A stretch of 60,009 bases of DNA from Catenulispora pinistramenti. Lineage in GTDB: Bacteria > Actinomycetota > Actinomycetes > Streptomycetales > Catenulisporaceae. The stretch spans positions 1 to 60,009 of the forward strand of contig NZ_JAAFYZ010000041.1 in the NCBI RefSeq assembly GCF_018274385.1. The letters are read 5' to 3'. Below, piece by piece: positions 1 to 60,009 of this stretch; within the stretch, counting starts at the first letter, position 1; each line of letters starts with the position of its first letter. Below the pieces are notes generated by a model that ran no database searches, was not told the DNA's origin, and worked only from the letters and a program-made list of their open reading frames with translations. The position numbers were made by a program, and so were the translations under genes.

Positions 1-423
1 GGGATGGGGCGACGTCGATGGCATGCCGCTCGGCGACTCTCCGCGCGCCAGCTCCATGCTCCCCAACTCCCCGATCGCCGCTACCGTCGCCCCGCTCTGC
101 GCGCAGACCCAGACCGCGGCGCCTGCCGCGACCGTCGCGGTCAGCGGGTGCGTGTTCGGGTGTGTCGGGCAGTGGGGCCAGACCGCCGGCGCGCCCGCCG
201 ACCAGAGTGCTTCAACCGCCCAATCCTGCACTTGGTCCGCGAGGTGGGCCAGGGGTTCTGGGCTCGGGCCGCCGAGCCAGCTGACGCCCTGGCCCGAGCC
301 GTCGGGTGCGTAGAGCACGGTCCCAAGCTCCGCGTCCACGCGTATCTTCGGCAGCACCGCGTGCTGGGCACGCAGGTCGTGCAGGATCGTCTCCAGTGCC
401 TCGGTGAATTCCGGGTCGTTCAC
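1..423 (-). CDS. Hypothetical protein with Cys/His pairs, C-terminus cut by window edge
   Basis: The reading frame runs from a GTG at 423 to the left edge without a stop, so about 140 residues are visible and the C-terminus is missing. A GGAG lies about 4 bases before the start. The visible part is an N-terminal helical, acidic region followed by a WPHCPTHPNTHPL segment (Cys85, His88, His92) and a VWVCAQSG segment (Cys107). These could form a metal site or only be structural. I do not recognise a named family; similar short proteins with a CPxH...WxC pattern occur in actinomycetes. It is divergent from the hydrolase gene at 564. Codon use is typical of the window, which supports real coding. 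No function is proposed. Confidence 0.6.
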   Translation of the reverse strand, partial: MNDPEFTEALETILHDLRAQHAVLPKIRVDAELGTVLYAPDGSGQGVSWLGGPSPEPLAHLADQVQDWAVEALWSAGAPAVWPHCPTHPNTHPLTATVAAGAAVWVCAQSGATVAAIGELGSMELARGESPSGMPSTSPHP

Positions 424-460
424 GGGGCTCCGATCGCGCGGTGTCGGCTGGGCCTGGGGT

Positions 461-477
461 CTTGCCGGAACGGCAAG
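461..477. promoter_or_regulatory. Small perfect inverted repeat in divergent promoter region
   Basis: CTTGCCG and CGGCAAG are perfect 7-bp arms separated by GAA. The repeat sits in the 140-bp gap between the two divergent genes starting at 423 (minus) and 564 (plus). It could be a regulator site or a small hairpin; nothing else in the gap distinguishes these. Confidence 0.35.
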
Positions 478-563
478 GGCGTTTGGCGGGGCGCGGGCCA
501 GGCGCGCATGATCGCCATCGTACGGGGCGCACCGCGTTCCGAGTCGTCCAGGAGGCAGAGGCC

Positions 564-1577
564 ATGACCAGCGCGCGCCACGACCAGCCGGGCCAGCACG
601 ACCAACACGACCAACACCACCGGACCGTCACCACACCTGCGGGCCGGCGCATCCACCTGGTCGAACAAGGCACCGGGCCGCTGGTCCTGCTGATCCACGG
701 CTTCCCAGAAGGCTGGTACTCCTGGCGGCGCCAGTTGCCGGTGCTGGCTGAGGCGGGGTACCGGGCCGTGGCGCTCGATGTCGTCGGCTACGGCCGGTCG
801 TCGAAGCCCGCGGACCCGGCGGCGTACCGCATGGTCGAGTTGGTCGAGGACAACGCGGCGGTGGTGGCGGCGCTCGGCGAGCGCCGGGCGGTCGTGGTCG
901 GGCACGACTGGGGTGCGACCATCGCGGCGAACACCGCGTTGCTGCGGCCCGACGTGTTCCGCGCGGTCGGACTGCTCAGCGTCCCCTATGCCCCGCGCGG
1001 CGGTCCGCGGCCGAGCGAGGTCTTCGCGCGGATGGGCGGCGATGATGAGTTCTACGTCAGCTACTTCCAGGAGCCGGGCCGCGCCGAGGCGGAGATCGAA
1101 CCCGACGTCCGTGGCTGGCTTGCCGGCTTCTACGCCGCCTTGTCCGCCGAGACCATGCCCGCGCCCGACGCGCCGTCCCCGTACTTCGTGCCCCGAGACG
1201 GCGGGCGGCTCCGCGACCGGTTCCCCGCCGACCGCGTCCCGTCCTGGCTGGCCGAAGCCGACCTCGACGTCTACGCCGCGGAGTTCGAGCGCACCGGCAT
1301 GACCGGCGCGCTCAACCGCTATCGCGCGATGGACCGCGACTGGGAGGACCTGGCCGTCGTGGACGGCGCGCCGATCCCGCAGCCGTCGCTGTTCATCGGT
1401 GGCGCGAAGGATGCCTCGCTGACCTGGCTGGCCGGGGCGATCGAGGCGTTCCCCACGACGCTCCCCGCCCTGAGCGCGACGCACATCCTGGACGGCGTCG
1501 GCCACTGGCTCCAGCAGGAGCGGCCCGATGAAGTCAACACGCTGATCATCGACTGGCTCGCGAGACTCGCTGACTGA
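564..1577 (+). CDS. Alpha/beta hydrolase, epoxide hydrolase-like
   Basis: A 337-residue cytosolic alpha/beta-hydrolase of the epoxide hydrolase/haloalkane dehalogenase group. HGFPEG (residues 45-50) supplies the oxyanion-hole motif, and GHDWG (113-117) places the nucleophile at Asp115, as in epoxide hydrolases rather than Ser esterases. His314 in GVGHW is the likely catalytic base. A cap region lies between about residues 140 and 250. The ATG at 564 is chosen because GGAGG lies 8 bases upstream and the family normally starts just before the VTTPAGRRIHLVE strand; the frame is open to 441. The N-terminus is His/Asp/Gln-rich (HDQxHDQHDQHH), probably disordered. Substrate is unknown; hydrolysis of an epoxide to a diol is the family expectation. 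It is monocistronic and convergent with the SDR gene. Confidence 0.85.
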   Translation: MTSARHDQPGQHDQHDQHHRTVTTPAGRRIHLVEQGTGPLVLLIHGFPEGWYSWRRQLPVLAEAGYRAVALDVVGYGRSSKPADPAAYRMVELVEDNAAVVAALGERRAVVVGHDWGATIAANTALLRPDVFRAVGLLSVPYAPRGGPRPSEVFARMGGDDEFYVSYFQEPGRAEAEIEPDVRGWLAGFYAALSAETMPAPDAPSPYFVPRDGGRLRDRFPADRVPSWLAEADLDVYAAEFERTGMTGALNRYRAMDRDWEDLAVVDGAPIPQPSLFIGGAKDASLTWLAGAIEAFPTTLPALSATHILDGVGHWLQQERPDEVNTLIIDWLARLAD

Positions 1578-1629
1578 ACAGCGGCGACGATAGCGGTTAC
1601 CGGCGGACAGCGACGCCGCCGGGAAGTGC

Positions 1630-2373
1630 TCAGAGCTGCGAAGCGCCGCCGTCCACCACAAGCTCGGCGCCGGTCGTGTACGTGGCGTCGAAGGCCAGGA
1701 AGGCGAAGGCCTTGGCGATCTCGATGGGCTCGCCGAAGCGCAGCATCGGGTTGTTCACCCGCATCTGCTCCTCCGCCTCCGCCCGGGCCGCCTCCGGCAG
1801 CACCTTGCCCAGGATGCCGGTGGAGATCGGCCCGGGGCTGATGGCGTTGACCCGGATCCCCCGCGGCAGCAGCTCACGGGCCATGCTGCGGGTCAGGGAA
1901 CGCACCGCGGCCTTGGTGGCGGAATAGGTGCTGATCATCTCCAGCCCCTTGACGTTCGCGATCGAGGTGGTCAGCACCACGCCGCCGCCTTCGCGCAGCA
2001 GCGGCGCGAGCTTCTGCACGGTGAAGTACGCGCCCTTGACGTTCGTCGCGAACAGCTCGTCGTGCACCGCCTCGGTCGCCGCCTCGAACGGCACGAACCG
2101 GGTGATGCCGGCGTTCACGAACAGCGCGTCCAGCGTCCCGAACTCCGCCTTCGCCCGGTCGGCGAGCAGGTCGAGATCGTTCACGTCGGCGACGTCGCCG
2201 GCCACCGTCACCGCGGTGTCCCCGAGCTGTTCCCGGGCGGCGGCGAGCGCTTCCGGCCGCCGACCGGTGATCATCACCCGCGCTCCCCCGGCGACCAGCA
2301 GCTGGGCGGTGACCAGACCGAAGCCGCTGCTGCCGCCGGTGATGACCACGTTCTTGTGTGCGTATTCGTTCAT
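1630..2373 (-). CDS. Short-chain dehydrogenase/reductase (SDR)
   Basis: A 247-residue classical SDR. TGGSSGFG (12-19) is the NAD(P)-binding glycine motif, VNAG (86-89) the structural Asn motif, and Ser137, Tyr150 and Lys154 (YSATK) the catalytic triad. The C-terminal VDGGASQL ending is typical of cytosolic SDR oxidoreductases of about 250 residues. The ATG at 2373 (MNEYAHKNVVITGG) fits the family length; the frame is open a further 24 codons upstream, but that stretch contains the promoter and the inverted repeat. It is transcribed divergently from the LysR regulator, the usual arrangement when the regulator controls its neighbour. The substrate cannot be told from sequence. Confidence 0.88.
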   Translation of the reverse strand: MNEYAHKNVVITGGSSGFGLVTAQLLVAGGARVMITGRRPEALAAAREQLGDTAVTVAGDVADVNDLDLLADRAKAEFGTLDALFVNAGITRFVPFEAATEAVHDELFATNVKGAYFTVQKLAPLLREGGGVVLTTSIANVKGLEMISTYSATKAAVRSLTRSMARELLPRGIRVNAISPGPISTGILGKVLPEAARAEAEEQMRVNNPMLRFGEPIEIAKAFAFLAFDATYTTGAELVVDGGASQL

Positions 2374-2426
2374 GATCCGAGTCAACGGCACGCCCCCGGG
2401 GACCGTCCAAGACCTGTTCAGGATGG

Positions 2427-2449
2427 GGTCATGCGGCCCCGGCATGACC
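2427..2449. promoter_or_regulatory. Candidate LysR operator (T-N11-A inverted repeat)
   Basis: GGTCATGC and GCATGACC are perfect 8-bp arms around a 7-bp spacer. The core ATGC-N7-GCAT fits the LysR T-N11-A consensus exactly (T2432 and A2444). It lies in the 92-bp space between the divergent SDR and LysR starts, ending 16 bp before the lysR start codon, so the regulator probably binds here for both self-control and SDR control. Confidence 0.6.
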
Positions 2450-2465
2450 GACGTACGCTGGTCGG

Positions 2466-3347
2466 GTGGATCTCGACCTGCGGCTGGTGCGGTACTTCAC
2501 CGTCGTGGCCGAGCACGGCGGGCTCGGCAAGGCGGCCGGCGCGCTGCACGTCGCGCAGCCCGCGCTGAGCCGGCAGATGCAGCGGCTGGAGCACCAGGTC
2601 GGCGCGCGCCTGTTCGAGCGCACGCCGCAAGGTGTCAGCCTGACGCAGGCCGGTCAGGAGTTCCTGCCCTACGCGCAAACCCTGCTGCGCACAGCGGAAC
2701 GCGGCCTGTTGGCAGCCCGAACCGCACCCGCGGGCACGATCGTGATCGGGCACCTGGGCGACCTCGTGATCACCCCGGCGGTACGGGAGCTGCGCCGGCT
2801 GCACCCCGGCGCCCTGATCCGCACCCGGCATCTGGACTGGCGAGAGCTGGACGCGCTGTCCGAGCACCGTGTGGACGCGCTGGTGACGCGCTTGCCGTTG
2901 CCGATACCAGCGCCGATGGTCGCTGACCGGCTCCGTGTGACAGAGCTCTACGACGAGCCGCGGGTAGCGGTGCTGCCGGTCGGGCATCGGCTGGCCGCCA
3001 AGGACACGATCGCCGTCACCGACCTCGTGGACGAAGACCTGGTCGCGTGCGAACACACGCCGACGATCTGGGGTGTGAGCCGGAACGCGGCCGGGCCGAT
3101 CGTGCCGCCGAGCGCCGAGGACGGTTACGAGGACAAGCTCGAACTCGTCGCGAGCGGTGACGCCGTCGCGATTCTGCCGGCCGGGGACCGACGCATCGCT
3201 TTACGGAGCGAGGTGGTGGCGGTCCCGGTCAGCGGTATCGAGCCGTGCCGGGTGGTGGCCGTGACGCACGCCGATGATGACTCGGTGCTGGCGGACGCGT
3301 TCCATCGGGTCCTGGCGCGAACGCTCCGGGACCCGATGGGGCTTTGA
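2466..3347 (+). CDS. LysR-family transcriptional regulator
   Basis: A 293-residue LysR-type regulator. Residues 1-60 hold the winged helix-turn-helix (LVRYFTVVAEHGGLGKAAGALHVAQPALSRQMQRLE), and the remainder is the periplasmic-binding-like effector domain (about 90-290). Start is GTG at 2466. It is divergent from the SDR gene at 2373 with a palindromic T-N11-A site between them, so the SDR is the probable target. The effector is unknown. A short unannotated gap (3348-3485) follows before the convergent sugar kinase; I see no convincing hairpin or gene in it. Confidence 0.9.
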   Translation: MDLDLRLVRYFTVVAEHGGLGKAAGALHVAQPALSRQMQRLEHQVGARLFERTPQGVSLTQAGQEFLPYAQTLLRTAERGLLAARTAPAGTIVIGHLGDLVITPAVRELRRLHPGALIRTRHLDWRELDALSEHRVDALVTRLPLPIPAPMVADRLRVTELYDEPRVAVLPVGHRLAAKDTIAVTDLVDEDLVACEHTPTIWGVSRNAAGPIVPPSAEDGYEDKLELVASGDAVAILPAGDRRIALRSEVVAVPVSGIEPCRVVAVTHADDDSVLADAFHRVLARTLRDPMGL

Positions 3348-3485
3348 GTCGCGGGCCTCGTTGGTCTGGTTCTGCTCCTCCATGTACACGGGATTACGGT
3401 GCGCTAGGCAAGAACCGACACGCTATGCGGGAAATGGTTCATCTAGTCGCGCGGCACTACTGGAAGCAAGACATTTGCGATGAAC

Positions 3486-4457
3486 TCAGGGAACGCCGGG
3501 CACGATCGCCGAGCCTGCCGGGTCCGCCGAGCCCGCCGAGCCCGCCGCGTAGGCGACCGCTTGCTCCCACGACGGTTGCGCGGCCGTGCCGCCGACCTCC
3601 CGCGTGGACAACGCCCCGCACGCGCAGCCGATAGCGAGTGCCTGGTCCAGGTCGTCGCCGTTCAGCACCGCGGCCAGGAATCCGGCGTCGAAGCTGTCGC
3701 CGGCGCCAACTGTGTCGACCGGGACGAGCGGGGTGAGGCGCGCGTTGTGGAGTTCGGTGCCGGTGCGGGCCGTCGCTCCGTCCCGACCGCGTTTGACGAC
3801 CGGTGTGACAACGCCCGCTTTGACGAAGCCGGCCAGCGCTGCGTCCACGGTCGCGGTGCCGGTCAGGGCCAGGGCTTCGGCCTCGTTGGGGAGGACGTAG
3901 TCGCAGGCTTCGAGCAGGCCGGGGGTCAGGTGCCAGTGGCCGGACGGGTCGTGGTTGGTGTCCAGGGAGCAGGTGGCATCGGCGGTGCGGAACAAGTCGG
4001 GCAGGCGGGCGGCGAGGATCGGTTGGAGGAAGTAGGACGCGGCGTGGATGTGCCGGGCCGGGGGTAGCTGCCGCGGGTCGAAGGCGGCCGGGTCGAACGC
4101 GGCCAGGCAGCCGGGGGCGGTGAGGATGGCGCGGTCGCCGTCGGGGCCGTCGAGGCAGATGGTCAGCGCGGTGGGCAGGTCGGGGTGGCGGGTGACGGCG
4201 GCGATGTCGACGCCGGCCGAGGTCAGCACGTCGAGGACGAAGTCACCGGCGCCGTCGCGGCCCACGACGGCGGCCAGCGCGGTGGACAGGCCCAGGCGCG
4301 CGGCGCCGTGCGCGACGATGGCCGCGGACCCGCCCAGGGCCAGCGCGCCGGACGACACCAGGGTCTCGGCCTGGCCGTAGGGCGGGACCGGCGGGGCGCC
4401 GGCGAGCAGGACGTCGGGGTTCGCGTCGCCGACGACCAGGAGGTCGAAGGTGGTCAC
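3486..4457 (-). CDS. PfkB-family carbohydrate kinase
   Basis: A 323-residue ribokinase/PfkB kinase, last gene of the minus-strand sugar operon. The N-terminal VVGDANPDVLL strand and the DTVGAGDSFDAGF signature (GAGD at 251-254, Asp254 the catalytic base) are intact; ALGGSAAIVAHGAARLG is the substrate-binding Gly-rich segment. Start is GTG at 4457; 23 further in-frame codons upstream run through a tandem repeat and are not family-like. The substrate is not readable. In context (GH4, SIS, ABC importer) it may phosphorylate a released hexose or hexosamine, or act like a tagatose-6-phosphate kinase. The C-terminal tail is Ala/Gly/Ser/Pro-rich. Confidence 0.88.
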   Translation of the reverse strand: MTTFDLLVVGDANPDVLLAGAPPVPPYGQAETLVSSGALALGGSAAIVAHGAARLGLSTALAAVVGRDGAGDFVLDVLTSAGVDIAAVTRHPDLPTALTICLDGPDGDRAILTAPGCLAAFDPAAFDPRQLPPARHIHAASYFLQPILAARLPDLFRTADATCSLDTNHDPSGHWHLTPGLLEACDYVLPNEAEALALTGTATVDAALAGFVKAGVVTPVVKRGRDGATARTGTELHNARLTPLVPVDTVGAGDSFDAGFLAAVLNGDDLDQALAIGCACGALSTREVGGTAAQPSWEQAVAYAAGSAGSADPAGSAIVPGVP

Positions 4458-4479
4458 CGCGGTCCTCGCACGGACCCGA

Positions 4480-4575
4480 GATCCGGATCGCCCAGGCCGC
4501 CGCGCACGACCGCCATCAGATCCCAATCACTCAGGCCGCCACACACGACCGCCATCAGATCCGGATCGCCCACGC
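4480..4575. repeat. 39-bp tandem repeat between pfkB and GH4 genes
   Basis: Two full 39-bp units (4480-4518 and 4519-4557) and a partial third begin with GATCC and end with CGACCGCCATCA. Units 1 and 3 start with the 10-bp palindrome GATCCGGATC; unit 2 is diverged there (GATCCCAATC). The array occupies most of the 142-bp gap between GH4 and the kinase gene within one operon. It may be a neutral minisatellite or an RNA-level control element. Confidence 0.7.
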
Positions 4576-4599
4576 CGCCGCCCCCGGCTGCCATCCCCC

Positions 4600-5928
4600 T
4601 CACCGAGCGCCGCCCGCGGTCAACGGACTGCGCCGCAGCGGCTCCGGCAACACCTCGCGGTGCGCCTCGACCATCGCGTCGCACAACGTCCAGATCTGCT
4701 CGACGGTCAGCGCCGCGGCCGTTGCCGGGTCGGCCATCGCCGCGTGCCGGATGTGCCGCGGATCGCCCTCCACCGCCGCGGCGACCACCAGGTCGACCAC
4801 GTTCAGGAAGTGCCGGTTCGGCGCCGCCAGCTGCACCGGTAGTTCCCCGACGTAGTGCGGGTGCACGCCCAGCCGGTCCAGGGTGGCCGGGACCTCGACC
4901 GCCGCGCCCGCGGGCAGGTTGGTGATCAGGCCGGTGTTGGCCGTGTTCACCTGGATCGTGCGCTGGGTGCCGGTGACCAGGCTGTGGATCACTTGCGGGG
5001 CGTACTCCGCGGCGTCGCTCTCCCACCCGTCGGCCGGCGCGGCACCCTCGGCCACCGCGGCCCGCAGCGCCGCGTACTCGGCCAGGTTCTCGGCGCTGAT
5101 GGCCACGTAGTCGCCGACCGGGATCCGCAGCCGGGCGATCTCGCTGTCGTGCCCGAGGTACCAGGGCACGTATTCGGACGAGTGCTCGCTGGTCTCGGTC
5201 GGGTAGTAGCCCAGCCGCCGGTACATGTCGACGCGCACCCGGCGCGCCAGGTCCGGCCGGGCCGCGATCGCGGCGTCCAGCTCCGGGTACAGGTCCCGGC
5301 CCAGATGCTGCCAGCGCAGGATCCAGGCCTGGTGGTTGACGCCGGCGGACAGGACGTCGACCTCGTCGTGCGGGACGCCGATGATCTCGCAGAGCCCGCG
5401 CACTGTCCAGTACACCGAGTGGCACAGGCCCGCGACCTTCAACCGCGGCGCGATCCGGCTCAGGTACTGGATGTTCATGGCCATCGGGTTGGTGTAGTTC
5501 AGCAGCCAGGCGTCCGGGCAGACTTCGGCCATGTCCGCCGCCAGGGCTTGCAGCACCGGGAAGGTGCGCAGGGCCCGGAAGATGCCGCCGACGCCGAGGG
5601 TGTCGGCGATGGTCTGCCGCACGCCGGCGGCGGCCGGGACCTCGAAGTCGGTGACGGTGGCCCGGTGGCCGCCGACCGCGATCATGTTGACCACGACGTC
5701 GGCGCCGGCCAAGGCGGCGCGGCGGTCGGTGGTGGCGGTGACCGTCGGCTTGGCGCCGAGGGTCTGCGCGGCGCGGTCGGCCAGGGCGGCGGCGACCTGG
5801 AGGCGCTCGGGGTCGATGTCGTGCAGCGCGATGGCCACGCCGGACAGCTCGGGGAAGGAAAGGATGTCGTGCAGCAGCTGCCGGGTGAAGACCACCGAGC
5901 CGGCGCCGACGAAGGCGATGCGGAACAC
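4600..5928 (-). CDS. GH4 family NAD-dependent glycosidase, alpha-galactosidase-type motif
   Basis: A 442-residue family 4 glycoside hydrolase, the NAD+/Mn2+-dependent enzymes that act by redox-assisted elimination. IAFVGAGSVVF (4-14) is the Rossmann NAD site, LLNYTNPMAMN (142-152) the conserved Asn-Pro motif, and CHSV (169-172) with GVNHQAW (His199) the metal-binding motif. In the published GH4 subgroup scheme, as I recall it, CHSV marks alpha-galactosidases, as against CHEV (alpha-glucosidase), CHGx (alpha-glucuronidase) and CNVP (6-phospho-beta-glucosidase). No PTS is nearby; import is by the ABC system just upstream, so an unphosphorylated alpha-linked galacto-configured substrate is the best guess. 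The start ATG at 5928 lies 13 bp after the SIS gene stop, so the two are co-transcribed. Confidence 0.9.
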   Translation of the reverse strand: MFRIAFVGAGSVVFTRQLLHDILSFPELSGVAIALHDIDPERLQVAAALADRAAQTLGAKPTVTATTDRRAALAGADVVVNMIAVGGHRATVTDFEVPAAAGVRQTIADTLGVGGIFRALRTFPVLQALAADMAEVCPDAWLLNYTNPMAMNIQYLSRIAPRLKVAGLCHSVYWTVRGLCEIIGVPHDEVDVLSAGVNHQAWILRWQHLGRDLYPELDAAIAARPDLARRVRVDMYRRLGYYPTETSEHSSEYVPWYLGHDSEIARLRIPVGDYVAISAENLAEYAALRAAVAEGAAPADGWESDAAEYAPQVIHSLVTGTQRTIQVNTANTGLITNLPAGAAVEVPATLDRLGVHPHYVGELPVQLAAPNRHFLNVVDLVVAAAVEGDPRHIRHAAMADPATAAALTVEQIWTLCDAMVEAHREVLPEPLRRSPLTAGGAR

Positions 5929-5941
5929 GCGGGATTCTCTT

Positions 5942-6922
5942 TCAGGATCGGGCGGCGGAGGAGGAAGCCGGGGACGCGGAAACCGAGGGCGACGAAGCCC
6001 GGGATGAGGAGTCCTGGGATGAGGAGGCCTGGGCCGCGGCGGCGTCGTGCGGGCGCAGGATCACCGAGCGGGTCAGGTGCCGCGGGGCGTCGGGGTCCAG
6101 GCCACGGGCCGCGGCCAGTTCCAGGGCCAGGCGCTGCGCCTGGATCAGCGAGGCGAGCGGGTCAAGGTCCTGCCGGACCCACAGCCCGCCGGTGACGCCG
6201 ACCTGCTCGGCCAGGCCCTCGGGCGCGGCGCCGAACATCCAGACCGCCGACTGCTCGTCGGTGATCGCGATCGGGCCGTGCCGGTAGTCCATGGCCGGGT
6301 ACGACTCGGACCACGCCAGGGCCGCCTCCCGCATCTTCAGCGCGGCCTCGGCGGCCAGGCCGGTGGTCCAGCCCGCGCCCAGGAACGTGAACTGGACGCG
6401 GTCGGCGGCCCCGGCCGGAAGCGGCTCGCTGACCGCCCGCTGAGCGTCGGCGATGGCGCCGGACAGGTCTTCGCCGAGATGCGCGCGCAGCAAGGCCAGC
6501 GTGGTGGTCGCGAACCGGGTCTGGACCACCGAGCGCTCGTCGGCGAAGTCCAGCACGACCGACGTGTCGGCGAGCGCCGGCGCCGGCGAGTCGGCCACGC
6601 CGGTGATCAGCGTGGTCGGCACCGTGGCGGCGGCCAGGACGTCCAGGATCTCGGTGGTGGTGCCGGACCGGCTCAGGGCCAGTACCCGGTCGTAGGCGCG
6701 GCCGGCGGGCAGTTCGGAGGCGGTGAAGGCGTCGGTCTCCCCGGCTCCGGCGGCCTCGCGCAGGCCGGCGTAGGCCTGGGCCATGAACCAGGAGGTGCCG
6801 CAGCCGACGACGGCGACGCGCTCGCCGGGCTCGGGCAGGCCGGCCGCCGACGGGGCCAGGTCGGCGGCCCGCTGCCAGCTGCGCGGCTGGTCGGCCAGTT
6901 CGGCGGTGACGAAGGAAGGCAT
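5942..6922 (-). CDS. SIS-domain sugar isomerase/deaminase (AgaS/GlmS-C type)
   Basis: A 326-residue protein with two SIS domains: the first holds VAVVGCGTSW (36-45) and SRSGTTTE (84-91), the phosphosugar-binding serine loop; the second begins FTFLGAGWTTG (178-188) and includes EAALKMREAALAWSESYPAMDYRHGPIAI, typical of GlmS C-domain and AgaS proteins. Members isomerise or deaminate amino-sugar 6-phosphates. With the PfkB kinase and GH4 enzyme it probably handles a hexosamine phosphate released from imported sugar. ATG at 6922 has GGAG 9 bases upstream. The frame is open upstream through a six-residue repeat (ALLETD). The C-terminal 33 residues are Ser/Ala-rich and look disordered. Confidence 0.85.
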   Translation of the reverse strand: MPSFVTAELADQPRSWQRAADLAPSAAGLPEPGERVAVVGCGTSWFMAQAYAGLREAAGAGETDAFTASELPAGRAYDRVLALSRSGTTTEILDVLAAATVPTTLITGVADSPAPALADTSVVLDFADERSVVQTRFATTTLALLRAHLGEDLSGAIADAQRAVSEPLPAGAADRVQFTFLGAGWTTGLAAEAALKMREAALAWSESYPAMDYRHGPIAITDEQSAVWMFGAAPEGLAEQVGVTGGLWVRQDLDPLASLIQAQRLALELAAARGLDPDAPRHLTRSVILRPHDAAAAQASSSQDSSSRASSPSVSASPASSSAARS

Positions 6923-6936
6923 GGGACTGGGACTCC

Positions 6937-7026
6937 GTTCGAGCAAGGTTTCTGGTTCGAGCAGGGTGTTCGTTTCGAGCAGGGCATCTGTTTCGAGCAG
7001 GGCGTCTGTTTCCAGCGCGGTGTCTG
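6937..7026. repeat. 18-bp tandem repeat (five units) upstream of SIS gene
   Basis: Five consecutive 18-bp units (starting 6937, 6955, 6973, 6991 and 7009) share the core TTCGAGCAGGG..TCTG. They fill the space between the malG-like stop and the SIS start. On the minus strand they are in frame with the SIS gene and read as a Leu/Glu-Thr hexapeptide repeat. No good start codon lies upstream of them, so they are probably untranslated spacer, but an extended N-terminus cannot be excluded. Confidence 0.75.
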
Positions 7027-7035
7027 TTCGCCGGT

Positions 7036-7851
7036 TCAGCCTTTGAGCCCGGACATGCTCATCGTCTGGACGAACTGCCGCTGGGCGATGAGGAAGCCGA
7101 TGATCAGCGGCGCGGTCGCCACGACGTTGCAGGCCATCAGCTCCTGCCAGTCGATGTGGTGCGCGCCCTGGAAGTTGACCAGGCCGAGCTGGATGGTGAA
7201 CTTCGACGGGTCGTTGATCGCGATCAGCGGCCACAGCAGGTCGTTCCAGGAGTTGAGCAGCGTGAACACCGCCAGCGTGGCCAATGCCGGCCGGGCCAGC
7301 GGCAGCACGATGCGGAAGAAGACGCCGAAGGTCGTCAGGCCGTCGATGCGTCCGGCCTCCTCCAGGTCCTTGGGCAGCGACAGGAAGAACTGCCGCATCA
7401 GGAACACACCGAAGGCCGAGGTCAGGAACGGCACGAAGGCCGCGCCGAGGGTGTCGATCAGGCCCAGGTGCGAGAACATGAAGTAGGTCGGGATCATCAG
7501 CATCTGGGTCGGGATCATGATCGTGGCGACCAGCGTCACGAAGGCCACGGTCCGGCCGCGGAAGGACAGCCGGGCATAGGCGTAGCCGCCCAGCGAGCAC
7601 AGCACCAGGTGGCTGACGATCGCGATGCCGGAGACGATCGCCGAGTTCAGCATCCACCGCCCGACCGGGGCGTCCCGGAACAGCCGCACGTAGCCGCTGA
7701 TGTGCAGCGCGGACGGGATGAAGCGCGGCGGGAAGCGGTTGATGTCGGCGTTGGAGGTGAACGAGGCCAGGAGCATCTGCACCAGCGGCAGCAGGAACAC
7801 CAGGGACAGCGGCATCAGGAGCAGGTGCCAGCGGCTGAATTTCCGGCTCAT
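7036..7851 (-). CDS. ABC sugar transporter permease (MalG type)
   Basis: A 271-residue inner-membrane permease of the carbohydrate uptake CUT1 family with about six hydrophobic segments (first at residues 8-28). The EAA loop EEAGRIDGLTTFGVFFRIVLPLARPA contacts the ATPase. The start ATG at 7851 overlaps the upstream permease stop by 1 nt (TGATG), so translation is coupled. It forms the membrane channel with the MalF-type partner. No ATP-binding subunit gene is in the operon, so a shared MsiK-like ATPase elsewhere is expected, as is usual in actinomycetes. Confidence 0.92.
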   Translation of the reverse strand: MSRKFSRWHLLLMPLSLVFLLPLVQMLLASFTSNADINRFPPRFIPSALHISGYVRLFRDAPVGRWMLNSAIVSGIAIVSHLVLCSLGGYAYARLSFRGRTVAFVTLVATIMIPTQMLMIPTYFMFSHLGLIDTLGAAFVPFLTSAFGVFLMRQFFLSLPKDLEEAGRIDGLTTFGVFFRIVLPLARPALATLAVFTLLNSWNDLLWPLIAINDPSKFTIQLGLVNFQGAHHIDWQELMACNVVATAPLIIGFLIAQRQFVQTMSMSGLKG

Positions 7852-8861
7852 CAGAAGGCCTCGATCTTGCTGCGCCGGGCGTAGGCGAACAGCCCGAGGG
7901 TGATGATCAGGGTGCCGCCGAACAGCGTGTAGGCGACGGCGGACCCGTATCCGTAGCGGGACAGGTTGAACGCCTGGTTGTAGATGAAGTACACGATGGT
8001 CTGGCTGGCCCCGAGCGGGCCGCCGTGGGTGGTGGTCAGCACCAGCTCGAAGATCTGCAGGACCGAGATCGTCTCCCAGACGCCGACGAACACGGTGACC
8101 GGGGCCAGGCTGGGCAGGATCACGTGCCGGAACTGCTGCCAGCGGTTGGCGCCGTCGATCCGGGCCGCCTCCAGGCAGTCGGTCGGGATGTCCTGGAGCG
8201 CGGCGAGATAGACGATGACGGAGAACGCCAGGTCGGTCCACAGGTAGATCAGGGCGATGACCCACATCACCTCGTGCCGGTCGGCCAGGAAGCCCTGCTG
8301 CGGCAGGTGCAGGACCCGCAGCAGGTTGTTCGCCAGGCCGAACTGCTGGTCGAAGACGAAGTTGGCGAGGATGCCGGTGGCCGCGGCCGAGACCACCAGC
8401 GGGACGAACAGCGCGGTCCGGTAGAAGGAGATGAAGCGGATCTTCCGGTTCAGCGCGATCGCCAGGAACATGCCGAGGCACAGGACGACCGGGACGTACA
8501 GGACGGTGAACAGGACCGTGTGGTTCACCGCCGACTTGAAGTCTGCGTCCTTGAGCAGCAGGCGGTAGTTGTCCCAGCCGATCTGGCGGGCCGGGGTCAG
8601 ACCGTTCCAGTGCTCGCGGGAGATCAGGAACGCCCAGGCCGCCGGGAACAGGGTCAGGGCCAGGATGATCAGGGTCGCCGGGGCGGCGAAGGACCAGCCG
8701 GTGAGGTTGGCGACGACGCGCCGGCGGCGCGCGGTCCACTTGGGTTTGGCCGCCGGGGCGGACTTGTCAGCGGACCCATCCGGCATGCCGGGACGGTCGC
8801 GCCGCCGGACGACGCCGGCGCCGGACTTCTCGTGATCGGAGATCAGGATTCCGTGTTTCAT
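7851..8861 (-). CDS. ABC sugar transporter permease (MalF type)
   Basis: A 336-residue CUT1-family permease. A charged cytoplasmic N-terminus (about 50 residues, Arg/Lys-rich before GWSFAAPATLIILAL) precedes roughly six membrane segments; the EAA loop is EAARIDGANRWQQFRHVILPSLAP. Start chosen at ATG 8861, 11 bp after the binding-protein stop; an internal Met (MPDGSADKS) could be an alternative start. It lies directly downstream of the binding-protein gene and its end overlaps the MalG-type gene by 1 nt. Together they would import an oligosaccharide presented by the lipoprotein. Confidence 0.92.
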   Translation of the reverse strand: MKHGILISDHEKSGAGVVRRRDRPGMPDGSADKSAPAAKPKWTARRRRVVANLTGWSFAAPATLIILALTLFPAAWAFLISREHWNGLTPARQIGWDNYRLLLKDADFKSAVNHTVLFTVLYVPVVLCLGMFLAIALNRKIRFISFYRTALFVPLVVSAAATGILANFVFDQQFGLANNLLRVLHLPQQGFLADRHEVMWVIALIYLWTDLAFSVIVYLAALQDIPTDCLEAARIDGANRWQQFRHVILPSLAPVTVFVGVWETISVLQIFELVLTTTHGGPLGASQTIVYFIYNQAFNLSRYGYGSAVAYTLFGGTLIITLGLFAYARRSKIEAF

Positions 8862-8872
8862 CGGCGCGACCC

Positions 8873-10216
8873 TCAATCCGCTTGAGCCAGCGCGACGTCG
8901 GCGGCCTTCGCCGCGTCCTTCAGCGCCGATTGCGGATCGCCTTGGCCTTGGAGCACCTTGGCGATCGCCTGGCCGACGGCTTGGGACAGGCCGACGTAGC
9001 CGGGGACCGTGGGCCGGGCCGTGGTGGCGTTCTTCAGGTTGTCGAAGAGCGTCTGCGCGCCCGGGTACTGCTTGGCGTAGTCCTGGAACTCCTGGCTGTC
9101 GGACTCGCTGCTGCGCAGCGGCAGGTTGCCGGTGGCCAGGTTGAACTTGGGGTCGACCTGGGCCGAGGTCAGCCACTGCGCGAACTGGTAGGACCAGTAG
9201 GCGCGGTCGGCGTCGTGGTGGTCGTACAGGGTCCAGATGTCCGGGCCGGAGATGGTCTGGTGGTTGGTGCCGTCGAAGGACGGCAGGTAGGTGACGCCGT
9301 AGTCCAGGTTCGCGGCGACGTTGTCCGAGAGCTGCCACGGACCGCTCATGATCATGCCGATCAGGCCGGACTTGAACAGGTCGGCGTACTTCTGGTCGTC
9401 CTGCGAGAGGTACACGGACTTGTCGTCCACGGCCATCTGCCGCAGGAACGTCAGCGCCGCCACCCCGGCCGGGGAGTCGAACTCGGACTTGGTGCCGTCG
9501 GAGTTCACGACCGTGCCGCCCTTCTGCCACAGCAGCGGCCAGAAGTGCCAGGTGGTGTCCTCGGTGCCGGAGACGGAGTAGGCGGTGCCGTAGACGTTCT
9601 TCGCCGGGTCGGTGAGCTTCTTGGCCGCGGCCCGGAAGTCGTCCCAGGTCCAGGTGTTGGTCGGCGGGGCCACCCCGGCGGCGGCGAACAGCTTCTTGTT
9701 GTACATCAGCGCCAGGTTGTCCACGACCGCCGGGAAGCCGATGACGTGGCCGTTGGGGGTGGCGGTCTGGCGGGCGGCCGGCGGGAACTCGTCCCACTTC
9801 ACCGCCGGGTCCTTGACCTTGTCGGTGAGGTCCAGGGTGCGGCCGGACAGCTGCATCTGGGTGGCCCAGCTGCCGAAGTTGTAGGAGATGTCCGGGTAGG
9901 TGCCGCTGGTGAAGGCGGCGGTCAGCTTGGGCAGCAGCTGGTCGGTGGTCGGCGCGCCGGGCGAGATGTCGATGGTGACGTTCGGGTGCGCGTCGTGGAA
10001 CTGCTTGGCCAGCCCCTCCAGCAGCTTCTCCGGGGCGACGTCCTGCCCGGTCCACACGGTGATGGTGACGGCTTTCGCCGGGTCCGCGGGCGCCTTGGAG
10101 GAGGACGACGAGGACGACGAGCAGGCGGACGTCAGCGCCAGCGCGGCGACGGTGAGGGCCGCTGCGGCCGGGCGCAGGACGGCGCCCGCCGTTCTTGCGC
10201 CGTTTCTTGGATGCAC
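8873..10216 (-). CDS. Extracellular sugar-binding lipoprotein of ABC transporter
   Basis: A 447-residue solute-binding protein (SBP family 1). The N-terminus has an Arg-containing n-region, a hydrophobic core and lipobox LTSAC with lipidation at Cys32, followed by a polyserine linker; the mature domain has the VTITVWTGQDV first strand and KLTAAFTSGTYPDISYNFGSW of sugar-binding proteins. Start is the GTG at 10216 because AGGAGG-like sequence (GGAGG) lies 7 bases upstream; the longer frame to 10264 lacks one. It is the first gene of the operon running through both permeases, SIS, GH4 and PfkB, and would present an oligosaccharide at the membrane surface. Ligand unknown; aminosugar oligomer is my contextual inference. 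Confidence 0.92.
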   Translation of the reverse strand: MHPRNGARTAGAVLRPAAAALTVAALALTSACSSSSSSSSKAPADPAKAVTITVWTGQDVAPEKLLEGLAKQFHDAHPNVTIDISPGAPTTDQLLPKLTAAFTSGTYPDISYNFGSWATQMQLSGRTLDLTDKVKDPAVKWDEFPPAARQTATPNGHVIGFPAVVDNLALMYNKKLFAAAGVAPPTNTWTWDDFRAAAKKLTDPAKNVYGTAYSVSGTEDTTWHFWPLLWQKGGTVVNSDGTKSEFDSPAGVAALTFLRQMAVDDKSVYLSQDDQKYADLFKSGLIGMIMSGPWQLSDNVAANLDYGVTYLPSFDGTNHQTISGPDIWTLYDHHDADRAYWSYQFAQWLTSAQVDPKFNLATGNLPLRSSESDSQEFQDYAKQYPGAQTLFDNLKNATTARPTVPGYVGLSQAVGQAIAKVLQGQGDPQSALKDAAKAADVALAQAD

Positions 10217-10292
10217 GGGAAGACCTCCAAGACGAGGGAGAAGGAGATGGGGGGTGGGGGTCATTCAAGGCCCGCGCACACCGAACTCACAA

Positions 10293-10340
10293 GATCCGCG
10301 CAGGTTTCGCTCACCACCGGTGCGCGAAGACGCGCGGATC
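10293..10340. promoter_or_regulatory. Inverted repeat upstream of sugar-uptake operon
   Basis: GATCCGCGC (10293-10301) and GCGCGGATC (10332-10340) are perfect 9-bp arms separated by 30 bp; TTTCGC and GCGAAG add partial inner symmetry. It lies 77 bp upstream of the binding-protein start, in the 422-bp divergent region shared with deoR, so it is a candidate operator for the operon. The rest of 10217-10638 holds no gene I can support. Confidence 0.4.
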
Positions 10341-10578
10341 CGGGCGGCGGCAAGTGCTTGGCAGCGTCCGGGGGCACGCGTAGCATCAGGGGGCGTCGCA
10401 GTGGAAAGGCGACGTCAGAGGTACGCCCATCCGGTATGCCGGCGCCCGCCGCGAGTCCGGACCGAGTCGCCAGGACCGCGCACGACGCGTGCGGTTTCCG
10501 AGGCGGGGTCGTGCCCACCAGCACTGTGGAGCTCACCGTGAGCCTCATCGATGCCCGCTCGTTGATCCATCCCCGGCT

Positions 10579-10604
10579 ATCAGTCAGTCGGCGATCAGTC
10601 AGTC
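10579..10604. promoter_or_regulatory. Direct repeat upstream of deoR-type gene
   Basis: ATCAGTCAGTC occurs twice (10579-10589 and 10594-10604), 15 bp apart, ending 34 bp before the regulator start. DeoR-family proteins often bind short direct repeats, so this may be an autoregulatory site. Confidence 0.45.
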
Positions 10605-10638
10605 CCGGACCGCGTTCGTTCGGGTAGCGGATCCGGCG

Positions 10639-11454
10639 ATGACTGAGTCTCAATTGCAGAACACGCACACACCGACCATGCACCGCTCCGACCGCGTCAC
10701 GGCGATCCTGGACCGGCTGGCCTACGGCGGCACCGTGGACGTGGCCACGGCCGCGCGCGAACTCGGCGTCTCGGTGGCGACCATCCGCCGCGACCTGACG
10801 CTGCTGGACGACCAGAACCTGCTGGTCCGCACGCGCGGCGGCGCCGTGGGCCGGGACATCGCCTACGAACTCCCGGTCCGCTACCGCGACAACCACGGCC
10901 GCGCCGCCAAACAGGCCATCGCCCGCATGGCACTGCGCGCCCTGGCCCCGGGCCGCCACGTGGTCGCCGTCAACGGCGGCACCACGACCAGCGAGGTGGC
11001 CCGCCTACTGGCGACCCGCACGGAGCTGACGGTGGTCACCAACGCCCTGAACATCGCCGGCATCCTGGTCAACCGCCCGAAGGTGAAACTGGTGGTCACC
11101 GGCGGCGTGGCCCGCTCCAACTCCTACGAGATGGTCGGCCCCTGGGCCGAGACCATCGTGGGCCGCTTCAACGTCGACACCGCCTTCATCGGCATCGACG
11201 GCATCAGCGCCGCCAGCGGGCTGTCCACCCACGACGAGGTCGAGGCACACACCAACGCGGTCATCATCGGCCGCGCGCAACGCGTCGTGGTGGTCGCGGA
11301 CGGATCGAAGATCGGGCGCACGCACCTGGCGCACGTGGTCGGCCTGGACGCGATCGACCAGCTGGTGACCGACTCGAGCGCGGACCCGGCGGAGTTGCAG
11401 GCCATCGCGGCTCAGGGGGTGGCGGTGCGGATCGCTGAACCGGCGCGGCGGTGA
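10639..11454 (+). CDS. DeoR-family transcriptional repressor
   Basis: A 271-residue DeoR regulator. Residues about 15-70 hold the HTH with GGTVDVATAARELGVSVATIRRDLTLLD, the classical DeoR recognition segment; the C-terminal sugar-phosphate sensor has NGGTTTSEVAR, VVTNALNIA and GGVARSNSYEMVG, the phosphosugar-binding isomerase-like fold. ATG 10639 is chosen because the sequence before it (SAISQSR repeats) is not family-like; Met at 10678 is an alternative. It is divergent from the ABC-SIS-GH4-PfkB operon and probably represses it until a sugar phosphate accumulates. In enterobacteria the N-acetylgalactosamine regulator AgaR belongs to this family. The 3' end is followed by a near-copy of itself (see the repeat). 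Confidence 0.9.
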   Translation: MTESQLQNTHTPTMHRSDRVTAILDRLAYGGTVDVATAARELGVSVATIRRDLTLLDDQNLLVRTRGGAVGRDIAYELPVRYRDNHGRAAKQAIARMALRALAPGRHVVAVNGGTTTSEVARLLATRTELTVVTNALNIAGILVNRPKVKLVVTGGVARSNSYEMVGPWAETIVGRFNVDTAFIGIDGISAASGLSTHDEVEAHTNAVIIGRAQRVVVVADGSKIGRTHLAHVVGLDAIDQLVTDSSADPAELQAIAAQGVAVRIAEPARR

Positions 11455-11508
11455 GGTAGCGCGGCGGTGAGGCGGCGGTGCGGATAGCTGAACCGGCGCG
11501 GCGGTGAG
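11421..11508. repeat. 35-bp direct repeat duplicating the end of the deoR gene
   Basis: The last codons and stop region (11421-11455) recur at 11474-11508 with a single mismatch (ATCGCTGAAC versus ATAGCTGAAC), period 53 bp. The second copy lies after the stop. It looks like a recent local duplication. Confidence 0.75.
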
Positions 11509-11598
11509 AGGGCAATACTTCAAGCGCGGCGGCAGGTGGCGAGGCGGCCTGTGCGGCGCGCGATAGCAGGTAGCTGATGATCGGCGATCAGCTGGCTG

Positions 11599-11639
11599 CG
11601 ATCGGTCGCCAGCCCTGTTTCAGGGCTGGCGACCGATCG
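11599..11639. terminator. Perfect 19-bp stem hairpin, bidirectional terminator
   Basis: Arms CGATCGGTCGCCAGCCCTG (11599-11617) and its exact reverse complement (11621-11639) flank a TTT loop. It sits between the convergent deoR gene (ends 11454) and the beta-helix gene (ends 11662), 23 bp from the latter. No long T-run follows, as is common for actinomycete terminators. Confidence 0.75.
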
Positions 11640-11661
11640 ACCTTCGCCGTCGCCGTCCCGC

Positions 11662-13083
11662 TCAGCAGCTAGCGCTGAACTCGCTGTGCGCGTCCAATCC
11701 GGTCGCCGCCCGGTAGGCCGCGAAGCCGGTGTACGTCTTCGCCTGCCAGCCCCACCGCGCCGTGGTGGCAGTCGCCGCGGCGGCCGAGTAGCGGTTGCTG
11801 TCGACCGTGTCGCCCTTGCCCGAGGTGGAGCGCGCGACCGTGCCGATCAGCAGCGTGCCGGGGCCGGCGGCGCAGATGGTGTTGCCGGTGATCGTGTTGC
11901 CGCTTTCGTGGAACTGGATCAGGAACTCCGGTGAGCCGTCGTGGTCGGTGTTGTTGTCGCGCAGCATGTTGTCGGTGAACGTGTTCGCGGACGAGGTGCC
12001 GGTCTGGACGCCGCCGCAGTCCTGTTGGCCGTCGCAGTAGCCGCCGGTGGTGATGCCGACGTAGCGGCTTTCGGTGACCGTGTTGTGGTCGACGTTCACG
12101 TGGTCGGCGGCGCCGCGGGCGTTCTCGGCGGCCACCTCGATGCCGATGTCGTCGGCGTGCGCGGTGTTGCCGGTGATGGCGATGCGGGTGCCGCCGTCGA
12201 CGTAGAGGCCGTCGGCGCAGTTACACCAGCCGCTGGCCGACCAGTAGGCCGGGTTGCCGGCGGACTTGATGTTCTCGACCACGTTTCCGCTGATCACGCC
12301 GTTGCGGGCGCGGTTGAGATCGGTGTAGCGGTAGGCGGGCGGCAGGGTCTGCTCGTAGCCGATGGCGTCGATGCCGATGTTGTTGTCGTCGTGGATCCGG
12401 TTGCCGGTGATACGCCAGCCGTCGACGTTGCCGTTGACCACGACCGACTCGCTGGCGCCGAGGACGAGGTGGTCCACCTCGTTGTCCGCGATATTCAGGG
12501 TGCTGATGGACCGCTTCGGGTTGTCGCCGTACGCGGCGATCCCGTGCGCGTTCATCTCCATGCTGCCCAACGTGCCGTTGTCGTTGCCCATGGCGTGCAC
12601 GTGGTTGCCGCTGACGGTGACGCCGGCATCGCCGCCGTGCACGTAGATGCCGATCGGCATCGCGGTGATGTCGCTGGTGCGGTAGCCGGTGATGTCCAGG
12701 CCGTGGACGGTGACCGAGGTGCTGTCGGCGATGTCGACCATCGCGGAGCGGCCGCCGGTCGGGACGGCCAGCTTGGACCCGTCCAGGACGGGGTGCTCGC
12801 CGGGAGCGGCGGTGACGGTGATGTCGGTGACGCCGTGCAGGCTGATCCGCTGCGCATACGTACCGCCGCGCACGACGACCGCACCGCCGCCGGAGGAAGA
12901 CAGCGCGGTGATCGCATGCTGGATGGTGGCGAACGGCGCGCCTTCGGTACCGGCCGCGGAGTCGGATCCGTTGGCGGCGACGTAGTACGTGGAGGTGCCG
13001 GCCGCGTGTGCGGTCGCCGACAGCAAGACGGCTGCCGGGCCGAGCGCGCAAAGGGCCGCGAGGGCCAGGGCTGGTGGCTTCAT
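11662..13083 (-). CDS. Secreted right-handed parallel beta-helix protein
   Basis: A 473-residue secreted protein. A Sec signal peptide (MKPPALALAALCALGPAAVLL, cleavage near residue 27 after AHA) is followed by YYVAANGSDSAAGTEGAPFATIQHAI, the usual opening of pectate-lyase-like beta-helix proteins, and then by many repeats of the type I-x-GN-x-V/I (ITGNRIHDDNN, ISGNVVENI, ITGNTAHADD, VDHNTVTES, ITGNTI). Such folds are carbohydrate lyases, hydrolases or epimerases; Cys pairs (WCNCADG, YCDGQQDCGG) may be disulfides. No catalytic residues can be named with confidence. It is divergent from the GH114 gene with a shared 180-bp promoter region, so both may act outside the cell on the same polymer. 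Confidence 0.85.
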   Translation of the reverse strand: MKPPALALAALCALGPAAVLLSATAHAAGTSTYYVAANGSDSAAGTEGAPFATIQHAITALSSSGGGAVVVRGGTYAQRISLHGVTDITVTAAPGEHPVLDGSKLAVPTGGRSAMVDIADSTSVTVHGLDITGYRTSDITAMPIGIYVHGGDAGVTVSGNHVHAMGNDNGTLGSMEMNAHGIAAYGDNPKRSISTLNIADNEVDHLVLGASESVVVNGNVDGWRITGNRIHDDNNIGIDAIGYEQTLPPAYRYTDLNRARNGVISGNVVENIKSAGNPAYWSASGWCNCADGLYVDGGTRIAITGNTAHADDIGIEVAAENARGAADHVNVDHNTVTESRYVGITTGGYCDGQQDCGGVQTGTSSANTFTDNMLRDNNTDHDGSPEFLIQFHESGNTITGNTICAAGPGTLLIGTVARSTSGKGDTVDSNRYSAAAATATTARWGWQAKTYTGFAAYRAATGLDAHSEFSASC

Positions 13084-13139
13084 ACCGCCCAGAGCGTGCG
13101 GTCCGGGCCTGGCGGAGTCAACGAAAACTCAACCGGATT

Positions 13140-13161
13140 GAGCGATTCGGCCCAGTCGCTC
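13140..13161. promoter_or_regulatory. Short inverted repeat between beta-helix and GH114 genes
   Basis: GAGCGA and TCGCTC form 6-bp arms around 10 bp in the 180-bp divergent region. It is weak evidence of a shared regulatory site; no other element is clear there. Confidence 0.25.
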
Positions 13162-13263
13162 ACCGCCGCTGCGTGTTTCCCGCGCTCACCTCGACGCTGC
13201 GCGACGGCCGCTGCTAAGAATCGGCCCGAACACGAGAACGCCCCCACTTCTCGAGGAGGAATC

Positions 13264-14169
13264 ATGTCCCTGACTCCATCCGCCAAGCGCCTCGCGGCGG
13301 CGGCTGCCGGCCTGGCCCTGGCCGCCGTCACGACCGCCGTCCTGGCCCCGTCGGCCGGCGCCGCGCCGTCCACGGTCAGGCCGGCGGCGAGCGCCACGCC
13401 GGCCCTGCCGAGCCCGGTCTCCTGTTCCGACTGCTGGCAGCCGGACGTGCAGACGTCCTGGAACTGGGTCATCTCGACGGTGCCGACCGCGCCCTACCGC
13501 AATGTCCAGATGTACGACGTGGACGGCTTCAACAACACCGCCGCGAACGTCTCCGCCCTGCACGCGGCCGGTATCAAGGCCGTCTGCTACCTGTCCGCCG
13601 GCACCTATGAGAACTGGCGCCCGGACGCCTCGCAGTTCCCGTCCTCGGTCCTGGGCAGCGGCAACGGCTGGCCGGGCGAGAAGTGGCTGGACATCCGCGA
13701 GATCCAGAAGTCGAATAGCGTGCTGCGCACGATCATGGACGCCCGGCTGGACATGTGCCAGCAGAAGGGCTTCGACATGGTCGAGCTGGACAACGTCGAC
13801 GGCTACGCCAACAGCACCGGCTTCCCGCTGACCGCCGCCGACCAGCTCTACTTCAACGCGACCCTGGCCGACGACGCCCACTCCCGGGGCCTGAGCGTGC
13901 TGCAGAAGAACGACAACGAGCAGATCCCGCAGCTCCTGCCCTACTTCGACGGCGCTCTGAACGAGCAGTGCAACCAGTACAAGGAGTGCACCACCGCGCA
14001 GAACGGCGACTACGGCTACGACCAGTACGTCGCCGCCGGCAAGCCGGTGTTCCAGGCCGAGTACAACCTGGCGACGTCGAAGTTCTGCTCCGCCGACAAC
14101 TCGAACGACTTCAACGGCGTGCGGTTCGACCTCAACCTGGACGACAAGACGTTCGAACCCTGCCGCTGA
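13264..14169 (+). CDS. Secreted GH114 endo-alpha-1,4-polygalactosaminidase-like protein
   Basis: A 301-residue secreted TIM-barrel protein. The first 35 residues are a signal peptide (twin hydrophobic Ala/Leu core, cleavage near AGAA). Family GH114 motifs follow: SWNWVIS (65-71), VQMYDVDGFN (81-90), IKAVCYLSAGTYENWRPD (104-121), KWLDIRE (140-146) and GFDMVELDNVDGY (169-181), with Glu174/Asp176 and Asp179 in the expected active-site strand. The family cleaves alpha-1,4-linked galactosamine polymers, such as those in fungal galactosaminogalactan and Pel-like matrices. The GAGGAGGAATC Shine-Dalgarno lies just before ATG 13264. It is neighbour to an ABC importer, GH4, SIS and sugar kinase genes, which suggests a coherent uptake pathway. 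Confidence 0.85.
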   Translation: MSLTPSAKRLAAAAAGLALAAVTTAVLAPSAGAAPSTVRPAASATPALPSPVSCSDCWQPDVQTSWNWVISTVPTAPYRNVQMYDVDGFNNTAANVSALHAAGIKAVCYLSAGTYENWRPDASQFPSSVLGSGNGWPGEKWLDIREIQKSNSVLRTIMDARLDMCQQKGFDMVELDNVDGYANSTGFPLTAADQLYFNATLADDAHSRGLSVLQKNDNEQIPQLLPYFDGALNEQCNQYKECTTAQNGDYGYDQYVAAGKPVFQAEYNLATSKFCSADNSNDFNGVRFDLNLDDKTFEPCR

Positions 14170-14313
14170 GGCAGGGCGAAGGCAGACTCAAGGTCCACTG
14201 GCGCTAGGTAGGGCAAGGCAGCGTTAAGGCTGGAGGTAAGGCTGGAGCCAAGGACACGCTCGCATTCCCTTACCTCCGCCCGAATCCGCACCTTATGTCA
14301 GTAATCTCACGGT

Positions 14314-15636
14314 ATGCTGCCCCTGATCGTCTCCAGCCTGGCCGTGATGCTGGCCTGGACCTTCGCCGCCCGTCGCCTGGCCCGCTGGCACATCTCCGGC
14401 CCGCTGGTCATGGTGGCGGGCGGCGTCGTCGCGGGCCTGATCGTCGGGGACGGCTTCGCCTCGAAGCTGGACACCCACATCGCCGAGCGGGTCGTCGAGC
14501 TGGTGCTGGCCGTGCTGTTGTTCGTCGACGCCACCGTGGTCCGCGACGGGTTCCTGGCCGGCGAGCGGGGCGCGGTGCTGCGGCTGCTGTGCGTGGCACT
14601 GCCGTTGATGGTGGCGGCGGCGTTCGTCGTCGGGGTGCCGCTGCTGCCGACGCCGTCGTGGGCGGTGGTGTTCGTCATCGCCTGCGTGGTGATGCCGCTG
14701 GACTTCGCCAGCGCGCCGCACCTGCTCAAGGACCGCGACCTGCCGCTGTGGGTGCGGCACGTCCTGGCGATCGAGAGCGGCTACAACGACGGCCTGTTCT
14801 CCCCCGCGTTCGCCTTCGGCATCCTGGTGATCGGTGAATCAGGGCACGGCGGCGCGCCGACCACCGCGCTGCGGCAGGCCTTCCCGGCCGCGGCCTACGC
14901 GGTGCTGGTCGGCGTCGGGTTCGGCGCCGTCACCGGCCTGGCCCTGCGCCAGGCCGAGCGGGTGCGCTGGTCGAGCTCGGAGTCGGTGGGGATCGCGGCG
15001 CTGCTGCTGCCGATCGTGACGTACTCGATCGCGGTGGCGGTGGGCGGCAACGGCTTCGTGGCGGCGTTCCTCGCGGGCATCGCCTACAAGCTGGGCCGGG
15101 CCGGGCTGCGACGTTCGGACGACGCCGACGTCACCGACACGGACACCGGCACCGGCAACAGCTCCGGGACCGGAACCGGCACCACCAACACCACCACCGG
15201 CATCTCCGAACACGAATTCGCCACCGTAGAGGCGCTGGGCACCGTCGCGTCGCTGATCGTGTGGTTCGTGTTCGGCGCGGTCGCGGTCCTGGTGTGCCGG
15301 ACCGGCGTGCCCGGTTCGGTGATCCTCTACGGCGTGCTGGTGCTGACGGTGGTGCGCATGGTCCCGGTGTATCTCGCGATGTTGGGCACCAGCGCGTCGT
15401 GGCTGGACCGCACGCTGCTCGGCCTGGTCGGGCCGCGCGGCACCACCTCGATCGTGTTCGGCCTGCTCGCCTTCAACGCCATCCGCGACGAGGACGCGGA
15501 CCTGGCGTTGAGCACGATGACGATCGTGCTGGTCGGGAGCCTGGTGTTACACGGGGTGGCGGTGCCGGTGGCTGCCCAGCGGCTCCGCAAGAGTACGGTC
15601 AGCTCCCCGGACGGCGACGAACCAGCGCCAGCGTAG
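14314..15636 (+). CDS. Cation:proton antiporter (CPA1/NhaP type)
   Basis: A 440-residue integral membrane protein with about 12 hydrophobic segments. VVMPLDFASAP (near 127) and ESGYNDGLFSPAFA (near 150) correspond to the two ion-binding helices of CPA1 antiporters, with the key Asp of the ND pair present; the first has Leu-Asp where Thr-Asp is common. GPRGTTS near residue 370 is the conserved late motif. A loop at about 265-300 is a low-complexity Asp/Thr/Gly/Asn stretch (DTDTGTGNSSGTGTGTTNTTT). Proposed role is Na+ or K+ for H+ exchange in pH and salt balance. Preceding intergenic DNA (14170-14313) has imperfect AAGGCTGGAG repeats but no clear terminator. Convergent with the SDR gene, 11 bp apart. 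Confidence 0.87.
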   Translation: MLPLIVSSLAVMLAWTFAARRLARWHISGPLVMVAGGVVAGLIVGDGFASKLDTHIAERVVELVLAVLLFVDATVVRDGFLAGERGAVLRLLCVALPLMVAAAFVVGVPLLPTPSWAVVFVIACVVMPLDFASAPHLLKDRDLPLWVRHVLAIESGYNDGLFSPAFAFGILVIGESGHGGAPTTALRQAFPAAAYAVLVGVGFGAVTGLALRQAERVRWSSSESVGIAALLLPIVTYSIAVAVGGNGFVAAFLAGIAYKLGRAGLRRSDDADVTDTDTGTGNSSGTGTGTTNTTTGISEHEFATVEALGTVASLIVWFVFGAVAVLVCRTGVPGSVILYGVLVLTVVRMVPVYLAMLGTSASWLDRTLLGLVGPRGTTSIVFGLLAFNAIRDEDADLALSTMTIVLVGSLVLHGVAVPVAAQRLRKSTVSSPDGDEPAPA

Positions 15637-15647
15637 GGGTTCCCCGG

Positions 15648-16337
15648 TCAGCCGAGCCGGCCGGTGGTCAGACCGGCCAGTCCGGCCCGGACCGACTCGG
15701 TGGCCTCGTCGGCGAAGACCTCGCTCGCCCCGGCTTCGAGCGCGTCCAGGACGCGGCGGACGATGTCGCCGGGTGCTGATTTGTCGACGCCCTTCAGCTC
15801 GGCGATCATCGGGGTGTCGACGTAGGCGAAGTGCGCGCCGAGGACCTGCGTGCCCTGGCCGTCCAGTTCCAGGCGCAGGGAGTTGGTCACGCCCCAGAAC
15901 GCGGCCTTGCTGGAGCTGTAGGCGCCGGGCCAGGACAGCCAGCTCATCACCGAGTGGATGTCGACGACGGCGCCGCCGCCGTTGGCCGCCAGGAGCGGGG
16001 CGAAGGCCCGGACCAACGCGAGCGGGCCGAAGACGTTCGTCTCGTAGGTCTGACGGATCGCGGCCATGTCCTCGGCGAGCAGCGAGCGCGGGCCGCTGAT
16101 CCCGGCGTTGTTGACGAGCACGGTGACGTCGCGCGCCGCGGCCGCCGCGGCTTCGATGGCGGCCGGGTCGACGACGTCCAGCCGCAGCGGGACCACGCGC
16201 GAGTCCGACCAGTCGTGGTCGCGGCGGGCGGCGGCGTAAACCTTGGCGGCCCCGCGGGCCAGCGCCTGGGCGACGAACTCCTGGCCCAGACCACCGGTCG
16301 CACCGGTCACCAGGACCACACTGTTCTCAAGCTTCAT
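15648..16337 (-). CDS. SDR-family oxidoreductase
   Basis: A 229-residue SDR. LVTGATGGLG near residue 10 is the cofactor-binding motif, VNNAGISG the structural motif, and YSSSKAAFWG carries the catalytic Tyr/Lys. The ATG at 16337 (MKLENSVVLVTG) has AGGAGG 5 bases upstream. It is divergent from the HxlR regulator, with two palindromic sites in the shared promoter region, so it is very likely repressed by HxlR and induced by a small electrophile, quinone or aldehyde; that inducer class is an inference from the family. Confidence 0.88.
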   Translation of the reverse strand: MKLENSVVLVTGATGGLGQEFVAQALARGAAKVYAAARRDHDWSDSRVVPLRLDVVDPAAIEAAAAAARDVTVLVNNAGISGPRSLLAEDMAAIRQTYETNVFGPLALVRAFAPLLAANGGGAVVDIHSVMSWLSWPGAYSSSKAAFWGVTNSLRLELDGQGTQVLGAHFAYVDTPMIAELKGVDKSAPGDIVRRVLDALEAGASEVFADEATESVRAGLAGLTTGRLG

Positions 16338-16420
16338 GACGGCCTCCTGTGGCCCTCGGCCTGCGACGCAGGCGTTTCCACACGTGCTGGGGGCACGCAC
16401 CCCGCCGATACTCCAGTGAT

Positions 16421-16438
16421 ACTTCGGTAGACTGAAGC
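16421..16438. promoter_or_regulatory. Imperfect HxlR operator (site 1)
   Basis: ACTTCGGTAGACTGAAGC matches site 2 at most positions with the same 2-bp centre, and lies 41 bp from it centre to centre, about four helical turns. It is closer to the SDR start and probably controls that gene. Confidence 0.65.
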
Positions 16439-16460
16439 CAGCTGGTACCCGCCAGCATCT

Positions 16461-16480
16461 GACTTCAGTGGACTGAAGTC
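16461..16480. promoter_or_regulatory. Perfect 20-bp HxlR operator palindrome (site 2)
   Basis: GACTTCAGTGGACTGAAGTC consists of perfect 9-bp arms around GG. It lies 24 bp before the HxlR start codon and would give autoregulation. The two sites together are the clearest operators in the window. Confidence 0.75.
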
Positions 16481-16503
16481 AACTCGAGGGAGGCCGAGCC
16501 GTC

Positions 16504-16971
16504 ATGGAACTGCACCCGCCGCTGGACGACCGCACCACCTGGTCCCCGATCGGCGACTGCCCGGTCGAGAAGGCGATGGGGGTGATCGGCTCCCGCAACT
16601 CGATGCTGATCATGCGCGAGGCCTTCTACGGCACCACCCGCTTCGACGACTTCGCCCAGCGCGTCGGCATGGCCCCGGCCACGACCTCGGCGAACCTCAA
16701 GGCGCTGGCCGAAGCCGGCCTGCTGGCCCGCCGCCCCTACCGCGACCCCGGCGGCCGTGCACGCGAGGAGTACCTGATCACCGAGTCCGGCCGCGACCTG
16801 ATGCCCGCGCTGATCGCGCTGTTCCGCTGGGGCCAGAAGCACGCGGGCGGTCCGGCGACGCTGGACCTGGCCCATGTCGGGTGCGGGCAGAGCGTAGAGG
16901 TGTCGGTGACGTGCCGGGAGCACCACGAGGTGGGCTTCGAGGAGGTCGAGCTGATAGATCGGGGCGATTAA
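16504..16971 (+). CDS. HxlR-family winged-helix regulator
   Basis: A 155-residue HxlR/MarR-like protein. CPVEKAMGVIGSRNSMLIMREAFYGTTRFDDFAQRVGMAPATTSANLKALAEAGLL is the winged-helix DNA-binding domain, beginning with the conserved Cys (Cys20) that in related redox sensors reacts with electrophiles. YLITESGRDLMPALIALFRWG is the dimerisation helix. Two further Cys (CGQSVEVSVTC, C-terminal) could form a small metal or thiol site. ATG at 16504 follows a GAGGGAGG element. It is divergent from the SDR gene with two palindromic sites between. Confidence 0.9.
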   Translation: MELHPPLDDRTTWSPIGDCPVEKAMGVIGSRNSMLIMREAFYGTTRFDDFAQRVGMAPATTSANLKALAEAGLLARRPYRDPGGRAREEYLITESGRDLMPALIALFRWGQKHAGGPATLDLAHVGCGQSVEVSVTCREHHEVGFEEVELIDRGD

Positions 16972-17082
16972 TCCGACCGTGGAACAGCCGCGCGTGCCGG
17001 ATACTCCGCCGCGATGCCGCCACGAGCACACCGCGTGGAAATCAGTGGTGCCGACTTCAGGTCGGCCAATACGTTCGCTGCC

Positions 17083-17568
17083 ATGCTGTCCACTGCGCGC
17101 CCGGGCGAGCGCCCGGCAACCTCCGACGACGGTCCGCACCGCCAGGTGGACCAGCGATCGAGCCCTGATCTTTGGGGCCGGCTGGTCGCGCGGACCTTCG
17201 CCTTGCCCGATGTCGTCGAGGGCCACAGCCAGGTCTCACCGGCCTCGTCCAGAGCGGTCTTCCTGACTGACCGCCACGAGGAACGCGCTCCGGAGACGTC
17301 GCTGGCGCCCGGAAAGCGTCTGGAGCCGGTGCACCTGCACGGCGTCGAGGACACCAGCGTCCACCTGGTGCTTCCACCAGAGCGCGGCCGGGAACTGGAG
17401 AGTCTCGGGTGGGCCGAAGCCCATCAGTATGCCGACTTCGGGACCGAGTTCATGCTCTACGGCCCTCGTTCCGCCGACGAACTGGACGCCGTGGTCTCGG
17501 TCATCGCCGAGAGCCTGGCCTTCGCACGCGGGCCGGCGCTGACCGATTTCCCCCGCCCGCCTCAGTAG
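17083..17568 (+). CDS. DUF5519/luciferase-domain-like protein
   Basis: About 161 residues. WGRLVARTFALPDVVEGHS, AVFLTD, KRLEPVHLHGVEDTSVHLVLPPERGREL and FMLYGPRSADELDAVVSVIAESLAFARG follow the pattern of the small luciferase-like domain (Pfam-style DUF5519), which has the LPGV...HvH...vdvrL...W layout. Activity of this family is unclear despite the name. The start is uncertain: ATG 17083 is chosen because third-position GC is poor before it; ATG 17014 is also in frame, and neither has a good ribosome-binding site. The 3' end overlaps the convergent regulator gene by 7 bp. Confidence 0.6.
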   Translation: MLSTARPGERPATSDDGPHRQVDQRSSPDLWGRLVARTFALPDVVEGHSQVSPASSRAVFLTDRHEERAPETSLAPGKRLEPVHLHGVEDTSVHLVLPPERGRELESLGWAEAHQYADFGTEFMLYGPRSADELDAVVSVIAESLAFARGPALTDFPRPPQ

Positions 17569-18551
17569 TCATCTTCCCGACTCCCCCGCGAAGCGCTCTC
17601 CACAAGCACGTCTCCGGCGGCGGTCCGGTAGTAGAGCACTGATCTGCCCGAGCGCCGGCGCCGGACCAGGTCCGCGTCCAGCAGAACCTTGAGATGGCGG
17701 CCGACCGAGCCCAGTGGCTGGCCGGTCAGCGTCACCAGGTGGGTGGTGCTCTTCGGCGCCGTCAGCAGCAGCAGGATCGTCGCGCGGTTCGGGCCGAGCA
17801 GGCGGGCCAGCGGCTGTGGGGCGGTGGTCGTGCCGACGTCCGCGAGCGCGCCGGTGCACGGGTAGATGATCGCGTAGCGGGGGGTGGTGTCCCAGGTGAC
17901 CCAGCCTCGGCCGGGGGTCACCGGGGCGAAGTAGAGGCGGGCGCCGGTGGTTTGGCGGGGTGGGAAGTCGTGGAGGTTGATCTGCAGGCGGCCGTCGCCG
18001 AGCCAGCGCATGCCGGGGCGCATGTCGTTCAGGGCCGCGGCCCAGCCCGCCTGGCTGAGGTGGGCGGTGCGGGAGACGATGTCCGCTTCCATCAGCCGGC
18101 GGCGGCGCTCCCAGGTCGGCGCGACGGTGTGGGTCCAGACCCAGGCCAGGACGTCGGCGAGGCGGTCGGCGAGGTCCTGGCGGTCCAGGCCCGCCGGGAG
18201 CGGGCCGCCGGAGGAGACGGCCAGCTGCTCGCGGGCCGCGTCGGGCGGGGTGCCGCGGACGATGTCCAGCTCCTGCTCGAACGTCCGGTCGCCGATCGGC
18301 ACCGGCGCCAGCAGGTCCGCGATCCAGTGCGTGCGGGCGCCCATCGCCGCGTCCAGGAGCGGGCCGGTCAGCGGGTCGGCCTCGACCATGGCGCGGTAGG
18401 CGGCGCGGTGTACGTCGAACCAGGCCTTCTCCGCCGGGTGGGAGGTGGTCGCCCGGTAGAGGGTGTGCAGGCATGCGTGGGCCTCGGACAGCGGCGAGAC
18501 CACGAAGCGGCCGCTCGCCAGCGTGTCGGTGTCGACCAGCCACCAGCCCAT
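17562..18551 (-). CDS. ArsR-type winged-helix regulator with DUF5937-like N-terminal domain
   Basis: A 329-residue protein. About 245 N-terminal residues (MGWWLVDTDTLASGRFVVSP...) resemble the uncharacterised domain found before ArsR-type helix-turn-helix regions in actinomycetes; the C-terminal 80 residues hold the winged helix (LARLLGPNRATILLLL...TTHLVTLTGQPLGSVGRHLKVLLDADLVRRRRSGRSVLYYRTAAGDVLV). Start ATG 18551 has GGAGG 7 bases upstream. It is divergent from an MFS exporter gene 60 bp away, so efflux control is likely. No metal-binding Cys motif of classical ArsR proteins is visible. Confidence 0.8.
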   Translation of the reverse strand: MGWWLVDTDTLASGRFVVSPLSEAHACLHTLYRATTSHPAEKAWFDVHRAAYRAMVEADPLTGPLLDAAMGARTHWIADLLAPVPIGDRTFEQELDIVRGTPPDAAREQLAVSSGGPLPAGLDRQDLADRLADVLAWVWTHTVAPTWERRRRLMEADIVSRTAHLSQAGWAAALNDMRPGMRWLGDGRLQINLHDFPPRQTTGARLYFAPVTPGRGWVTWDTTPRYAIIYPCTGALADVGTTTAPQPLARLLGPNRATILLLLTAPKSTTHLVTLTGQPLGSVGRHLKVLLDADLVRRRRSGRSVLYYRTAAGDVLVESASRGSREDDY

Positions 18552-18611
18552 GGTTTCGCCTCCACGCGAAACTGTACCGGCGGTGGCCCGGGCGCTCACA
18601 CACTGACGGGC

Positions 18612-19805
18612 ATGCGGACCTACCGGCAGCTCTTCGCGACCCCCGAGTTCCAACCCCTGTTCCTCACCAGCCTGGCCCAGATCGCCGCCCAGACGGTCAG
18701 CGGCCTGGCGCTGAGCACGCTCGTCTACGCCGCCACCGGCTCCCCGCTGCTGTCCGCGCTGAGCATGTTCGGCCCCAGCCTGGCGCAGGTGATCGGGGCG
18801 ACCGCGCTGATGTCGGCCGCGGACCTGATCCCGCCGCGCGCGGCGATGTCCGGGCTGGCGCTGGTCTTCGCGGTCGCGACCGCCGCGCAGGCGATCCCGG
18901 GGCTGCCGATCGCGGCGTCGTTCGGCATCCTGTTCGTGATCGGCGTCCTGGCCTCGGTCGGCGGCGGCGTGCGCTACGGGCTGCTCAACGAGATCGTGCC
19001 GAAGCAGGGATACCTGATCGGCCGCTCGGTGCTGAACATGGCGGTCGGCACGATGCAGATCTGCGGCTACGGGCTCGGCGGCGCGCTGCTGGCCGCGTTG
19101 TCGCCGCGCGCCACGCTGCTGGTCGGCGCGGGTCTGTACCTGGCCGCGGCCGTCGTCGCCCGGTTCGGGCTCAGCGGACGGCCGCAGCGGGCGACCGGAC
19201 GTCCGTCGGTCACCCAGACCTGGCGGAACAACGCGGCCCTGTGGGCCTCGGCGCCGCGCCGCTACGTCTTCCTCGCGCTGTGGGTCCCCAACGGGCTGAT
19301 CGTGGGCTGCGAATCGTTGTTCGTCTCGCTGTCGCCACGCCACGCCGGGGTGCTGTTCGCCAGTGCCGCGTTCGGGATGCTGCTCGGCGACATCACGACC
19401 GGCCGGTTCCTGCCCGCGCGCTGGCGGCGGGTCCTCGGCGCTCCGCTGCGGCTGCTGCTCGCGGTGCCGTACCTGGTGTTCGCGCTGCACCCGGGGATAC
19501 CGGTGGCCGCGGTGGCCGTGATGCTCGCGTCGATCGGCTACGCGGCGAGCCTGCTGTTGCAGGAGCGTCTCATGGCCCTGACTCCGCACGAGCTCAGCGG
19601 GCAGGCGCTCGGGTTGCAGTCTTCGGGGATGCTGACGATGCAGGGGGTGGGGGCGGTCGTGGCCGGCGTGCTCGCTCAGTGGTCCTCGCCGGCCGCGGCG
19701 ATGACGACCATGGCGGTGTTGTCGGTGCTGGTGACGTTGAGTCTGGCTCGGGGGCTGCGCGCCGAGGCGCCGACCACCGCGCAGCCGCGCCTGGCCGGCG
19801 TGTAG
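18612..19805 (+). CDS. MFS transporter (probable exporter)
   Basis: A 397-residue major facilitator superfamily protein with about 12 hydrophobic segments. FATPEFQPLFLTSLAQIAAQTVSGLALSTLVY is the first membrane helix, and the protein resembles drug-export MFS_1 members that sit beside ArsR/TetR regulators. The middle loop (SGRPQRATGRPSVTQTWRNN) is basic and separates the two six-helix halves. Start ATG 18612 lies 60 bp from the divergent regulator start; the ribosome-binding site is weak. Substrate unknown. Confidence 0.85.
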   Translation: MRTYRQLFATPEFQPLFLTSLAQIAAQTVSGLALSTLVYAATGSPLLSALSMFGPSLAQVIGATALMSAADLIPPRAAMSGLALVFAVATAAQAIPGLPIAASFGILFVIGVLASVGGGVRYGLLNEIVPKQGYLIGRSVLNMAVGTMQICGYGLGGALLAALSPRATLLVGAGLYLAAAVVARFGLSGRPQRATGRPSVTQTWRNNAALWASAPRRYVFLALWVPNGLIVGCESLFVSLSPRHAGVLFASAAFGMLLGDITTGRFLPARWRRVLGAPLRLLLAVPYLVFALHPGIPVAAVAVMLASIGYAASLLLQERLMALTPHELSGQALGLQSSGMLTMQGVGAVVAGVLAQWSSPAAAMTTMAVLSVLVTLSLARGLRAEAPTTAQPRLAGV

Positions 19806-19814
19806 CTTGGGGCC

Positions 19815-20156
19815 ATGGATTCCGGGGACCGGATAACGGTGGAAATGCGGCTGGCCGCGATCGAGGAGAAGCTCGACCTGGTCCTGGCCCATCTGGGCCT
19901 CGACGGGGATCCGGGCTCGGACCTGTACGCGCCGCTGACGGCGGCCACGACGGCGGCGGGCGCGAACGGCTCGGCGGTGTGGGCGCCGGGTTCGGCGATC
20001 GAGACGGACCCGCAGCTCGCGGCGCTGATTCAGGCGGGCAAGAAGATCCAGGCGATCAAGGTCTATCGGGAGGCCACCGGCGCCGGATTGAAGGACGCGA
20101 AGAACGCGGTCGAGGCGCTGGAGCGGAGTATGCGCGGGGACGGGCGGCGGCGGTAG
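19815..20156 (+). CDS. Small protein with ribosomal bL12 C-terminal-like domain
   Basis: 113 residues. Residues 7-32 form an amphipathic helix (MRLAAIEEKLDLVLAHLGL, coiled-coil-like); a flexible Ala/Thr/Gly linker follows; residues 67-105 (ALIQAGKKIQAIKVYREATGAGLKDAKNAVEALE) match the bL12 C-terminal domain pattern KIxAIKxYRExTGxGLKEAKxxVE. No ribosomal genes are near, so this is a stand-alone paralogue; related bL12-like proteins occur in actinomycetes, sometimes with membrane helices. It starts 9 bp after the MFS stop and may be co-transcribed. Function unknown. Confidence 0.75.
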   Translation: MDSGDRITVEMRLAAIEEKLDLVLAHLGLDGDPGSDLYAPLTAATTAAGANGSAVWAPGSAIETDPQLAALIQAGKKIQAIKVYREATGAGLKDAKNAVEALERSMRGDGRRR

Positions 20157-20200
20157 CAGTGCCGGCAGCCCGCCCATAGAACCGCTATCCGCTAGAACCG

Positions 20201-21046
20201 CTACTCGGCCAAGTGCCGCCGCCGCAGTTCGCCACACAGCCCGACCAGGGCGCGCGCCCGGGCGAACTCGGTGGGGGTGAAGTCCAGCGTCTCGCGGGTG
20301 ACCAGGAGGGTTCCGCCACCGGGATCGGACAGCGTGATCAGGGTCCCGGTACACGCCGCCTCCGGGACTTCGCGCGGGTCCCAGGTGACGGCGCACTGGC
20401 CGAACAGGTCGTGGAGCGCGGCCGGTAGGCCGGCGTCCCCGGCGGCCAGGCGGGCGGCGAGGGTGAGCACCCGGGCGGGGGCATCGGTGAGGTCGTCGCG
20501 GGCCGCGCGGTCGACGAGCGACACGTCCGCGCCGCCGGAGGCGATGGCCGACGCCAGCGCCTCGGCGTCGATCGTCGCGGGCACGTCGAGCAGGAACTCG
20601 TCCAGGACTCCGGTACCGAGTGGGTGGACCTGCAGGCCGACGATGTTGGCGCCGAGTGCGGCCAGCCGTTCGCAGACCGCTGCCAGAGAGCCGGGCCGGT
20701 CGCCCAGTGCGGCGCGCACGCGCCACAGGTTCAGATCCTCGCGCCACTCCCCCAAAGCCGCGTCGAGACCGTCGTCCGCCGGCCGTACCGAGACGAACGG
20801 CGTGTGCGCACGCAGCCGTCCCGGTCCGTAGACGCGCCACCACCATTGCAGCACCGAGGCCGCCAGCAAGGCCGCACCGAGCGCGATCAACAGGGTCCAG
20901 CCGTAGTGCCGGCGCCCGAGCACCTCGGTGAACAGCCCGGCGGTGCCGATGGCGAGGAAGAGCACTGCCAGCTCGATGATCTCCCGGCGCCAACTCCATT
21001 CGGGACGACGGCGGGCACGGCCCGGTTCCTGGCGAGAAGTCCGCAT
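20201..21046 (-). CDS. Membrane-anchored ACT-domain protein
   Basis: 281 residues. Two membrane segments (about 24-42 and 50-68) follow a basic N-terminus, then a cytosolic region. LWRVRAALGDRPGSLAAVCERLAALGANIVGLQVHPLGTGVLDEFLLDVP is a typical ACT ligand-binding domain (residues about 107-155); a second, weaker ACT-like half may follow (LTLAARLAAGDAGLPAALHDLF). ACT domains bind amino acids or other small ligands. The C-terminal part contains a possible regulatory strand pair. Proteins of this layout are common and uncharacterised in Streptomyces-like genomes. Confidence 0.78.
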   Translation of the reverse strand: MRTSRQEPGRARRRPEWSWRREIIELAVLFLAIGTAGLFTEVLGRRHYGWTLLIALGAALLAASVLQWWWRVYGPGRLRAHTPFVSVRPADDGLDAALGEWREDLNLWRVRAALGDRPGSLAAVCERLAALGANIVGLQVHPLGTGVLDEFLLDVPATIDAEALASAIASGGADVSLVDRAARDDLTDAPARVLTLAARLAAGDAGLPAALHDLFGQCAVTWDPREVPEAACTGTLITLSDPGGGTLLVTRETLDFTPTEFARARALVGLCGELRRRHLAE

Positions 21047-21155
21047 GCCCCGACTGTGCCGGTCGGTTGTTGCATGATCAGGTCCGGATCGTCACGGTTG
21101 CGTGAATCCGGCGGTGAGGCCGACGGGGCCGATGGGGCCGACGGGACGGGTCGGC

Positions 21156-21764
21156 TCAGGTTGTCGCACGCCCCAGGAACGTCAACCCCGGATCGTCGAT
21201 CGGGATCTCATGGAAGCCCATCCGGTCGTAGAAGGCACGGGCCGCCGTGTTCGCCGTCGACATCACCAGGTGCACCCGCTTCGCCCCGGCCTGGTCCAGA
21301 GCCGCGAACAGCGTGCTGAGCAGTGCCCTGCCATGCCCCTGTCCTTGGTGGCTGGGCAGCAGGTCGATGTGCAGATGCGCCGGGTAGTCCGCGAGTTCCG
21401 GGACGATCCTGCGCTCGGGGTGGTGCAGCAGCTCGGTCATCACCGCGTCCAGCGTGCCCGGCTCGCCGCCCGGCAGCGGATGCCGCGCGCCGACCATCGG
21501 CAGCCACCTGTCGCGCAGTTCGCGCACGAACCGCTCGCTGTCACTGGTGCCCAGCACGTAGCCGACCGCCCGGCCGCCGTCATCGAGCACGAACGCGAGG
21601 TCGGGTTCGAGGGTGACATAGGGGGCGGCGAAGACGTCCGGCAGCAGATCCTGGTCACGGTAGATACCGCGCGCGTCGCCTCCGGCGTATCCGGTGCGCA
21701 TGCAGATGTCGTAAAGGGCGTCCCGGTCTTCGGGTCGATAGAGGCGGATCGTAGGCGAGGACAC
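21156..21764 (-). CDS. GNAT-family N-acetyltransferase
   Basis: 202 residues. IRLYRPEDRDALYDICMRTGY opens the domain; HIDLLPSHQGQGHGRALLSTLFAAL carries the QGQGxGRALL acetyl-CoA pyrophosphate-binding motif; HLVMSTANTAARAFYDRMGFHEI is the usual C-terminal strand-helix. The length and the middle section (HPERRIVPELADYPAHLHIDL) resemble the OGA-like acetyltransferase subgroup. Start is GTG 21764 with AGGAGG about 9 bases upstream; a longer frame to 21854 lacks family similarity. Acceptor unknown. Confidence 0.85.
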   Translation of the reverse strand: MSSPTIRLYRPEDRDALYDICMRTGYAGGDARGIYRDQDLLPDVFAAPYVTLEPDLAFVLDDGGRAVGYVLGTSDSERFVRELRDRWLPMVGARHPLPGGEPGTLDAVMTELLHHPERRIVPELADYPAHLHIDLLPSHQGQGHGRALLSTLFAALDQAGAKRVHLVMSTANTAARAFYDRMGFHEIPIDDPGLTFLGRATT

Positions 21765-21887
21765 GGATCGAAGCCTCCTGTTGACCTTTAGGACGAGAGC
21801 GGCTTCACCGTAGCGTTCGGGACTGACAACGCGGGTCGGCAGCCCGCCTACCAAGACCGCCCACCAGAACCGCGGCCGCGCACGCCG

Positions 21888-22610
21888 TCAGCGGGTGGCC
21901 TGCTCCGCGATCAGCCCCGTGACCCGCACCCGGTCCGGGTGCATCTCCTCGACCGTCTTGTGCCGGTGCGACCACGGCTGGCGCAGGTCCGGGGTGTACA
22001 AACGCGGCACAGCGCAGCCGTAGCGCTTGGCGTGGTAGAGCGCGATGTCCGCCCGCCGGAGCACGTCGGAGAAGGTGTCACCGGATTCGGACACCGCTAT
22101 GCCGGCCGAGGCGCTGGGCACCAGCGTGACCGAGCGGATCTCATCGAGTTTCAGGTACTGCGGGGCGCCGAGGACTCCGACGATCGCGGTGACGTCGCGC
22201 AGCACAACCCGCGGGTCGGCCGAGGGCAGCAGCAGGACGAACTCGTCGCCGCCGAGGCGGAAGGCCCGGGCGCCGACGTCGCGGCAGGCCGCGGCCAGGC
22301 GTTCGCCGACGGCGACCAGGTGGGTGTCGCCGACCTGATGGCCCCAGGTGTCGTTGACCGTTTTGAAGTCGTCCAGGTCCAGCAGGGCGGCCGCGGGTGG
22401 TCGGCCGGCCCGGGCGGCGTGCTGGTAGTGCTGGCGGGCGGCGGTGCGGTTGGGCAGTCCGGTGAGCGCGTCGTGGTCGGCGAGCCAGCGGGCGTGGGCG
22501 GCCTCGCCGGTGGCGCGGCGGACCCGGCGGCGCATCGCGGCCAGCCCGGCCAGGAAGCCGGAGACCGCCGCCGCCGGCGTCGTCAGACACACCATCAGTT
22601 CGGAACCCAC
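21888..22610 (-). CDS. GGDEF-domain diguanylate cyclase
   Basis: 240 residues. One N-terminal membrane segment (about 5-26) is followed by the GGDEF domain: DHDALTGLPNR (46-55), LDLDDFKTVNDTWGH (77-91) and the active-site RLGGDEF (118-124, GGDEF 120-124). The signature is intact, so it should make cyclic di-GMP. No RxxD inhibitory I-site is present five residues before the signature, so product inhibition is unlikely. Start is GTG 22610 after GGGGGGAGC. It lies 18 bp downstream of the DUF5999 gene and is probably co-transcribed with it. Confidence 0.9.
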   Translation of the reverse strand: MGSELMVCLTTPAAAVSGFLAGLAAMRRRVRRATGEAAHARWLADHDALTGLPNRTAARQHYQHAARAGRPPAAALLDLDDFKTVNDTWGHQVGDTHLVAVGERLAAACRDVGARAFRLGGDEFVLLLPSADPRVVLRDVTAIVGVLGAPQYLKLDEIRSVTLVPSASAGIAVSESGDTFSDVLRRADIALYHAKRYGCAVPRLYTPDLRQPWSHRHKTVEEMHPDRVRVTGLIAEQATR

Positions 22611-22628
22611 CGCTGCTCCCCCCGGATC

Positions 22629-22868
22629 TCAGCTCGTGCGGTGCGGCGCGACGGCCCGGCCGTCGGGCAGCAGTTCGCCGGTGTCCTCGAACTGGACCAC
22701 CCCGTTGCACAGCAGCCCCCATCCCTGTTCGGGGTGGCTGGCGACCAGGTACGCGGCCTCGCGGTCGGAGTCATCGGCGGTCGGGCACGGCGGCTGGTGC
22801 TCGCACGTGCGCTGGGCGGGAAGGACTGCGCCTCGGCGCGCGGCTTCGGGGTCCTTCATGGCGATCAT
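22629..22868 (-). CDS. DUF5999-family small protein
   Basis: 79 residues. TCEHQPPCPTADDSDREAA, ASHPEQGWGLLCNGVVQFED and TGELLPDGRAVAPH match the strongly conserved actinomycete DUF5999 proteins. Cys22, His24, Cys28, His45 and Cys54 are candidate metal ligands. Start is ATG 22868 with AGGAGG 6 bases upstream; the frame remains open to 22946. It precedes the GGDEF gene by 18 bp. The family has no known function to my knowledge. Confidence 0.85.
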   Translation of the reverse strand: MIAMKDPEAARRGAVLPAQRTCEHQPPCPTADDSDREAAYLVASHPEQGWGLLCNGVVQFEDTGELLPDGRAVAPHRTS

Positions 22869-22983
22869 CTTTGGCCTCCTGCGTGGCCGGCCGTCTGCAC
22901 CGGGTGTGGCGAGAGCGACGAGGTGTTTTGCGTTACACGCCCCCACCCACGAGGCTCGCGGGCCCTCTCGTCTAGATCAATAA

Positions 22984-23005
22984 GTATCCCATTTTGCAGG
23001 GATAC
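22984..23005. terminator. Hairpin after LAL regulator gene
   Basis: GTATCCC (22984-22990) and GGGATAC (22999-23005) flank ATTTTGCA in an unusually AT-rich patch just after the regulator stop. It could terminate that transcript or be an operator for the DUF5999-GGDEF pair downstream. The sequence around it contains AATTTATT. Confidence 0.5.
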
Positions 23006-23010
23006 GTAAT

Positions 23011-26001
23011 TTATTCAAGGGGTCGGCGGCCCTGATCACGCAACGCTTCGGCGACATCACCCCTGGTAGTCCCCAGTTTCCGCAGAACCCGCGCGACGTG
23101 CTGCTCGACAGTGCGCGGGGAGAGGAACAACGCTTCGGCGATGTCGTGGTTGGTCGCGCCGCGGGCCACCAGGGTGGCGACTTGCCGCTCCCGGGGCGAG
23201 AGTTGGTCGCCGTAACCACGCCGCCCGCGCCCCGAAGGCCGGGAAAAGCCCAGCTCGGCCATGGTGTGTCGGCAGCGGGCCGCATCGTGGACGGCACCGA
23301 GCCGGTCATAGCCGGCCAGCGCCTCGGTCAGCCGGGCGGTGGCCGCCTCACGGTCGCCGGCCGCGCTCCACGCGGTACCGGCTTGTTCCGTCACGCGGGC
23401 CCGGTCGTAGGGGCGGCCGATGTCGGACCAGAGCCGGCGGGCGGTGTCGAACTCCAGCGCCGACGCCGCCGGATCGGTCGCCAGCAGCAGCACGCCGCGC
23501 GCCATGTGCAGCTCGGCCGTCGCGGCCGGCGCGTCCTTGCCCTGCAACCCCGCCCCGACGTCGGCGACCAGTTGCGTGGCGGCATCGCGCCGCCCGCGAG
23601 CCAGCGCCGCCTGGACCGCGACCGGCACCAGACCGGTGCCCCGGGCCCAGGCTTCGGCCCGGCGCAGCGTCGCGAGCGCCGGCGTGGCGATCGCCCAGGC
23701 GTCCTCGCCGGCGGCCGCGGCCAGCCGGACGGCGATGAGCCCGGCGGCGGCCCGCAGCTCGACGGTCACCTGGGACTCCAGCTCGCCGTAGGCCGCGGCG
23801 GCCGTGAACAGTTCAGCGGCCCGGTCCCGCGCGCCGCGCGCGGCGGCCAGCAGGCCGACCGTCAGCGCCTCGTCGGTCTTGGCCATGGCGATGTCCGGAT
23901 ACTCGGCCCGCAGCGCGGTGAACCGGTTCTCGATGTCGGCCCAGTCGCCGGCCAGGGCGTCGAGCCGGAGCAGCGCGATCCGGCTGTAGGACTCCATGTG
24001 CGGGAAGCTGACGCGGTGTGCCAGGTCGCGGCTCTCTTTCAGCATCCGGGCAGCGCGCCGGTCGTGGCCGAGTTCGACGGCGATCTCGCCGGTGTTGTAC
24101 AGCGCGCGGATGGTCTGCCGCATCTCCTCGTCGTCGTCGCTGGACCGGGGCAGCTGGTCGGCGCGGGCCCAGACGCCGGGATCGCCCTGCCGGGCCAGCA
24201 GGGTGAGCCGGGTGGCCTGGACCGCGGCGTGCACGGCCGGGCCGGGGCTGAGCGCGGCCTGGGCCTCGGCGCGCTGCACCCAGGCCCAGGCCTGCTTCGC
24301 GCCGCCGTCGCGTTCGTTCATGGCCAGCGCGATCAGCGCCCGGGCGGCGCGGTCGGGCTGGTCGGCCAGTTCCTCGGCGGCGCGCGCCAGCTGCTGGAAA
24401 CCGGCCCGGTCGCCGGCGTGGCCGACCATGAGCAGCCCCAGCGACAGCCGGATCTCGCCGCGGGCCCGGGTCGGCAGCCGGGGATCGGCCAGGATGCGGC
24501 GCAGCGCCCGGGCATCGGTGCGGTAGTCGACGCCGGTCACGGCGATGCCGGCCAGGGCCAGGGCGGCGCGGGAGCGCAGGTCGCCGGAGATGCCCGGCTG
24601 TTCCAGGATCCGGTGCAGCAGCGCGGCGGCGGTGCCGGAGTCGCCGAGCGAGATCGCCTGGTCGGCGGCGGCTTCGGCGCGGTCCAGCCAGGCCTTGGGG
24701 TCGCCGAGCATCAGGGCGTGGTGCGCGATCTGGACCAGCGGCGGCGGGGACTCGGTCTCCAGGACGGCGATCGCCTGCCAGTGCAGGCGGCCGCGCAGCG
24801 GGCCGGGCATCTGTTCGTAGGCGACGCGCTGGGCCAGGACGTGGCGGAAGAAGTAGCGGTTCGCGTCGGTCTCCTGCAGGACCGCGGTGCGCAGCGCTTC
24901 GGTGAGGCCGCGGGCGGCCTGGTCCGGTTCCAGGCCCGCGACCTGGGCCAACAGCTGTTCGGTGGCCGGGACGTCCAGGACCGCGGCGGTCTCCACGACG
25001 GTCCGGGCCGGCGCCGACAGCGCGTTCAGGCGCTCGGTGAAGGCCTCGCTCAGCCCGCGCGGCACTTCGGCGCGTTCCAGATCGGCGGCGAGGTCGACCC
25101 CTCGGCCGGGGGCTCCGCCTTGCTCCCGGTCGCCTCGGTCCCGGTCGCCCCGGTCGCCCCGGTCGCCGCCCGGACCGCGTTCGCCGCGCTCGGCCAACGT
25201 GATCAGGTCTTCTTCGGCGGCCAGCGGCAGGCCCTCGCTGCGCTGGTAGAGCACGCTGCCCAGCTCTGGAGTCACCCGGGTCCCGAGTGCGGCGTGCGCC
25301 AGGGCCAGCACGTCCGGTCCGGACAGCGGGCCCAGGTGGATCGCCACCGCGCTGACGCCGGGCTGCCGCCGGAACGCCGAACCCAGGACCGATCCGCCGG
25401 GCGGCAGGTCTTCGTCGCGGTAGGTGAGGACCAGGCTCAGCTGCTCGGGCATGTCGCGGGTGAGCAGAAGGAGCAGTTCGCGGGTGGCCTCGTCGATCCA
25501 GTGCGCGTCCTCGATCACCAGGACCGCCGGGCCGAGTGCGGCCAGGAACGAGCGCAGGCCGAAGACCTGCTGGAAGCGCTTGGCATGGGCGTCGGCCGGC
25601 GGCGGGGGCGGGGCGGGAAGCCGCGCGGCCAGATCGGGCAGAAGCGGGGCCAGCACGCCGGTGCTGGGCGGGAGGTCGGCGCTGGGCGGCAGCCAGTCGC
25701 CGGCCTTGCGCAGCGCGTCGATGACCGGGCCGTAGGGGAACGGTTCGCGCAGCGGGTGGCACACCCCGGTCAGGACCCGGCTGCCTTCGGCGGCCAGGGC
25801 GGCCGCCGCCTCGTGCACCAGCCGCGACTTGCCGATCCCGGCCTCGCCCTCGACCAGGACCACGGCCGGCGGGTGCCGCACGGCGGCGAGCAGCAGGCCG
25901 GTCTCGCGTCGGCGCCCGACGAAGGCGAAACCGGCCCCCGACCACGGCCACCGCGTCTGGGCTCCGGTGTCGGGGTCGGCATGCCGGGAGGTAGCGGCCA
26001 C
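23011..26001 (-). CDS. LAL-type LuxR-family regulator with AAA/ATPase domain
   Basis: A 996-residue large ATP-binding LuxR regulator. FVGRRRE opens the AAA region; GEAGIGKS (52-59) is Walker A and AVLVIEDAHWID Walker B. A long TPR-like middle (about 450-880) follows, and the C-terminus has the LuxR helix-turn-helix LSPRERQVATLVARGATNHDIAEALFLSPRTVEQHVARVLRKL (about 925-968). Start is GTG 26001, no strong ribosome-binding site. A (GDR)n-rich insertion at about residue 280 (DNA 25126-25168) interrupts the ATPase region. Such regulators often sense a nucleotide or sugar and switch on nearby clusters; its targets here are not evident. Confidence 0.9.
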   Translation of the reverse strand: MAATSRHADPDTGAQTRWPWSGAGFAFVGRRRETGLLLAAVRHPPAVVLVEGEAGIGKSRLVHEAAAALAAEGSRVLTGVCHPLREPFPYGPVIDALRKAGDWLPPSADLPPSTGVLAPLLPDLAARLPAPPPPPADAHAKRFQQVFGLRSFLAALGPAVLVIEDAHWIDEATRELLLLLTRDMPEQLSLVLTYRDEDLPPGGSVLGSAFRRQPGVSAVAIHLGPLSGPDVLALAHAALGTRVTPELGSVLYQRSEGLPLAAEEDLITLAERGERGPGGDRGDRGDRDRGDREQGGAPGRGVDLAADLERAEVPRGLSEAFTERLNALSAPARTVVETAAVLDVPATEQLLAQVAGLEPDQAARGLTEALRTAVLQETDANRYFFRHVLAQRVAYEQMPGPLRGRLHWQAIAVLETESPPPLVQIAHHALMLGDPKAWLDRAEAAADQAISLGDSGTAAALLHRILEQPGISGDLRSRAALALAGIAVTGVDYRTDARALRRILADPRLPTRARGEIRLSLGLLMVGHAGDRAGFQQLARAAEELADQPDRAARALIALAMNERDGGAKQAWAWVQRAEAQAALSPGPAVHAAVQATRLTLLARQGDPGVWARADQLPRSSDDDEEMRQTIRALYNTGEIAVELGHDRRAARMLKESRDLAHRVSFPHMESYSRIALLRLDALAGDWADIENRFTALRAEYPDIAMAKTDEALTVGLLAAARGARDRAAELFTAAAAYGELESQVTVELRAAAGLIAVRLAAAAGEDAWAIATPALATLRRAEAWARGTGLVPVAVQAALARGRRDAATQLVADVGAGLQGKDAPAATAELHMARGVLLLATDPAASALEFDTARRLWSDIGRPYDRARVTEQAGTAWSAAGDREAATARLTEALAGYDRLGAVHDAARCRHTMAELGFSRPSGRGRRGYGDQLSPRERQVATLVARGATNHDIAEALFLSPRTVEQHVARVLRKLGTTRGDVAEALRDQGRRPLE
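25126..25168. repeat. 9-bp-unit repeat encoding RGD/GDR tract in LAL gene
   Basis: CCGGTCGCC-type units repeat four to five times, giving RGDRGDRDRGDRE on the coding minus strand between the helical lid and Walker region segments. Units remain in frame, so length changes alter the protein without breaking it. Confidence 0.6.
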
Positions 26002-26059
26002 GTGTGATCACCCGTCCAGATTCCCTCCAAAGTAGATCAAGAGCCGGTTTTCGGCCATG

Positions 26060-26078
26060 CCGGCCGCCTTTCGGCCGG
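26060..26078. terminator. GC-rich hairpin after O-acetyltransferase gene
   Basis: CCGGCCG and CGGCCGG flank CCTTT, 20 bp past the acetyltransferase stop and 59 bp before the LAL start codon. It could end that transcript; without a T-run the call is tentative. Confidence 0.4.
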
Positions 26079-26097
26079 GCCGGTCGCCGTGGCTACC

Positions 26098-26700
26098 TCA
26101 AGCCTGGGCGGTGCGGCTCTTGAGGTCTTCGTCGGTGATGGCGCGCAGCACCCGGGCCGGGGTGCCGACCGCGACGGCCATCGGCGGGACGTCCCGGCTG
26201 ACGACGCTGCCGGCCCCGATCACCGAGCCGCGGCCGATCCGGACGCCCGGCAGGACCACGGCGTTGCTGCCGATCCACACCTTGTCCTCGATCACGATCG
26301 GCTCGGAGAACCGGCCGAAGTCGGCGCGCCGCGCGGGGTGCACCGGGTGGCCGGTGGTGGTCAGGGTGACGCTCGGCGCGATCATCACGCCGTCCCCGAT
26401 CCGGATCTCCACGTCGTCGACGAAGGTCAGGTTCACGTTGCCGAAGAAGTCGTCGCCGATGTGCACCTTGCTGCCGAACCCGGCGTGGAACGGCGGCAGC
26501 AGCACGGTGCGCTCCCCGACCGAGCCGAAGATCGCCTCCAGCAGGGCCCGGCGTCTGTCCGGCTCGCCGGGCGCGGTGCGGTTGTACTCGAAGATCTCGT
26601 CGGTGCGGCGTTGCGGGGCTTGGAAGGCTGCCTCGGTCTCGGTGTAGACGAGCCCCTTGGCTATCCGCGCCAGGACTTCTTCCTCATTGTTCTGCGACAC
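26098..26700 (-). CDS. Sugar O-acetyltransferase (maltose/galactoside type, hexapeptide)
   Basis: About 200 residues. An N-terminal MAC-like segment (EEEVLARIAKGLVYTETEAAFQAPQRRTDEIFEYN) precedes left-handed beta-helix repeats (VHIGDDFFGNVNLTFVDDVEIRIGDGVMIAP, VWIGSNAVVLPGVRIGRGSVIGAGSVV). TTTGHPVHP holds the catalytic His of the maltose/galactoside O-acetyltransferase family. Start is GTG 26700, with GGAG about 10 bases upstream; ATG 26739 is in frame but lacks one. Acetylation of a sugar by acetyl-CoA is the family reaction; acceptor unknown. It is divergent from the S53 peptidase gene across an AT-richer promoter gap. Confidence 0.85.
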   Translation of the reverse strand: MSQNNEEEVLARIAKGLVYTETEAAFQAPQRRTDEIFEYNRTAPGEPDRRRALLEAIFGSVGERTVLLPPFHAGFGSKVHIGDDFFGNVNLTFVDDVEIRIGDGVMIAPSVTLTTTGHPVHPARRADFGRFSEPIVIEDKVWIGSNAVVLPGVRIGRGSVIGAGSVVSRDVPPMAVAVGTPARVLRAITDEDLKSRTAQA

Positions 26701-26831
26701 AGCCGAACACTCCGTCCCTTGCTTCACTATGTGGATCATCGGTGCGGTCGAAGAGGATTGACTCTCTTTGGTAAGGCTCGCATATTCGCCAAGGGACGGT
26801 TGTTCCCGCCCATTCACCGTCGGGAGGCAAT

Positions 26832-28127
26832 ATGTACGATCGCGTTCCCCTGCTCGTCGCGAGATTCCTGCGGCGCTCCGGCACCCGCATCGCCGCCCTC
26901 GGCGCGGCGTTCGCCCTCGTCCTGGCATTCACCGCGCCGGCCAGCGCGGACACCGGCGCCGCGCGGGCGAGCGCCACTCGCGCCGCCCTGCCGGCCCTGG
27001 CCCCGATCATCCCCTTCGGATGTGCCAAGGCCGAGCCGGGCCGGGCCCACTGCCTGGGGCGGGGGCGGCTCGCGCCGACCACCACCGGCAGCCCGACCAG
27101 TTCCGGGCTGAAACCGGCCGACCTGATATCCGCCTACAAGCTCAGCGGCACCAACGGAGCCGGGCGGACCGTCGCGATCGTCGACGCCTTCGACGATCCC
27201 AACGCCGCCTCCGACCTCGCGGCCTACCGCAACGCCTACGGGCTGCCGGCGTGCACCGCGGCCAGCGGCTGCTTCCAGAAGGTGAACGGTAGCGGGCAGG
27301 CCTCGCCGCTGCCGGCCGCGGACTACGGCTGGGCCGAGGAGGAGAGCCTGGACCTGGACATGGTCTCGGCGATCTGCCCCGGCTGCCACATCCTGCTGGT
27401 GGAGGCCGCCGGCGCGGACACCGCGTCGCTGACCGCCGCCGAGGACAGCGCGGCCACGACGCCGGGCGTGGTGTCGGTCTCCAACAGTTGGGGCGCGGCC
27501 GAGGACAGCTCCACGCTGGCCGCCGACCCGCACTTCGACCACCCCGGGGTCGCCATCACCGCCAGCAGCGGCGACAGCGGGTACGGCGTCAGCTGGCCGG
27601 CCGCCTCGCCCTACGTCACCGCGGTCGGCGGCACCAGCCTGAGCACGGCGTCCAACGCCCGCGGCTGGACCGAGACCGCCTGGTCCAGCGCCGGCAGCGG
27701 CTGCTCGACCCAGGAGCCGAAGCCGGTATGGCAGCAGGACACCGGCTGCGCACACCGGACGGTCGCGGACGTGTCCGCCGTCGCCGACCCGAACACCGGG
27801 GTCGCCGTCTACGACACCGCGAACAGCTGCGGCGGCGGGGCCTTCTGCGACCTGCTGCTGTCCCTGGGCCTGGCCACCGGCGCCGACGGCTGGGTGCAGG
27901 TCGGCGGGACCAGCGCGTCCTCGCCGATCATCGCCTCGGTCTACGCGCTGGCCGGGAACAGCGCCACGACGAACTACGGCTCCTACCCGTACTCGCACAC
28001 CGCGTCGCTGTTCGACGTGACCAGCGGCTCCAACGGCACCTGCACGCCGACGTACCTGTGCACCGCCGGTCCCGGCTACGACGGGCCGACCGGGCTGGGC
28101 ACGCCGAACGGCACCGGCGCGTTCTGA
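26832..28127 (+). CDS. Secreted S53 family serine-carboxyl peptidase (sedolisin)
   Basis: 431 residues with signal peptide (basic start, core AALGAAFALVLAFTAPASA, cleavage near 39). The sedolisin catalytic set is visible: Glu170 and Asp174 (EESLD), oxyanion Asp248 (SSGDSG) and Ser361 (GGTSASSP). The calcium-site region LFDVTSG...GPGYDGPTGLGTP is at the C-terminus. The segment before the catalytic domain is only about 55 mature residues, far shorter than the roughly 180-residue prodomain of classical sedolisins. GGAGG lies 5 bases before ATG 26832. Expected to be an extracellular acid endopeptidase. Confidence 0.9.
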   Translation: MYDRVPLLVARFLRRSGTRIAALGAAFALVLAFTAPASADTGAARASATRAALPALAPIIPFGCAKAEPGRAHCLGRGRLAPTTTGSPTSSGLKPADLISAYKLSGTNGAGRTVAIVDAFDDPNAASDLAAYRNAYGLPACTAASGCFQKVNGSGQASPLPAADYGWAEEESLDLDMVSAICPGCHILLVEAAGADTASLTAAEDSAATTPGVVSVSNSWGAAEDSSTLAADPHFDHPGVAITASSGDSGYGVSWPAASPYVTAVGGTSLSTASNARGWTETAWSSAGSGCSTQEPKPVWQQDTGCAHRTVADVSAVADPNTGVAVYDTANSCGGGAFCDLLLSLGLATGADGWVQVGGTSASSPIIASVYALAGNSATTNYGSYPYSHTASLFDVTSGSNGTCTPTYLCTAGPGYDGPTGLGTPNGTGAF

Positions 28128-28150
28128 TCCGCACCGGCTGAACCGGAAGT

Positions 28151-28190
28151 GGTGCCGCGCCGCCTGGGATCCCGGGATCGGCGCGGCACC
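28151..28190. terminator. Perfect 12-bp stem hairpin between convergent genes
   Basis: GGTGCCGCGCCG (28151-28162) and CGGCGCGGCACC (28179-28190) are exact complements around a loop that itself contains the palindrome GGGATCCC. It sits between the peptidase (ends 28127) and the P-loop gene (ends 28220), serving both directions. Confidence 0.75.
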
Positions 28191-28219
28191 GCCGCAGATC
28201 CGGACGCGGCGCCCAAGCG

Positions 28220-28771
28220 TCAGGGGTTCGCCGGGTGCGCCGGGAGCGCTTCGCGTCCGGCGGCCAGGATCGCGTCGGCGATCTGGGCAACCGGGCGGGT
28301 GCCGTCCAGGACCAGCGCGCCGAAGCCCCGGTAGGTGGACTCCATGTTCTCGTTGTATCCGAGCGTGGCCGCCAACTCCTCCGGGTGTTTACCGAAGGCG
28401 TTCGTGGTGCGGGTCAGCAGGCGGTGCCGGAGCGTCTGATCGTCGACCACCAGACAGACCACGACGTCGAACAGGTCCCACACCTGTACCTCGTTCTCGA
28501 CGGTGCCGAAAAGGTACGCGACCGTTCCCCGGGATTCCTCGGCAAGAGCCTCCACCTTCGGGCGGCCGATCTGCCAGCCGAAACCGTCGAGCCAGCCGGG
28601 CGGCGCCGGATACGGCGGGTCAACGACAACCTCCCCGGTGACCCGATCCACCCACTGGTTGTAGCCGTCCCAGTCGGCGTCGATCGCCCGCTCGCCCCGG
28701 CCTTTCAGCAGGCTGCAGACCGTCGACTTGCCGACCCCCGCGTTGCCCGTCACCCACACCAATGCCACCAC
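28220..28771 (-). CDS. P-loop NTPase/kinase-like protein
   Basis: 183 residues. GNAGVGKST near residue 9 is the Walker A motif; DADWDGY and the VVVCLVVDDQTLRHRLLTRTTNAFGKHPEEL lid-like region resemble shikimate/adenylate-kinase-like small kinases (AAA_18 type). The chemical substrate is not evident. Start is GTG 28771; alternatives one codon later. It lies between a convergent peptidase gene and the LysR gene on the same strand, 21 bp downstream of the latter's stop. Confidence 0.75.
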   Translation of the reverse strand: MVALVWVTGNAGVGKSTVCSLLKGRGERAIDADWDGYNQWVDRVTGEVVVDPPYPAPPGWLDGFGWQIGRPKVEALAEESRGTVAYLFGTVENEVQVWDLFDVVVCLVVDDQTLRHRLLTRTTNAFGKHPEELAATLGYNENMESTYRGFGALVLDGTRPVAQIADAILAAGREALPAHPANP

Positions 28772-28792
28772 CGCAGTTTCGCACGAGGCCGG

Positions 28793-29668
28793 TCACGGCT
28801 CAGGCCACTGGCTCTCGATGAACGCCAGGAACCGCGCCGCCGCCGGGGCGAGGGCGTGATCGGTCCGCCACGTCAGGCCGATCGTGCGGCCCGCGGCCCG
28901 GGTCGACAGGCTGATGCCGATGGTGCCGCTCAGGCCGACGAACTGCTCGGGGACCACCGCCACCCCGAGGCCGGCGGCGACCAGGCCCTCGATGGTGGCC
29001 AGGTCGGCGCTCTCGAAGGAGATCCGGGGGACGACCCCGGCCTCGGCCAGGAGCCCGTCCAACAGCGTCCGGAAGCCGAAGCCGACCGGGGTGGTGACGA
29101 GTTCCTCGTCGGCGAGTTCGGCCAGGGCGATGCGCTTGCGGTCGCGCAGCCGGTGGCTCGGCGGCACCACGACGACCAGCCGTTCGCGTTGCAACGGCAG
29201 CCAGCCGAAGTCGCCGGTCGGGCGCGGGGAGGTCACCGCCAGTTCGACGGCGCCGGTGCGCAGGTCGTCCCGGATGTGGTGGGCCGCCTCCTGGGTGAGC
29301 AGCACGCGGACGGCCGGCGCGTGCCCGTGGAAGGCCCGCAGCAGCCGCGGGACCAGCGAGGTGGCCATCGAGTCCAGGAACGCCAGCCGCACCACGCCCC
29401 GGTCGGGGTCCAGGCGCGCGGCCAGCTCGGTCGTCAGCTGCTCGTAGCGGGCCAGCAGCTCCCGGGCCGCCGCGACGACGAGTTCGCCGTTGGGATTGGG
29501 CGCGACACCGTCCGGTGCCCGTTCGAACAGCCGGGTCTCCAGCTCGGTCTCGACGCGCGCCAGCGCCCGGGACAGCGTGGGCTGGCTGACGCCGAGGATC
29601 GCGGCGGTTCCGGTCATGTGCCGGTGGTCGGCGAGCGCGACCAGCCAGCTGAGATCACGCAGCAGCAT
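28793..29668 (-). CDS. LysR-family transcriptional regulator
   Basis: About 291 residues. LLRDLSWLVALADHRHMTGTAAILGVSQPTLSRALARVETELETRLFERAPDG is the N-terminal DNA-binding domain; the remainder is the effector domain (VRLAFLDSMATSLVPRLLRAFHGHAP...). ATG 29668 preferred over GTG 29677. It is divergent from an MFS transporter gene, the common ynfM-like pairing, and a LysR-type site lies in the gap. Confidence 0.9.
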   Translation of the reverse strand: MLLRDLSWLVALADHRHMTGTAAILGVSQPTLSRALARVETELETRLFERAPDGVAPNPNGELVVAAARELLARYEQLTTELAARLDPDRGVVRLAFLDSMATSLVPRLLRAFHGHAPAVRVLLTQEAAHHIRDDLRTGAVELAVTSPRPTGDFGWLPLQRERLVVVVPPSHRLRDRKRIALAELADEELVTTPVGFGFRTLLDGLLAEAGVVPRISFESADLATIEGLVAAGLGVAVVPEQFVGLSGTIGISLSTRAAGRTIGLTWRTDHALAPAAARFLAFIESQWPEP

Positions 29669-29689
29669 CCCCGCCACGATACGCGAGGC

Positions 29690-29706
29690 GATACGGATTA
29701 CGCATC
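29690..29706. promoter_or_regulatory. Candidate LysR site in lysR/MFS gap
   Basis: GATACGGATTACGCATC is an inverted repeat with one mismatch, in the 94-bp divergent gap; a direct GATACG copy lies just upstream (29678-29684). It could regulate both genes. Confidence 0.4.
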
Positions 29707-29762
29707 GAGAAGGCCCGTCTCTGCTATTGGACGCATGACGGCCGCGGAGTCACGATCGTTGG

Positions 29763-31016
29763 GTGACCACCCTGGCTCAAGCCGACACCGTCCCAGCCGA
29801 GCACGAGGGACACCTGCCCGGCACCCCCGAATTCCGCCGCGTCCTGACCGCCCTGTTCGCCGCGGGCATAGCCACCTTCGTCCTCCTTTACGACACCCAG
29901 GCGCTGCTCCCCGACCTCTCCCGCGCCTTCCACGTCTCGCCGGCCGCGAGCACGCTCTCGGTCTCGGCGGCCACCATCGGCCTGGCCCTGGCGCTGTTAG
30001 TGTTCGGGCCGCTGTCCGAAGCGGTGGGCCGCACGGTGCTGATCCGGTTCTCCATGGCCGCCTCGGCGGTGCTGGCGATCATCTGCGCCGCCGCCCCCGA
30101 CTGGGATTCCCTGATCGCGTTGCGGCTGCTGGCCGGCGTGGCGCTCGCCGGGCTGCCGGCGGTGGCCACCGCGTACCTGCGCGAGGAGATGCACCCGAGC
30201 GCCCAGGCGCGCGCCGCGGGGATCTACATCGGCGGGACCGCGATCGGCGGGATGGCGGCCCGGATCGTGACGGCGCCGATCGCCGAGTCGGCCGGGTGGC
30301 GGTGGGCGCTGGTGGCCGCCGCCGCGGTCTCCACGGCCTGCGCCGTGGTCGTCGCGGTCACGCTGCCGCCGTCGCGGCACTTCGTTCCGACCCGGCTGCG
30401 GGGCCGGACCGTGCTGGCGATGCAGCGCCGGGCGCTGGCCGACCCGGCGCTGCTGGCCCTGTACGCGCTGGGTGCTTGTGCGGTCGGGGCGCTGGTCGCG
30501 GTGTTCAACGCCGTGGGGTTCCGGCTCACCGGCGCTCCGTTCCATCTGGGCGTCGGGCTGGTCAGCCTGGTGTTCTTGACGTATCCGCTGGGGACGGTGA
30601 GCTCCACGGTGTCCGGCCGGCTGGCCGACCGGCTGGGGCGGCGGGCGATCGCGCCGATCGGCTGTGCGGTCGCCTTCGGCGGGGTGCTGCTGACGCTGAC
30701 CGGGTCGCTGCCGGTCGTCATCGTCGGGATCGCCGCGCTGACCGTCGGGTTCTTCTGCGTGCACGGCCTGGCCAGCGGCTGGGTCACGGCGCGTTCGCAC
30801 GCGTCGGGAGCCAGTCCCAGCCAGGCCGCGGCGTTCTACCTGTTCGCCTATTACATCGGTTCGTCAGTGTTCGGCAGCCTGGGCGGGCGCGCGTGGTCGG
30901 CCGGGGGCTGGCCGGGCGTGGTCACGGTAGCGGGCTCGCTGCTGGGGATCGCTGGAGTGCTAGCCCTGTTGCTGCGTCGGATCCCGCCGCTGGTCGCGCC
31001 GCGAACATCGGGCTGA
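29763..31016 (+). CDS. MFS transporter (YnfM-like)
   Basis: 417 residues, about 12 membrane helices. FRRVLTALFAAGIATFVLLYDTQALLPDLSRAFHVSP is the typical first helix of YnfM/Bcr-type exporters (the FxxxxYxxQxLLP pattern), and VFGPLSEAVGRTVLIRFSM contains the MFS motif A region. Start GTG 29763. The last 95 bp lie opposite the 3' end of the NCS2 permease gene. Substrate unknown; may be a drug or amino-acid exporter under the adjacent LysR regulator. Confidence 0.87.
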   Translation: MTTLAQADTVPAEHEGHLPGTPEFRRVLTALFAAGIATFVLLYDTQALLPDLSRAFHVSPAASTLSVSAATIGLALALLVFGPLSEAVGRTVLIRFSMAASAVLAIICAAAPDWDSLIALRLLAGVALAGLPAVATAYLREEMHPSAQARAAGIYIGGTAIGGMAARIVTAPIAESAGWRWALVAAAAVSTACAVVVAVTLPPSRHFVPTRLRGRTVLAMQRRALADPALLALYALGACAVGALVAVFNAVGFRLTGAPFHLGVGLVSLVFLTYPLGTVSSTVSGRLADRLGRRAIAPIGCAVAFGGVLLTLTGSLPVVIVGIAALTVGFFCVHGLASGWVTARSHASGASPSQAAAFYLFAYYIGSSVFGSLGGRAWSAGGWPGVVTVAGSLLGIAGVLALLLRRIPPLVAPRTSG

Positions 31017-32505
31017 TCGCCGGGCTCGTCCCCGGCACCGCCCCCGATACCGCCCCCGACGCGGCCACCGATCGCGGCACCGGGATCGTCGAGCCGCCGC
31101 CGAGGTGGTTGAACACCAGGTTCAGCGAGAACGCCACCACCACCGCGATGGTGATCGGGCTGCCGAAGACGATCTGGGCCCAGCTCGGGAACTTCTCGAA
31201 GAAGATCGAGTTCCCGAAGCGGTCCATGGCGTAGGCGGGGAGCAGCGACAGGCCCAGGGAGGTCGCGACGATCAGCAGGTTGTGGTTGCCCTGGAACTCG
31301 GCCTTCTTCAGGGTCTGGATGCCGACGGCGGTGACGGTCGCGAACATCACCAGGGCCGCGCCGCCGACCACGAACTCCGGCACCGCGGCCACGAACGCCC
31401 CGACCTTCGGGATCACCCCCATCACCACCAGAAAGCCGCCGGTGACCGCGGTGACCCAGCGGGAGCGCACGCCGGTCATCTGGACCAGGCCGACGTTCTC
31501 GGCGAACAGCGTGTCGGGGAAGGAGTTCATGGACCCGCCGAGCAGCGCCGACAGGCCGTCGGCGGCCAGGCCGCGGGTGATGTCCGCACCGGTGAGCTCC
31601 TTGCCGGTCATCTCGGCGACCGCGAGCATGTCGGCGGTGGACTCTGTGTAGGTGACCAGCATGACGATGCACATCGAGATGACCGCCGCGGCGTCGAACT
31701 TCGGCGCGCCGAAGTGGAAGGGCGCGGCCAGGCCCAGCCAGTCGGCGTGGCCGACGCCGGACAGGTCCCAGGAGTGCGTGCGGGTGCTCCCGGACCAGCT
31801 GTGCGTGAACAGGGCCAGCACCGCGCCGACGGTGATGGCCAGCAGCGGGGCGATCTGGCCGAGGAAGCCGCGCAGGGTGCGGGCCAGGATGAGGATGCCG
31901 AAGACCACCGCGAAGGCCACCATGATGTGCGAGACCTGGCCGTAGTGCGGGTCCTCGGTGTCGTGGCCGGCGATCATCGCCGCGGCCGGGCCGATCAGCG
32001 AGAGCCCGATGACGGTGATGACGATCCCGGCCACCAGCGGCGGGAAGAAGCGGATCACCTTGGCGAAGGGTCTGGCGATCAGCAGGCCGAACACGCCCGA
32101 ACACAGCATGGCGCCGTAGACGTAGGGCAGGCCCTTCTCGCCGCCGAACTTGGCGGCGATGGTGATCATCGGCGGGATGACGGTGAACGTCGCGCCGGCC
32201 ACCACCGGCAGCCGCACGCCGAACAGCTTGCCGACGCCGACCGCCTGGATCAGCGTGGCCACCCCGGCGACCAGCAGGTCGGCGTTGACCAGCAGGGCGA
32301 TGGTGGCGGCGGACAGCTTCAGCGCGCCGCCGACGACGAACGGGACGGCGATGGCGCCGGCGTACATGATGAACAGGTGCTGCAGGCCGAGGATGGTCAG
32401 CCGGGGCGCCGGCAGGACCTCGTCGACCGGGTGTACCCGGGGTTTGGCCTGTGGTGCGTCCGGGGGTATCGCAGTATCGCGCGGGCCGCTTTCGGATGTG
32501 CTCAT
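30922..32505 (-). CDS. Nucleobase:cation symporter-2 family xanthine/urate permease
   Basis: 527 residues, about 14 membrane segments. LTILGLQHLFIMYAGAIAVPFVVGGAL is the NCS2 opening; ENVGLVQMTG is the NAT signature ([QEP]NxGxxxxTG); FPDTLFAENVG and the TESTADMLAVAEMTG segment carry conserved substrate residues typical of urate/xanthine uptake. It lies at the 3' end of the purine catabolic operon on the same strand, separated by 383 bp, and would feed it. ATG 32505 has GGGAG 7 bases upstream. The final 50 residues (Ala/Ser/Pro-rich) are translated from DNA antisense to the MFS gene's 3' end. Confidence 0.9.
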   Translation of the reverse strand: MSTSESGPRDTAIPPDAPQAKPRVHPVDEVLPAPRLTILGLQHLFIMYAGAIAVPFVVGGALKLSAATIALLVNADLLVAGVATLIQAVGVGKLFGVRLPVVAGATFTVIPPMITIAAKFGGEKGLPYVYGAMLCSGVFGLLIARPFAKVIRFFPPLVAGIVITVIGLSLIGPAAAMIAGHDTEDPHYGQVSHIMVAFAVVFGILILARTLRGFLGQIAPLLAITVGAVLALFTHSWSGSTRTHSWDLSGVGHADWLGLAAPFHFGAPKFDAAAVISMCIVMLVTYTESTADMLAVAEMTGKELTGADITRGLAADGLSALLGGSMNSFPDTLFAENVGLVQMTGVRSRWVTAVTGGFLVVMGVIPKVGAFVAAVPEFVVGGAALVMFATVTAVGIQTLKKAEFQGNHNLLIVATSLGLSLLPAYAMDRFGNSIFFEKFPSWAQIVFGSPITIAVVVAFSLNLVFNHLGGGSTIPVPRSVAASGAVSGAVPGTSPAISPMFAARPAAGSDAATGLALQRSPAASPLP

Positions 32506-32825
32506 GGAGGGGCTCCCTTGGCGTGAGGGGTTTATCGCTGAGCCGTGCCCCATGCGGTAGTGCCCTTGCCGAGCTACCGGTGCGGTAGCGTCCGAGCCTG
32601 CCGTTGTACCGATGAGGATGGTGCTGGTGCGCGCTGGTGTTTCTGAGGAACGGGGGGCGAAGCCGACATCCGTTCCGGGCGAGTTTTTCGTGAGCTGTTA
32701 ACCCATTGGATGCGAAGCTAGTCCGCCGCCTGATGCCCAGTCAATGAAACTCATCGGATTTCTCGATAGCGGAGCAGGATTCGTACCTTCCCACAATGCA
32801 GTTTTCTGCGAAACCCGAAATGGGC

Positions 32826-32871
32826 ATGGCGATACCCTCGCCGTCGCATTTCTGACGGCGAGGGAATGCCA
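32826..32871. terminator. Hairpin downstream of purine operon
   Basis: CCCTCGCCGTC (32835-32845) and GACGGCGAGGG (32854-32864) are perfect 11-bp arms; outer ATGGC/GCCAT extends the symmetry. It begins 18 bp after the allantoicase stop and likely ends the long minus-strand transcript. The remainder of 32506-32888 is a lower-GC stretch with the NCS2 promoter but no gene. Confidence 0.7.
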
Positions 32872-32888
32872 TACCCGGAGGATCTGTG

Positions 32889-33938
32889 CTATGCGTTGTC
32901 CTGCCAGCGGGCCTGGACGGCGGCGAGGCCGGAGTCGGTGAGGGTGCCCAGGACGCGCAGGCGGGCCACGCCGCCGTCGGGGCGTACTTCCAGGCGCAGG
33001 TGGGTCACGGGGCGGGCGTCGTCGAGCCGGAAGCGGTGCCGGTAGTCCGGCAGCATGCTGCTCTGGCCGATCACCTCGAACCAGTCCGAGCCCGCCGGCT
33101 CGCCCGGCCGGTCGGCGCCGAGCAGGACGATGTGGTCCGGCGCGTTGCCCTTGTAGTTGGCGGTGTCGATCTCGATCACGGCCGGGACCCCTTGGGCGGC
33201 CAGCCGGACCTCGATCCAGTCCCCGACGCCGTCGCGGCGGCGGGCCGTCTCCCAGCCCTCGCCCATGACCCGGGACTCCCCCGGTTTGATCAGGTTCTCC
33301 GGCGCGGAGAAGAACATGTTGGAGGCGGCGACGATCTGGGCGCCGTTGGTCAGGGCGGCCAGATCCACCGGGACGCCGGCCAGGAACCGCGGGTCCGGGA
33401 CGGGTTCGCCGTAGACGCGGAAGCGGGCGATGCCGCCGTCGGGGATCATGGCGAGCCGGACGTGGGTGAAGCGGCGCTCGGCACCGCCCGCGGCCTCGAC
33501 GGCGAAGTGGTGCTCGCAGTCCCCGGACAGCGGGCTGACCGGCACGATCTCGGTCCACTCGGCGGCCAGCAGATCGGCCGGGGTCGGGAAGCCGGGGACG
33601 CTGGCCGCTTCGACGCGGGCGTGCGGCGGGTAGTTGCCGATGAAGAACGCGGTGTCGACGGTGACGCCGCGCACCACGCCGGGGATGCCGAGGCGGATGA
33701 TCGCCGAGTCGTGCTCGGTGCCCTGCACACCCGGTCCGCCGGGCCGTCGGCGCCGGGTCTCCCAGCCGTCCACGACCTGGCCTTTGTGGCCGAAGGTGTG
33801 GGGGCTGAAGGTCGGCAGTTCGGGGCGGATCAGCGCCTCCTTCTCGCCGAAGAACTCGTCGTTGGCCCACACCACCGCGCCCCCGACGTCGCGGGCGGCC
33901 AGGTCGGTCAGGCGGGTGAAAGACGGGGTGTCGCTCAT
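32889..33938 (-). CDS. alc: Allantoicase
   Basis: 349 residues. Two similar beta-sandwich halves are visible: [16 protein letters not shown]...GKGQ-like...GWETRRRR...[26 protein letters not shown], repeated in the second half as [16 protein letters not shown]...[40 protein letters not shown]. This duplication is the allantoicase signature. It hydrolyses allantoate to ureidoglycolate and urea. The ATG at 33938 has GGAGG 6 bases upstream and overlaps the allantoinase stop by 4 nt (ATGA), so translation is coupled. It is the last gene of the catabolic run. Confidence 0.95.
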
Positions 33939-35278
33939 CGGACCTCCGGGGGTGTGAGGAAGCATCCGCGCGGGACGCCGGTGATCGGCTCCCCGCGCAG
34001 GTAGGCCGCGCGCACGACGCCGTGCAGTTCGCGGCCGGCGTAGGGGGTGACAGGGTTCTTGTGGTGCAGGGCCGCGGGGTCGACGGTGAACGCGGCGTCG
34101 GGGTCGAAGACCACCAGGTCGGCGTCGCAGCCCACAGCGATACGGCCCTTGGCCGGCAGGCCGACCAGATCGGCGGGCCCGGTGGCCATCCACTGCGCGA
34201 CGTCGGCCAGGCTCCGGCCCCGGGCCCGCGCGCCGGTCCACACCGCCGACAGGCCCAGTTGTAGCGAGGAGATCCCGCCCCAGGCCGCGGCGAAGTCGCC
34301 GGAGTCGAGGTGCTTGAGGTCGGGCGTGGCGGGCGAATGGTCGGACACGACGACGTCGATCACGCCGTCGGCGAGCGCCGCCCACAACGCCTCGCGGTCC
34401 TGGGCGCGGCGGATCGGCGGGCAGCACTTGAACTCGGTGGCGCCGTCGCCGATCTCCTCGGCGCTGAAGGTGAGGTAGTGCGGGCAGGTCTCGGCGGTGA
34501 TGCGGACGCCGCGGGCCTTCGCGGCGGCGATACGCGGCAGAGCCTCGGCCGCGGCCAGGTGCAGGATGTGGACCCGAGCGCGGTATTCGTGCGCGGCGTC
34601 GATGACGGCGGCGATGGCGCTGTCCTCGGCGGCGGCCGGACGCGAGGCGAGGAAATCGTGATAGCGGGTACTGGAAGGCGCGGCGGCAAGGGCTTCGGCG
34701 TTCTCGGCATGGACGATGAGAAGCCCGTCGAACCGGGCGATCTCCCGCAATGCTTTACGCATTTCCGGAACGGTCAGCGCCGGGAACTCCTCAACACCGG
34801 AATCGGCGAGGAAGCATTTGAAACCGAACACGCCCTTCTTGTGCAAAGAACGCAACGCGGCAGTGTTACCGGGTATCGCACCACCCCAGAATCCGACATT
34901 GACGAAACACTTCCCGTCGGCCGCTTTGCGCTTGACGTCCAACGCGGGCCCGTCCACCGTCGGCGGAATCGAGTTGAGCGGCATATCGACCAGCGTGGTC
35001 ACGCCCCCGGCCGCCGCCGCGCGCGTGGCGGAGGCGAAGCCCTCCCACTGCGTACGGCCGGGCTCGTTGACGTGCACGTGCGTGTCGACCAGGCCGGGCA
35101 GCAGCGCGGTGTCGGCGAGGTCGAGCTCCACCCGGCCGGTGTAGGGGGCACGGTATTCGCCGACCGCGGCGATGCGGCCGTCCCGCACGCCCACCGCCGC
35201 CGGGCGCGGACGGACGGCGTCGGGCAGAACGGCGCGTGTGGAGCGCAGGACGAGGTCGAACGGATCATTCGCGGTCAT
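33935..35278 (-). CDS. allB: Allantoinase
   Basis: 447 residues. [17 protein letters not shown] carries the first metal His pair; [11 protein letters not shown] the Lys that is carboxylated; IVHAENAE and [11 protein letters not shown] further metal His residues; VVSDHSPAT the metal-binding Asp. Together these are the binuclear-zinc amidohydrolase set. It converts allantoin to allantoate. It overlaps glycerate kinase upstream and allantoicase downstream by 4 nt each (ATGA). The length fits bacterial allantoinases. Confidence 0.95.
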
Positions 35279-36621
35279 ACGGCGGCCCCGGTGAGCGCAT
35301 CGGCGGCGATGACGGCCGCGAGCTGTTCGAGGAGCGGACCGGCGTCGAGGATGCAGCGCTCAAGATCGGGCTCGATGCCGCTGAGCGTGTAGGCGGCGCG
35401 GATCCCGGCGGCTTCGAGCTCGGCGGGGGTCAGGGTGCAGACCCCGGCGACCGCGACGACGGGAACGCCCGCGCGGGCAGCGGCTCGGGCGACACCGGCC
35501 GGGGCCTTGCCGCGCAGGGATTGGCGGTCGAGGGAGCCTTCGCCGGTGATGACGAGGCGCGCGCCATGGGCCTTGGTCGCAAAGTCGGCCAGGTCCAGGA
35601 CGATGTCGATACCGGGTTCCAGCCGCGCGCCGAGCAGGGACATGGCTGCGAAACCGATGCCGCCTGCCGCGCCCGCGCCGGGGACTTGGGCGAAATCAGC
35701 CGGCGCATGGGCCGGGCTGTGGGCAGGGACCTGGCGCGAACCAGCATCCACATCTGCCGGGCCCGAGCCCGTGACCGAACCACGCGCACTAGCCAGGCTG
35801 TGGGCAGCGATCTCGCGCGAACCAGCATCCGCATCTGCCGAGCCCGAGCCCGAAGCATGCGCACCATCAACCCGCGCACCAGCCGGGCCGGGGCCGAAGC
35901 CCCGACCCCCGACCGCGCCTTGAACCAAGCGAGCCCAGTTCGCCAGCGCCGCGTCAAGCAGCGCGACATCTTCTGCCGTCGCACCCTTCTGCGGCCCATA
36001 TATCGCCGCAGCGCCATTCGGCCCCAGCAGTGGATTGTCGACATCGCTGGCCACGATCAGCTCCCTGACCGCGGCCAGCTCGCCCACATCGATCCGCGCC
36101 AGCCGGGCCAGCGCCGCACCGCCGCGCGGCAGTCCCTGCCCCGCCGCGTCGAGCAGGCGCGCGCCGAGCGCCTGGACCAGGCCCGCTCCCCCGTCGGTGC
36201 AGGCGCTGCCGCCGAGCCCGAGGATGACGCGCGTGCATCCGGCCTCGAGCGCCGCGCGGATCAGCTGCCCGGTGCCGTACGACGTGGCTGACAGCGGGGC
36301 CGCCTCGCCGCGCGGCAGCCTGCGCAGGCCCGAGGCCTCGGCGACCTCGATCACCGCCGTGTCGCCGCGCACCGCGAAGCCCGCTTCGATCGGTGCGCCG
36401 GTCGGGCCGGTCGCGCGGGTCAGGACCCGCGCGAAGCCGGCTTCGACCGCCGCGGCGACCGTGCCCTCGCCGCCGTCGGCGACCGGGATCGTGCGGATGC
36501 CCAGGGCGGGCGAGGCGCGGCGCAGTCCCGCGGCCAGATGGGATGTGGCCTCGGCGGCGCTCAGGGAGCCCTTGAACTTGTCCGTGGCCAGCAGGATGTG
36601 GCCGGCGCTGGACTGCGGCAT
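35275..36621 (-). CDS. Glycerate 2-kinase with internal tandem insertion
   Basis: 448 residues. [69 protein letters not shown] and [20 protein letters not shown] are the glycerate kinase family 1 motifs. It phosphorylates glycerate made from glyoxylate through tartronate semialdehyde. Between residues about 250 and 310 there is an extra segment with two copies of a 27-residue repeat (GSGxADxDAGSRxxxAHS), before the normal [12 protein letters not shown] motif. The ATG at 36621 begins 2 bp after the carboligase stop; GTG 36627 is also possible. Confidence 0.92.
35714..35852. repeat. 81-bp tandem repeat inside glycerate kinase gene
   Basis: Two copies (35714-35771 and 35795-35852) share about 58 aligned bases with period 81 bp, equal to 27 codons. 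On the coding strand they encode the GSGxADxDAGSR repeat. The insertion keeps frame and sits before the conserved VPGAGAAGG motif, so it is probably an exposed loop. Confidence 0.75.
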
Positions 36622-36623
36622 GG

Positions 36624-38351
36624 TCACGGCTGCGACTGCGGCTCGGGCAGCGGCTCGAATTCGCGCACCGCGTCGATGGCCGGGCCGTGCGGGGTGTTGG
36701 CCTCGCGCTCGATCATGATCTCGACCAGGACCGGGCGGTTGGTGGCCGCCGCCTGCTTGCGGGCCCACTCCAGGGTGGGGCGGATCTCGTCAGGGGCGAA
36801 CACGCGGCGTCCCGAGCATCCGTAGGCCTCCATGATCTTGACGTTGTCGGTGCCGTACTCGTCGTAGTGGATGTCGACCTGGTAGTTCATCTCGTAGCCG
36901 ATCGAGGCCTGGCGGATCAGGCCCAGGTACTCGTTGTTCAGCATGATCAGCACGAACGGGACGTCGTACTGCGCCCCGACCGCCAGTTCCTCCACCAGGA
37001 AGTGGAAGCCGTAGTCGCCGACGATGCCGACCACCTCGGCGTCCGGTTCGGTCTTGCGCAGCGCGGTCTTCACCCCGATCGCGGCCGGGATCTCCCAGCC
37101 CAGCGGTCCGGCCTGGCCGCAGACCTGGTAGCGGCGCGGCTGGTAGGCCTTCTGGTGCTGGCCGCCCCAGATCTGGTAGAGGCCGATCGCGGTCACGAAG
37201 TAGGTGGAGGCGTCGAAGAGCTCGTTGATCTCCTTGTAGACCCGCGGCGCCTTGATCGGCACGGAGTCGAAGTCCTCGCGCCGGGTCAGCGAGGTCTTCA
37301 GCGAGGTCACCCGCGAAGCCCAGGCGGCCGGGCCGCGGCCTGCGACGCCGCGCGCCTTGGCCGCCGCCAGCAGGGCCCGCAGGAACAGCTTGGCGTCCGA
37401 GACTATCCCCAGGTCGGGCTCGAACACCCGGCCCAGCTGGGTCGACTCGATGTCGACGTGGATGAACTTGCGGTCGCCCCGGTAGACGTCGAGGGTCCCG
37501 GTGTGCCGGTCGCCGAAGCGGGCGCCGACGGCGAGTACGAGGTCTGATTCCAGGAACGAGGCGTTGCCGTAGCGCTGCGAGGTCTGCACGCCGGTCATGC
37601 CCGCGTACAGCGGGTCGTCCTCGTCGACCGCGCCCTTGCCCATCAGCGTGACCTGCACCGGGATCCCGAGGTAGGACACCAGCTCGCGCAGTTCCGGCGC
37701 GGCGTCGGCGATGATCACGCCGCCGCCGGCCAGGATCAGCGGACGCTCGGCGGTCAGCAGCAGGTCCAGCGCCTTCTCCACGCGCGGCGCGTGCGGCTCC
37801 ACGACGGCCACCGGCAGCGGGGAGTCGAGCGCGGCGTCGTACTCGATGAACTGCTTGGCGACGTCCAGCGGGATGTCCACCAGCACCGGCCCGGGACGGC
37901 CCGAGCGGGCGATCCGGAAGGCCTCGCGGAAGATCCACGGCGCGGTCGCCGCCTCCTTGATCTGCACCGCCCACTTCGTCACCGGCGTGGCGCAGCCGAC
38001 GATGTCGACGGCCTGGAACGCCTCCTTGTCCAGGGCCGTGGAGACGGCCTGGCCGGTGATGCAGACCATCGGGATCGAGTCGGCCATCGCGGTGTACAGG
38101 CCGGTGATCATGTTGGTCCCGGCCGGCCCGGAGGTGCCGATGGCCACGCCGACCCGGCCGTTGGTCCGGGCCCAGCCGTCGGCCATGTGCGTGGCGCCCT
38201 CTTCGTGGCGCACGATCAGGTGGTCGATCCCGCCTTCCTCTTCCATCGCCTTGTACAGCGGCAGGATGGCGGCGCCGGGGCAGCCGAAGGCGGCGTCCAC
38301 GCCCTCGGACTTCAGGACCTGCACCACCGCGTTCATCACGGGCATCTTCAT
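36624..38351 (-). CDS. gcl: Glyoxylate carboligase-type ThDP enzyme
   Basis: 575 residues. AAFGCPGAAILPLYKAM, SGPAGTNMITGLYTAMADSIPMVCITGQ, GRPGPVLVDIPLDVA, VCGQAGPLGWEIPAAIGV and GDYGFHFLVEELAVGAQYDVPFVLIMLNNEYLGLIRQA are the glyoxylate carboligase pattern; GDYGF...NNEY is the ThDP/Mg motif. The enzyme condenses two glyoxylates to tartronate semialdehyde plus CO2. Oddity: the ThDP-activating position in RHEEGATHM is Glu50, the canonical residue of other ThDP enzymes, where characterised Gcl has Val (RHVEGASHM). The context with GlxR, Hyi and glycerate kinase still argues for Gcl. Start ATG 38351 (MKMPVM), weak ribosome-binding site. Confidence 0.88.
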   Translation of the reverse strand: MKMPVMNAVVQVLKSEGVDAAFGCPGAAILPLYKAMEEEGGIDHLIVRHEEGATHMADGWARTNGRVGVAIGTSGPAGTNMITGLYTAMADSIPMVCITGQAVSTALDKEAFQAVDIVGCATPVTKWAVQIKEAATAPWIFREAFRIARSGRPGPVLVDIPLDVAKQFIEYDAALDSPLPVAVVEPHAPRVEKALDLLLTAERPLILAGGGVIIADAAPELRELVSYLGIPVQVTLMGKGAVDEDDPLYAGMTGVQTSQRYGNASFLESDLVLAVGARFGDRHTGTLDVYRGDRKFIHVDIESTQLGRVFEPDLGIVSDAKLFLRALLAAAKARGVAGRGPAAWASRVTSLKTSLTRREDFDSVPIKAPRVYKEINELFDASTYFVTAIGLYQIWGGQHQKAYQPRRYQVCGQAGPLGWEIPAAIGVKTALRKTEPDAEVVGIVGDYGFHFLVEELAVGAQYDVPFVLIMLNNEYLGLIRQASIGYEMNYQVDIHYDEYGTDNVKIMEAYGCSGRRVFAPDEIRPTLEWARKQAAATNRPVLVEIMIEREANTPHGPAIDAVREFEPLPEPQSQP

Positions 38352-38356
38352 GGGAG

Positions 38357-39262
38357 TCAGTTCGCCTTTCGTGCGGCACGGCCAGATCGACCGGACAGGT
38401 TCTCGGCCACGGCCAGCAGCGCGGAGTGGTCCCGGTCGCCCAGGCCCTGCGCGCGGGCGGCCTGGATCAGCGCGGCGACCAGGCTGGTCATCGGCAGTGC
38501 CACCTCGGCCTGCCGCGCGGCGTCCAGGGCGATGCCCATGTCCTTGTGGTGCAGGTCGATGCGGAAGCCCGGCTTGAAGTCGCGGGCCAGCATCGAGGCC
38601 CGCTTGAGCTCCAGGATCCGGGAGCCGGCCAGGCCGCCGGCCAGCATGTCCAGACCCGCGGCGGCGTCCACGCCCGCGGCCTCCATCAGCACGATCGCCT
38701 CGGCGACCAGCGCGTACGTCCCGCCGACCACCAGCTGGTTCGCGGCCTTGACGACCTGCCCGGAGCCGGCCGGCCCGCACAGCGCCGCGACCTTGCCGAC
38801 CGCGTCGAACACCGGACGCGCGGCGGCGAAGGCGTCGGGCTCGCCGCCTACCATGATGGACAGGACGCCGTCGATCGCGCCCTTCTCGCCGCCGGACACC
38901 GGGGCGTCCAGCACGCGCACGCCGAGCGCCTCACCGGCCGTCGCGACCGCGATCGAGGTCTCGGGGCGGATGGTGGAGAAGTCGATGAACAGGGTGCCGG
39001 GCTTGATGGACTCGAACACCCCGCCGCCGCCCAGGACCGCGGCGGCCACGTGCGGATGCGCGGGCAGCATGGTGATGACGATGTCGGCGCCGTCGATCGC
39101 CTCGGCGATGGAGGCCGCGCCGGTGCCGCCGGCGGCGGCGAGCTTGGCGACGTTGGGGGCGTTCAGGTCGTAGCCGGTCACCTCGAACCCGGCCTTGACC
39201 AGGTTCGCGGCCATTGGGGACCCCATGATCCCCAGGCCGATGAAGCCTGTCTTCGTGCTCAT
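38357..39262 (-). CDS. glxR: 2-hydroxy-3-oxopropionate (tartronate semialdehyde) reductase
   Basis: 301 residues of the beta-hydroxyacid dehydrogenase family. GFIGLGIMGSPMAANLVKAG is the NAD(P) Rossmann motif, DAPVSGGEKGA the substrate-binding segment and GQVVKAANQ carries the catalytic Lys. It reduces the carboligase product to glycerate. Its stop lies 5 bp before the gcl start and its ATG overlaps the isomerase stop by 4 nt (ATGA). The C-terminus is basic and slightly longer than usual. Confidence 0.93.
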   Translation of the reverse strand: MSTKTGFIGLGIMGSPMAANLVKAGFEVTGYDLNAPNVAKLAAAGGTGAASIAEAIDGADIVITMLPAHPHVAAAVLGGGGVFESIKPGTLFIDFSTIRPETSIAVATAGEALGVRVLDAPVSGGEKGAIDGVLSIMVGGEPDAFAAARPVFDAVGKVAALCGPAGSGQVVKAANQLVVGGTYALVAEAIVLMEAAGVDAAAGLDMLAGGLAGSRILELKRASMLARDFKPGFRIDLHHKDMGIALDAARQAEVALPMTSLVAALIQAARAQGLGDRDHSALLAVAENLSGRSGRAARKAN

Positions 39263-40086
39263 GAAAGAGATTCCATCCATTCGAAGCTGTCGGTGGTGAT
39301 GCCGGTGGACGGCTTGTACTCCAGCCCGATCCAGCCCCGGCCGGACTCGGCGGTGTAGCCGGCCTCGGTCAGGGCCTTGAACAAGGCGGAGAAGTCCAGG
39401 GCGCCGCTGTCGGGTTCGCCGCGGGCCGGGATGTCGGCGATCTGCACGTGCCCGAACCGGCCGGCGTGCGCGGCGATCGTGGTGAACAGGTCCTCGTCCA
39501 TGCGGGCCAGGTGGTAGAGGTCGCACAGGAAGGCCAGGTTGCTCGCGCCGGTCGCGGCCGAGACCCGGTCGATCTCGGCCAGCGCCGCCGCGGTGGAGGT
39601 GATCGGGTACGCCGGGGACTCGATCGCGTTCAGCGCCTCGATCAGCACGGTCGCGCCGATCCGGTCGGCGGCGGCCGCCGCCGCGCCGAGATTCTCCAGC
39701 GCCAGGTCCTGCTGCTGGAGTTCGGAACAGCCCTCGATCCGGTTGCCGTACAAGGCGTTCAGGTTCCGGCAGCCGGTGCGCTCGGCGATCCCGACCGCGA
39801 CGTCGATGCCGTCCCGGAACCGCTCGCCGTGTTCGGGGACTGATACCAGCCCGCGCGCGCCGACCGACAGATCGTCGGGGAAGTTCAGCCCGACCAGGCT
39901 GACCCCGGCGTCGTCCAGCGCGGCCGTGAACGCGTCCACGTCCCGGTCGGACGGCACCGCCTCGGTCCCGAACGGCCACCAGAACTCCGCGGCGGTGAAC
40001 CCGGCGGCGCGGGCGGCGGCCGGGCGTTCCAGCAACGGCAGTTCGGTGAACAGGATCGAGAGGTTGATGTCGAAGCGGAGCGTCAC
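39259..40086 (-). CDS. hyi: Hydroxypyruvate isomerase
   Basis: 275 residues. An AP-endonuclease-2-like TIM barrel: LRFDINLSILFTELPLLERPAAARAAGFTAAEFWWPFG at the start, VLIEALNAIESPAYPITS and FLCDLYHLARMDEDL in the middle, then HVQIADIPARGEPDSGALDF with metal-binding Glu/Asp/His residues typical of Hyi. It interconverts hydroxypyruvate and tartronate semialdehyde and sits beside gcl/glxR in most purine and glyoxylate operons. GTG start 40086 overlaps the preceding gene by 4 nt (GTGA). Confidence 0.92.
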   Translation of the reverse strand: MTLRFDINLSILFTELPLLERPAAARAAGFTAAEFWWPFGTEAVPSDRDVDAFTAALDDAGVSLVGLNFPDDLSVGARGLVSVPEHGERFRDGIDVAVGIAERTGCRNLNALYGNRIEGCSELQQQDLALENLGAAAAAADRIGATVLIEALNAIESPAYPITSTAAALAEIDRVSAATGASNLAFLCDLYHLARMDEDLFTTIAAHAGRFGHVQIADIPARGEPDSGALDFSALFKALTEAGYTAESGRGWIGLEYKPSTGITTDSFEWMESLS

Positions 40087-40472
40087 TGGGCTGCCTCCAG
40101 GCTGGCCTTGTACGCACGCCAGTCGGCGTGGTGGGAGATGTCGCGGTAGGTGTGGGGTTCGGTGTAGGCCCGGCGCCGGACCATCGACAGGGTGCCGCCG
40201 CCGTCTTCGAGTTCGATGACGCCGAGTTCGAGCTCTTCGGGCTCGGCGGGCAGCAGCGAGCGCTCCAGGACGTCCCAGGGCACGTCGTAGAGCTCGCCGA
40301 CGACGCTCACGCCGCCGGACTGGACCGCCTCGATCGCCGGGAATGCGTCGCCGACGGAGTAGAAGCGGTACTTGGCGGCGGTGCGGACGACGCCGACCAG
40401 CGGGGAGTCCTTCAGGAGGTGGTTGAGGGGGCCGCCGCGCATGGCGGCGCCGTTGAGGAACATCAGGGTCAT
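40083..40472 (-). CDS. Stand-alone allophanate-hydrolase C-domain/GGCT-like protein
   Basis: 129 residues. MFLNGAAMRGGPLNHLL, TAAKYRFYSVGDAFPAI, GGVSVVGELYDVP and DISHHADWRAYKASLE follow the C-terminal domain of allophanate hydrolases (GxxxxxxPLN..L...Y.LY....PAL....G..IxGELW...DI...GGWRAY), which has a gamma-glutamylcyclotransferase-like fold. There is no amidase domain, so this is the domain on its own. Position in a purine operon lacking a recognisable ureidoglycolate lyase suggests action on a ureido or carbamate intermediate; that is inference. ATG 40472 has GGAG 7 bases upstream and overlaps the XdhC stop by 4 nt. Confidence 0.75.
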   Translation of the reverse strand: MTLMFLNGAAMRGGPLNHLLKDSPLVGVVRTAAKYRFYSVGDAFPAIEAVQSGGVSVVGELYDVPWDVLERSLLPAEPEELELGVIELEDGGGTLSMVRRRAYTEPHTYRDISHHADWRAYKASLEAAQ

Positions 40473-41776
40473 GCCGGGACTCCGCTCTCAAGGGGTGGGA
40501 CCGCCGGGGCGTGGTGGATCGCGGTGCTGACGTCGGCCAGGGCGCGCCCGGTACCGCCGTGCCGGGCCGCGACGATCTCGGCAGCGATGGACAGCGCGGT
40601 CTCCTCCGAGGTGCGGGCGCCGAGGTCCAGGCCGATCGGGGCGTGCAGGTTCGCGATCTCGGCGTCGGACAGGCCCGCTTCGCGCAGCCGGTCCGCGCGC
40701 TGGGCGCAGGTGCGGCGCGAGCCCATGGCCCCGACGTAGGCGATGGGCAGCCGCAGGGCCTGGACCAGCAGCGGGACGTCGAATTTGGCGTCGTGGGTGA
40801 GGACCGCGACGACCGTGCGGGCGTCGACGCGGGTGGTCTGCAGGTAGCGGTGCGGCCAGGCGACCACGACGTCGTCGGCTTCCGGGAAGCGGCGGCGGGT
40901 GGCGAAGACCGGGCGGGCGTCGCAGACGGTGACGTGGTAGCCGAGGTACTTGCCGACGCGGACCAGCGCGGCGGCGAAGTCGATGGCGCCGAAGATGAGC
41001 ATGCGGGGCGCGGTGACGAAGGACTGGATGAACACGGTCACCGGCTCGCCGCAGTCCTGGCCCTCGCCCTCGGTGCCGACGGCGATGGTGCCGGTGGCGC
41101 CGGACTCGACCATCGCGCGGGCGTGCCGGGCGATGACGCGGTCGAGGCCTGGGCTGACGGCGCCGGTGGCGGACCAGGGATCGCCGTCGACGGCGATCGA
41201 GGCGCCGGGCGGGCCCCACAGGATCTCAGGGGCCTGCGGGCGGACCGCGAGCGAGCGGCCGACCAGGTCGGCGGGGCCGGCGATGACCCGGGCCAAGGCG
41301 ATCGGCTCGCCGGCGACCGTGGCGGACAACGCCGCACCGACAGCCGACTCCGGCCGCGCGGTCAGGGCACTGCCCCGGCCATCAGCGGCGGGCGACTCCG
41401 GTCGCGCGATCGGCTCGCCGGCGCTCATGGCCTCAAGTTCTGAACCGATCGCGGGTTCACGATCCGGAAACACCGGCTGGATGAACACCTCCAGCTCCCC
41501 GCCGCAGGTCAGCCCGACCGCGAAGGCGTCGTCATCGCTGTACCCGAACGTCTCCAGCACCGGCCTGCCGTGTTGCAGCGACTCCACGCACAGCTCGTAC
41601 ACCGCCCCTTCAACACAGCCGCCGGACACGCTCCCCACCGCCGTGCCCTCGGCATCGACCGCCAACGCGGCGCCGAGTTCGCGCGGGGCGCTGCCCTTCA
41701 CGGCCACCACTGAGGCGATCGCGTAGGGCTTGCCGGCCGCGTGCCAGGCGTGCAGGTCCTCTGTGATGTCACGCAT
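40469..41776 (-). CDS. xdhC: XdhC-family molybdenum-cofactor maturation protein
   Basis: 435 residues. AIASVVAVKGSAPRELGAALAV and GSVSGGCVEGAVYE at the N-terminus and LIFGAIDFAAALVRVGKYLGYHVTVCDAR plus AYVGAMGSRRT at the C-terminus are the XdhC/CoxI pattern (N-domain and Rossmann-like C-domain). XdhC binds and loads sulfurated molybdenum cofactor into xanthine dehydrogenase. A 36-residue repeat insertion near residue 115-160 (GEPIA...TARPES) is unusual. Start ATG 41776 overlaps the Mo-subunit stop by 8 nt. Confidence 0.9.
   Translation of the reverse strand: MRDITEDLHAWHAAGKPYAIASVVAVKGSAPRELGAALAVDAEGTAVGSVSGGCVEGAVYELCVESLQHGRPVLETFGYSDDDAFAVGLTCGGELEVFIQPVFPDREPAIGSELEAMSAGEPIARPESPAADGRGSALTARPESAVGAALSATVAGEPIALARVIAGPADLVGRSLAVRPQAPEILWGPPGASIAVDGDPWSATGAVSPGLDRVIARHARAMVESGATGTIAVGTEGEGQDCGEPVTVFIQSFVTAPRMLIFGAIDFAAALVRVGKYLGYHVTVCDARPVFATRRRFPEADDVVVAWPHRYLQTTRVDARTVVAVLTHDAKFDVPLLVQALRLPIAYVGAMGSRRTCAQRADRLREAGLSDAEIANLHAPIGLDLGARTSEETALSIAAEIVAARHGGTGRALADVSTAIHHAPAVPPLESGVPA
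41298..41423. repeat. 108-bp period repeat inside xdhC
   Basis: GCGATCGGCTCGCCGGCG recurs at 41298-41315 and 41406-41423, period 108 bp (36 codons). The encoded segment lies between the XdhC N-domain and the rest and contains the pentapeptide ARPES twice. It is in frame and probably a linker expansion. Confidence 0.65.
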
Positions 41777-44108
41777 CTGTCGGAACCTCCGTCAGGTCCT
41801 CCGGTCGGATCGGCACCCGGCGCAGGTCCAGCCCGGTCGCGTCGCGGATCGCGGCGGCGATCGCCGGGGTGGAGGACAGCGTCGGGGGCTCGCCGGCGCC
41901 GCGCAGGCCGTAGGGGGCGCGGGGGTCGGCGTTCTCCAAGATCTCCATCCGCATCGGCGGCATGTCCAGGATCGTGGGGATCAGGTAGTCGGTGAAGGAG
42001 GGGTTGCGGACCTTGCCGTCGCGGACCTGGATCTCCTCCATCACCGCCAGGCCCAGGCCCTGGGCGGAGCCGCCGTGCAGTTGGCCTTCCAGCGACAGCC
42101 GGTTCATGATTTTGCCGACGTCCTGGACCAGGTCCAGGGCGACCACCTTGATCAGGCCGAGCTCGATGTCCACGTCGACCACCGCGCGGTGCACGGCGAA
42201 GGCCAGCTGCGTGTGCGAGTTCCCCTGGCCGGTGAACGGATCCATGCGGTCGGTGCGGTGGTGGTGGTACTCGCGGGTCTCCTCGATCGGGCCGGCGGCC
42301 AGCACCTCCTCCAGGGTGCCGATCACGCCTTCGGCGTGCGACACGATCTTCCCGCCGACCAGCGACAGGTCGTCGTAGTCCCGGCCGTGGTCCTCGGCCA
42401 GCCGGGCGAACACCGCGGCCCGCACCGCCTCGCACGCGGTCTTCACCGCGCCGCCGGTCATGTACGACTGCCGCGAGGCCGAAGACGATCCGGCGTTGCC
42501 GACCGAGGAGTCGGCCGGGTGGATGACCACCTGTTCCACGCCCAGTTCGGTGCGCGCGATCTGCGCCTCCAGCGTGATCAGGCCCTGCCCGACCTCGGCG
42601 GCGGCGGTGTGCACCAGCGCGCCGACGGTGTCGCCGAGCAGCTCCAGGCGCACCCGCGCGGTGGAGTAGTCGTCGAAGTCCTCGGAGAAGCAGATGTTCT
42701 TCACGCCGATGCCGTAGCCGACGCCGCGCACGACGCCTTCGCCGTGGGTGGTGTTGGCGGTGGAGCCGGGCAGGTTGCGCAGGTCCGAGGTGTCGGCCGG
42801 GGCCGGCATCGGCAGCGCCTTGAGCGTCTCCAGCATCTCGGCGACCGGCGCCGGCGCCTCCACGACCTGGCCGGTGGCCAGCTTGTCGCCCTGGGTCACG
42901 GCGTTGCGCTGGCGGATGGTGACCGGGTCCAGGCCGAGGGCGGCGGCCAGCTTGTCCATCATCGACTCGTAGGCGAAGCAGGCCTGGACCGCGCCGAAGC
43001 CGCGCATCGCGCCGCACGGCGGGTTGTTGGTGAGCGCCCCGTAGGAATCGATCCTGATGTTCGGGACGACATACGGCCCGACGCCGAGCGAGGCGGCGTT
43101 GCCGACGACGTTGGAGGTGGCCGAGGTGTAGCCGCCGCCGTCCAGGACGATCTCCACGTCGGCGAACACCAGCTTGCCCTCGGCGGTGGCGCCGTAGGTG
43201 TACTTCATCGAAGCCGGATGCCGGTGCACATGCCCGAAGAAGGACTCCTCGCGGTTGTAGACCATCTTCACCGGCTTGCCGATCCGCAGCGCGAGCATCG
43301 CGGCGTGGATCTGCATCGACAGGTCCTCGCGTCCGCCGAACGCGCCTCCGACCCCGGACAGGGTCATCCGGACCTTCGCCTCCGGCAGGCCCAGGCAGGG
43401 GGCGACCTGCAGAAGGTCGTTGTGCATCCATTGGGTGGCCACGTAGAGGTCGACGCCGCCGTCCTCGGCCGGAACCGCGAGCCCTGATTCGGGACCCAGG
43501 AACGCCTGATCCTGAATGCCGACCTCGTATTCGCCGGAGACGACGACGGCACACCGGGCGCGCACCGCCGGATCGTCGACGTCGGCACCGACCCGGACCG
43601 GCTGGTGCCGCACGAGGTTGCCGTCCGGGTGGACGCGCGGGGACTCCGGGTCGAACAGGGCGCGGCGCGCGTCGACCACCGGTTCGAGCACCTCGTAGTC
43701 GACCTGGATCAGCTTCAGGGCCCGCCGTGCGGTCTCCGGGTGGTCGGCCGCGACCAACGCCACCGGCTCGCCCTGGTGCCGGACCTCGCCGATGGCCAGG
43801 ACCGGCTGGTCGCGGACGTCCAGGCCGTAGAGCTTGCAGCCGGGTACGTCCTCGTGGGTGAGGACGGCGTCGACGCCGGGCAGGGCCAGCGCGGCGGCGA
43901 AGTCGATGGAGCGGATCAGGGCCCTGGGATGCGGGCTGCGCAGGGTCGCGCCCCAGACCATGTCGTCCATGAACAGGTCGGAGGAGTAGGCGAACTCGCC
44001 CTTGACCTTCAGGGGGCCGTCGGGCCGGGTCGGGCTGTCGCCGACGCCGCCGGTCGTGGCGGACTGATTGAGATCGCGAGGCGCGCGATCAGGGGCTCGC
44101 GTGGGCAT
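41769..44108 (-). CDS. Xanthine dehydrogenase molybdopterin-binding subunit
   Basis: 779 residues. GVGGAFGGRED near the middle and MRGFGAVQACFAYESMMD are the Mo-cofactor binding motifs; EVGQGLITLEAQIA and the active-site GAGEPPTLSSTPAIAAAI (Glu near residue 740) are present. It binds the molybdenum centre that oxidises hypoxanthine/xanthine (PucD/XdhB type). ATG at 44108 has AGGTG nearby and overlaps the preceding mini-ORF by 1 nt (TGATG). It acts with the 2Fe-2S and FAD subunits encoded upstream in the same operon. Confidence 0.93.
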   Translation of the reverse strand: MPTRAPDRAPRDLNQSATTGGVGDSPTRPDGPLKVKGEFAYSSDLFMDDMVWGATLRSPHPRALIRSIDFAAALALPGVDAVLTHEDVPGCKLYGLDVRDQPVLAIGEVRHQGEPVALVAADHPETARRALKLIQVDYEVLEPVVDARRALFDPESPRVHPDGNLVRHQPVRVGADVDDPAVRARCAVVVSGEYEVGIQDQAFLGPESGLAVPAEDGGVDLYVATQWMHNDLLQVAPCLGLPEAKVRMTLSGVGGAFGGREDLSMQIHAAMLALRIGKPVKMVYNREESFFGHVHRHPASMKYTYGATAEGKLVFADVEIVLDGGGYTSATSNVVGNAASLGVGPYVVPNIRIDSYGALTNNPPCGAMRGFGAVQACFAYESMMDKLAAALGLDPVTIRQRNAVTQGDKLATGQVVEAPAPVAEMLETLKALPMPAPADTSDLRNLPGSTANTTHGEGVVRGVGYGIGVKNICFSEDFDDYSTARVRLELLGDTVGALVHTAAAEVGQGLITLEAQIARTELGVEQVVIHPADSSVGNAGSSSASRQSYMTGGAVKTACEAVRAAVFARLAEDHGRDYDDLSLVGGKIVSHAEGVIGTLEEVLAAGPIEETREYHHHRTDRMDPFTGQGNSHTQLAFAVHRAVVDVDIELGLIKVVALDLVQDVGKIMNRLSLEGQLHGGSAQGLGLAVMEEIQVRDGKVRNPSFTDYLIPTILDMPPMRMEILENADPRAPYGLRGAGEPPTLSSTPAIAAAIRDATGLDLRRVPIRPEDLTEVPTDA

Positions 44109-44164
44109 CAGGACACCTCTGGCAGGAGTCGGTTCACGGCGCGGATGACCGTGCGGGGCGGCAT
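44108..44164 (-). CDS. 18-codon mini-ORF in a duplicated junction
   Basis: ATG at 44164 reads MPPRTVIRAVNRLLPEVS and stops at 44108. Both its ends are the same sequence, GAGGTGTCCTGATGCC, i.e. a Shine-Dalgarno, the stop of the preceding gene and the start of the next, overlapped by one base (TGATG). So it is translationally linked to the deaminase before and the Mo subunit after. It may be a relic of a duplication or a coupling peptide; short size makes protein function doubtful. Confidence 0.4.
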   Translation of the reverse strand: MPPRTVIRAVNRLLPEVS

Positions 44165-45531
44165 CAGGACACCTCCATCAGCGAGCGGGCGGCGGTGCGG
44201 CAGGCCCGGGCCAGGGCGTCCTCGTCGGCGGTGGCCAGCGCGCCGTCCCGGACCACCGGGTTCCCGCCGACCGCGAGCAGCCGCAGCGGCGCCGGCGGGC
44301 CGAAGACCAGGGCGGCGACCGGGTCGGCGATGTCGGCGTGCCCCAGACCGTTGAGATCCCACAGCGCGACGTCGCCGAGCTTGCCGACCTCCAGCGAGCC
44401 GATCTCGGCCTCGCGCCCCAGCACCCGCGCACCGCCCATCGTCCCCAGCCGCAGCGAGGCGCGGGCGTTCAGCGCCTCGGCCGGGTTGGAGGACAGGGCA
44501 CGCAGCCGCGAGACGTACATCGCCTGCCGCAGCTCCTCCACGAGCATCCCCGACTCCTGCGACGCCGCCCCGTCCACGCCGAGCCCGACCGGGGCACCGG
44601 CGGCCAGCAGATCCTTGATCCGCGCGTGGCCGGAGCCCAGGCGCGCGTTGGAGGACGCGCAGTGCGCGGTGCCGGTCCCGGTGTCGGCGAAGCGGCGGAT
44701 CGCCGAGTCCGACAGGTGCACGCAGTGCGCCAGCCACACGTCCGGGCCCAGCCAGCCGAGCTTGTCGGCGTACTCCGCCGGTGTGCAGCCGTGCGTGGCC
44801 AGGCAGAACTGTTCCTCATCGAGGGTTTCGGCCAGGTGCGTGTGCAGCCGGACCCCGTGCTCGCGGGCCAGCGACGCACTCTGCACCATCAGGTCGCTGC
44901 TGACCGAGAACGGCGAGCACGGCGACAGGCCGATGCGCAGCATCGAGTCGAACGAGGGGTCGTGGTGGCGCGTGATCGCGTCCTGGCTCGCGGCCAGGAT
45001 GTCGTCCAGGCGCTCCACCACCTCGTCCGGCGGCAGCCCGCCGTCGGAGGCGCCGCGGTCCATCGAGCCGCGCGTGGGGTGGAACCGCAGGCCGATCTCG
45101 CGTGCCGCCTCGATCTCCGCGCCGAGCAGGTCGCCGCCGTGGCGCGGGAAGACGTAGTGGTGGTCGGCCGAGGTGGTGCAGCCGGTCTTGGCCAGCCAGG
45201 CCAGGCCGCCGCGCGCCGCGGCGCCCAGGGTGTCCTCGGTCAGCCGGGCCCAGATCGGATACAGCTCGACCAGCCAGCCGAACAGGGCGTCGTCCTGGGC
45301 CAGGCCGCGGGTGATCCACTGGTAGAGGTGGTGGTGGGTGTTGACCAGGCCGGGGGTGGCCAGGCAGCCGGTGCCGTCGACGACGCGCGCCCCGTATGCG
45401 TGGGGCGCGGGCCCGGATCCGACGGCGGTGATCCGGCCGTCGGCGATGACGATGTATCCGGACTCGTATTCGGTGCTCACGGCGTCGACCGTGGCGATCG
45501 CGGCGTTCTGGATGACGATGGTCCCGCTCAT
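44164..45531 (-). CDS. 8-oxoguanine deaminase/amidohydrolase
   Basis: 455 residues of the amidohydrolase superfamily. NTHHHLYQWITRG (HxH with the third His and Gln typical of 8-oxoguanine deaminases), HTHLAET and AHCVHL carry metal/catalytic His residues; LGVDGAASQESG carries the Asp. It deaminates a guanine-type purine (8-oxoguanine or guanine to urate/xanthine). It overlaps the 2Fe-2S subunit stop by 4 nt (ATGA) and ends at the mini-ORF. Substrate choice is by family pattern, not proof. Confidence 0.88.
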   Translation of the reverse strand: MSGTIVIQNAAIATVDAVSTEYESGYIVIADGRITAVGSGPAPHAYGARVVDGTGCLATPGLVNTHHHLYQWITRGLAQDDALFGWLVELYPIWARLTEDTLGAAARGGLAWLAKTGCTTSADHHYVFPRHGGDLLGAEIEAAREIGLRFHPTRGSMDRGASDGGLPPDEVVERLDDILAASQDAITRHHDPSFDSMLRIGLSPCSPFSVSSDLMVQSASLAREHGVRLHTHLAETLDEEQFCLATHGCTPAEYADKLGWLGPDVWLAHCVHLSDSAIRRFADTGTGTAHCASSNARLGSGHARIKDLLAAGAPVGLGVDGAASQESGMLVEELRQAMYVSRLRALSSNPAEALNARASLRLGTMGGARVLGREAEIGSLEVGKLGDVALWDLNGLGHADIADPVAALVFGPPAPLRLLAVGGNPVVRDGALATADEDALARACRTAARSLMEVS

Positions 45532-46001
45532 GCCACACCGGCCTTGATAGCGGCCGCCTCGCGGACGGCGTCGAGGATCTTCTCGTAGCCCGTGCAGCGG
45601 CACAGGTTCCCGGCCAGGGCCTCCCGGATCTCCGGATCGGTCGGGGCCGGGTTGTGCTCGATCAGCGCGTGCGCCTGGACCAACAGCCCCGGGGTGCAGA
45701 AGCCGCACTGGACGGCGCCGGCCTTGATGAAGCAGGCCTGCACCGGGTCCAGTTCGTCGCCGTCGGCGAGGCCTTCGACGGTGCGCACTTCCCGGTCCTG
45801 CACCTGCCCGGCGGCCACCAGGCAGGAGCAGACCGGGACGTCGTCCAGGTAGACGGTGCACGACCCGCATTCGCCCTGCTCGCAGGCGTTCTTCGAGCCC
45901 GGCAGGCCGACGCGCTCGCGCAGGACGTACAGCAGGCTCTCGCCTTCCCAGACGTCGTCGGCCTCGGCCCTGCGGCCGTTGACCGTGAAGGTCACTCTCA
46001 T
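45528..46001 (-). CDS. Xanthine dehydrogenase 2Fe-2S subunit
   Basis: 157 residues. CEQGECGSC...VCSC is the plant-type ferredoxin 2Fe-2S site, and CGFCTPG with CRCTGYEKIL the second 2Fe-2S site of the alpha-helical domain. It passes electrons from the Mo centre to FAD. The ATG at 46001 overlaps the FAD-subunit stop by 4 nt (ATGA). Gene order FAD, 2Fe-2S, deaminase, Mo subunit differs from the commonest order by the deaminase insertion. Confidence 0.95.
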   Translation of the reverse strand: MRVTFTVNGRRAEADDVWEGESLLYVLRERVGLPGSKNACEQGECGSCTVYLDDVPVCSCLVAAGQVQDREVRTVEGLADGDELDPVQACFIKAGAVQCGFCTPGLLVQAHALIEHNPAPTDPEIREALAGNLCRCTGYEKILDAVREAAAIKAGVA

Positions 46002-46870
46002 GTCAGTTCCTCGCTGCTCTGATGCTCGCGCCAGGCCCAGGTCAGGGTGCGGCGGCCCATCACCGAAAGCGCGTGCCGGCGGTAGGCGGCGGTGCCGCGG
46101 ACGTCGTCGATCGGCGCGGCCGCGGCGGCCACGAGTTCGCCGAACCGGGTCGCGATCCGCGGATCGAGGTCGGCGCGGCTGTCCCAGGGCAGCGCGTCGG
46201 CGGCGAACAGCTCGGCCTCGAACGGGCGGCGCGGGGTCGGGGCCGCCGAGCCGATGCCGGCACCGACCTTGCGGGCCGCGACGTCCAGCGCCACGGCGAA
46301 CGAGCACACGGCGATGACCATCGCGTTGCGGGTGCCGATCTTCGAGAACTGCTGCGGGCCCTTGGCCGGGGCGAGCAGGACCGCCTTGATCAGCTCGTCC
46401 GGGGCCAGGGCGTTGCGTTTGACGCCGAGGTAGAACTCGGTGGCCGGGATCGTCCGCACGCCCCGCTCGGCGCTCTCCACCTCGATGACCGCGTCGGTGG
46501 CGACCAGCACCGGGTGCGTGTCGCCGGCCGGGGAGGCCGCGCCGAGGTTGCCGCCGACGCCGCCGCGGTTGCGGATCTGCGGCGAGCCGACGGTGCGCGA
46601 GGCCATGGCCAGGCCGGGCAGGTCGGTGCGGAGTTCGTCGATGATGCGGGTGTAGGGGACGCTCGCGCCGAGCCGGATCGTGCCGCCGGAGTCCGGTGTC
46701 CACTGCCGCAACGCCGGGATCCGGTTCAGGTCCAGCAGGGCGCCGGGGCGGCGCCGGTCGAAGTTGAGCTCGACCATGACGTCGGTGCCGCCGGCGATGG
46801 GGACCGCGTCGGGCCGCTCGGCGCGGGCGGTCAGCGCCTCGGCCCAGGTGGCGGGGCGTAGGAAGTCCAC
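45998..46870 (-). CDS. Xanthine dehydrogenase FAD-binding subunit
   Basis: 290 residues of the CoxM/PucC type. PIAGGTDVMVELNFDRRRP and SRTVGSPQIRNRGGVGGNLGAASPAGD are the FAD-binding motifs. The subunit transfers electrons from the 2Fe-2S centres to NAD+ or oxygen. Start is GTG 46870 after GGAG. A 75-bp gap with GCCGGGGC repeats separates it from uricase upstream. Confidence 0.93.
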   Translation of the reverse strand: MDFLRPATWAEALTARAERPDAVPIAGGTDVMVELNFDRRRPGALLDLNRIPALRQWTPDSGGTIRLGASVPYTRIIDELRTDLPGLAMASRTVGSPQIRNRGGVGGNLGAASPAGDTHPVLVATDAVIEVESAERGVRTIPATEFYLGVKRNALAPDELIKAVLLAPAKGPQQFSKIGTRNAMVIAVCSFAVALDVAARKVGAGIGSAAPTPRRPFEAELFAADALPWDSRADLDPRIATRFGELVAAAAAPIDDVRGTAAYRRHALSVMGRRTLTWAWREHQSSEELT

Positions 46871-46945
46871 TGATGTGCTCCGGGGGTGCTGAAGGGTTCT
46901 CGGGGCTGGGCCGGGGCTGGAAAGCCGGGGCTTGGAAGCCGGGCC

Positions 46946-47809
46946 TCAGGTCCAGGCCGGGCCGGCGTCGGGGGCGTCGTCGCGGCGGACGTCGCCCTCG
47001 ATCAGGCCGTAGGGCCGGTCCGCGGCCAGGAACGTCTCGTTCGGGTTGTCCAGGCCGAACGGGGCCGTGTCGTAGCGGAAGTGGTGCTTGTTCGGCAGTT
47101 TCAGCCGGACCTCGCACAGCTCCGGGACTTCTTCCAGGACGCGGGTGCCCATCTCGAACAGTGTCTGCTGGAGCGAGCGGCTGTGCGTTCGCACAAACGC
47201 CTCCAGCAGCGCGTTCTTAGCCCGTTCGTAGGACTTGCCCCAGTCGCCGGATTCGCCGGTGTGCCGCCACTGCGCGTGGATCTCGGTGGCCAGGATGCGG
47301 TCATCAGCCTCGACCAGCGTGGTGTATTCGTCCTTGACGTAGCCCCAGAACTCCGAGTCGGTGGAGTTCAGGACGGTGAGGTCCTTCAGGCCGCTGACGA
47401 CCCAGACGGCGGTGCCGTCGTAGTGGACCGTGCAGGTCCGGGTGCCGCCGCCGGCCCGCAGGAAGGAGTGCGGGCCCTCGGCGATGCGCTCCCAGGGGTG
47501 TTCGGCAACCGCGACGCGGGCGTGGGCGATGCTGGGCTGGGAGTCGACGAAGTGCCGGGCCAGCAGCAGGGCGTAGTCCTCGATCTCGACGGCGCCGTGG
47601 CGCTGGGCGAAGGCGAAGCACGTGTTCTTCATGGTGTCGGTCGGCAGGACCCCGGAGTTGTCCCCGGTCAGGTGGGTCGCGTCCAGGTCGCCGGACAGCG
47701 CGACGGAGACGGTGAGGTCCTTGATCTGGTGGACCGGGCCCTCCTTGGTGATGCGGACGACCCGGTTCTCGGCTTTGCCGTAACGGTTGTCCCCCAGGAC
47801 GATCGACAT
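46946..47809 (-). CDS. Urate oxidase (uricase)
   Basis: 287 residues. DNRYGKAENRVVRI with GVLPTDTMKNTCFAFAQRHGAVEIEDY and HSFLRAGGGTRTCTVHY are uricase motifs; the LPTDT threonine is the oxygen-activating position, and LKLPNKHHFRYDTAPFG with NPNETFLAADRPYGLIEG closes the tunnel-fold domain. It oxidises urate to 5-hydroxyisourate, which is passed to the HIU hydrolase encoded 3 bp upstream. No peroxisomal-type tail. Cofactor-free enzyme, cytosolic. Confidence 0.95.
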   Translation of the reverse strand: MSIVLGDNRYGKAENRVVRITKEGPVHQIKDLTVSVALSGDLDATHLTGDNSGVLPTDTMKNTCFAFAQRHGAVEIEDYALLLARHFVDSQPSIAHARVAVAEHPWERIAEGPHSFLRAGGGTRTCTVHYDGTAVWVVSGLKDLTVLNSTDSEFWGYVKDEYTTLVEADDRILATEIHAQWRHTGESGDWGKSYERAKNALLEAFVRTHSRSLQQTLFEMGTRVLEEVPELCEVRLKLPNKHHFRYDTAPFGLDNPNETFLAADRPYGLIEGDVRRDDAPDAGPAWT

Positions 47810-47812
47810 CGA

Positions 47813-48142
47813 CTAGCTCCCTCGATAGGTCGAGTAGGCGAATGGGCTGAGCAGCAGCGGCACGTGATGGTGCGCGTCCGGGTCGGTCACCGTGAAGGCG
47901 ATCGCGACCTCGGGGTAGAAGTAGTGCTCGACGCCGGCCGCCTGGAAGTAGGCGGCGGTGTCGAAGACCAGGCGGTGCGGGCCGCCGAGCAGGTCCGGGG
48001 CGAAGCGGATACGGCCGTCGGCGTCGGTGCGCTCGCGGGCCACCGGCAGCCAGCCGTCGGGGCGGGCCACGTCCAGGCGGACCGGGACGCCGACCGCGGG
48101 GCGGCCTTGGACGGCGTCCAGGACGTGGGTGGACAGGCTCAT
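47813..48142 (-). CDS. uraH: 5-hydroxyisourate hydrolase
   Basis: 109 residues, transthyretin-like. LSTHVLDAVQGRPAVGVPV opens with catalytic His6; the C-terminal FAYSTYRGS holds the YRGS hallmark. It hydrolyses 5-hydroxyisourate to OHCU. It is encoded between uraD (4-nt ATGA overlap) and uricase (3-bp gap), so the three steps are coupled. Confidence 0.95.
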   Translation of the reverse strand: MSLSTHVLDAVQGRPAVGVPVRLDVARPDGWLPVARERTDADGRIRFAPDLLGGPHRLVFDTAAYFQAAGVEHYFYPEVAIAFTVTDPDAHHHVPLLLSPFAYSTYRGS

Positions 48143-48738
48143 TTCGCGACTCCCGTTACGTCGGCAGCGGATTCGGCGCTGTCTTGACCTCCGGCCTTAA
48201 CGCCGGGAGAAGAAGACCCGGCGGTCTGCGCGACGCGCTCCAGGCGCAGCAGCACGATCTCGGCGAGCTCGGCGCGCACCACCTGCTGCTCGGTGGCGGC
48301 GTCGTGGTCCAGGCGCCGGCGCGCGGCCGCCAGGATCTCCTCGGCCGACCGGCCCGCCGCGCGGATCAGGAAGACGTGGCCGAAAACCTGCTCGTATTCC
48401 GCGTTGGCCGCGGCCACTTCCCACAGCACCGACTCAGCGCCGCCGGCCGCCGCGGACTGCTCGGCCCGCGACCACTGCGCCTCCCGCGACTGCCCCGCCG
48501 CCTTGTCGCCGATCCGCGGATGCGCGTCGAGCGCCTCCAGCACGTCCGACCACCGGAGCGCCTTGATCGCCGCGCTCGCGGCCGCCGCCAACTCGGTCCA
48601 GCCGCCGTACGGACGTCCCGATGCCATGGCGGCCACCCAGCGCCGGCTGGCACAGCAGGCCGACAGCTCCTGCCTGGCTTGCTCCGCGGACCAGGCGTTC
48701 AGCGCGGTCACCGCCGCGCGGCGTGGATCACCGGGCAT
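48139..48738 (-). CDS. uraD: OHCU decarboxylase
   Basis: 199 residues. HPRIGDK (His73) is the catalytic signature of 2-oxo-4-hydroxy-4-carboxy-5-ureidoimidazoline decarboxylases; AEYEQVFGHVFLIRAAGRSAEEILAAARRRLDHD continues the family pattern. It makes S-allantoin from OHCU. AAGGAGG lies 6 bases before ATG 48738. It is first in the operon; 48739-48970 is the shared divergent promoter region with pucR, where I find no certain operator. The C-terminus is an extended Ser/Gly-rich tail. Confidence 0.93.
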   Translation of the reverse strand: MPGDPRRAAVTALNAWSAEQARQELSACCASRRWVAAMASGRPYGGWTELAAAASAAIKALRWSDVLEALDAHPRIGDKAAGQSREAQWSRAEQSAAAGGAESVLWEVAAANAEYEQVFGHVFLIRAAGRSAEEILAAARRRLDHDAATEQQVVRAELAEIVLLRLERVAQTAGSSSPGVKAGGQDSAESAADVTGVAK

Positions 48739-48970
48739 CAGCGCCTCCTTTCCGGCTTCGTGGTGCCCAGCGGCACGATGGTGAGTGAACCGCCGCCGGC
48801 CCGGTCCCGGCCACGGGCCGAAACCATGAAGGAGCAGTCCGTCGGCGGCCGGGGTTTCGGAGGATCGTCCAAAGACGCCGCTCACAGACCGTTCCTAAGC
48901 TGCGCGCAGCGGAGGTAGCCTCGTTTCGATCAAGACCGCCCCGAACGCCGGCAGGAAGGGGGAGCGGCCC

Positions 48971-50602
48971 ATGCGACTGCGTGACCTGCTGGCCACCCCG
49001 ATGCCCGGCCTGGAGCTGCTGACCGGCGCCGACGCCCTGTTGGAGCGGGAGATCAGCTGGGTCGCGACGACCGATCTGCTGGACCCGGGCCGGTATCTGA
49101 ACGGCGGCGAGCTGGTGCTGACCGGCCTGGTCTGGCGGCGCGAGCCCCGGGACTCCGAGCGGTTCGCGCGGGCCGTGGCCGAGGCCGGGGCGGCGGCCGT
49201 CGCCGCCGGTGACGCCTCCGGCGCGCCGATCCCGCCGGACCTGATCCGCGCCTGCCGCACCCACCGCACCCCGCTGTTCCGGGTCCCGACCGAGCTGGCG
49301 TTCGCCACCCTCACCGAGCACCTGGCCCGGCAGCTGTCGGCCGAGCGGGCCGCCGACATCGGCTCGGTCCTGGAGCGGCACGGCCGCCTGGTCTCGGCCT
49401 CGGCCGCCGGAACCGCGCTGGCCCCGATCCTGGAGCTGTTGGCACAGGACGTCGGCATGCCGTGCTGGGTCCTCACCCCCGCCGGACGGCCGGTCGCCGC
49501 CTCGCATGAGCCGATGCCGCCGGCGGAGACCGAGGCGACGGTCCGCGAAACGCTGCGCGCCGGACAGCTCCCGGCCCGGATCCGCCGCCGCTCGGTGTTC
49601 GCCATCAGCTCCGGCTCCCCGCTCACCGACTGGTACCTGGTCTTCGACGGCGACTACGAACGCTGGGACCCCCGCCGCCAGGCACTGGCCTCGAAAGCGG
49701 CGGCGGTGCTGGCCATCGAACGGGAACGGCTGGCCGCGCGCCGCGAACCGCTGCGGCAGCTGGGCGCCGAGCTGGTACGGCTGGTCGCCGAGGACGGCGG
49801 CGCCGCCGAGATAGCCGCCCGGGCCGACCTGGTCGGCGTCGGCTCGGACACCGAGGTGCAGGCGCTGGCGCTCGCCGGTCCGGCCGGCCAGTCCGGGGCG
49901 ATCCTGCGGGCGCTGCTGGAGGACGTCGCCGAGGAGGTGCGGCTGCGGCTGCCCGCCGCGCTCAAGCCCGGCGCGCCGGGCTCCGGACCGGGCTCCGGAC
50001 CGGGCTCGGGACCCGGCTCAGGACCCGGCTCAGGACCCGGCTCCGGCTTCGGATCCGAACCCGACTTCCCGATCGCCGAGTTCACCGACCACGCGGTCGC
50101 GCTGGTGCCGTGCCCGCCGCCGGACATGGCCGCGCAGCTTCGCGACCTGCTCGGCGCGATGGCCGCCGGTCTCGGACGCGAGCGGCTGGCGATCGGCGTC
50201 GGCAGCCGCCGGGCCGCCGGGCTGCGGGCCACCGTCGACGAGGCCCGGCACGCGCTGCGGATCGGCCGCGCGCGCAGCGACCAGGTCAGCGTCATCGGCC
50301 ACGAGGAACTGGCCTCCCACGTGCTGCTGCTGTCGGGGCTGCCCGAGGACGTGCGGGTCGCCTACTGCGATCGGCTGCTGGGCCCGTTGCGGGCCTACGA
50401 CGCTTTGCACCGCTCGGATCTGGAGGCCACGCTGGAGGCCTTCCTGGCGTGCTCGACGTCGTGGACCCGCTGCGCGGAGCAGATGCACGTCCACGTCAAC
50501 ACCCTGCGATACCGGGTCGCCCGGATCGAGGAGCTGACCGGGCGCAGCCTGGCCGATCTGGAGACGCAGGTGGATCTGTTCCTGGCGCTGCGGTTGCGAT
50601 AG
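48971..50602 (+). CDS. pucR: PucR-family purine catabolism regulator
   Basis: 543 residues. The N-terminal PucR domain (LRDLLATPMPGLELLTGADALLEREISWV) and the C-terminal HTH_30 (LEATLEAFLACSTSWTRCAEQMHVHVNTLRYRVARIEELTGRSL) define the family; the middle is GGDEF-like fold. It senses purine or nitrogen status and is divergent from the purine operon, which it should control. GGGGGAG precedes ATG 48971. Inside, at about residues 337-360, is a repeated Gly-Ser-Gly-Pro tract encoded by 12-bp units. Confidence 0.92.
   Translation: MRLRDLLATPMPGLELLTGADALLEREISWVATTDLLDPGRYLNGGELVLTGLVWRREPRDSERFARAVAEAGAAAVAAGDASGAPIPPDLIRACRTHRTPLFRVPTELAFATLTEHLARQLSAERAADIGSVLERHGRLVSASAAGTALAPILELLAQDVGMPCWVLTPAGRPVAASHEPMPPAETEATVRETLRAGQLPARIRRRSVFAISSGSPLTDWYLVFDGDYERWDPRRQALASKAAAVLAIERERLAARREPLRQLGAELVRLVAEDGGAAEIAARADLVGVGSDTEVQALALAGPAGQSGAILRALLEDVAEEVRLRLPAALKPGAPGSGPGSGPGSGPGSGPGSGPGSGFGSEPDFPIAEFTDHAVALVPCPPPDMAAQLRDLLGAMAAGLGRERLAIGVGSRRAAGLRATVDEARHALRIGRARSDQVSVIGHEELASHVLLLSGLPEDVRVAYCDRLLGPLRAYDALHRSDLEATLEAFLACSTSWTRCAEQMHVHVNTLRYRVARIEELTGRSLADLETQVDLFLALRLR
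49979..50050 (+). repeat. 12-bp tandem repeat encoding GSGP tract in pucR
   Basis: Six units of a 12-bp sequence (GGCTCCGGACCG and close variants) encode a (GSGP)n linker ending GSGF. Slippage in units of 12 bp would change linker length by four residues without frameshift. The tract separates the central domain from the region that leads to the HTH. Confidence 0.8.
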
Positions 50603-51208
50603 ATGGATGACCAGATGGACGAGGTGAGGGCCGGCATGCGGATCGGCATGCGGATCGGCGCGGTGATCCTGGCGGCCGGCGGCGGGCGGCGGCTCGGCGG
50701 ACGCCCCAAAGCGCTGCTGTCCCACGGCGGCGAACTGCTCGTCGAGCGGGCGGTGCGCACGGCGCGCGCCGGCGGCTGCGGCGAGGTGGTCGTGGTTCTG
50801 GGCGCCGAGGCCGCCGAGGTGCGGCGGCGGGCGGACTTGACCGGGTGCGTCGTGGCGGTGAATCAGGACTGGGAGACGGGGATGGGTTCCTCGCTGCGCG
50901 CGGGGTTGGCGGCGCTGCCCGCCTCGTGCGACGCGGCCGTGATCCTGTTGGTGGACCAGCCTTTCGTGACGTCCGAGGCGGTCCGCGCCGTCGTCGCCGC
51001 CGGTGCGGAGGTCGCCGCCGCGACCTACGCCGGACGGCGCGGCCATCCGGTGCTGATCGCCGCGCGGCACTGGCCCGAGGCCTCGGCCGCGGCGGTGGGC
51101 GATCGGGGCGCGCGGGACTTCCTGGCCCGGCACCAGGTGGTGTCCGTACCCTGCGACGGTTCGCCGGCCGACATCGATGTCCCCGAGGACTTGATGCTGC
51201 TTGACTGA
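50603..51208 (+). CDS. MocA-like molybdenum-cofactor nucleotidyltransferase
   Basis: About 201 residues. GAVILAAGGGRRLGGRPKALL is the nucleotide-binding motif of MobA/MocA-type transferases, and DAAVILLVDQPFV plus GRRGHPVLIAARHW are MocA-like. It probably makes molybdopterin cytosine dinucleotide or another cofactor form needed by xanthine dehydrogenase. The stop of pucR abuts its first ATG (50603), so the pair is one transcript; ATG 50636 with GAGGTGAGG upstream may be the true start. ATGCGGATCGGC is duplicated at the N-terminus. Confidence 0.82.
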   Translation: MDDQMDEVRAGMRIGMRIGAVILAAGGGRRLGGRPKALLSHGGELLVERAVRTARAGGCGEVVVVLGAEAAEVRRRADLTGCVVAVNQDWETGMGSSLRAGLAALPASCDAAVILLVDQPFVTSEAVRAVVAAGAEVAAATYAGRRGHPVLIAARHWPEASAAAVGDRGARDFLARHQVVSVPCDGSPADIDVPEDLMLLD

Positions 51209-51238
51209 GAGCAGACACCACAAAGGCAAAGGACACTG

Positions 51239-51757
51239 ATGGCGCGCATCAGAACCCTGAAGGACGTCCACCCGACCCGTCGCGGGATCGTGCTCGCCTG
51301 GTGGGCGTTCACCGTCACCTTCGGCGGGCTGCGGCTGCTGACCTGGGCCATCCACGTGCACGTGGGCGGTTTCGGCAACGTGACGGCCGGCGGCGTGCAC
51401 ATCCACCACTATCTGTGGGGGATCCTGATCCTGATATGCGTGGCCGCGGCCGGGGTCGTAGAGCGGTCGCCGCAGTGGCACGCGTGGATGGGGTTGTTCT
51501 TCGGGATCGGGTTGGCGCTGGTGGTGGACGAGGCGGCGCTGCTGATCGAGTTGAAGGACGTCTACTGGACCGGGGCCGGCGGGGTGAGCATAGCGATCGC
51601 GCTGATCCTGATCGGGCTGGCCGGGAGCGTCTTGGCGCTGATGTGGGTCCGCGGGGTCGAGGAGGAGAAGGAGGAGAAGAGAGAGAAAAGCCCTACCGGC
51701 TCGCCAGGCTCCGCCCCCTCGCCAGAGCAGCCCGATCGCGATAAAACAGGACTCTGA
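51239..51757 (+). CDS. His-rich small integral membrane protein
   Basis: 172 residues with about four membrane segments (17-37, 58-74, 84-104, 115-137) and a charged C-terminal tail (EEEKEEKREK...). HVHVGGF (His39, His41) and GGVHIHHYLWG (His54, 56, 57) border the first loop; Asp98/Glu99 are in a membrane segment. The cluster could bind metal or haem, or form a transport site. I do not recognise a named family beyond uncharacterised actinomycete membrane proteins. Separated by 30 bp from mocA and could be co-transcribed. Confidence 0.7.
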   Translation: MARIRTLKDVHPTRRGIVLAWWAFTVTFGGLRLLTWAIHVHVGGFGNVTAGGVHIHHYLWGILILICVAAAGVVERSPQWHAWMGLFFGIGLALVVDEAALLIELKDVYWTGAGGVSIAIALILIGLAGSVLALMWVRGVEEEKEEKREKSPTGSPGSAPSPEQPDRDKTGL

Positions 51758-51788
51758 GTTACCCGGCAGCGCCCCCGAAGGAGCCCGC

Positions 51789-53147
51789 GTGACCCCCACC
51801 CTGCTTCCGCGCTCCAGCCGCTCCACCCACTCCAGCCGACCACGCGTGGCGGCCGCCGTCGCGTTCTGCCTGCTCGCCGCCGGGACGCTCGCGGCGCTGA
51901 CCGCCGCGCCCGGCCACGCCGCCGGCGCACCGCTGCCGCCGGGGACGTACGTCTACGTCGCGAACTCCTCGTCGGACTCGGTCTCGGTCATCGACACCGC
52001 CACCAACACCGTGGTCGACACGGTCCCGGCCGGCATCTCGCCGACCGGCGTCGCCGCCTCGGCCGACGGGCGCCACGTCTACGTCACCGACTCCGGTTCG
52101 GGCGCGGTGCGGGTCATCGACACCCAGGCCGCTTCCGGGCCGGCGGTGGTGGCGATCATCCTGGTCGGCGTCCAGCCGCAGTCGGCCGTGCTGTCCCCCG
52201 ACGGTTCGCGCCTCTACGTCGGCAACGACGTCTCGGGCACGGTCTCGGTCATCGACACCGCCGCCGACTCGGTGATCGCGACCGTCCCCTCGGGCTCCGG
52301 CGCCGAGGGCCTGGCCGTGTCGCCGGACGGCTCCCGCCTCTACGTCGCCAACACCGGCAACCACTCGGTCACCGTGATCAACACCGCCGACGACACGGTC
52401 ACGGCCACCGTCCAGGTCGGCGCCAGCCCGGTCGGACTGACCGTCTCCCCCGACGGCAGCCACGTCTACGTGCCCGACTACGGCGACGGGACCCTCACGG
52501 TGATCGACACCGCGAGCGACACCGCCACGGCGAACGTGCCGATCGGCGGCAGCCCGCACAGCGCCGTCGTCAGCCCGGACGGCGCGTCCGTCTACGTCAC
52601 CGACGCCGCCTCCGGGACCGTGTCAGTGGTCGGCACCGCGACCGACGCGGTCACCTCGACGTTCAGCGTCGGCGCCGCACCGCACGGCATCGCGCTGACG
52701 ATGGCCCCCGGCGGCGGCTCGGCCTACGTGGCCGACTTCGGCGCGTCGGACGTCTCGGTGGTGAATCTGAGCTCTGACACGCTCACCGCCACGGTCCCGG
52801 TCGGGACGAACCCGGTCTACCTCGCGGCCTCGGTGATCCCGCCCGCCCCCACCGCACTGACCGCCGGCACCGCGACCCTCACCCTGCTCCCACTCGGCGA
52901 GGCGGACCTCAACGCCACCCTGACCAGCGCCGGCGTCCCCCTGGCCGGGCAGCGCATCACCTTCACCGACACCGCCGGCGGGTTCCTGTGCCGAGCCACC
53001 ACGGACCAGGCCGGACGAGCGGCGTGCAGCACGGCGCCGGGACTACTGGACTCGGTGGGCGTGCTGCTGACCGGCTACCGGGCCTCGTTCGCAGCGGATC
53101 GGTACTACTCGGCGTCGGCAGCCCACGGGGACACGGCACTGCTTTAG
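51789..53147 (+). CDS. Secreted YVTN-type beta-propeller protein
   Basis: 452 residues with an N-terminal signal peptide (VAFCLLAAGTLAALTAAPGHA). Seven or so repeats of the form YVxNxxxxSVSVIDTxxxxVxxTVPVG...SPDG follow (residues about 50-350), the lactonase/YVTN propeller. A C-terminal Ig-like/big-domain-like piece (LTLLPLGEADLNATLTSAGVPLAGQRITFT) may be carbohydrate- or protein-binding. GTG 51789 has AAGGAG 7 bases upstream. Extracellular, function unknown. Confidence 0.85.
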   Translation: MTPTLLPRSSRSTHSSRPRVAAAVAFCLLAAGTLAALTAAPGHAAGAPLPPGTYVYVANSSSDSVSVIDTATNTVVDTVPAGISPTGVAASADGRHVYVTDSGSGAVRVIDTQAASGPAVVAIILVGVQPQSAVLSPDGSRLYVGNDVSGTVSVIDTAADSVIATVPSGSGAEGLAVSPDGSRLYVANTGNHSVTVINTADDTVTATVQVGASPVGLTVSPDGSHVYVPDYGDGTLTVIDTASDTATANVPIGGSPHSAVVSPDGASVYVTDAASGTVSVVGTATDAVTSTFSVGAAPHGIALTMAPGGGSAYVADFGASDVSVVNLSSDTLTATVPVGTNPVYLAASVIPPAPTALTAGTATLTLLPLGEADLNATLTSAGVPLAGQRITFTDTAGGFLCRATTDQAGRAACSTAPGLLDSVGVLLTGYRASFAADRYYSASAAHGDTALL

Positions 53148-53191
53148 CGTTCCCTCCACACACGGATTTCCGGTGCGGTAACTTCCGTGCG

Positions 53192-53842
53192 GTGACCCAA
53201 CCACCGCCGGAAGGCCGCACCGACCTGTCCCCCGCCGAGCTCGAAGCCCTCGACACCCGCTGGGCCCACGCCTGGACCCCCGCCGAAGTCGCCTCCCGGC
53301 TGGCCGGCGTCACCACACCCTGGTACGTAGCCGCCGGCTGGGCGCTGGACCTGTTCCGCGGCAAGCAGACCCGGCGCCACGGTGACCTGGAGATCGCCAT
53401 CCCGGCCGCGGACTTCCCCGAAATCCGCGACCGGTTCGCTGACTACGTCTTCGACGCCGTCGGCGACAAGCGTCTGTGGCCGAACCCCTCACCGGAGGAC
53501 CTGGCCGCCACGCACCAAACCTGGTTCCGTGACCCGTCCACCGACAACTACCTGGTCGACGTGTTCCGCGAGCCGCACGAAGGCCGGACGTGGATCTGCC
53601 GCCACCACCCGACGATCCGGCTCCCGTACGACGACATCATCTGCCACACGCCGGACGGCATCCCCTATCTGACCCCTGAGCTGGTGCTGCTGTTCAAGGC
53701 CAAGCACACACGACCGAAGGACCAGGCGGACTTCGCCGCGATCGCGCCGGAGCTCGAACCGGCTCGGCGCGCGCGGCTGGCCGAGCTCATCGGGCAGGTG
53801 TATCCGGGGCATCGCTGGCTCGCCGAGCTCGCGGAGCTATAG
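53192..53842 (+). CDS. Aminoglycoside nucleotidyltransferase-like protein (ANT(2'')-type)
   Basis: 216 residues. YVAAGWALDLFRGKQTRRHGDLEIAI (45-70) with the GW...D...R.H.DLE pattern is the nucleotidyltransferase motif of the AadB-type family; conserved YLVDVFREPHEG and YLTPELVLLFKAKHTRPKDQADFAA follow. It may adenylylate an aminoglycoside or an unknown natural acceptor; homologues of this size are often uncharacterised. GTG 53192 chosen; no strong ribosome-binding site. Confidence 0.75.
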   Translation: MTQPPPEGRTDLSPAELEALDTRWAHAWTPAEVASRLAGVTTPWYVAAGWALDLFRGKQTRRHGDLEIAIPAADFPEIRDRFADYVFDAVGDKRLWPNPSPEDLAATHQTWFRDPSTDNYLVDVFREPHEGRTWICRHHPTIRLPYDDIICHTPDGIPYLTPELVLLFKAKHTRPKDQADFAAIAPELEPARRARLAELIGQVYPGHRWLAELAEL

Positions 53843-53910
53843 CCGCCTGCGGTTCACGAGCTTTCGCGGGGCCACTGCATGAGGTGGTTCAGAGCACTTC
53901 CCTCACCCCG

Positions 53911-54636
53911 CTACAGGACACTGACCCGCAGCTCCAGCACCAACTCGCGCGCATAGGCCTCGACCATCGCGACCAGGTCGATGTCCGCCGGGTCCAGCAG
54001 CCATTGGGTGTGCAGGCCGTCGATGAACGCCACGATCTCCACCGACTTGGCGTGCGGGTCCACGTCGCGCCGCATCTCCCCGGCGGACTGCGCGCGCCGG
54101 ATCATGTCGGCGATCGCGTGGCGCAGGCGCCGGTAGCGCTCGGCCAGTTGCTCGTGTGCCGGGTCGTCCGGGTCCAGGTTCTCGGCGACCAGTACCGCGA
54201 ACAGGCGGACCAGGTGCGGGTCGGCCTGGTTGCGGCGGGCGAAGCCGGGCATGCCTTCGATCGCCGCCAGGCCGCCGAGGGCCGCCAGGTCGGCGACGAT
54301 CGCGCGGCTGTCGGCGTCGCGCTGCTCGATCACGGCCCGCAGGAGCGCCGTCTTGGTCGGGAAGTAGTAGAACAGCGCCGGCTCGGTGATGCCGATCCGC
54401 TGCGCGATCTCCGCTGTGGCCACGCCGCGGTAGCCGCGCTGGGCGAACAGGTGCGCCGCGACATCCAGGATCTCGGCACGCCGACGCGCGCCGCGGGCCG
54501 TCTTGCCGGCAGCGCCAGCACCGGCCGTCTTGCCGCCGCCCGCGGCCCGCGGCGTGCGCGAGCTGCGCGGCGTGCGCGATCCCCGCACGTCGCGTTCCTT
54601 CTGCTCACCGCGTTCGCCGTCCGGCACGTCCGTCAC
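53911..54636 (-). CDS. TetR-family regulator
   Basis: About 241 residues. RAEILDVAAHLFAQRGYRGVATAEIAQRIGITEPALFYYFPTKTALLRAV is the TetR HTH (residues about 53-101). The long Arg/Gly/Ala-rich lead (GSRTPRSSRTPRAAGGGKTAG) is unlike typical members. Start GTG 54636 chosen; an open frame to 54741 would put the start inside the operator. Divergent from the MFS gene with a clear palindrome between, so it likely represses that operon. Confidence 0.85.
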   Translation of the reverse strand: MTDVPDGERGEQKERDVRGSRTPRSSRTPRAAGGGKTAGAGAAGKTARGARRRAEILDVAAHLFAQRGYRGVATAEIAQRIGITEPALFYYFPTKTALLRAVIEQRDADSRAIVADLAALGGLAAIEGMPGFARRNQADPHLVRLFAVLVAENLDPDDPAHEQLAERYRRLRHAIADMIRRAQSAGEMRRDVDPHAKSVEIVAFIDGLHTQWLLDPADIDLVAMVEAYARELVLELRVSVL

Positions 54637-54729
54637 GCGTTCATCTCTATCACCACCGGTCCCGACATCGCGGCGGCGGTCGGTCAGGTTTCTCGCGCGT
54701 TGCCCTTGCGTCACACCCCCAGGATAATT

Positions 54730-54749
54730 TTTACTAAGCACTAAGTAAA
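54730..54749. promoter_or_regulatory. TetR-type operator palindrome
   Basis: TTTACTAAGCACTAAGTAAA is an imperfect palindrome (TTACTAAG/CTAAGTAA, one mismatch per arm) in the AT-rich 140-bp divergent gap, 27 bp before the MFS start. It has the length and half-site spacing usual for TetR dimers. Confidence 0.65.
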
Positions 54750-54776
54750 CAAGACTCGCCCTCCGGAAGGCCCGCC

Positions 54777-56045
54777 ATGAGCGCTGTCGCCCTCGACGGA
54801 AGCTCCACCCCGGTCGCGATCCAGGCCCCGGCCGGCCGTTTCACCGCGCTGTACGTGGCCGCGGTGTTCGGCAACGCGCTGGCCACGATCACCGTCCTGA
54901 CCTCCTCGCTGGCCACCCGCATCGACCACCTGGACCACGCGCACAAGGACGGCGCGCTGGCCGTGGTCGTCGCGGTCGCGGCCGTGGTGGCGCTGCTGGT
55001 GACGCCGGTCTCCGGCCGGCTCACCGACCGCTGCGCCTCCCGGCGCGGGATGCGCAGGCCGTGGATCGCCGGGGGTGTGGCCGTCGGGTTCGCCGGGCTC
55101 GTGGTGATGGCCGCGGCGCCGAGCATCTGGCTGCTGGCCCTCGGCTGGTGCGTCGCGCAGGGCGGATACAACGCCAGCGGGGCCGCGCTCAGCGCCGTGC
55201 TGCCGGACCAGTTCCCGGCGGCGGTGCGCGGCCGGATCGGCGGCTTCGTCGGGCTGGCCACGGCGGTCGCGCCGGTGGTCGGGACCGGGATCGCCGTGGT
55301 CTTCCAGCCCTCGCCGGCCGGGATGTTCCTGGTGCCGGGTGTGATCGCGGCCGCTCTGACGCTGCGGCTGGCGCAGCGCCTGCCGGACCGGCAGCTGCCC
55401 GCCGGGACCGTGCTGCCGCGGCTCACGGCCGGGACGATCGCCCGCAGCTACTGGGTCTCGCCGCGCCGCTTCCCCGACTTCGGGTGGGCCTGGCTCAGCA
55501 GGTTCCTGATGATCGGGGCGTTCGCCGCGATCCAGCTGTATCTGAAGTACTTCCTGCAAGACGAGCTGCACTACTCCTCCGACACCTCCACCGGCCTGGT
55601 CGGCGTCTCGACGGTGGTGATGGTCGTGTTCATGGTCGGCGCGTCGGTGTACTGCGGGCGCCTGTCCGACCGGCAGGGGCGCCGCAAGGTCTTCGTCGGT
55701 GTCGCGGCGGCGCTGTTCGGCGTCGGTGCGGTCATCGCGGCGAGCGCCCCGAACCTGGCCGTCTTCGAGGTCGGACTCGCCGTCGCCGGCGCCGCGCTGG
55801 GCACGTACCTGGCCGTGGACCTGGCGCTGGCCGCCGACGTGCTGCCGGACCAGGACGGCGACGCCGGCAAGGACCTCGGCGTGTTCACCACCGCCAGTTC
55901 GGTCCCGCAGATCCTGATGCCCGCGCTGGCCCCGGCCGTGCTCGCCATCGGCGGCGGTCACAACTACCGGGCGCTGTATGTGGTCGCGGCGGTGTTCGCG
56001 GTCGCCGGCGCGCTGGCGGTGCGCCCGGTGCGCGGCGTGCGCTGA
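54777..56045 (+). CDS. MFS transporter, sugar uptake candidate
   Basis: 422 residues, about 12 membrane helices. GRFTALYVAAVFGNALATITVLTSSLATRI opens; SGRLTDRCASRRGMRRPWI (motif A) and GRLSDRQGRRKVFVG are the repeated loop motifs. It is followed 47 bp later by an alpha-L-rhamnosidase gene, so it may carry a rhamnoside or its product. TetR-controlled. Confidence 0.85.
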   Translation: MSAVALDGSSTPVAIQAPAGRFTALYVAAVFGNALATITVLTSSLATRIDHLDHAHKDGALAVVVAVAAVVALLVTPVSGRLTDRCASRRGMRRPWIAGGVAVGFAGLVVMAAAPSIWLLALGWCVAQGGYNASGAALSAVLPDQFPAAVRGRIGGFVGLATAVAPVVGTGIAVVFQPSPAGMFLVPGVIAAALTLRLAQRLPDRQLPAGTVLPRLTAGTIARSYWVSPRRFPDFGWAWLSRFLMIGAFAAIQLYLKYFLQDELHYSSDTSTGLVGVSTVVMVVFMVGASVYCGRLSDRQGRRKVFVGVAAALFGVGAVIAASAPNLAVFEVGLAVAGAALGTYLAVDLALAADVLPDQDGDAGKDLGVFTTASSVPQILMPALAPAVLAIGGGHNYRALYVVAAVFAVAGALAVRPVRGVR

Positions 56046-56092
56046 CCGGCCGCTCCCCTGTCCCCACTACCCCTTTCGAGAAAGGCAGAACG

Positions 56093-58549
56093 ATGAGTAT
56101 CCCGGCGACCCAGGCGTGGCGGGGGCAGTGGATCTGGAGCGCGCGAAGCGGTGTCGGCGCCCCGGCGCCGGACAACCCGATGAACGGTGCGCTGGATCCG
56201 GAGTACTACGACCGGCGCGTGCTGTTCCGCAGGTCGTTCGAGCTCGATGAGGTGCCGGACGAGGCGCCGTTCCGGATCACCGCCGATTCGCGGTACGTGC
56301 TGTATGTCAACGGTGTCGAGCTCTCGCGCGGACCCGTCCGGCACGGTCAGCGGGAGCTGCGCTACGACCACGGCGACGCGGCGCCGGTGCTGCGCGCCGG
56401 GCACAACACCGTCGCGGTGTTCGCCCGGTTCTACGGCGGCCGCACCGCGTGGTGGCTGCCGACGCCGACGACGTTCACGCTCGGCGGCGGGTCGCTGGTC
56501 GCGGAGCTGCGGGTCGGCCAGGAATGGATCGCCACCGACGACAGCTGGCGGTACCGGGAGGCCACGGCGTGGACGCCCTCGCGGCCGTTGACGACGATCT
56601 CGCCGCAGATCCCCGAGGTCTTCGACGCGCGGGAGCTGGATCCGCAGTGGGCTTCGCCGGAGTACGACGACGGAGACTGGGACGCGGCGCGGGTGGTCGC
56701 TTCGATCCACGTGGGCGGGATCGGGCGCACCCGGCCGCCGGTGGATCCGTACGGTGCGGTGCTCGCCCGGCCGATTCCGCAGTTGACGGCGGCGCCGCAG
56801 GATCCGGAGACGGTGTCGGTGACGACGGTGACCTCACTCGCCGAGCCCGACCTCTTGGAGCCGGCCGCGACCCGGCTCACCGCCGCCCTGCGCGAAACCG
56901 GCGAGAACCGCACCGACCCCGACGCCTGGCACCCGGGCCTGACCATCCCCGCCGGCGACCACCTCCTGGTCGTCGACTTCGGCAAGGTCGTCAGCGGCAC
57001 CGTCCGCTTCGCCCTCACCGCCGAGCCCGGCACCACGCTGATCGGCGCGCTGGTCGAGACCCCCAAGCCGGCCGCCCTCGCCAGCGCCCAGACCTTCCAC
57101 TACACCGCGCGCGGCCGCGCCGACGCCTTCGAGGCCCACGATCCCTCCGGCGGCCGCTACCTGCTGCTGATCGGCGGCGCCGCCACGCTGGACGACCTCG
57201 CCGTGGTCGAGCGCCTGCGTCCGCGTCCAACCGGCCCGTACTTCGCGTGCAGCGATCCGCTGCTGAACCGCGTCCACGCCACCGGCCTGCGCACCGTCGA
57301 CCTCACCGCGCACGACGCCTACATCGACTGCCCCACCCGCGAGCAGCGCGCCTGGACCGGCGATTCGGTGGTGCACCAGTCCGTGGACCTGGTCGCGAAT
57401 CCGGACTGGAGCCTGGCGCGCTGGCACCCGGTGCTGGCCGCGCGGCCCCGGCCGGACGGTCTGCTGCCGATGGTCGCGGCCGGTGACGCCGCCGACCCCG
57501 GCATCGTCAGCATCCCGGACTGGTCGCTGCACTGGATGCGCTCGGTCCACAACCTCTACCGCTACACCGGCGACGCCGATCTGGTCGGGGCTCTGCTGCC
57601 GACCGCCGAGAACGTGCTGCGCTGGTTCACGTCCTTCCTCGGCCGGGACGGTCTGCTGCACGACGTCACCGGCTGGGTGCTGGTCGACTGGTCGCCGGTG
57701 CCGGTCAGCGCCACCAGCGCCGCGCTCAACGCGCTGTTCGCCCGGGCCCTGGCCGATTTCGCCGAGATGGCCGACTGGCTCGGCGACTCCGGCCGGGCCC
57801 GCTGGGCCTGGACCCTGCACACCAAGCTCGCGCAGGGCTTCGAGGTGTTCTGGGACGAGGAGCGCTGGGCCTACCGCGACCAGATGGTCGACGGCGTGGT
57901 GCAACCCTCGGTCAGCGAGCACACCACGGCCGCGGCGGTCTGCGCGGAGATCGTGCCGACCGAGCGGCATGTGCGGCTGCGCACCTTCCTGCTCAACCGC
58001 TCCCCGATGTTCACCCGCTCGCCGGTGGCCGCGCACGGCAGCGACGCCGACGGCGCCCCGGCCGCCGCCGCGATGTTCGCCGCGCCGATCCCGGACTGGG
58101 ACACCGCGCAGCTGGTCGTCGGTGCGCAGCCGTTCTTCCGGTACGTCGTCCACGACGCGCTGGCCCTGCTCGGGGCCGCCGACCGGCTGCCGGACCTGTG
58201 CCGGGACTGGGGCAAGCTGCTGGACGCCGGGCCCACCGCGCTGCGCGAGACGTGGGAGGGCGGCAGCGCGTGCCACGGCTGGTCCGCGACACCCAGCCGG
58301 GATCTGCTGGTGTACGTCCTCGGGATCACCCCGGCCGAGCCCGGGTATGCGCGGGTCCGCATCGCCCCTCGGCTCGGCGACCTGGAGTGGGCACGCGGTG
58401 CCGTGCCGACGCCGCACGGGCTCCTCGAGGTGCGGGTCGATGATTTGTCAGTCCTCGTGGACTCCCCGGTCCCGGTGGACCTCAGTCTGCGGGAAGACCA
58501 ACCCTCTATCAGCCTGCCACCCGGTCGGCGCATGGTTCCGCTCACGTGA
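56093..58549 (+). CDS. Alpha-L-rhamnosidase (GH78)
   Basis: 818 residues. An N-terminal carbohydrate-binding-type sandwich (FRRSFELDEVPDEAPFRITADSRYVLYVNGVELSRGP) precedes the (alpha/alpha)6 barrel; DCPTREQRAWTGD near residue 412-424 is the GH78 catalytic segment, with Glu417 the probable acid. A C-terminal beta domain ends the protein. No signal peptide, so cytosolic action on imported rhamnosides. AAAGG lies before ATG 56093. It overlaps the downstream short start region of the DUF3089 gene frame but that gene begins at 58576. Confidence 0.9.
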   Translation: MSIPATQAWRGQWIWSARSGVGAPAPDNPMNGALDPEYYDRRVLFRRSFELDEVPDEAPFRITADSRYVLYVNGVELSRGPVRHGQRELRYDHGDAAPVLRAGHNTVAVFARFYGGRTAWWLPTPTTFTLGGGSLVAELRVGQEWIATDDSWRYREATAWTPSRPLTTISPQIPEVFDARELDPQWASPEYDDGDWDAARVVASIHVGGIGRTRPPVDPYGAVLARPIPQLTAAPQDPETVSVTTVTSLAEPDLLEPAATRLTAALRETGENRTDPDAWHPGLTIPAGDHLLVVDFGKVVSGTVRFALTAEPGTTLIGALVETPKPAALASAQTFHYTARGRADAFEAHDPSGGRYLLLIGGAATLDDLAVVERLRPRPTGPYFACSDPLLNRVHATGLRTVDLTAHDAYIDCPTREQRAWTGDSVVHQSVDLVANPDWSLARWHPVLAARPRPDGLLPMVAAGDAADPGIVSIPDWSLHWMRSVHNLYRYTGDADLVGALLPTAENVLRWFTSFLGRDGLLHDVTGWVLVDWSPVPVSATSAALNALFARALADFAEMADWLGDSGRARWAWTLHTKLAQGFEVFWDEERWAYRDQMVDGVVQPSVSEHTTAAAVCAEIVPTERHVRLRTFLLNRSPMFTRSPVAAHGSDADGAPAAAAMFAAPIPDWDTAQLVVGAQPFFRYVVHDALALLGAADRLPDLCRDWGKLLDAGPTALRETWEGGSACHGWSATPSRDLLVYVLGITPAEPGYARVRIAPRLGDLEWARGAVPTPHGLLEVRVDDLSVLVDSPVPVDLSLREDQPSISLPPGRRMVPLT

Positions 58550-58575
58550 CCATGGCCCGGGGAAGGAGCTCAGCT

Positions 58576-59838
58576 ATGAAGTGGAACAGGTCTTATTCGG
58601 TGGTGGCCGCCGGTCTGCTGATCGCCGGGGTCGTCGCGGGTGCGCCGGCGACGGCGCGTGCGCACGCCGATTCGGCGACTGCGGCCCCGTCGGTCGCCTC
58701 GCCGCTGGCCGCGCCGGTGTGGCTGTGCAATCCGGCGCTGGCGAGCGACCCGTGCGGGCCGACCGTGCACTATCCGAGCGGGAAGACCGAGGACGTCGGC
58801 GCGGTCGACGAGCCGTTCCAGATCCCGTCCGCGCCGCCGGTGGACTGCTTCTACGTCTACCCGACCATCGACACGCTGCCGAACCCGCTGCTCCAAGTCG
58901 GTTCGCTGCCCCCGACCCCGACCGATCCGGAGATGGCGGTGACGCTGGCGCAGGCCGAGCGGTTCGCCGGCACCTGCCGGATGTTCGTGCCCGTATACCG
59001 GCAGGCGTCGCTGACCGAGGTGGCACTGGGGCTGGTGCTGAAGTCGCCCGCGGACCTGGCCACCGGCGAGATGGACGTGGCGCAGGCCTGGCAGGACTAC
59101 TGGACGCACGACAACATCGACCCGGCCACCGGGCAGCGGCGCGGCGTGATCCTGATCGGGCACTCCCAGGGCAGCGCGGATCTCATCACCCTGATCCAGC
59201 ACCAGATCGACGGCAACGCGGCGATGCAGCACCAGCTGGTCGCGGCGTATCTGCCGGGCGGGAACGTGCAGGTGCCGATCGGGCAGCCGGACGGCGGCGG
59301 GACCGACGCCGGGGCCACCTTCCAGCACATCGGGCTGTGCTCGAACGACACGCGGTTCGGGTGCGTGGTCGCGTATTCGAGCTATGACGAGCCCGCCGGG
59401 CAGGCACCGGGCGCGACGGCGGTGTTCGGGCGCCCGACCGCCGCCGGGTACCAGATCGCGTGCACGAACCCGCACGCGCTACTCACCGGCGCCGCGCCGG
59501 ACAGCCAGCAGCCGCTGGACACATACCTGCCGTCACGGCAGCTCGTCGACGGCAACGCGCTGAACCCCAGCGGGAACCTGGGACTGGTCGGCGCCGGATA
59601 CACACTGCCGGACGTCCCGGCCGGCTTCGCACACTTCCGCGGCGAACTACTCGGTCAGTGCCGGAACCAGGACGGCGCGTCGTGGCTCCAGCTCACCGAC
59701 CTCGGCGGGCTGCTGCCGACCTCGACGCAGACCTCGGATCTGGGGACGCATGTCGTGGACTACAACGTGGCGCTGGGTGATCTGACGGCGCTGGCGGCGC
59801 GGCAGGCGGCGGATTGGGCCGCCAACAGTTCTCAGTAG
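58576..59838 (+). CDS. Secreted DUF3089 alpha/beta hydrolase
   Basis: 420 residues. A signal peptide (MKWNRSYSVVAAGLLIAGVV, cleavage near ARAHA) is followed by VWLCNPALASDPC, VDCFYVYPTIDTLPNP and the nucleophile motif GHSQGS with Ser197. This is the DUF3089 lipase/esterase-like family. AAGGAG 7 bases before ATG 58576 and 26 bp after the rhamnosidase stop suggest the same transcript. It could act on acylated glycosides outside the cell before uptake; inferred only from context. Confidence 0.87.
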   Translation: MKWNRSYSVVAAGLLIAGVVAGAPATARAHADSATAAPSVASPLAAPVWLCNPALASDPCGPTVHYPSGKTEDVGAVDEPFQIPSAPPVDCFYVYPTIDTLPNPLLQVGSLPPTPTDPEMAVTLAQAERFAGTCRMFVPVYRQASLTEVALGLVLKSPADLATGEMDVAQAWQDYWTHDNIDPATGQRRGVILIGHSQGSADLITLIQHQIDGNAAMQHQLVAAYLPGGNVQVPIGQPDGGGTDAGATFQHIGLCSNDTRFGCVVAYSSYDEPAGQAPGATAVFGRPTAAGYQIACTNPHALLTGAAPDSQQPLDTYLPSRQLVDGNALNPSGNLGLVGAGYTLPDVPAGFAHFRGELLGQCRNQDGASWLQLTDLGGLLPTSTQTSDLGTHVVDYNVALGDLTALAARQAADWAANSSQ

Positions 59839-59856
59839 ATCGGTTCACCGGTGCTG

Positions 59857-59880
59857 ATCGGCCTGGTCCCCCAGGCCGAT
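59857..59880. terminator. Terminator hairpin after DUF3089 gene
   Basis: ATCGGCCTGG and CCAGGCCGAT are perfect 10-bp arms around TCCC, 19 bp past the stop codon. The remaining 59881-60009 shows no gene I can support. Confidence 0.7.
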
Positions 59881-60009
59881 GCTGTCGGTCCGAAGCCCGG
59901 ATGCCGCTAGCGCCGTGTCAGGCAACGTTTGCCGGGTAGTTCGAGCTTTGACCGGGAGTCCGCGACGTGCCGGTCGGTGGGCGGGATTCGTTGGCGGGTG
60001 GGGTGGAGT

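Follow-up and report, generated by a model that had tools for sequence, protein, structure and literature searches.

A Catenulispora pinistramenti locus predicted to serve the utilization of galactosamine polymers

Introduction

Which sugar polymer is used by a locus of Catenulispora pinistramenti that sets a secreted GH114 protein near a sugar ABC importer, a GH4 enzyme, a SIS-domain protein, and a PfkB-family kinase? Moulds and biofilm bacteria build matrix polymers such as galactosaminogalactan and Pel, and the hydrolases that act on these two are known mainly from the producers. We found no catabolic pathway for either polymer, as an eater would need, in the literature searched. A galactosaminidase of Streptomyces griseus was reported in 1975, with no sequence available (PMC12054363), and bacterial GH114 endo-galactosaminidases "remain elusive" (PMC12054363, section 3.1).

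We analyzed a window of 60,009 nucleotides (contig NZ_JAAFYZ010000041.1) and the corresponding loci of relatives. We consider it likely that the locus serves the utilization of alpha-1,4-linked galactosamine polymers or oligomers, such as fungal galactosaminogalactan or Pel-like biofilm polymers. This was also the original prediction, which is now supported, although by comparative genomics only and with every enzymatic step inferred.

Results

The nine genes. The original prediction had placed nine genes at positions 3486 to 14169, including a GH114 gene with the family's active-site motif, a secreted beta-helix protein, a DeoR regulator, and a GH4 gene with the CHSV motif. All nine are present with these features (Table 1). 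The Pfam cut-off is passed by eight of them, by the SIS protein barely; the beta-helix protein has no Pfam match. Same-genus genomes show the set in synteny, and in L093 to L096 and L098 that stretch also carries GH114; L097 stops within the beta-helix gene, and the GH114 gene of that genome (L114) is at the end of another contig. Thus, given these matches and this synteny, the nine-gene set is not due to chance. The locus is not universal in the genus: among its 10 genomes, three were seen to lack a GH4 gene of this clade (G002, 81% complete; G004, 90%; G009, 99%). Genes in the relatives' loci were called with a GC3-based script, and some frames were misdrawn (the L248 GH4 gene and the L094 oxidoreductase gene).

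Table 1. Features of the galactosamine locus, with positions in the window
Feature	Position	Strand	Evidence
PfkB-family sugar kinase, predicted galactosamine 6-kinase	3486..4457	-	Pfam PF00294, 149 bits
GH4 enzyme, CHSV branch; predicted NAD/metal-dependent exo-alpha-galactosaminidase	4600..5928	-	NCBIfam PRK15076, CHSV, neighborhoods
SIS-domain protein; predicted galactosamine-6-phosphate deaminase/isomerase	5942..6922	-	PF01380, 28.6 bits (cut-off, 25)
ABC permease 2	7036..7851	-	PF00528
ABC permease 1	7851..8861	-	PF00528
Solute-binding protein (SBP), probably a lipoprotein; predicted oligogalactosamine receptor	8873..10264	-	PF01547/PF13416
Promoter-like TTGGCA-17-TAGCAT	10358..10386	+	TTGGC and TAGCATC identical across seven aligned genus copies
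29-base element, candidate local DeoR operator	10410..10438		Identical across seven aligned genus copies
DeoR-family regulator, AgaR-like	10639..11454	+	PF00455/PF08220
Secreted protein with a parallel beta-helix, outside any Pfam family; predicted to cleave polysaccharides	11662..13083	-	Predicted fold
Secreted GH114, predicted endo-alpha-1,4-galactosaminidase, catalytic D176/E234	13264..14169	+	PF03537, 275.7 bits (cut-off, 27)

The PfkB start at 4457 is likelier than that at 4526, the start in the longest open reading frame. The importer is of the CUT1 type, with an SBP_bac_1 protein and two BPD permeases encoded in one operon (11-bp gap, 1-bp overlap); the SBP carries an LTSAC lipobox-like stretch, read by eye. 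No ATPase gene was present among the nine genes scanned in 3486 to 14169. Sharing of one ATPase between ABC importers is known for the MsiK type.

GH114 and the beta-helix protein. The catalytic pair of Ega3, Asp189/Glu247 (PMC12054363, section 3.4), aligned to D176/E234 of the window protein, counted along the alignment, with a spacing of 58 in both. The Asp and the Glu are both kept in 86 of 86 GH114 rows compared. The endo-alpha-1,4-galactosaminidase activity of the window protein is a prediction. The beta-helix gene was found again in three distant GH4 loci, in other taxa. Its product has a fold matched by lyases, epimerases, hydrolases, and tailspikes alike, so that the reaction cannot be read from it.

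GH4, SIS, kinase, and regulator. The GH4 protein belongs to its family by its domains, its CHSV motif, and its score with the MelA-type model PRK15076 (563 bits; cut-off, 486). E. coli MelA has an identical CHSV and is 40% identical to the window enzyme. The SIS protein had been predicted to be of the AgaS/GlmS-C type; the SIS domain was borne out, but the AgaS type was not (TIGR02815 agaS_fam, 28.6 bits against a cut-off of 529.2). GlmD is its best NCBIfam model, and the score falls far under the cut-off (NF041128, 89 versus 580 bits), so that this assignment is not met either. The best solved relatives of the SIS protein are 2cb0, 2dec, and 1j5x, and residues E199, H215, and R285 are invariant in 15 sequences. 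These weak models, together with an Arg where the solved relatives have Lys, count against our reading. The kinase reaches the cut-off of none of the NCBIfam models listed for it. AgaR membership was likewise not met by the DeoR protein (35% identical to E. coli AgaR), although NF040755 is its best-scoring model (181 bits; cut-off, 260).

Regulation. No operator common to the SBP/DeoR and beta-helix/GH114 intergenic regions was found in five genus copies, and the best words shared by the two regions do not stand out from 40 column shuffles. This counts against our reading, and joint regulation of GH114 and the ABC operon has not been shown. The 29-base element is a candidate for a local DeoR operator. 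The window has a single copy of the 29-mer, and the genome a single copy of its inner 20-mer (up to three mismatches in both searches), and therefore no regulon can be drawn from it.

Genes near GH4 point to galactosamine. The named GH4 loci are the best 80 of at least 591 confirmed matches. In these 80, any SIS-type gene is present in 48 and any aldolase gene in 42. SIS (38 loci) and AgaS (10 loci) never occur together, nor do PfkB (48 loci) and a BadF/NagK-like kinase (10 loci); BadF and KbaZ accompany AgaS in 10 of 10 loci. Fisher tests on these counts ignore kinship. Against our reading, 32 of the 80 lack a SIS-type gene. Leloir and deacetylase genes are absent from the loci: galK/galT was found in none of these best 80 and in none of 131 stretches, and a nagA homologue in none of the 131, among which are, besides GH4 loci, stretches with a paralogous SIS, with GH114 alone, with Spherulin4, or with the beta-helix gene. 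In published work, agaS is proposed to encode the galactosamine-6-phosphate deaminase/isomerase (PMC3668189) and agaS without agaA is taken as the mark of galactosamine rather than N-acetylgalactosamine use (PMC5583593). The neighbors AgaS, KbaZ, SIS, and aldolase, with no galK/galT or nagA in the loci, thus agree with the predicted sugar, galactosamine. This pattern suggests that free galactosamine is the product and, in turn, that the GH4 enzyme may be an exo-alpha-galactosaminidase. No report of this activity in GH4 was found in the literature searched.

Candidates for the remaining steps lie outside the locus. The same genome has another operon (L117), with a DeoR gene, of the order SIS (paralogous)-ROK-TagK-aldolase. 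Genome-wide, the window SIS protein, the L117 TagK-like PfkB protein, and the class II aldolase thus make up an aga-type galactosamine pathway, by family matches only, the functions being inferred.

Could the importer and GH4 instead take N-acetylated or mixed galactosamine-N-acetylgalactosamine oligomers of the same polymer, with a deacetylase encoded elsewhere? We regard this as unlikely. Pel is mostly a galactosamine-N-acetylgalactosamine repeat (PMC9135694), and two nagA-like genes, one at 37%, lie elsewhere in the genome. The absence of a local deacetylase is no proof, because in E. coli AgaA and NagA can stand in for each other, so that NagA can replace AgaA (PMC3668189). However, none of the 131 stretches holds a nagA homologue, and Ega3 acts specifically on de-acetylated stretches (PMC12054363, introduction). 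A Spherulin4 operon, which counts for this alternative as well as for our reading, adjoins in three sister genomes (G003, G005, and G001), where SBP-perm-perm-GFO-Spherulin4 lies beyond PfkB and would fit N-acetylated substrates. No Spherulin4 match was found in the own genome, which goes against our reading. In L239 and L094, the strands show a tail-to-tail, not a divergent, arrangement of the Spherulin4 gene and the end of GH4 or PfkB. As a possible GH109 enzyme, the GFO protein has generic GFO_IDH_MocA matches only; 2ixa, a GH109 entry, is absent among the best 60 of its 79 matches, and its predicted model is poor (pLDDT, 51.7).

The model score of the window GH4, which is that of an alpha-galactosidase, speaks against our reading; this score and the MelA-like CHSV would fit an alternative. 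An ordinary alpha-galactosidase would release galactose, which is present in fungal galactosaminogalactan (PMC12054363), from that polymer or from plant alpha-galactosides, and SIS and PfkB would serve something else. We think this quite improbable: galK/galT was found in none of the best 80 loci, and an amino sugar fits the AgaS/KbaZ/SIS/aldolase neighbors.

GH114 is linked to GH4 in relatives. Absence of GH114 near the operon in relatives had been set beforehand as a refutation of galactosamine-polymer utilization, and it did not come about. Of 19 clade GH4 rows from 99 relatives, 15 have a GH114 gene no more than 20 kb away, compared with 0 of 129 other GH4 rows listed. This control comprises all rows below 45% identity among the matches listed; rows at 47 to 48% (G010:C361 and G013:C89) were left out of both groups. 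A GH114 gene is on the same contig in 47 of the 129, the nearest at 188 kb. Among the best 80 of at least 591 actinobacterial loci, GH114 is near GH4 in 29, at 81 to 7,099 bp (L163 and L242 apparently repeat G006 and G067).

Several observations go against our reading. GH114 is absent from 51 of these best 80 stretches, 16 of the 80 being shorter than 20 kb; sister-genus genomes G012 and G013 have the GH4 at 81 to 82% yet no GH114; and GH4 stands beside other secreted proteins in Asanoa (L196) and Actinomadura (L201), namely DUF4832, and GH3 with a GH64 piece. Fifty genomes stand for the 51 loci without adjacent GH114 (L218 was left out); GH114 is nowhere in 16 of them and elsewhere in 34, versus 43 of 148 class genomes. 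We relied on adjacency rather than on this genome-level presence, since the samples differ in genome size and the completeness of the 50 is not told.

It is very doubtful that GH114 and the beta-helix protein are independent neighbors, for example, remodeling an own Pel-like polymer, while the ABC-GH4 operon serves another amino sugar. Both genes do lie outside the ABC operon in the window, without a shared operator, and three Streptomyces-family Spherulin4-GH114 tandems stand beside polymer-synthesis-like genes (annotated for L255 only). However, the operon itself includes a GH114 gene, of a different lineage, in 9 of 10 Streptomyces-family loci (GH114-SBP-perm-perm-(PfkB)-GH4), in L226 and L168 GH114 lies 81 to 114 bp from GH4 on the same strand, and other taxa also have the beta-helix gene in their GH4 loci. 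On a quick tree, the GH4 linkage is present in two GH114 lineages separated by long starred branches; the linkage label changes 7 times, at least 4 of these forced by starred branches, against a shuffled mean of 29. The toolset occurs in relatives in several independent arrangements.

The SIS-PfkB-ABC arrangement also resembles Amadori-product (FrlB/FrlD-like) loci, which we rejected: the models listed for the SIS protein include no deglycase, PfkB reaches 71 bits on fructoselysine 6-kinase (cut-off, 247), and the GH4/GH114/AgaS/KbaZ linkage misfits.

Discussion

In the galactosamine-polymer pathway that we propose, GH114, probably with the help of the beta-helix protein, would cut de-N-acetylated stretches outside the cell, and the SBP and two permeases, with an assumed shared ATPase, would bring in galactosamine oligosaccharides. 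Inside, the CHSV GH4 enzyme would strip galactosamine residues singly by the NAD/metal-dependent GH4 mechanism. PfkB would form galactosamine-6-phosphate, SIS would deaminate and isomerize it to tagatose-6-phosphate, and the L117 tagatose-6-phosphate-kinase-like PfkB and the class II aldolase would complete the pathway. DeoR may repress the ABC-SIS-GH4-PfkB operon by acting in the intergenic region that the two share. Every substrate and reaction here is inferred, as are import and regulation.

A broader hypothesis, to which we give somewhat less than even chances, is that the members of this GH4 clade are exo-alpha-D-galactosaminidases, the first in GH4. Together with GH114 and a new family of polysaccharide-cleaving enzymes with a parallel beta-helix fold, they would form a complete galactosaminogalactan/Pel catabolic system. 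Soil actinobacteria would have put this system together several times, and some species would have joined to it a second ABC operon, with Spherulin4 (GH135-like), for N-acetylated stretches. A galactosamine-polymer pathway of the kind proposed would predict a new activity in GH4 and give a gene-level lead for the S. griseus galactosaminidase. The beta-helix protein and the two GH114 lineages would be candidate biofilm-dispersing enzymes, and soil recycling of the fungal galactosamine coat would become directly testable.

The archaeal chitin route runs through an exo-glucosaminidase, a glucosamine kinase, and GlmD. The window locus is like it in having an oligo-hexosamine, an exo-glycosidase, a kinase, and a SIS deaminase, with GlmD as best model; it differs in its predicted galacto- and alpha-configured substrate and in the SIS score and Arg noted above. 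MelA-type GH4 alpha-galactosidases share the CHSV motif, model score, and 40% identity, but E. coli MelA departs from the clade at 37 positions where at least 97% of 81 clade rows agree, and the clade lacks galK/galT nearby in the best 80 of at least 591 loci. Ega3 of Aspergillus shares the GH114 family and the catalytic Asp/Glu; it remodels the fungus's own polymer after synthesis (PMC12054363), whereas the linkage of GH114 in the window is with an importer and enzymes of catabolism. The E. coli aga/gam regulon (AgaR, KbaZ, AgaS, and KbaY) also has a DeoR-family regulator, a SIS deaminase/isomerase, and a tagatose-bisphosphate aldolase. Its near kin are in relatives' GH4 loci (AgaS, L099 at 45% and L193 at 43%; KbaZ, L099 at 58%), but E. 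coli AgaS is only 26% identical to the window SIS over 294 residues. The aga/gam system imports monomers by a PTS, whereas the window locus has ABC import, a GH4 enzyme, a separate kinase, and a secreted GH114.

Linkage of GH114 and GH4 genes in relatives

The original prediction read the locus as a possible one for polygalactosamine utilization, and held that it would be refuted if GH114 genes in relatives never co-occurred with this operon. They do co-occur. In 99 relatives searched, together with tblastn maps, GH114 lay within 20 kb of GH4 in 15 of 19 rows of the window's GH4 clade and in 0 of 129 rows of other GH4 genes (<45% identity), among the matches listed. The 129-row control agrees in direction with a first, smaller one; for 47 of its rows a GH114 lies on the same contig, never closer than 188 kb among the matches listed. 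The four clade rows without a near GH114 belong to genomes G001 (where the contig ends), G012, G013 and G078.

Two arrangements were seen. In the window's genus, the full set is syntenic in stretches L093-L096 and L098 and is broken by a contig end in L097; genus genomes G002, G004 and G009 show no GH4 of this clade among the matches listed. In 10 Streptomyces-family loci, where GH4 is 62-65% identical to the window's, the operon starts with a GH114 of another lineage in all except L106 (9/10), in the order GH114-SBP-permease-permease-(PfkB)-GH4.

A GH4 alignment scan of named genomes gave 80 actinobacterial loci, the best 80 of at least 591 confirmed matches. GH114 is present in 29 of these, 81 to 7,099 bp from GH4, in Streptomyces, Embleya, Actinacidiphila, Lentzea, Umezawaea, Amycolatopsis, Actinocrispum, Nonomuraea, Planotetraspora, Actinoallomurus, Hamadaea and two MAGs. 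The other 51 of the best 80 have no GH114 nearby (16 of the 80 are under 20 kb), and 16 of 50 genomes of GH4 loci without an adjacent GH114 have none anywhere. In a quick tree, the GH4-linked GH114 genes form two lineages parted by long starred branches, which force at least four label changes, so that one inherited accident would be an unlikely source of the linkage.

The neighbours of GH4 in Asanoa (L196) and Actinomadura (L201) are secreted proteins with DUF4832 or resembling GH3/GH64, so the clade's substrates may include more than one galactosaminide. Beside the clade GH4 of L196 and a GH4 of 47% identity in L112 lie secreted fn3 proteins and DUF4832 proteins, some of the latter carrying DUF4874 as well; these are possibly further hydrolases. 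Twelve of the 80 loci, of which one also has GH114, encode a protein of ~350 aa; its L197 copy, the only one scanned, has an Amidohydro_2 domain.

Coordinates and gene orders (G, genome; C, contig; L, DNA stretch; G000 is the own genome)
Feature	Location	Strand	Order or position
PfkB, GH4, SIS, permease, permease, SBP	window	-	in this order
SIS	window 5942-6922	-	
DeoR	window		divergent from minus-strand run
Secreted beta-helix protein	window	-	
Secreted GH114	window	+	
29-base element	window 10410-10438		
Second GH114	G000:C663:33911-34564 (L002, L116)		
Beta-helix gene	L248		SBP, permease, permease, beta-helix; DeoR, GH4, SIS, aldolase beside
Beta-helix gene	L250		DeoR-GH4-beta-helix-aldolase; BadF, AgaS, ABC permeases divergent
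Beta-helix gene	L189 (Nocardioides MAG)		GH4-SIS-beta-helix-SBP-permease-permease
Spherulin4 + type-A GH114 tandem	L255:3929-11315; L256; L257		
DUF4832 and fn3 proteins	L196:3366-9961		
DUF4832 and fn3 proteins	L112:1011-4748		
~350-aa protein	L197:3204-4265 and 11 others		

Pathway genes beside GH4

We counted genes in the same 80 loci (best 80 of at least 591): SBP in 74, DeoR in 57, class II aldolase in 40, tagatose-6-P-kinase-like PfkB in 21, KbaZ in 12, and galK and galT in none. SIS (38/80) and AgaS (10/80) were never found together, nor were PfkB (48/80) and a BadF/NagK-like kinase (10/80). By sequence, the loci thus carry amino-sugar genes rather than galactose genes. E. coli probes for galK, galT and nagA had no match in 131 stretches, and nagB had one, in L198. 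Two nagA-like genes do exist in the own genome, outside the locus.

All ten AgaS loci are titled Mycolicibacterium or Mycobacterium, with the order DeoR, (aldolase), KbaZ, AgaS, BadF, GH4, SBP, permease, permease; the aldolase precedes DeoR, follows it or was not found. AgaS of L099 and of L193 is 45% and 43% identical to the E. coli protein, and KbaZ of L099 58%. In the sister genus (L099, L100), KbaZ-AgaS-BadF and DeoR lie beside a GH4 (81-82% identical to the window's) and its ABC genes. Since the window's SIS and PfkB occupy the places of AgaS and the NagK-like kinase in other loci, they likely perform, by analogy, the same two steps.

In a published reconstruction, the presence of agaS where agaA is missing was taken to indicate use of galactosamine as opposed to N-acetylgalactosamine (PMC5583593). 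Ega3, an Aspergillus GH114, is specific for de-acetylated stretches (PMC12054363), so import of a de-acetylated sugar is self-consistent, with the caveat that E. coli NagA can replace AgaA (PMC3668189).

On contig C229 (L117), the own genome carries DeoR, a paralogous SIS (61%), a ROK protein, a PfkB of 1-PFK/LacC kind and a class II aldolase (38% to E. coli KbaY, the sole comparison made). Given this PfkB and aldolase, putative tagatose-6-P kinase and aldolase genes exist, unlinked to the locus. The proposed SIS and PfkB route to tagatose phosphate gains from the aga-type neighbours in relatives, and its tagatose-6-P kinase and aldolase candidates fall outside the locus.

Enzymes and layout of the window

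The expected GH114 active site is in place: PF03537 matches at 275.7 bits, the best solved relative is Ega3, and D176/E234 equal Ega3 Asp189/Glu247 by position count along the structure-relative alignment, 58 residues apart in both. The Ega3 pair is the verified nucleophile and acid/base (PMC12054363). Both residues are kept in 86/86 GH114 rows compared. The second GH114 of the own genome, of the other lineage, has no GH4-clade neighbour within the 14 kb read.

GH4 likewise bears out its CHSV motif, as in E. coli MelA, and passes the MelA-type model. Of the predicted AgaS/GlmS-C-type SIS protein, the SIS gene stands and the AgaS type does not: the protein fails the AgaS model, and the best NCBIfam model, GlmD, scores far under its cut-off. 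The closest solved structures are 2cb0, 2dec and 1j5x, the last named glucosamine-6-phosphate deaminase. All 15 relatives compared keep E199, H215 and R285. The R285 position is Lys in all three solved proteins aligned; the Arg may point to another substrate or mechanism.

The window lies on contig C346 of an 11.46-Mb genome. With gaps of 142, 13, 113, -1 and 11 bp, the run from PfkB to SBP reads as a putative single operon. GH114 shares a region with this ABC operon, as proposed; no operator common to both rose above column shuffles. The 29-base element is identical across seven aligned genus copies, and its inner 20-mer has one copy genome-wide. Next to the element stands TTGGCA-17-TAGCAT, which is promoter-like and conserved.

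No Pfam family was found for the beta-helix protein, which occurs in 5/296 class genomes, own genome counted. Two of the four others have it in a GH4 locus (L248, L250); it lies outside in L249 and L251, the latter beside a DeoR. L189 is a fifth case. The structure model is a right-handed parallel beta-helix (pTM 0.84), best matched by epimerases, lyases, hydrolases and tailspikes. It is a candidate new enzyme family; the fold does not tell the reaction.

Spherulin4 operons

In G003, G005 and G001, an SBP-permease-permease-GFO-Spherulin4 (PF12138) operon lies beyond PfkB, tail to tail with it; the L094 gene call apparently fused the oxidoreductase with a permease. We take the Pfam name Spherulin4 to mean GH135 (Sph3, specific for acetylated polymer). 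Actinacidiphila cocklensis (L239) has a 66% Spherulin4 and permeases directly after GH4 on the opposite strand. PF12138 has no match in the own genome. G008 (GH4 97% identical) has one, beside SBP, permease and GFO genes on a contig other than that of GH4.

Three same-order genomes (G035, G047, G063) carry a Spherulin4-GH114 tandem. In L255 it is downstream of a DUF3492/GT4 glycosyltransferase (presumably PelF-type), an NTP transferase and epimerases, and looks, by gene content, like a Pel-like polymer biosynthesis locus; L256 and L257 have similar neighbours, judged by gene starts only. Sph3 is GH135 according to PMC12054363. Pel biosynthesis loci have been reported in actinobacteria (PMC7112168).

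Comparison with known systems

Among the matches listed in open-licence PMC literature, we found no description of a galactosamine-polymer utilization operon and no report of a GH4 galactosaminidase; subscription papers were outside this scope, and neither result is proof of absence. PMC12054363 notes a Streptomyces griseus galactosaminidase without sequence and bacterial GH114 enzymes that "remain elusive". Co-occurrence in genomes has already been used to group GH114 with GH families of the fungal wall (PMC7922503). With GH114-GH4 linkage and amino-sugar neighbours behind it, the predicted role as a catabolic locus for galactosamine polymers is well supported, its biochemistry inferred and untested. 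The system is of a known kind, ABC-linked oligosaccharide utilization; what would be new is one predicted activity (GH4) and one candidate enzyme family (the beta-helix protein).
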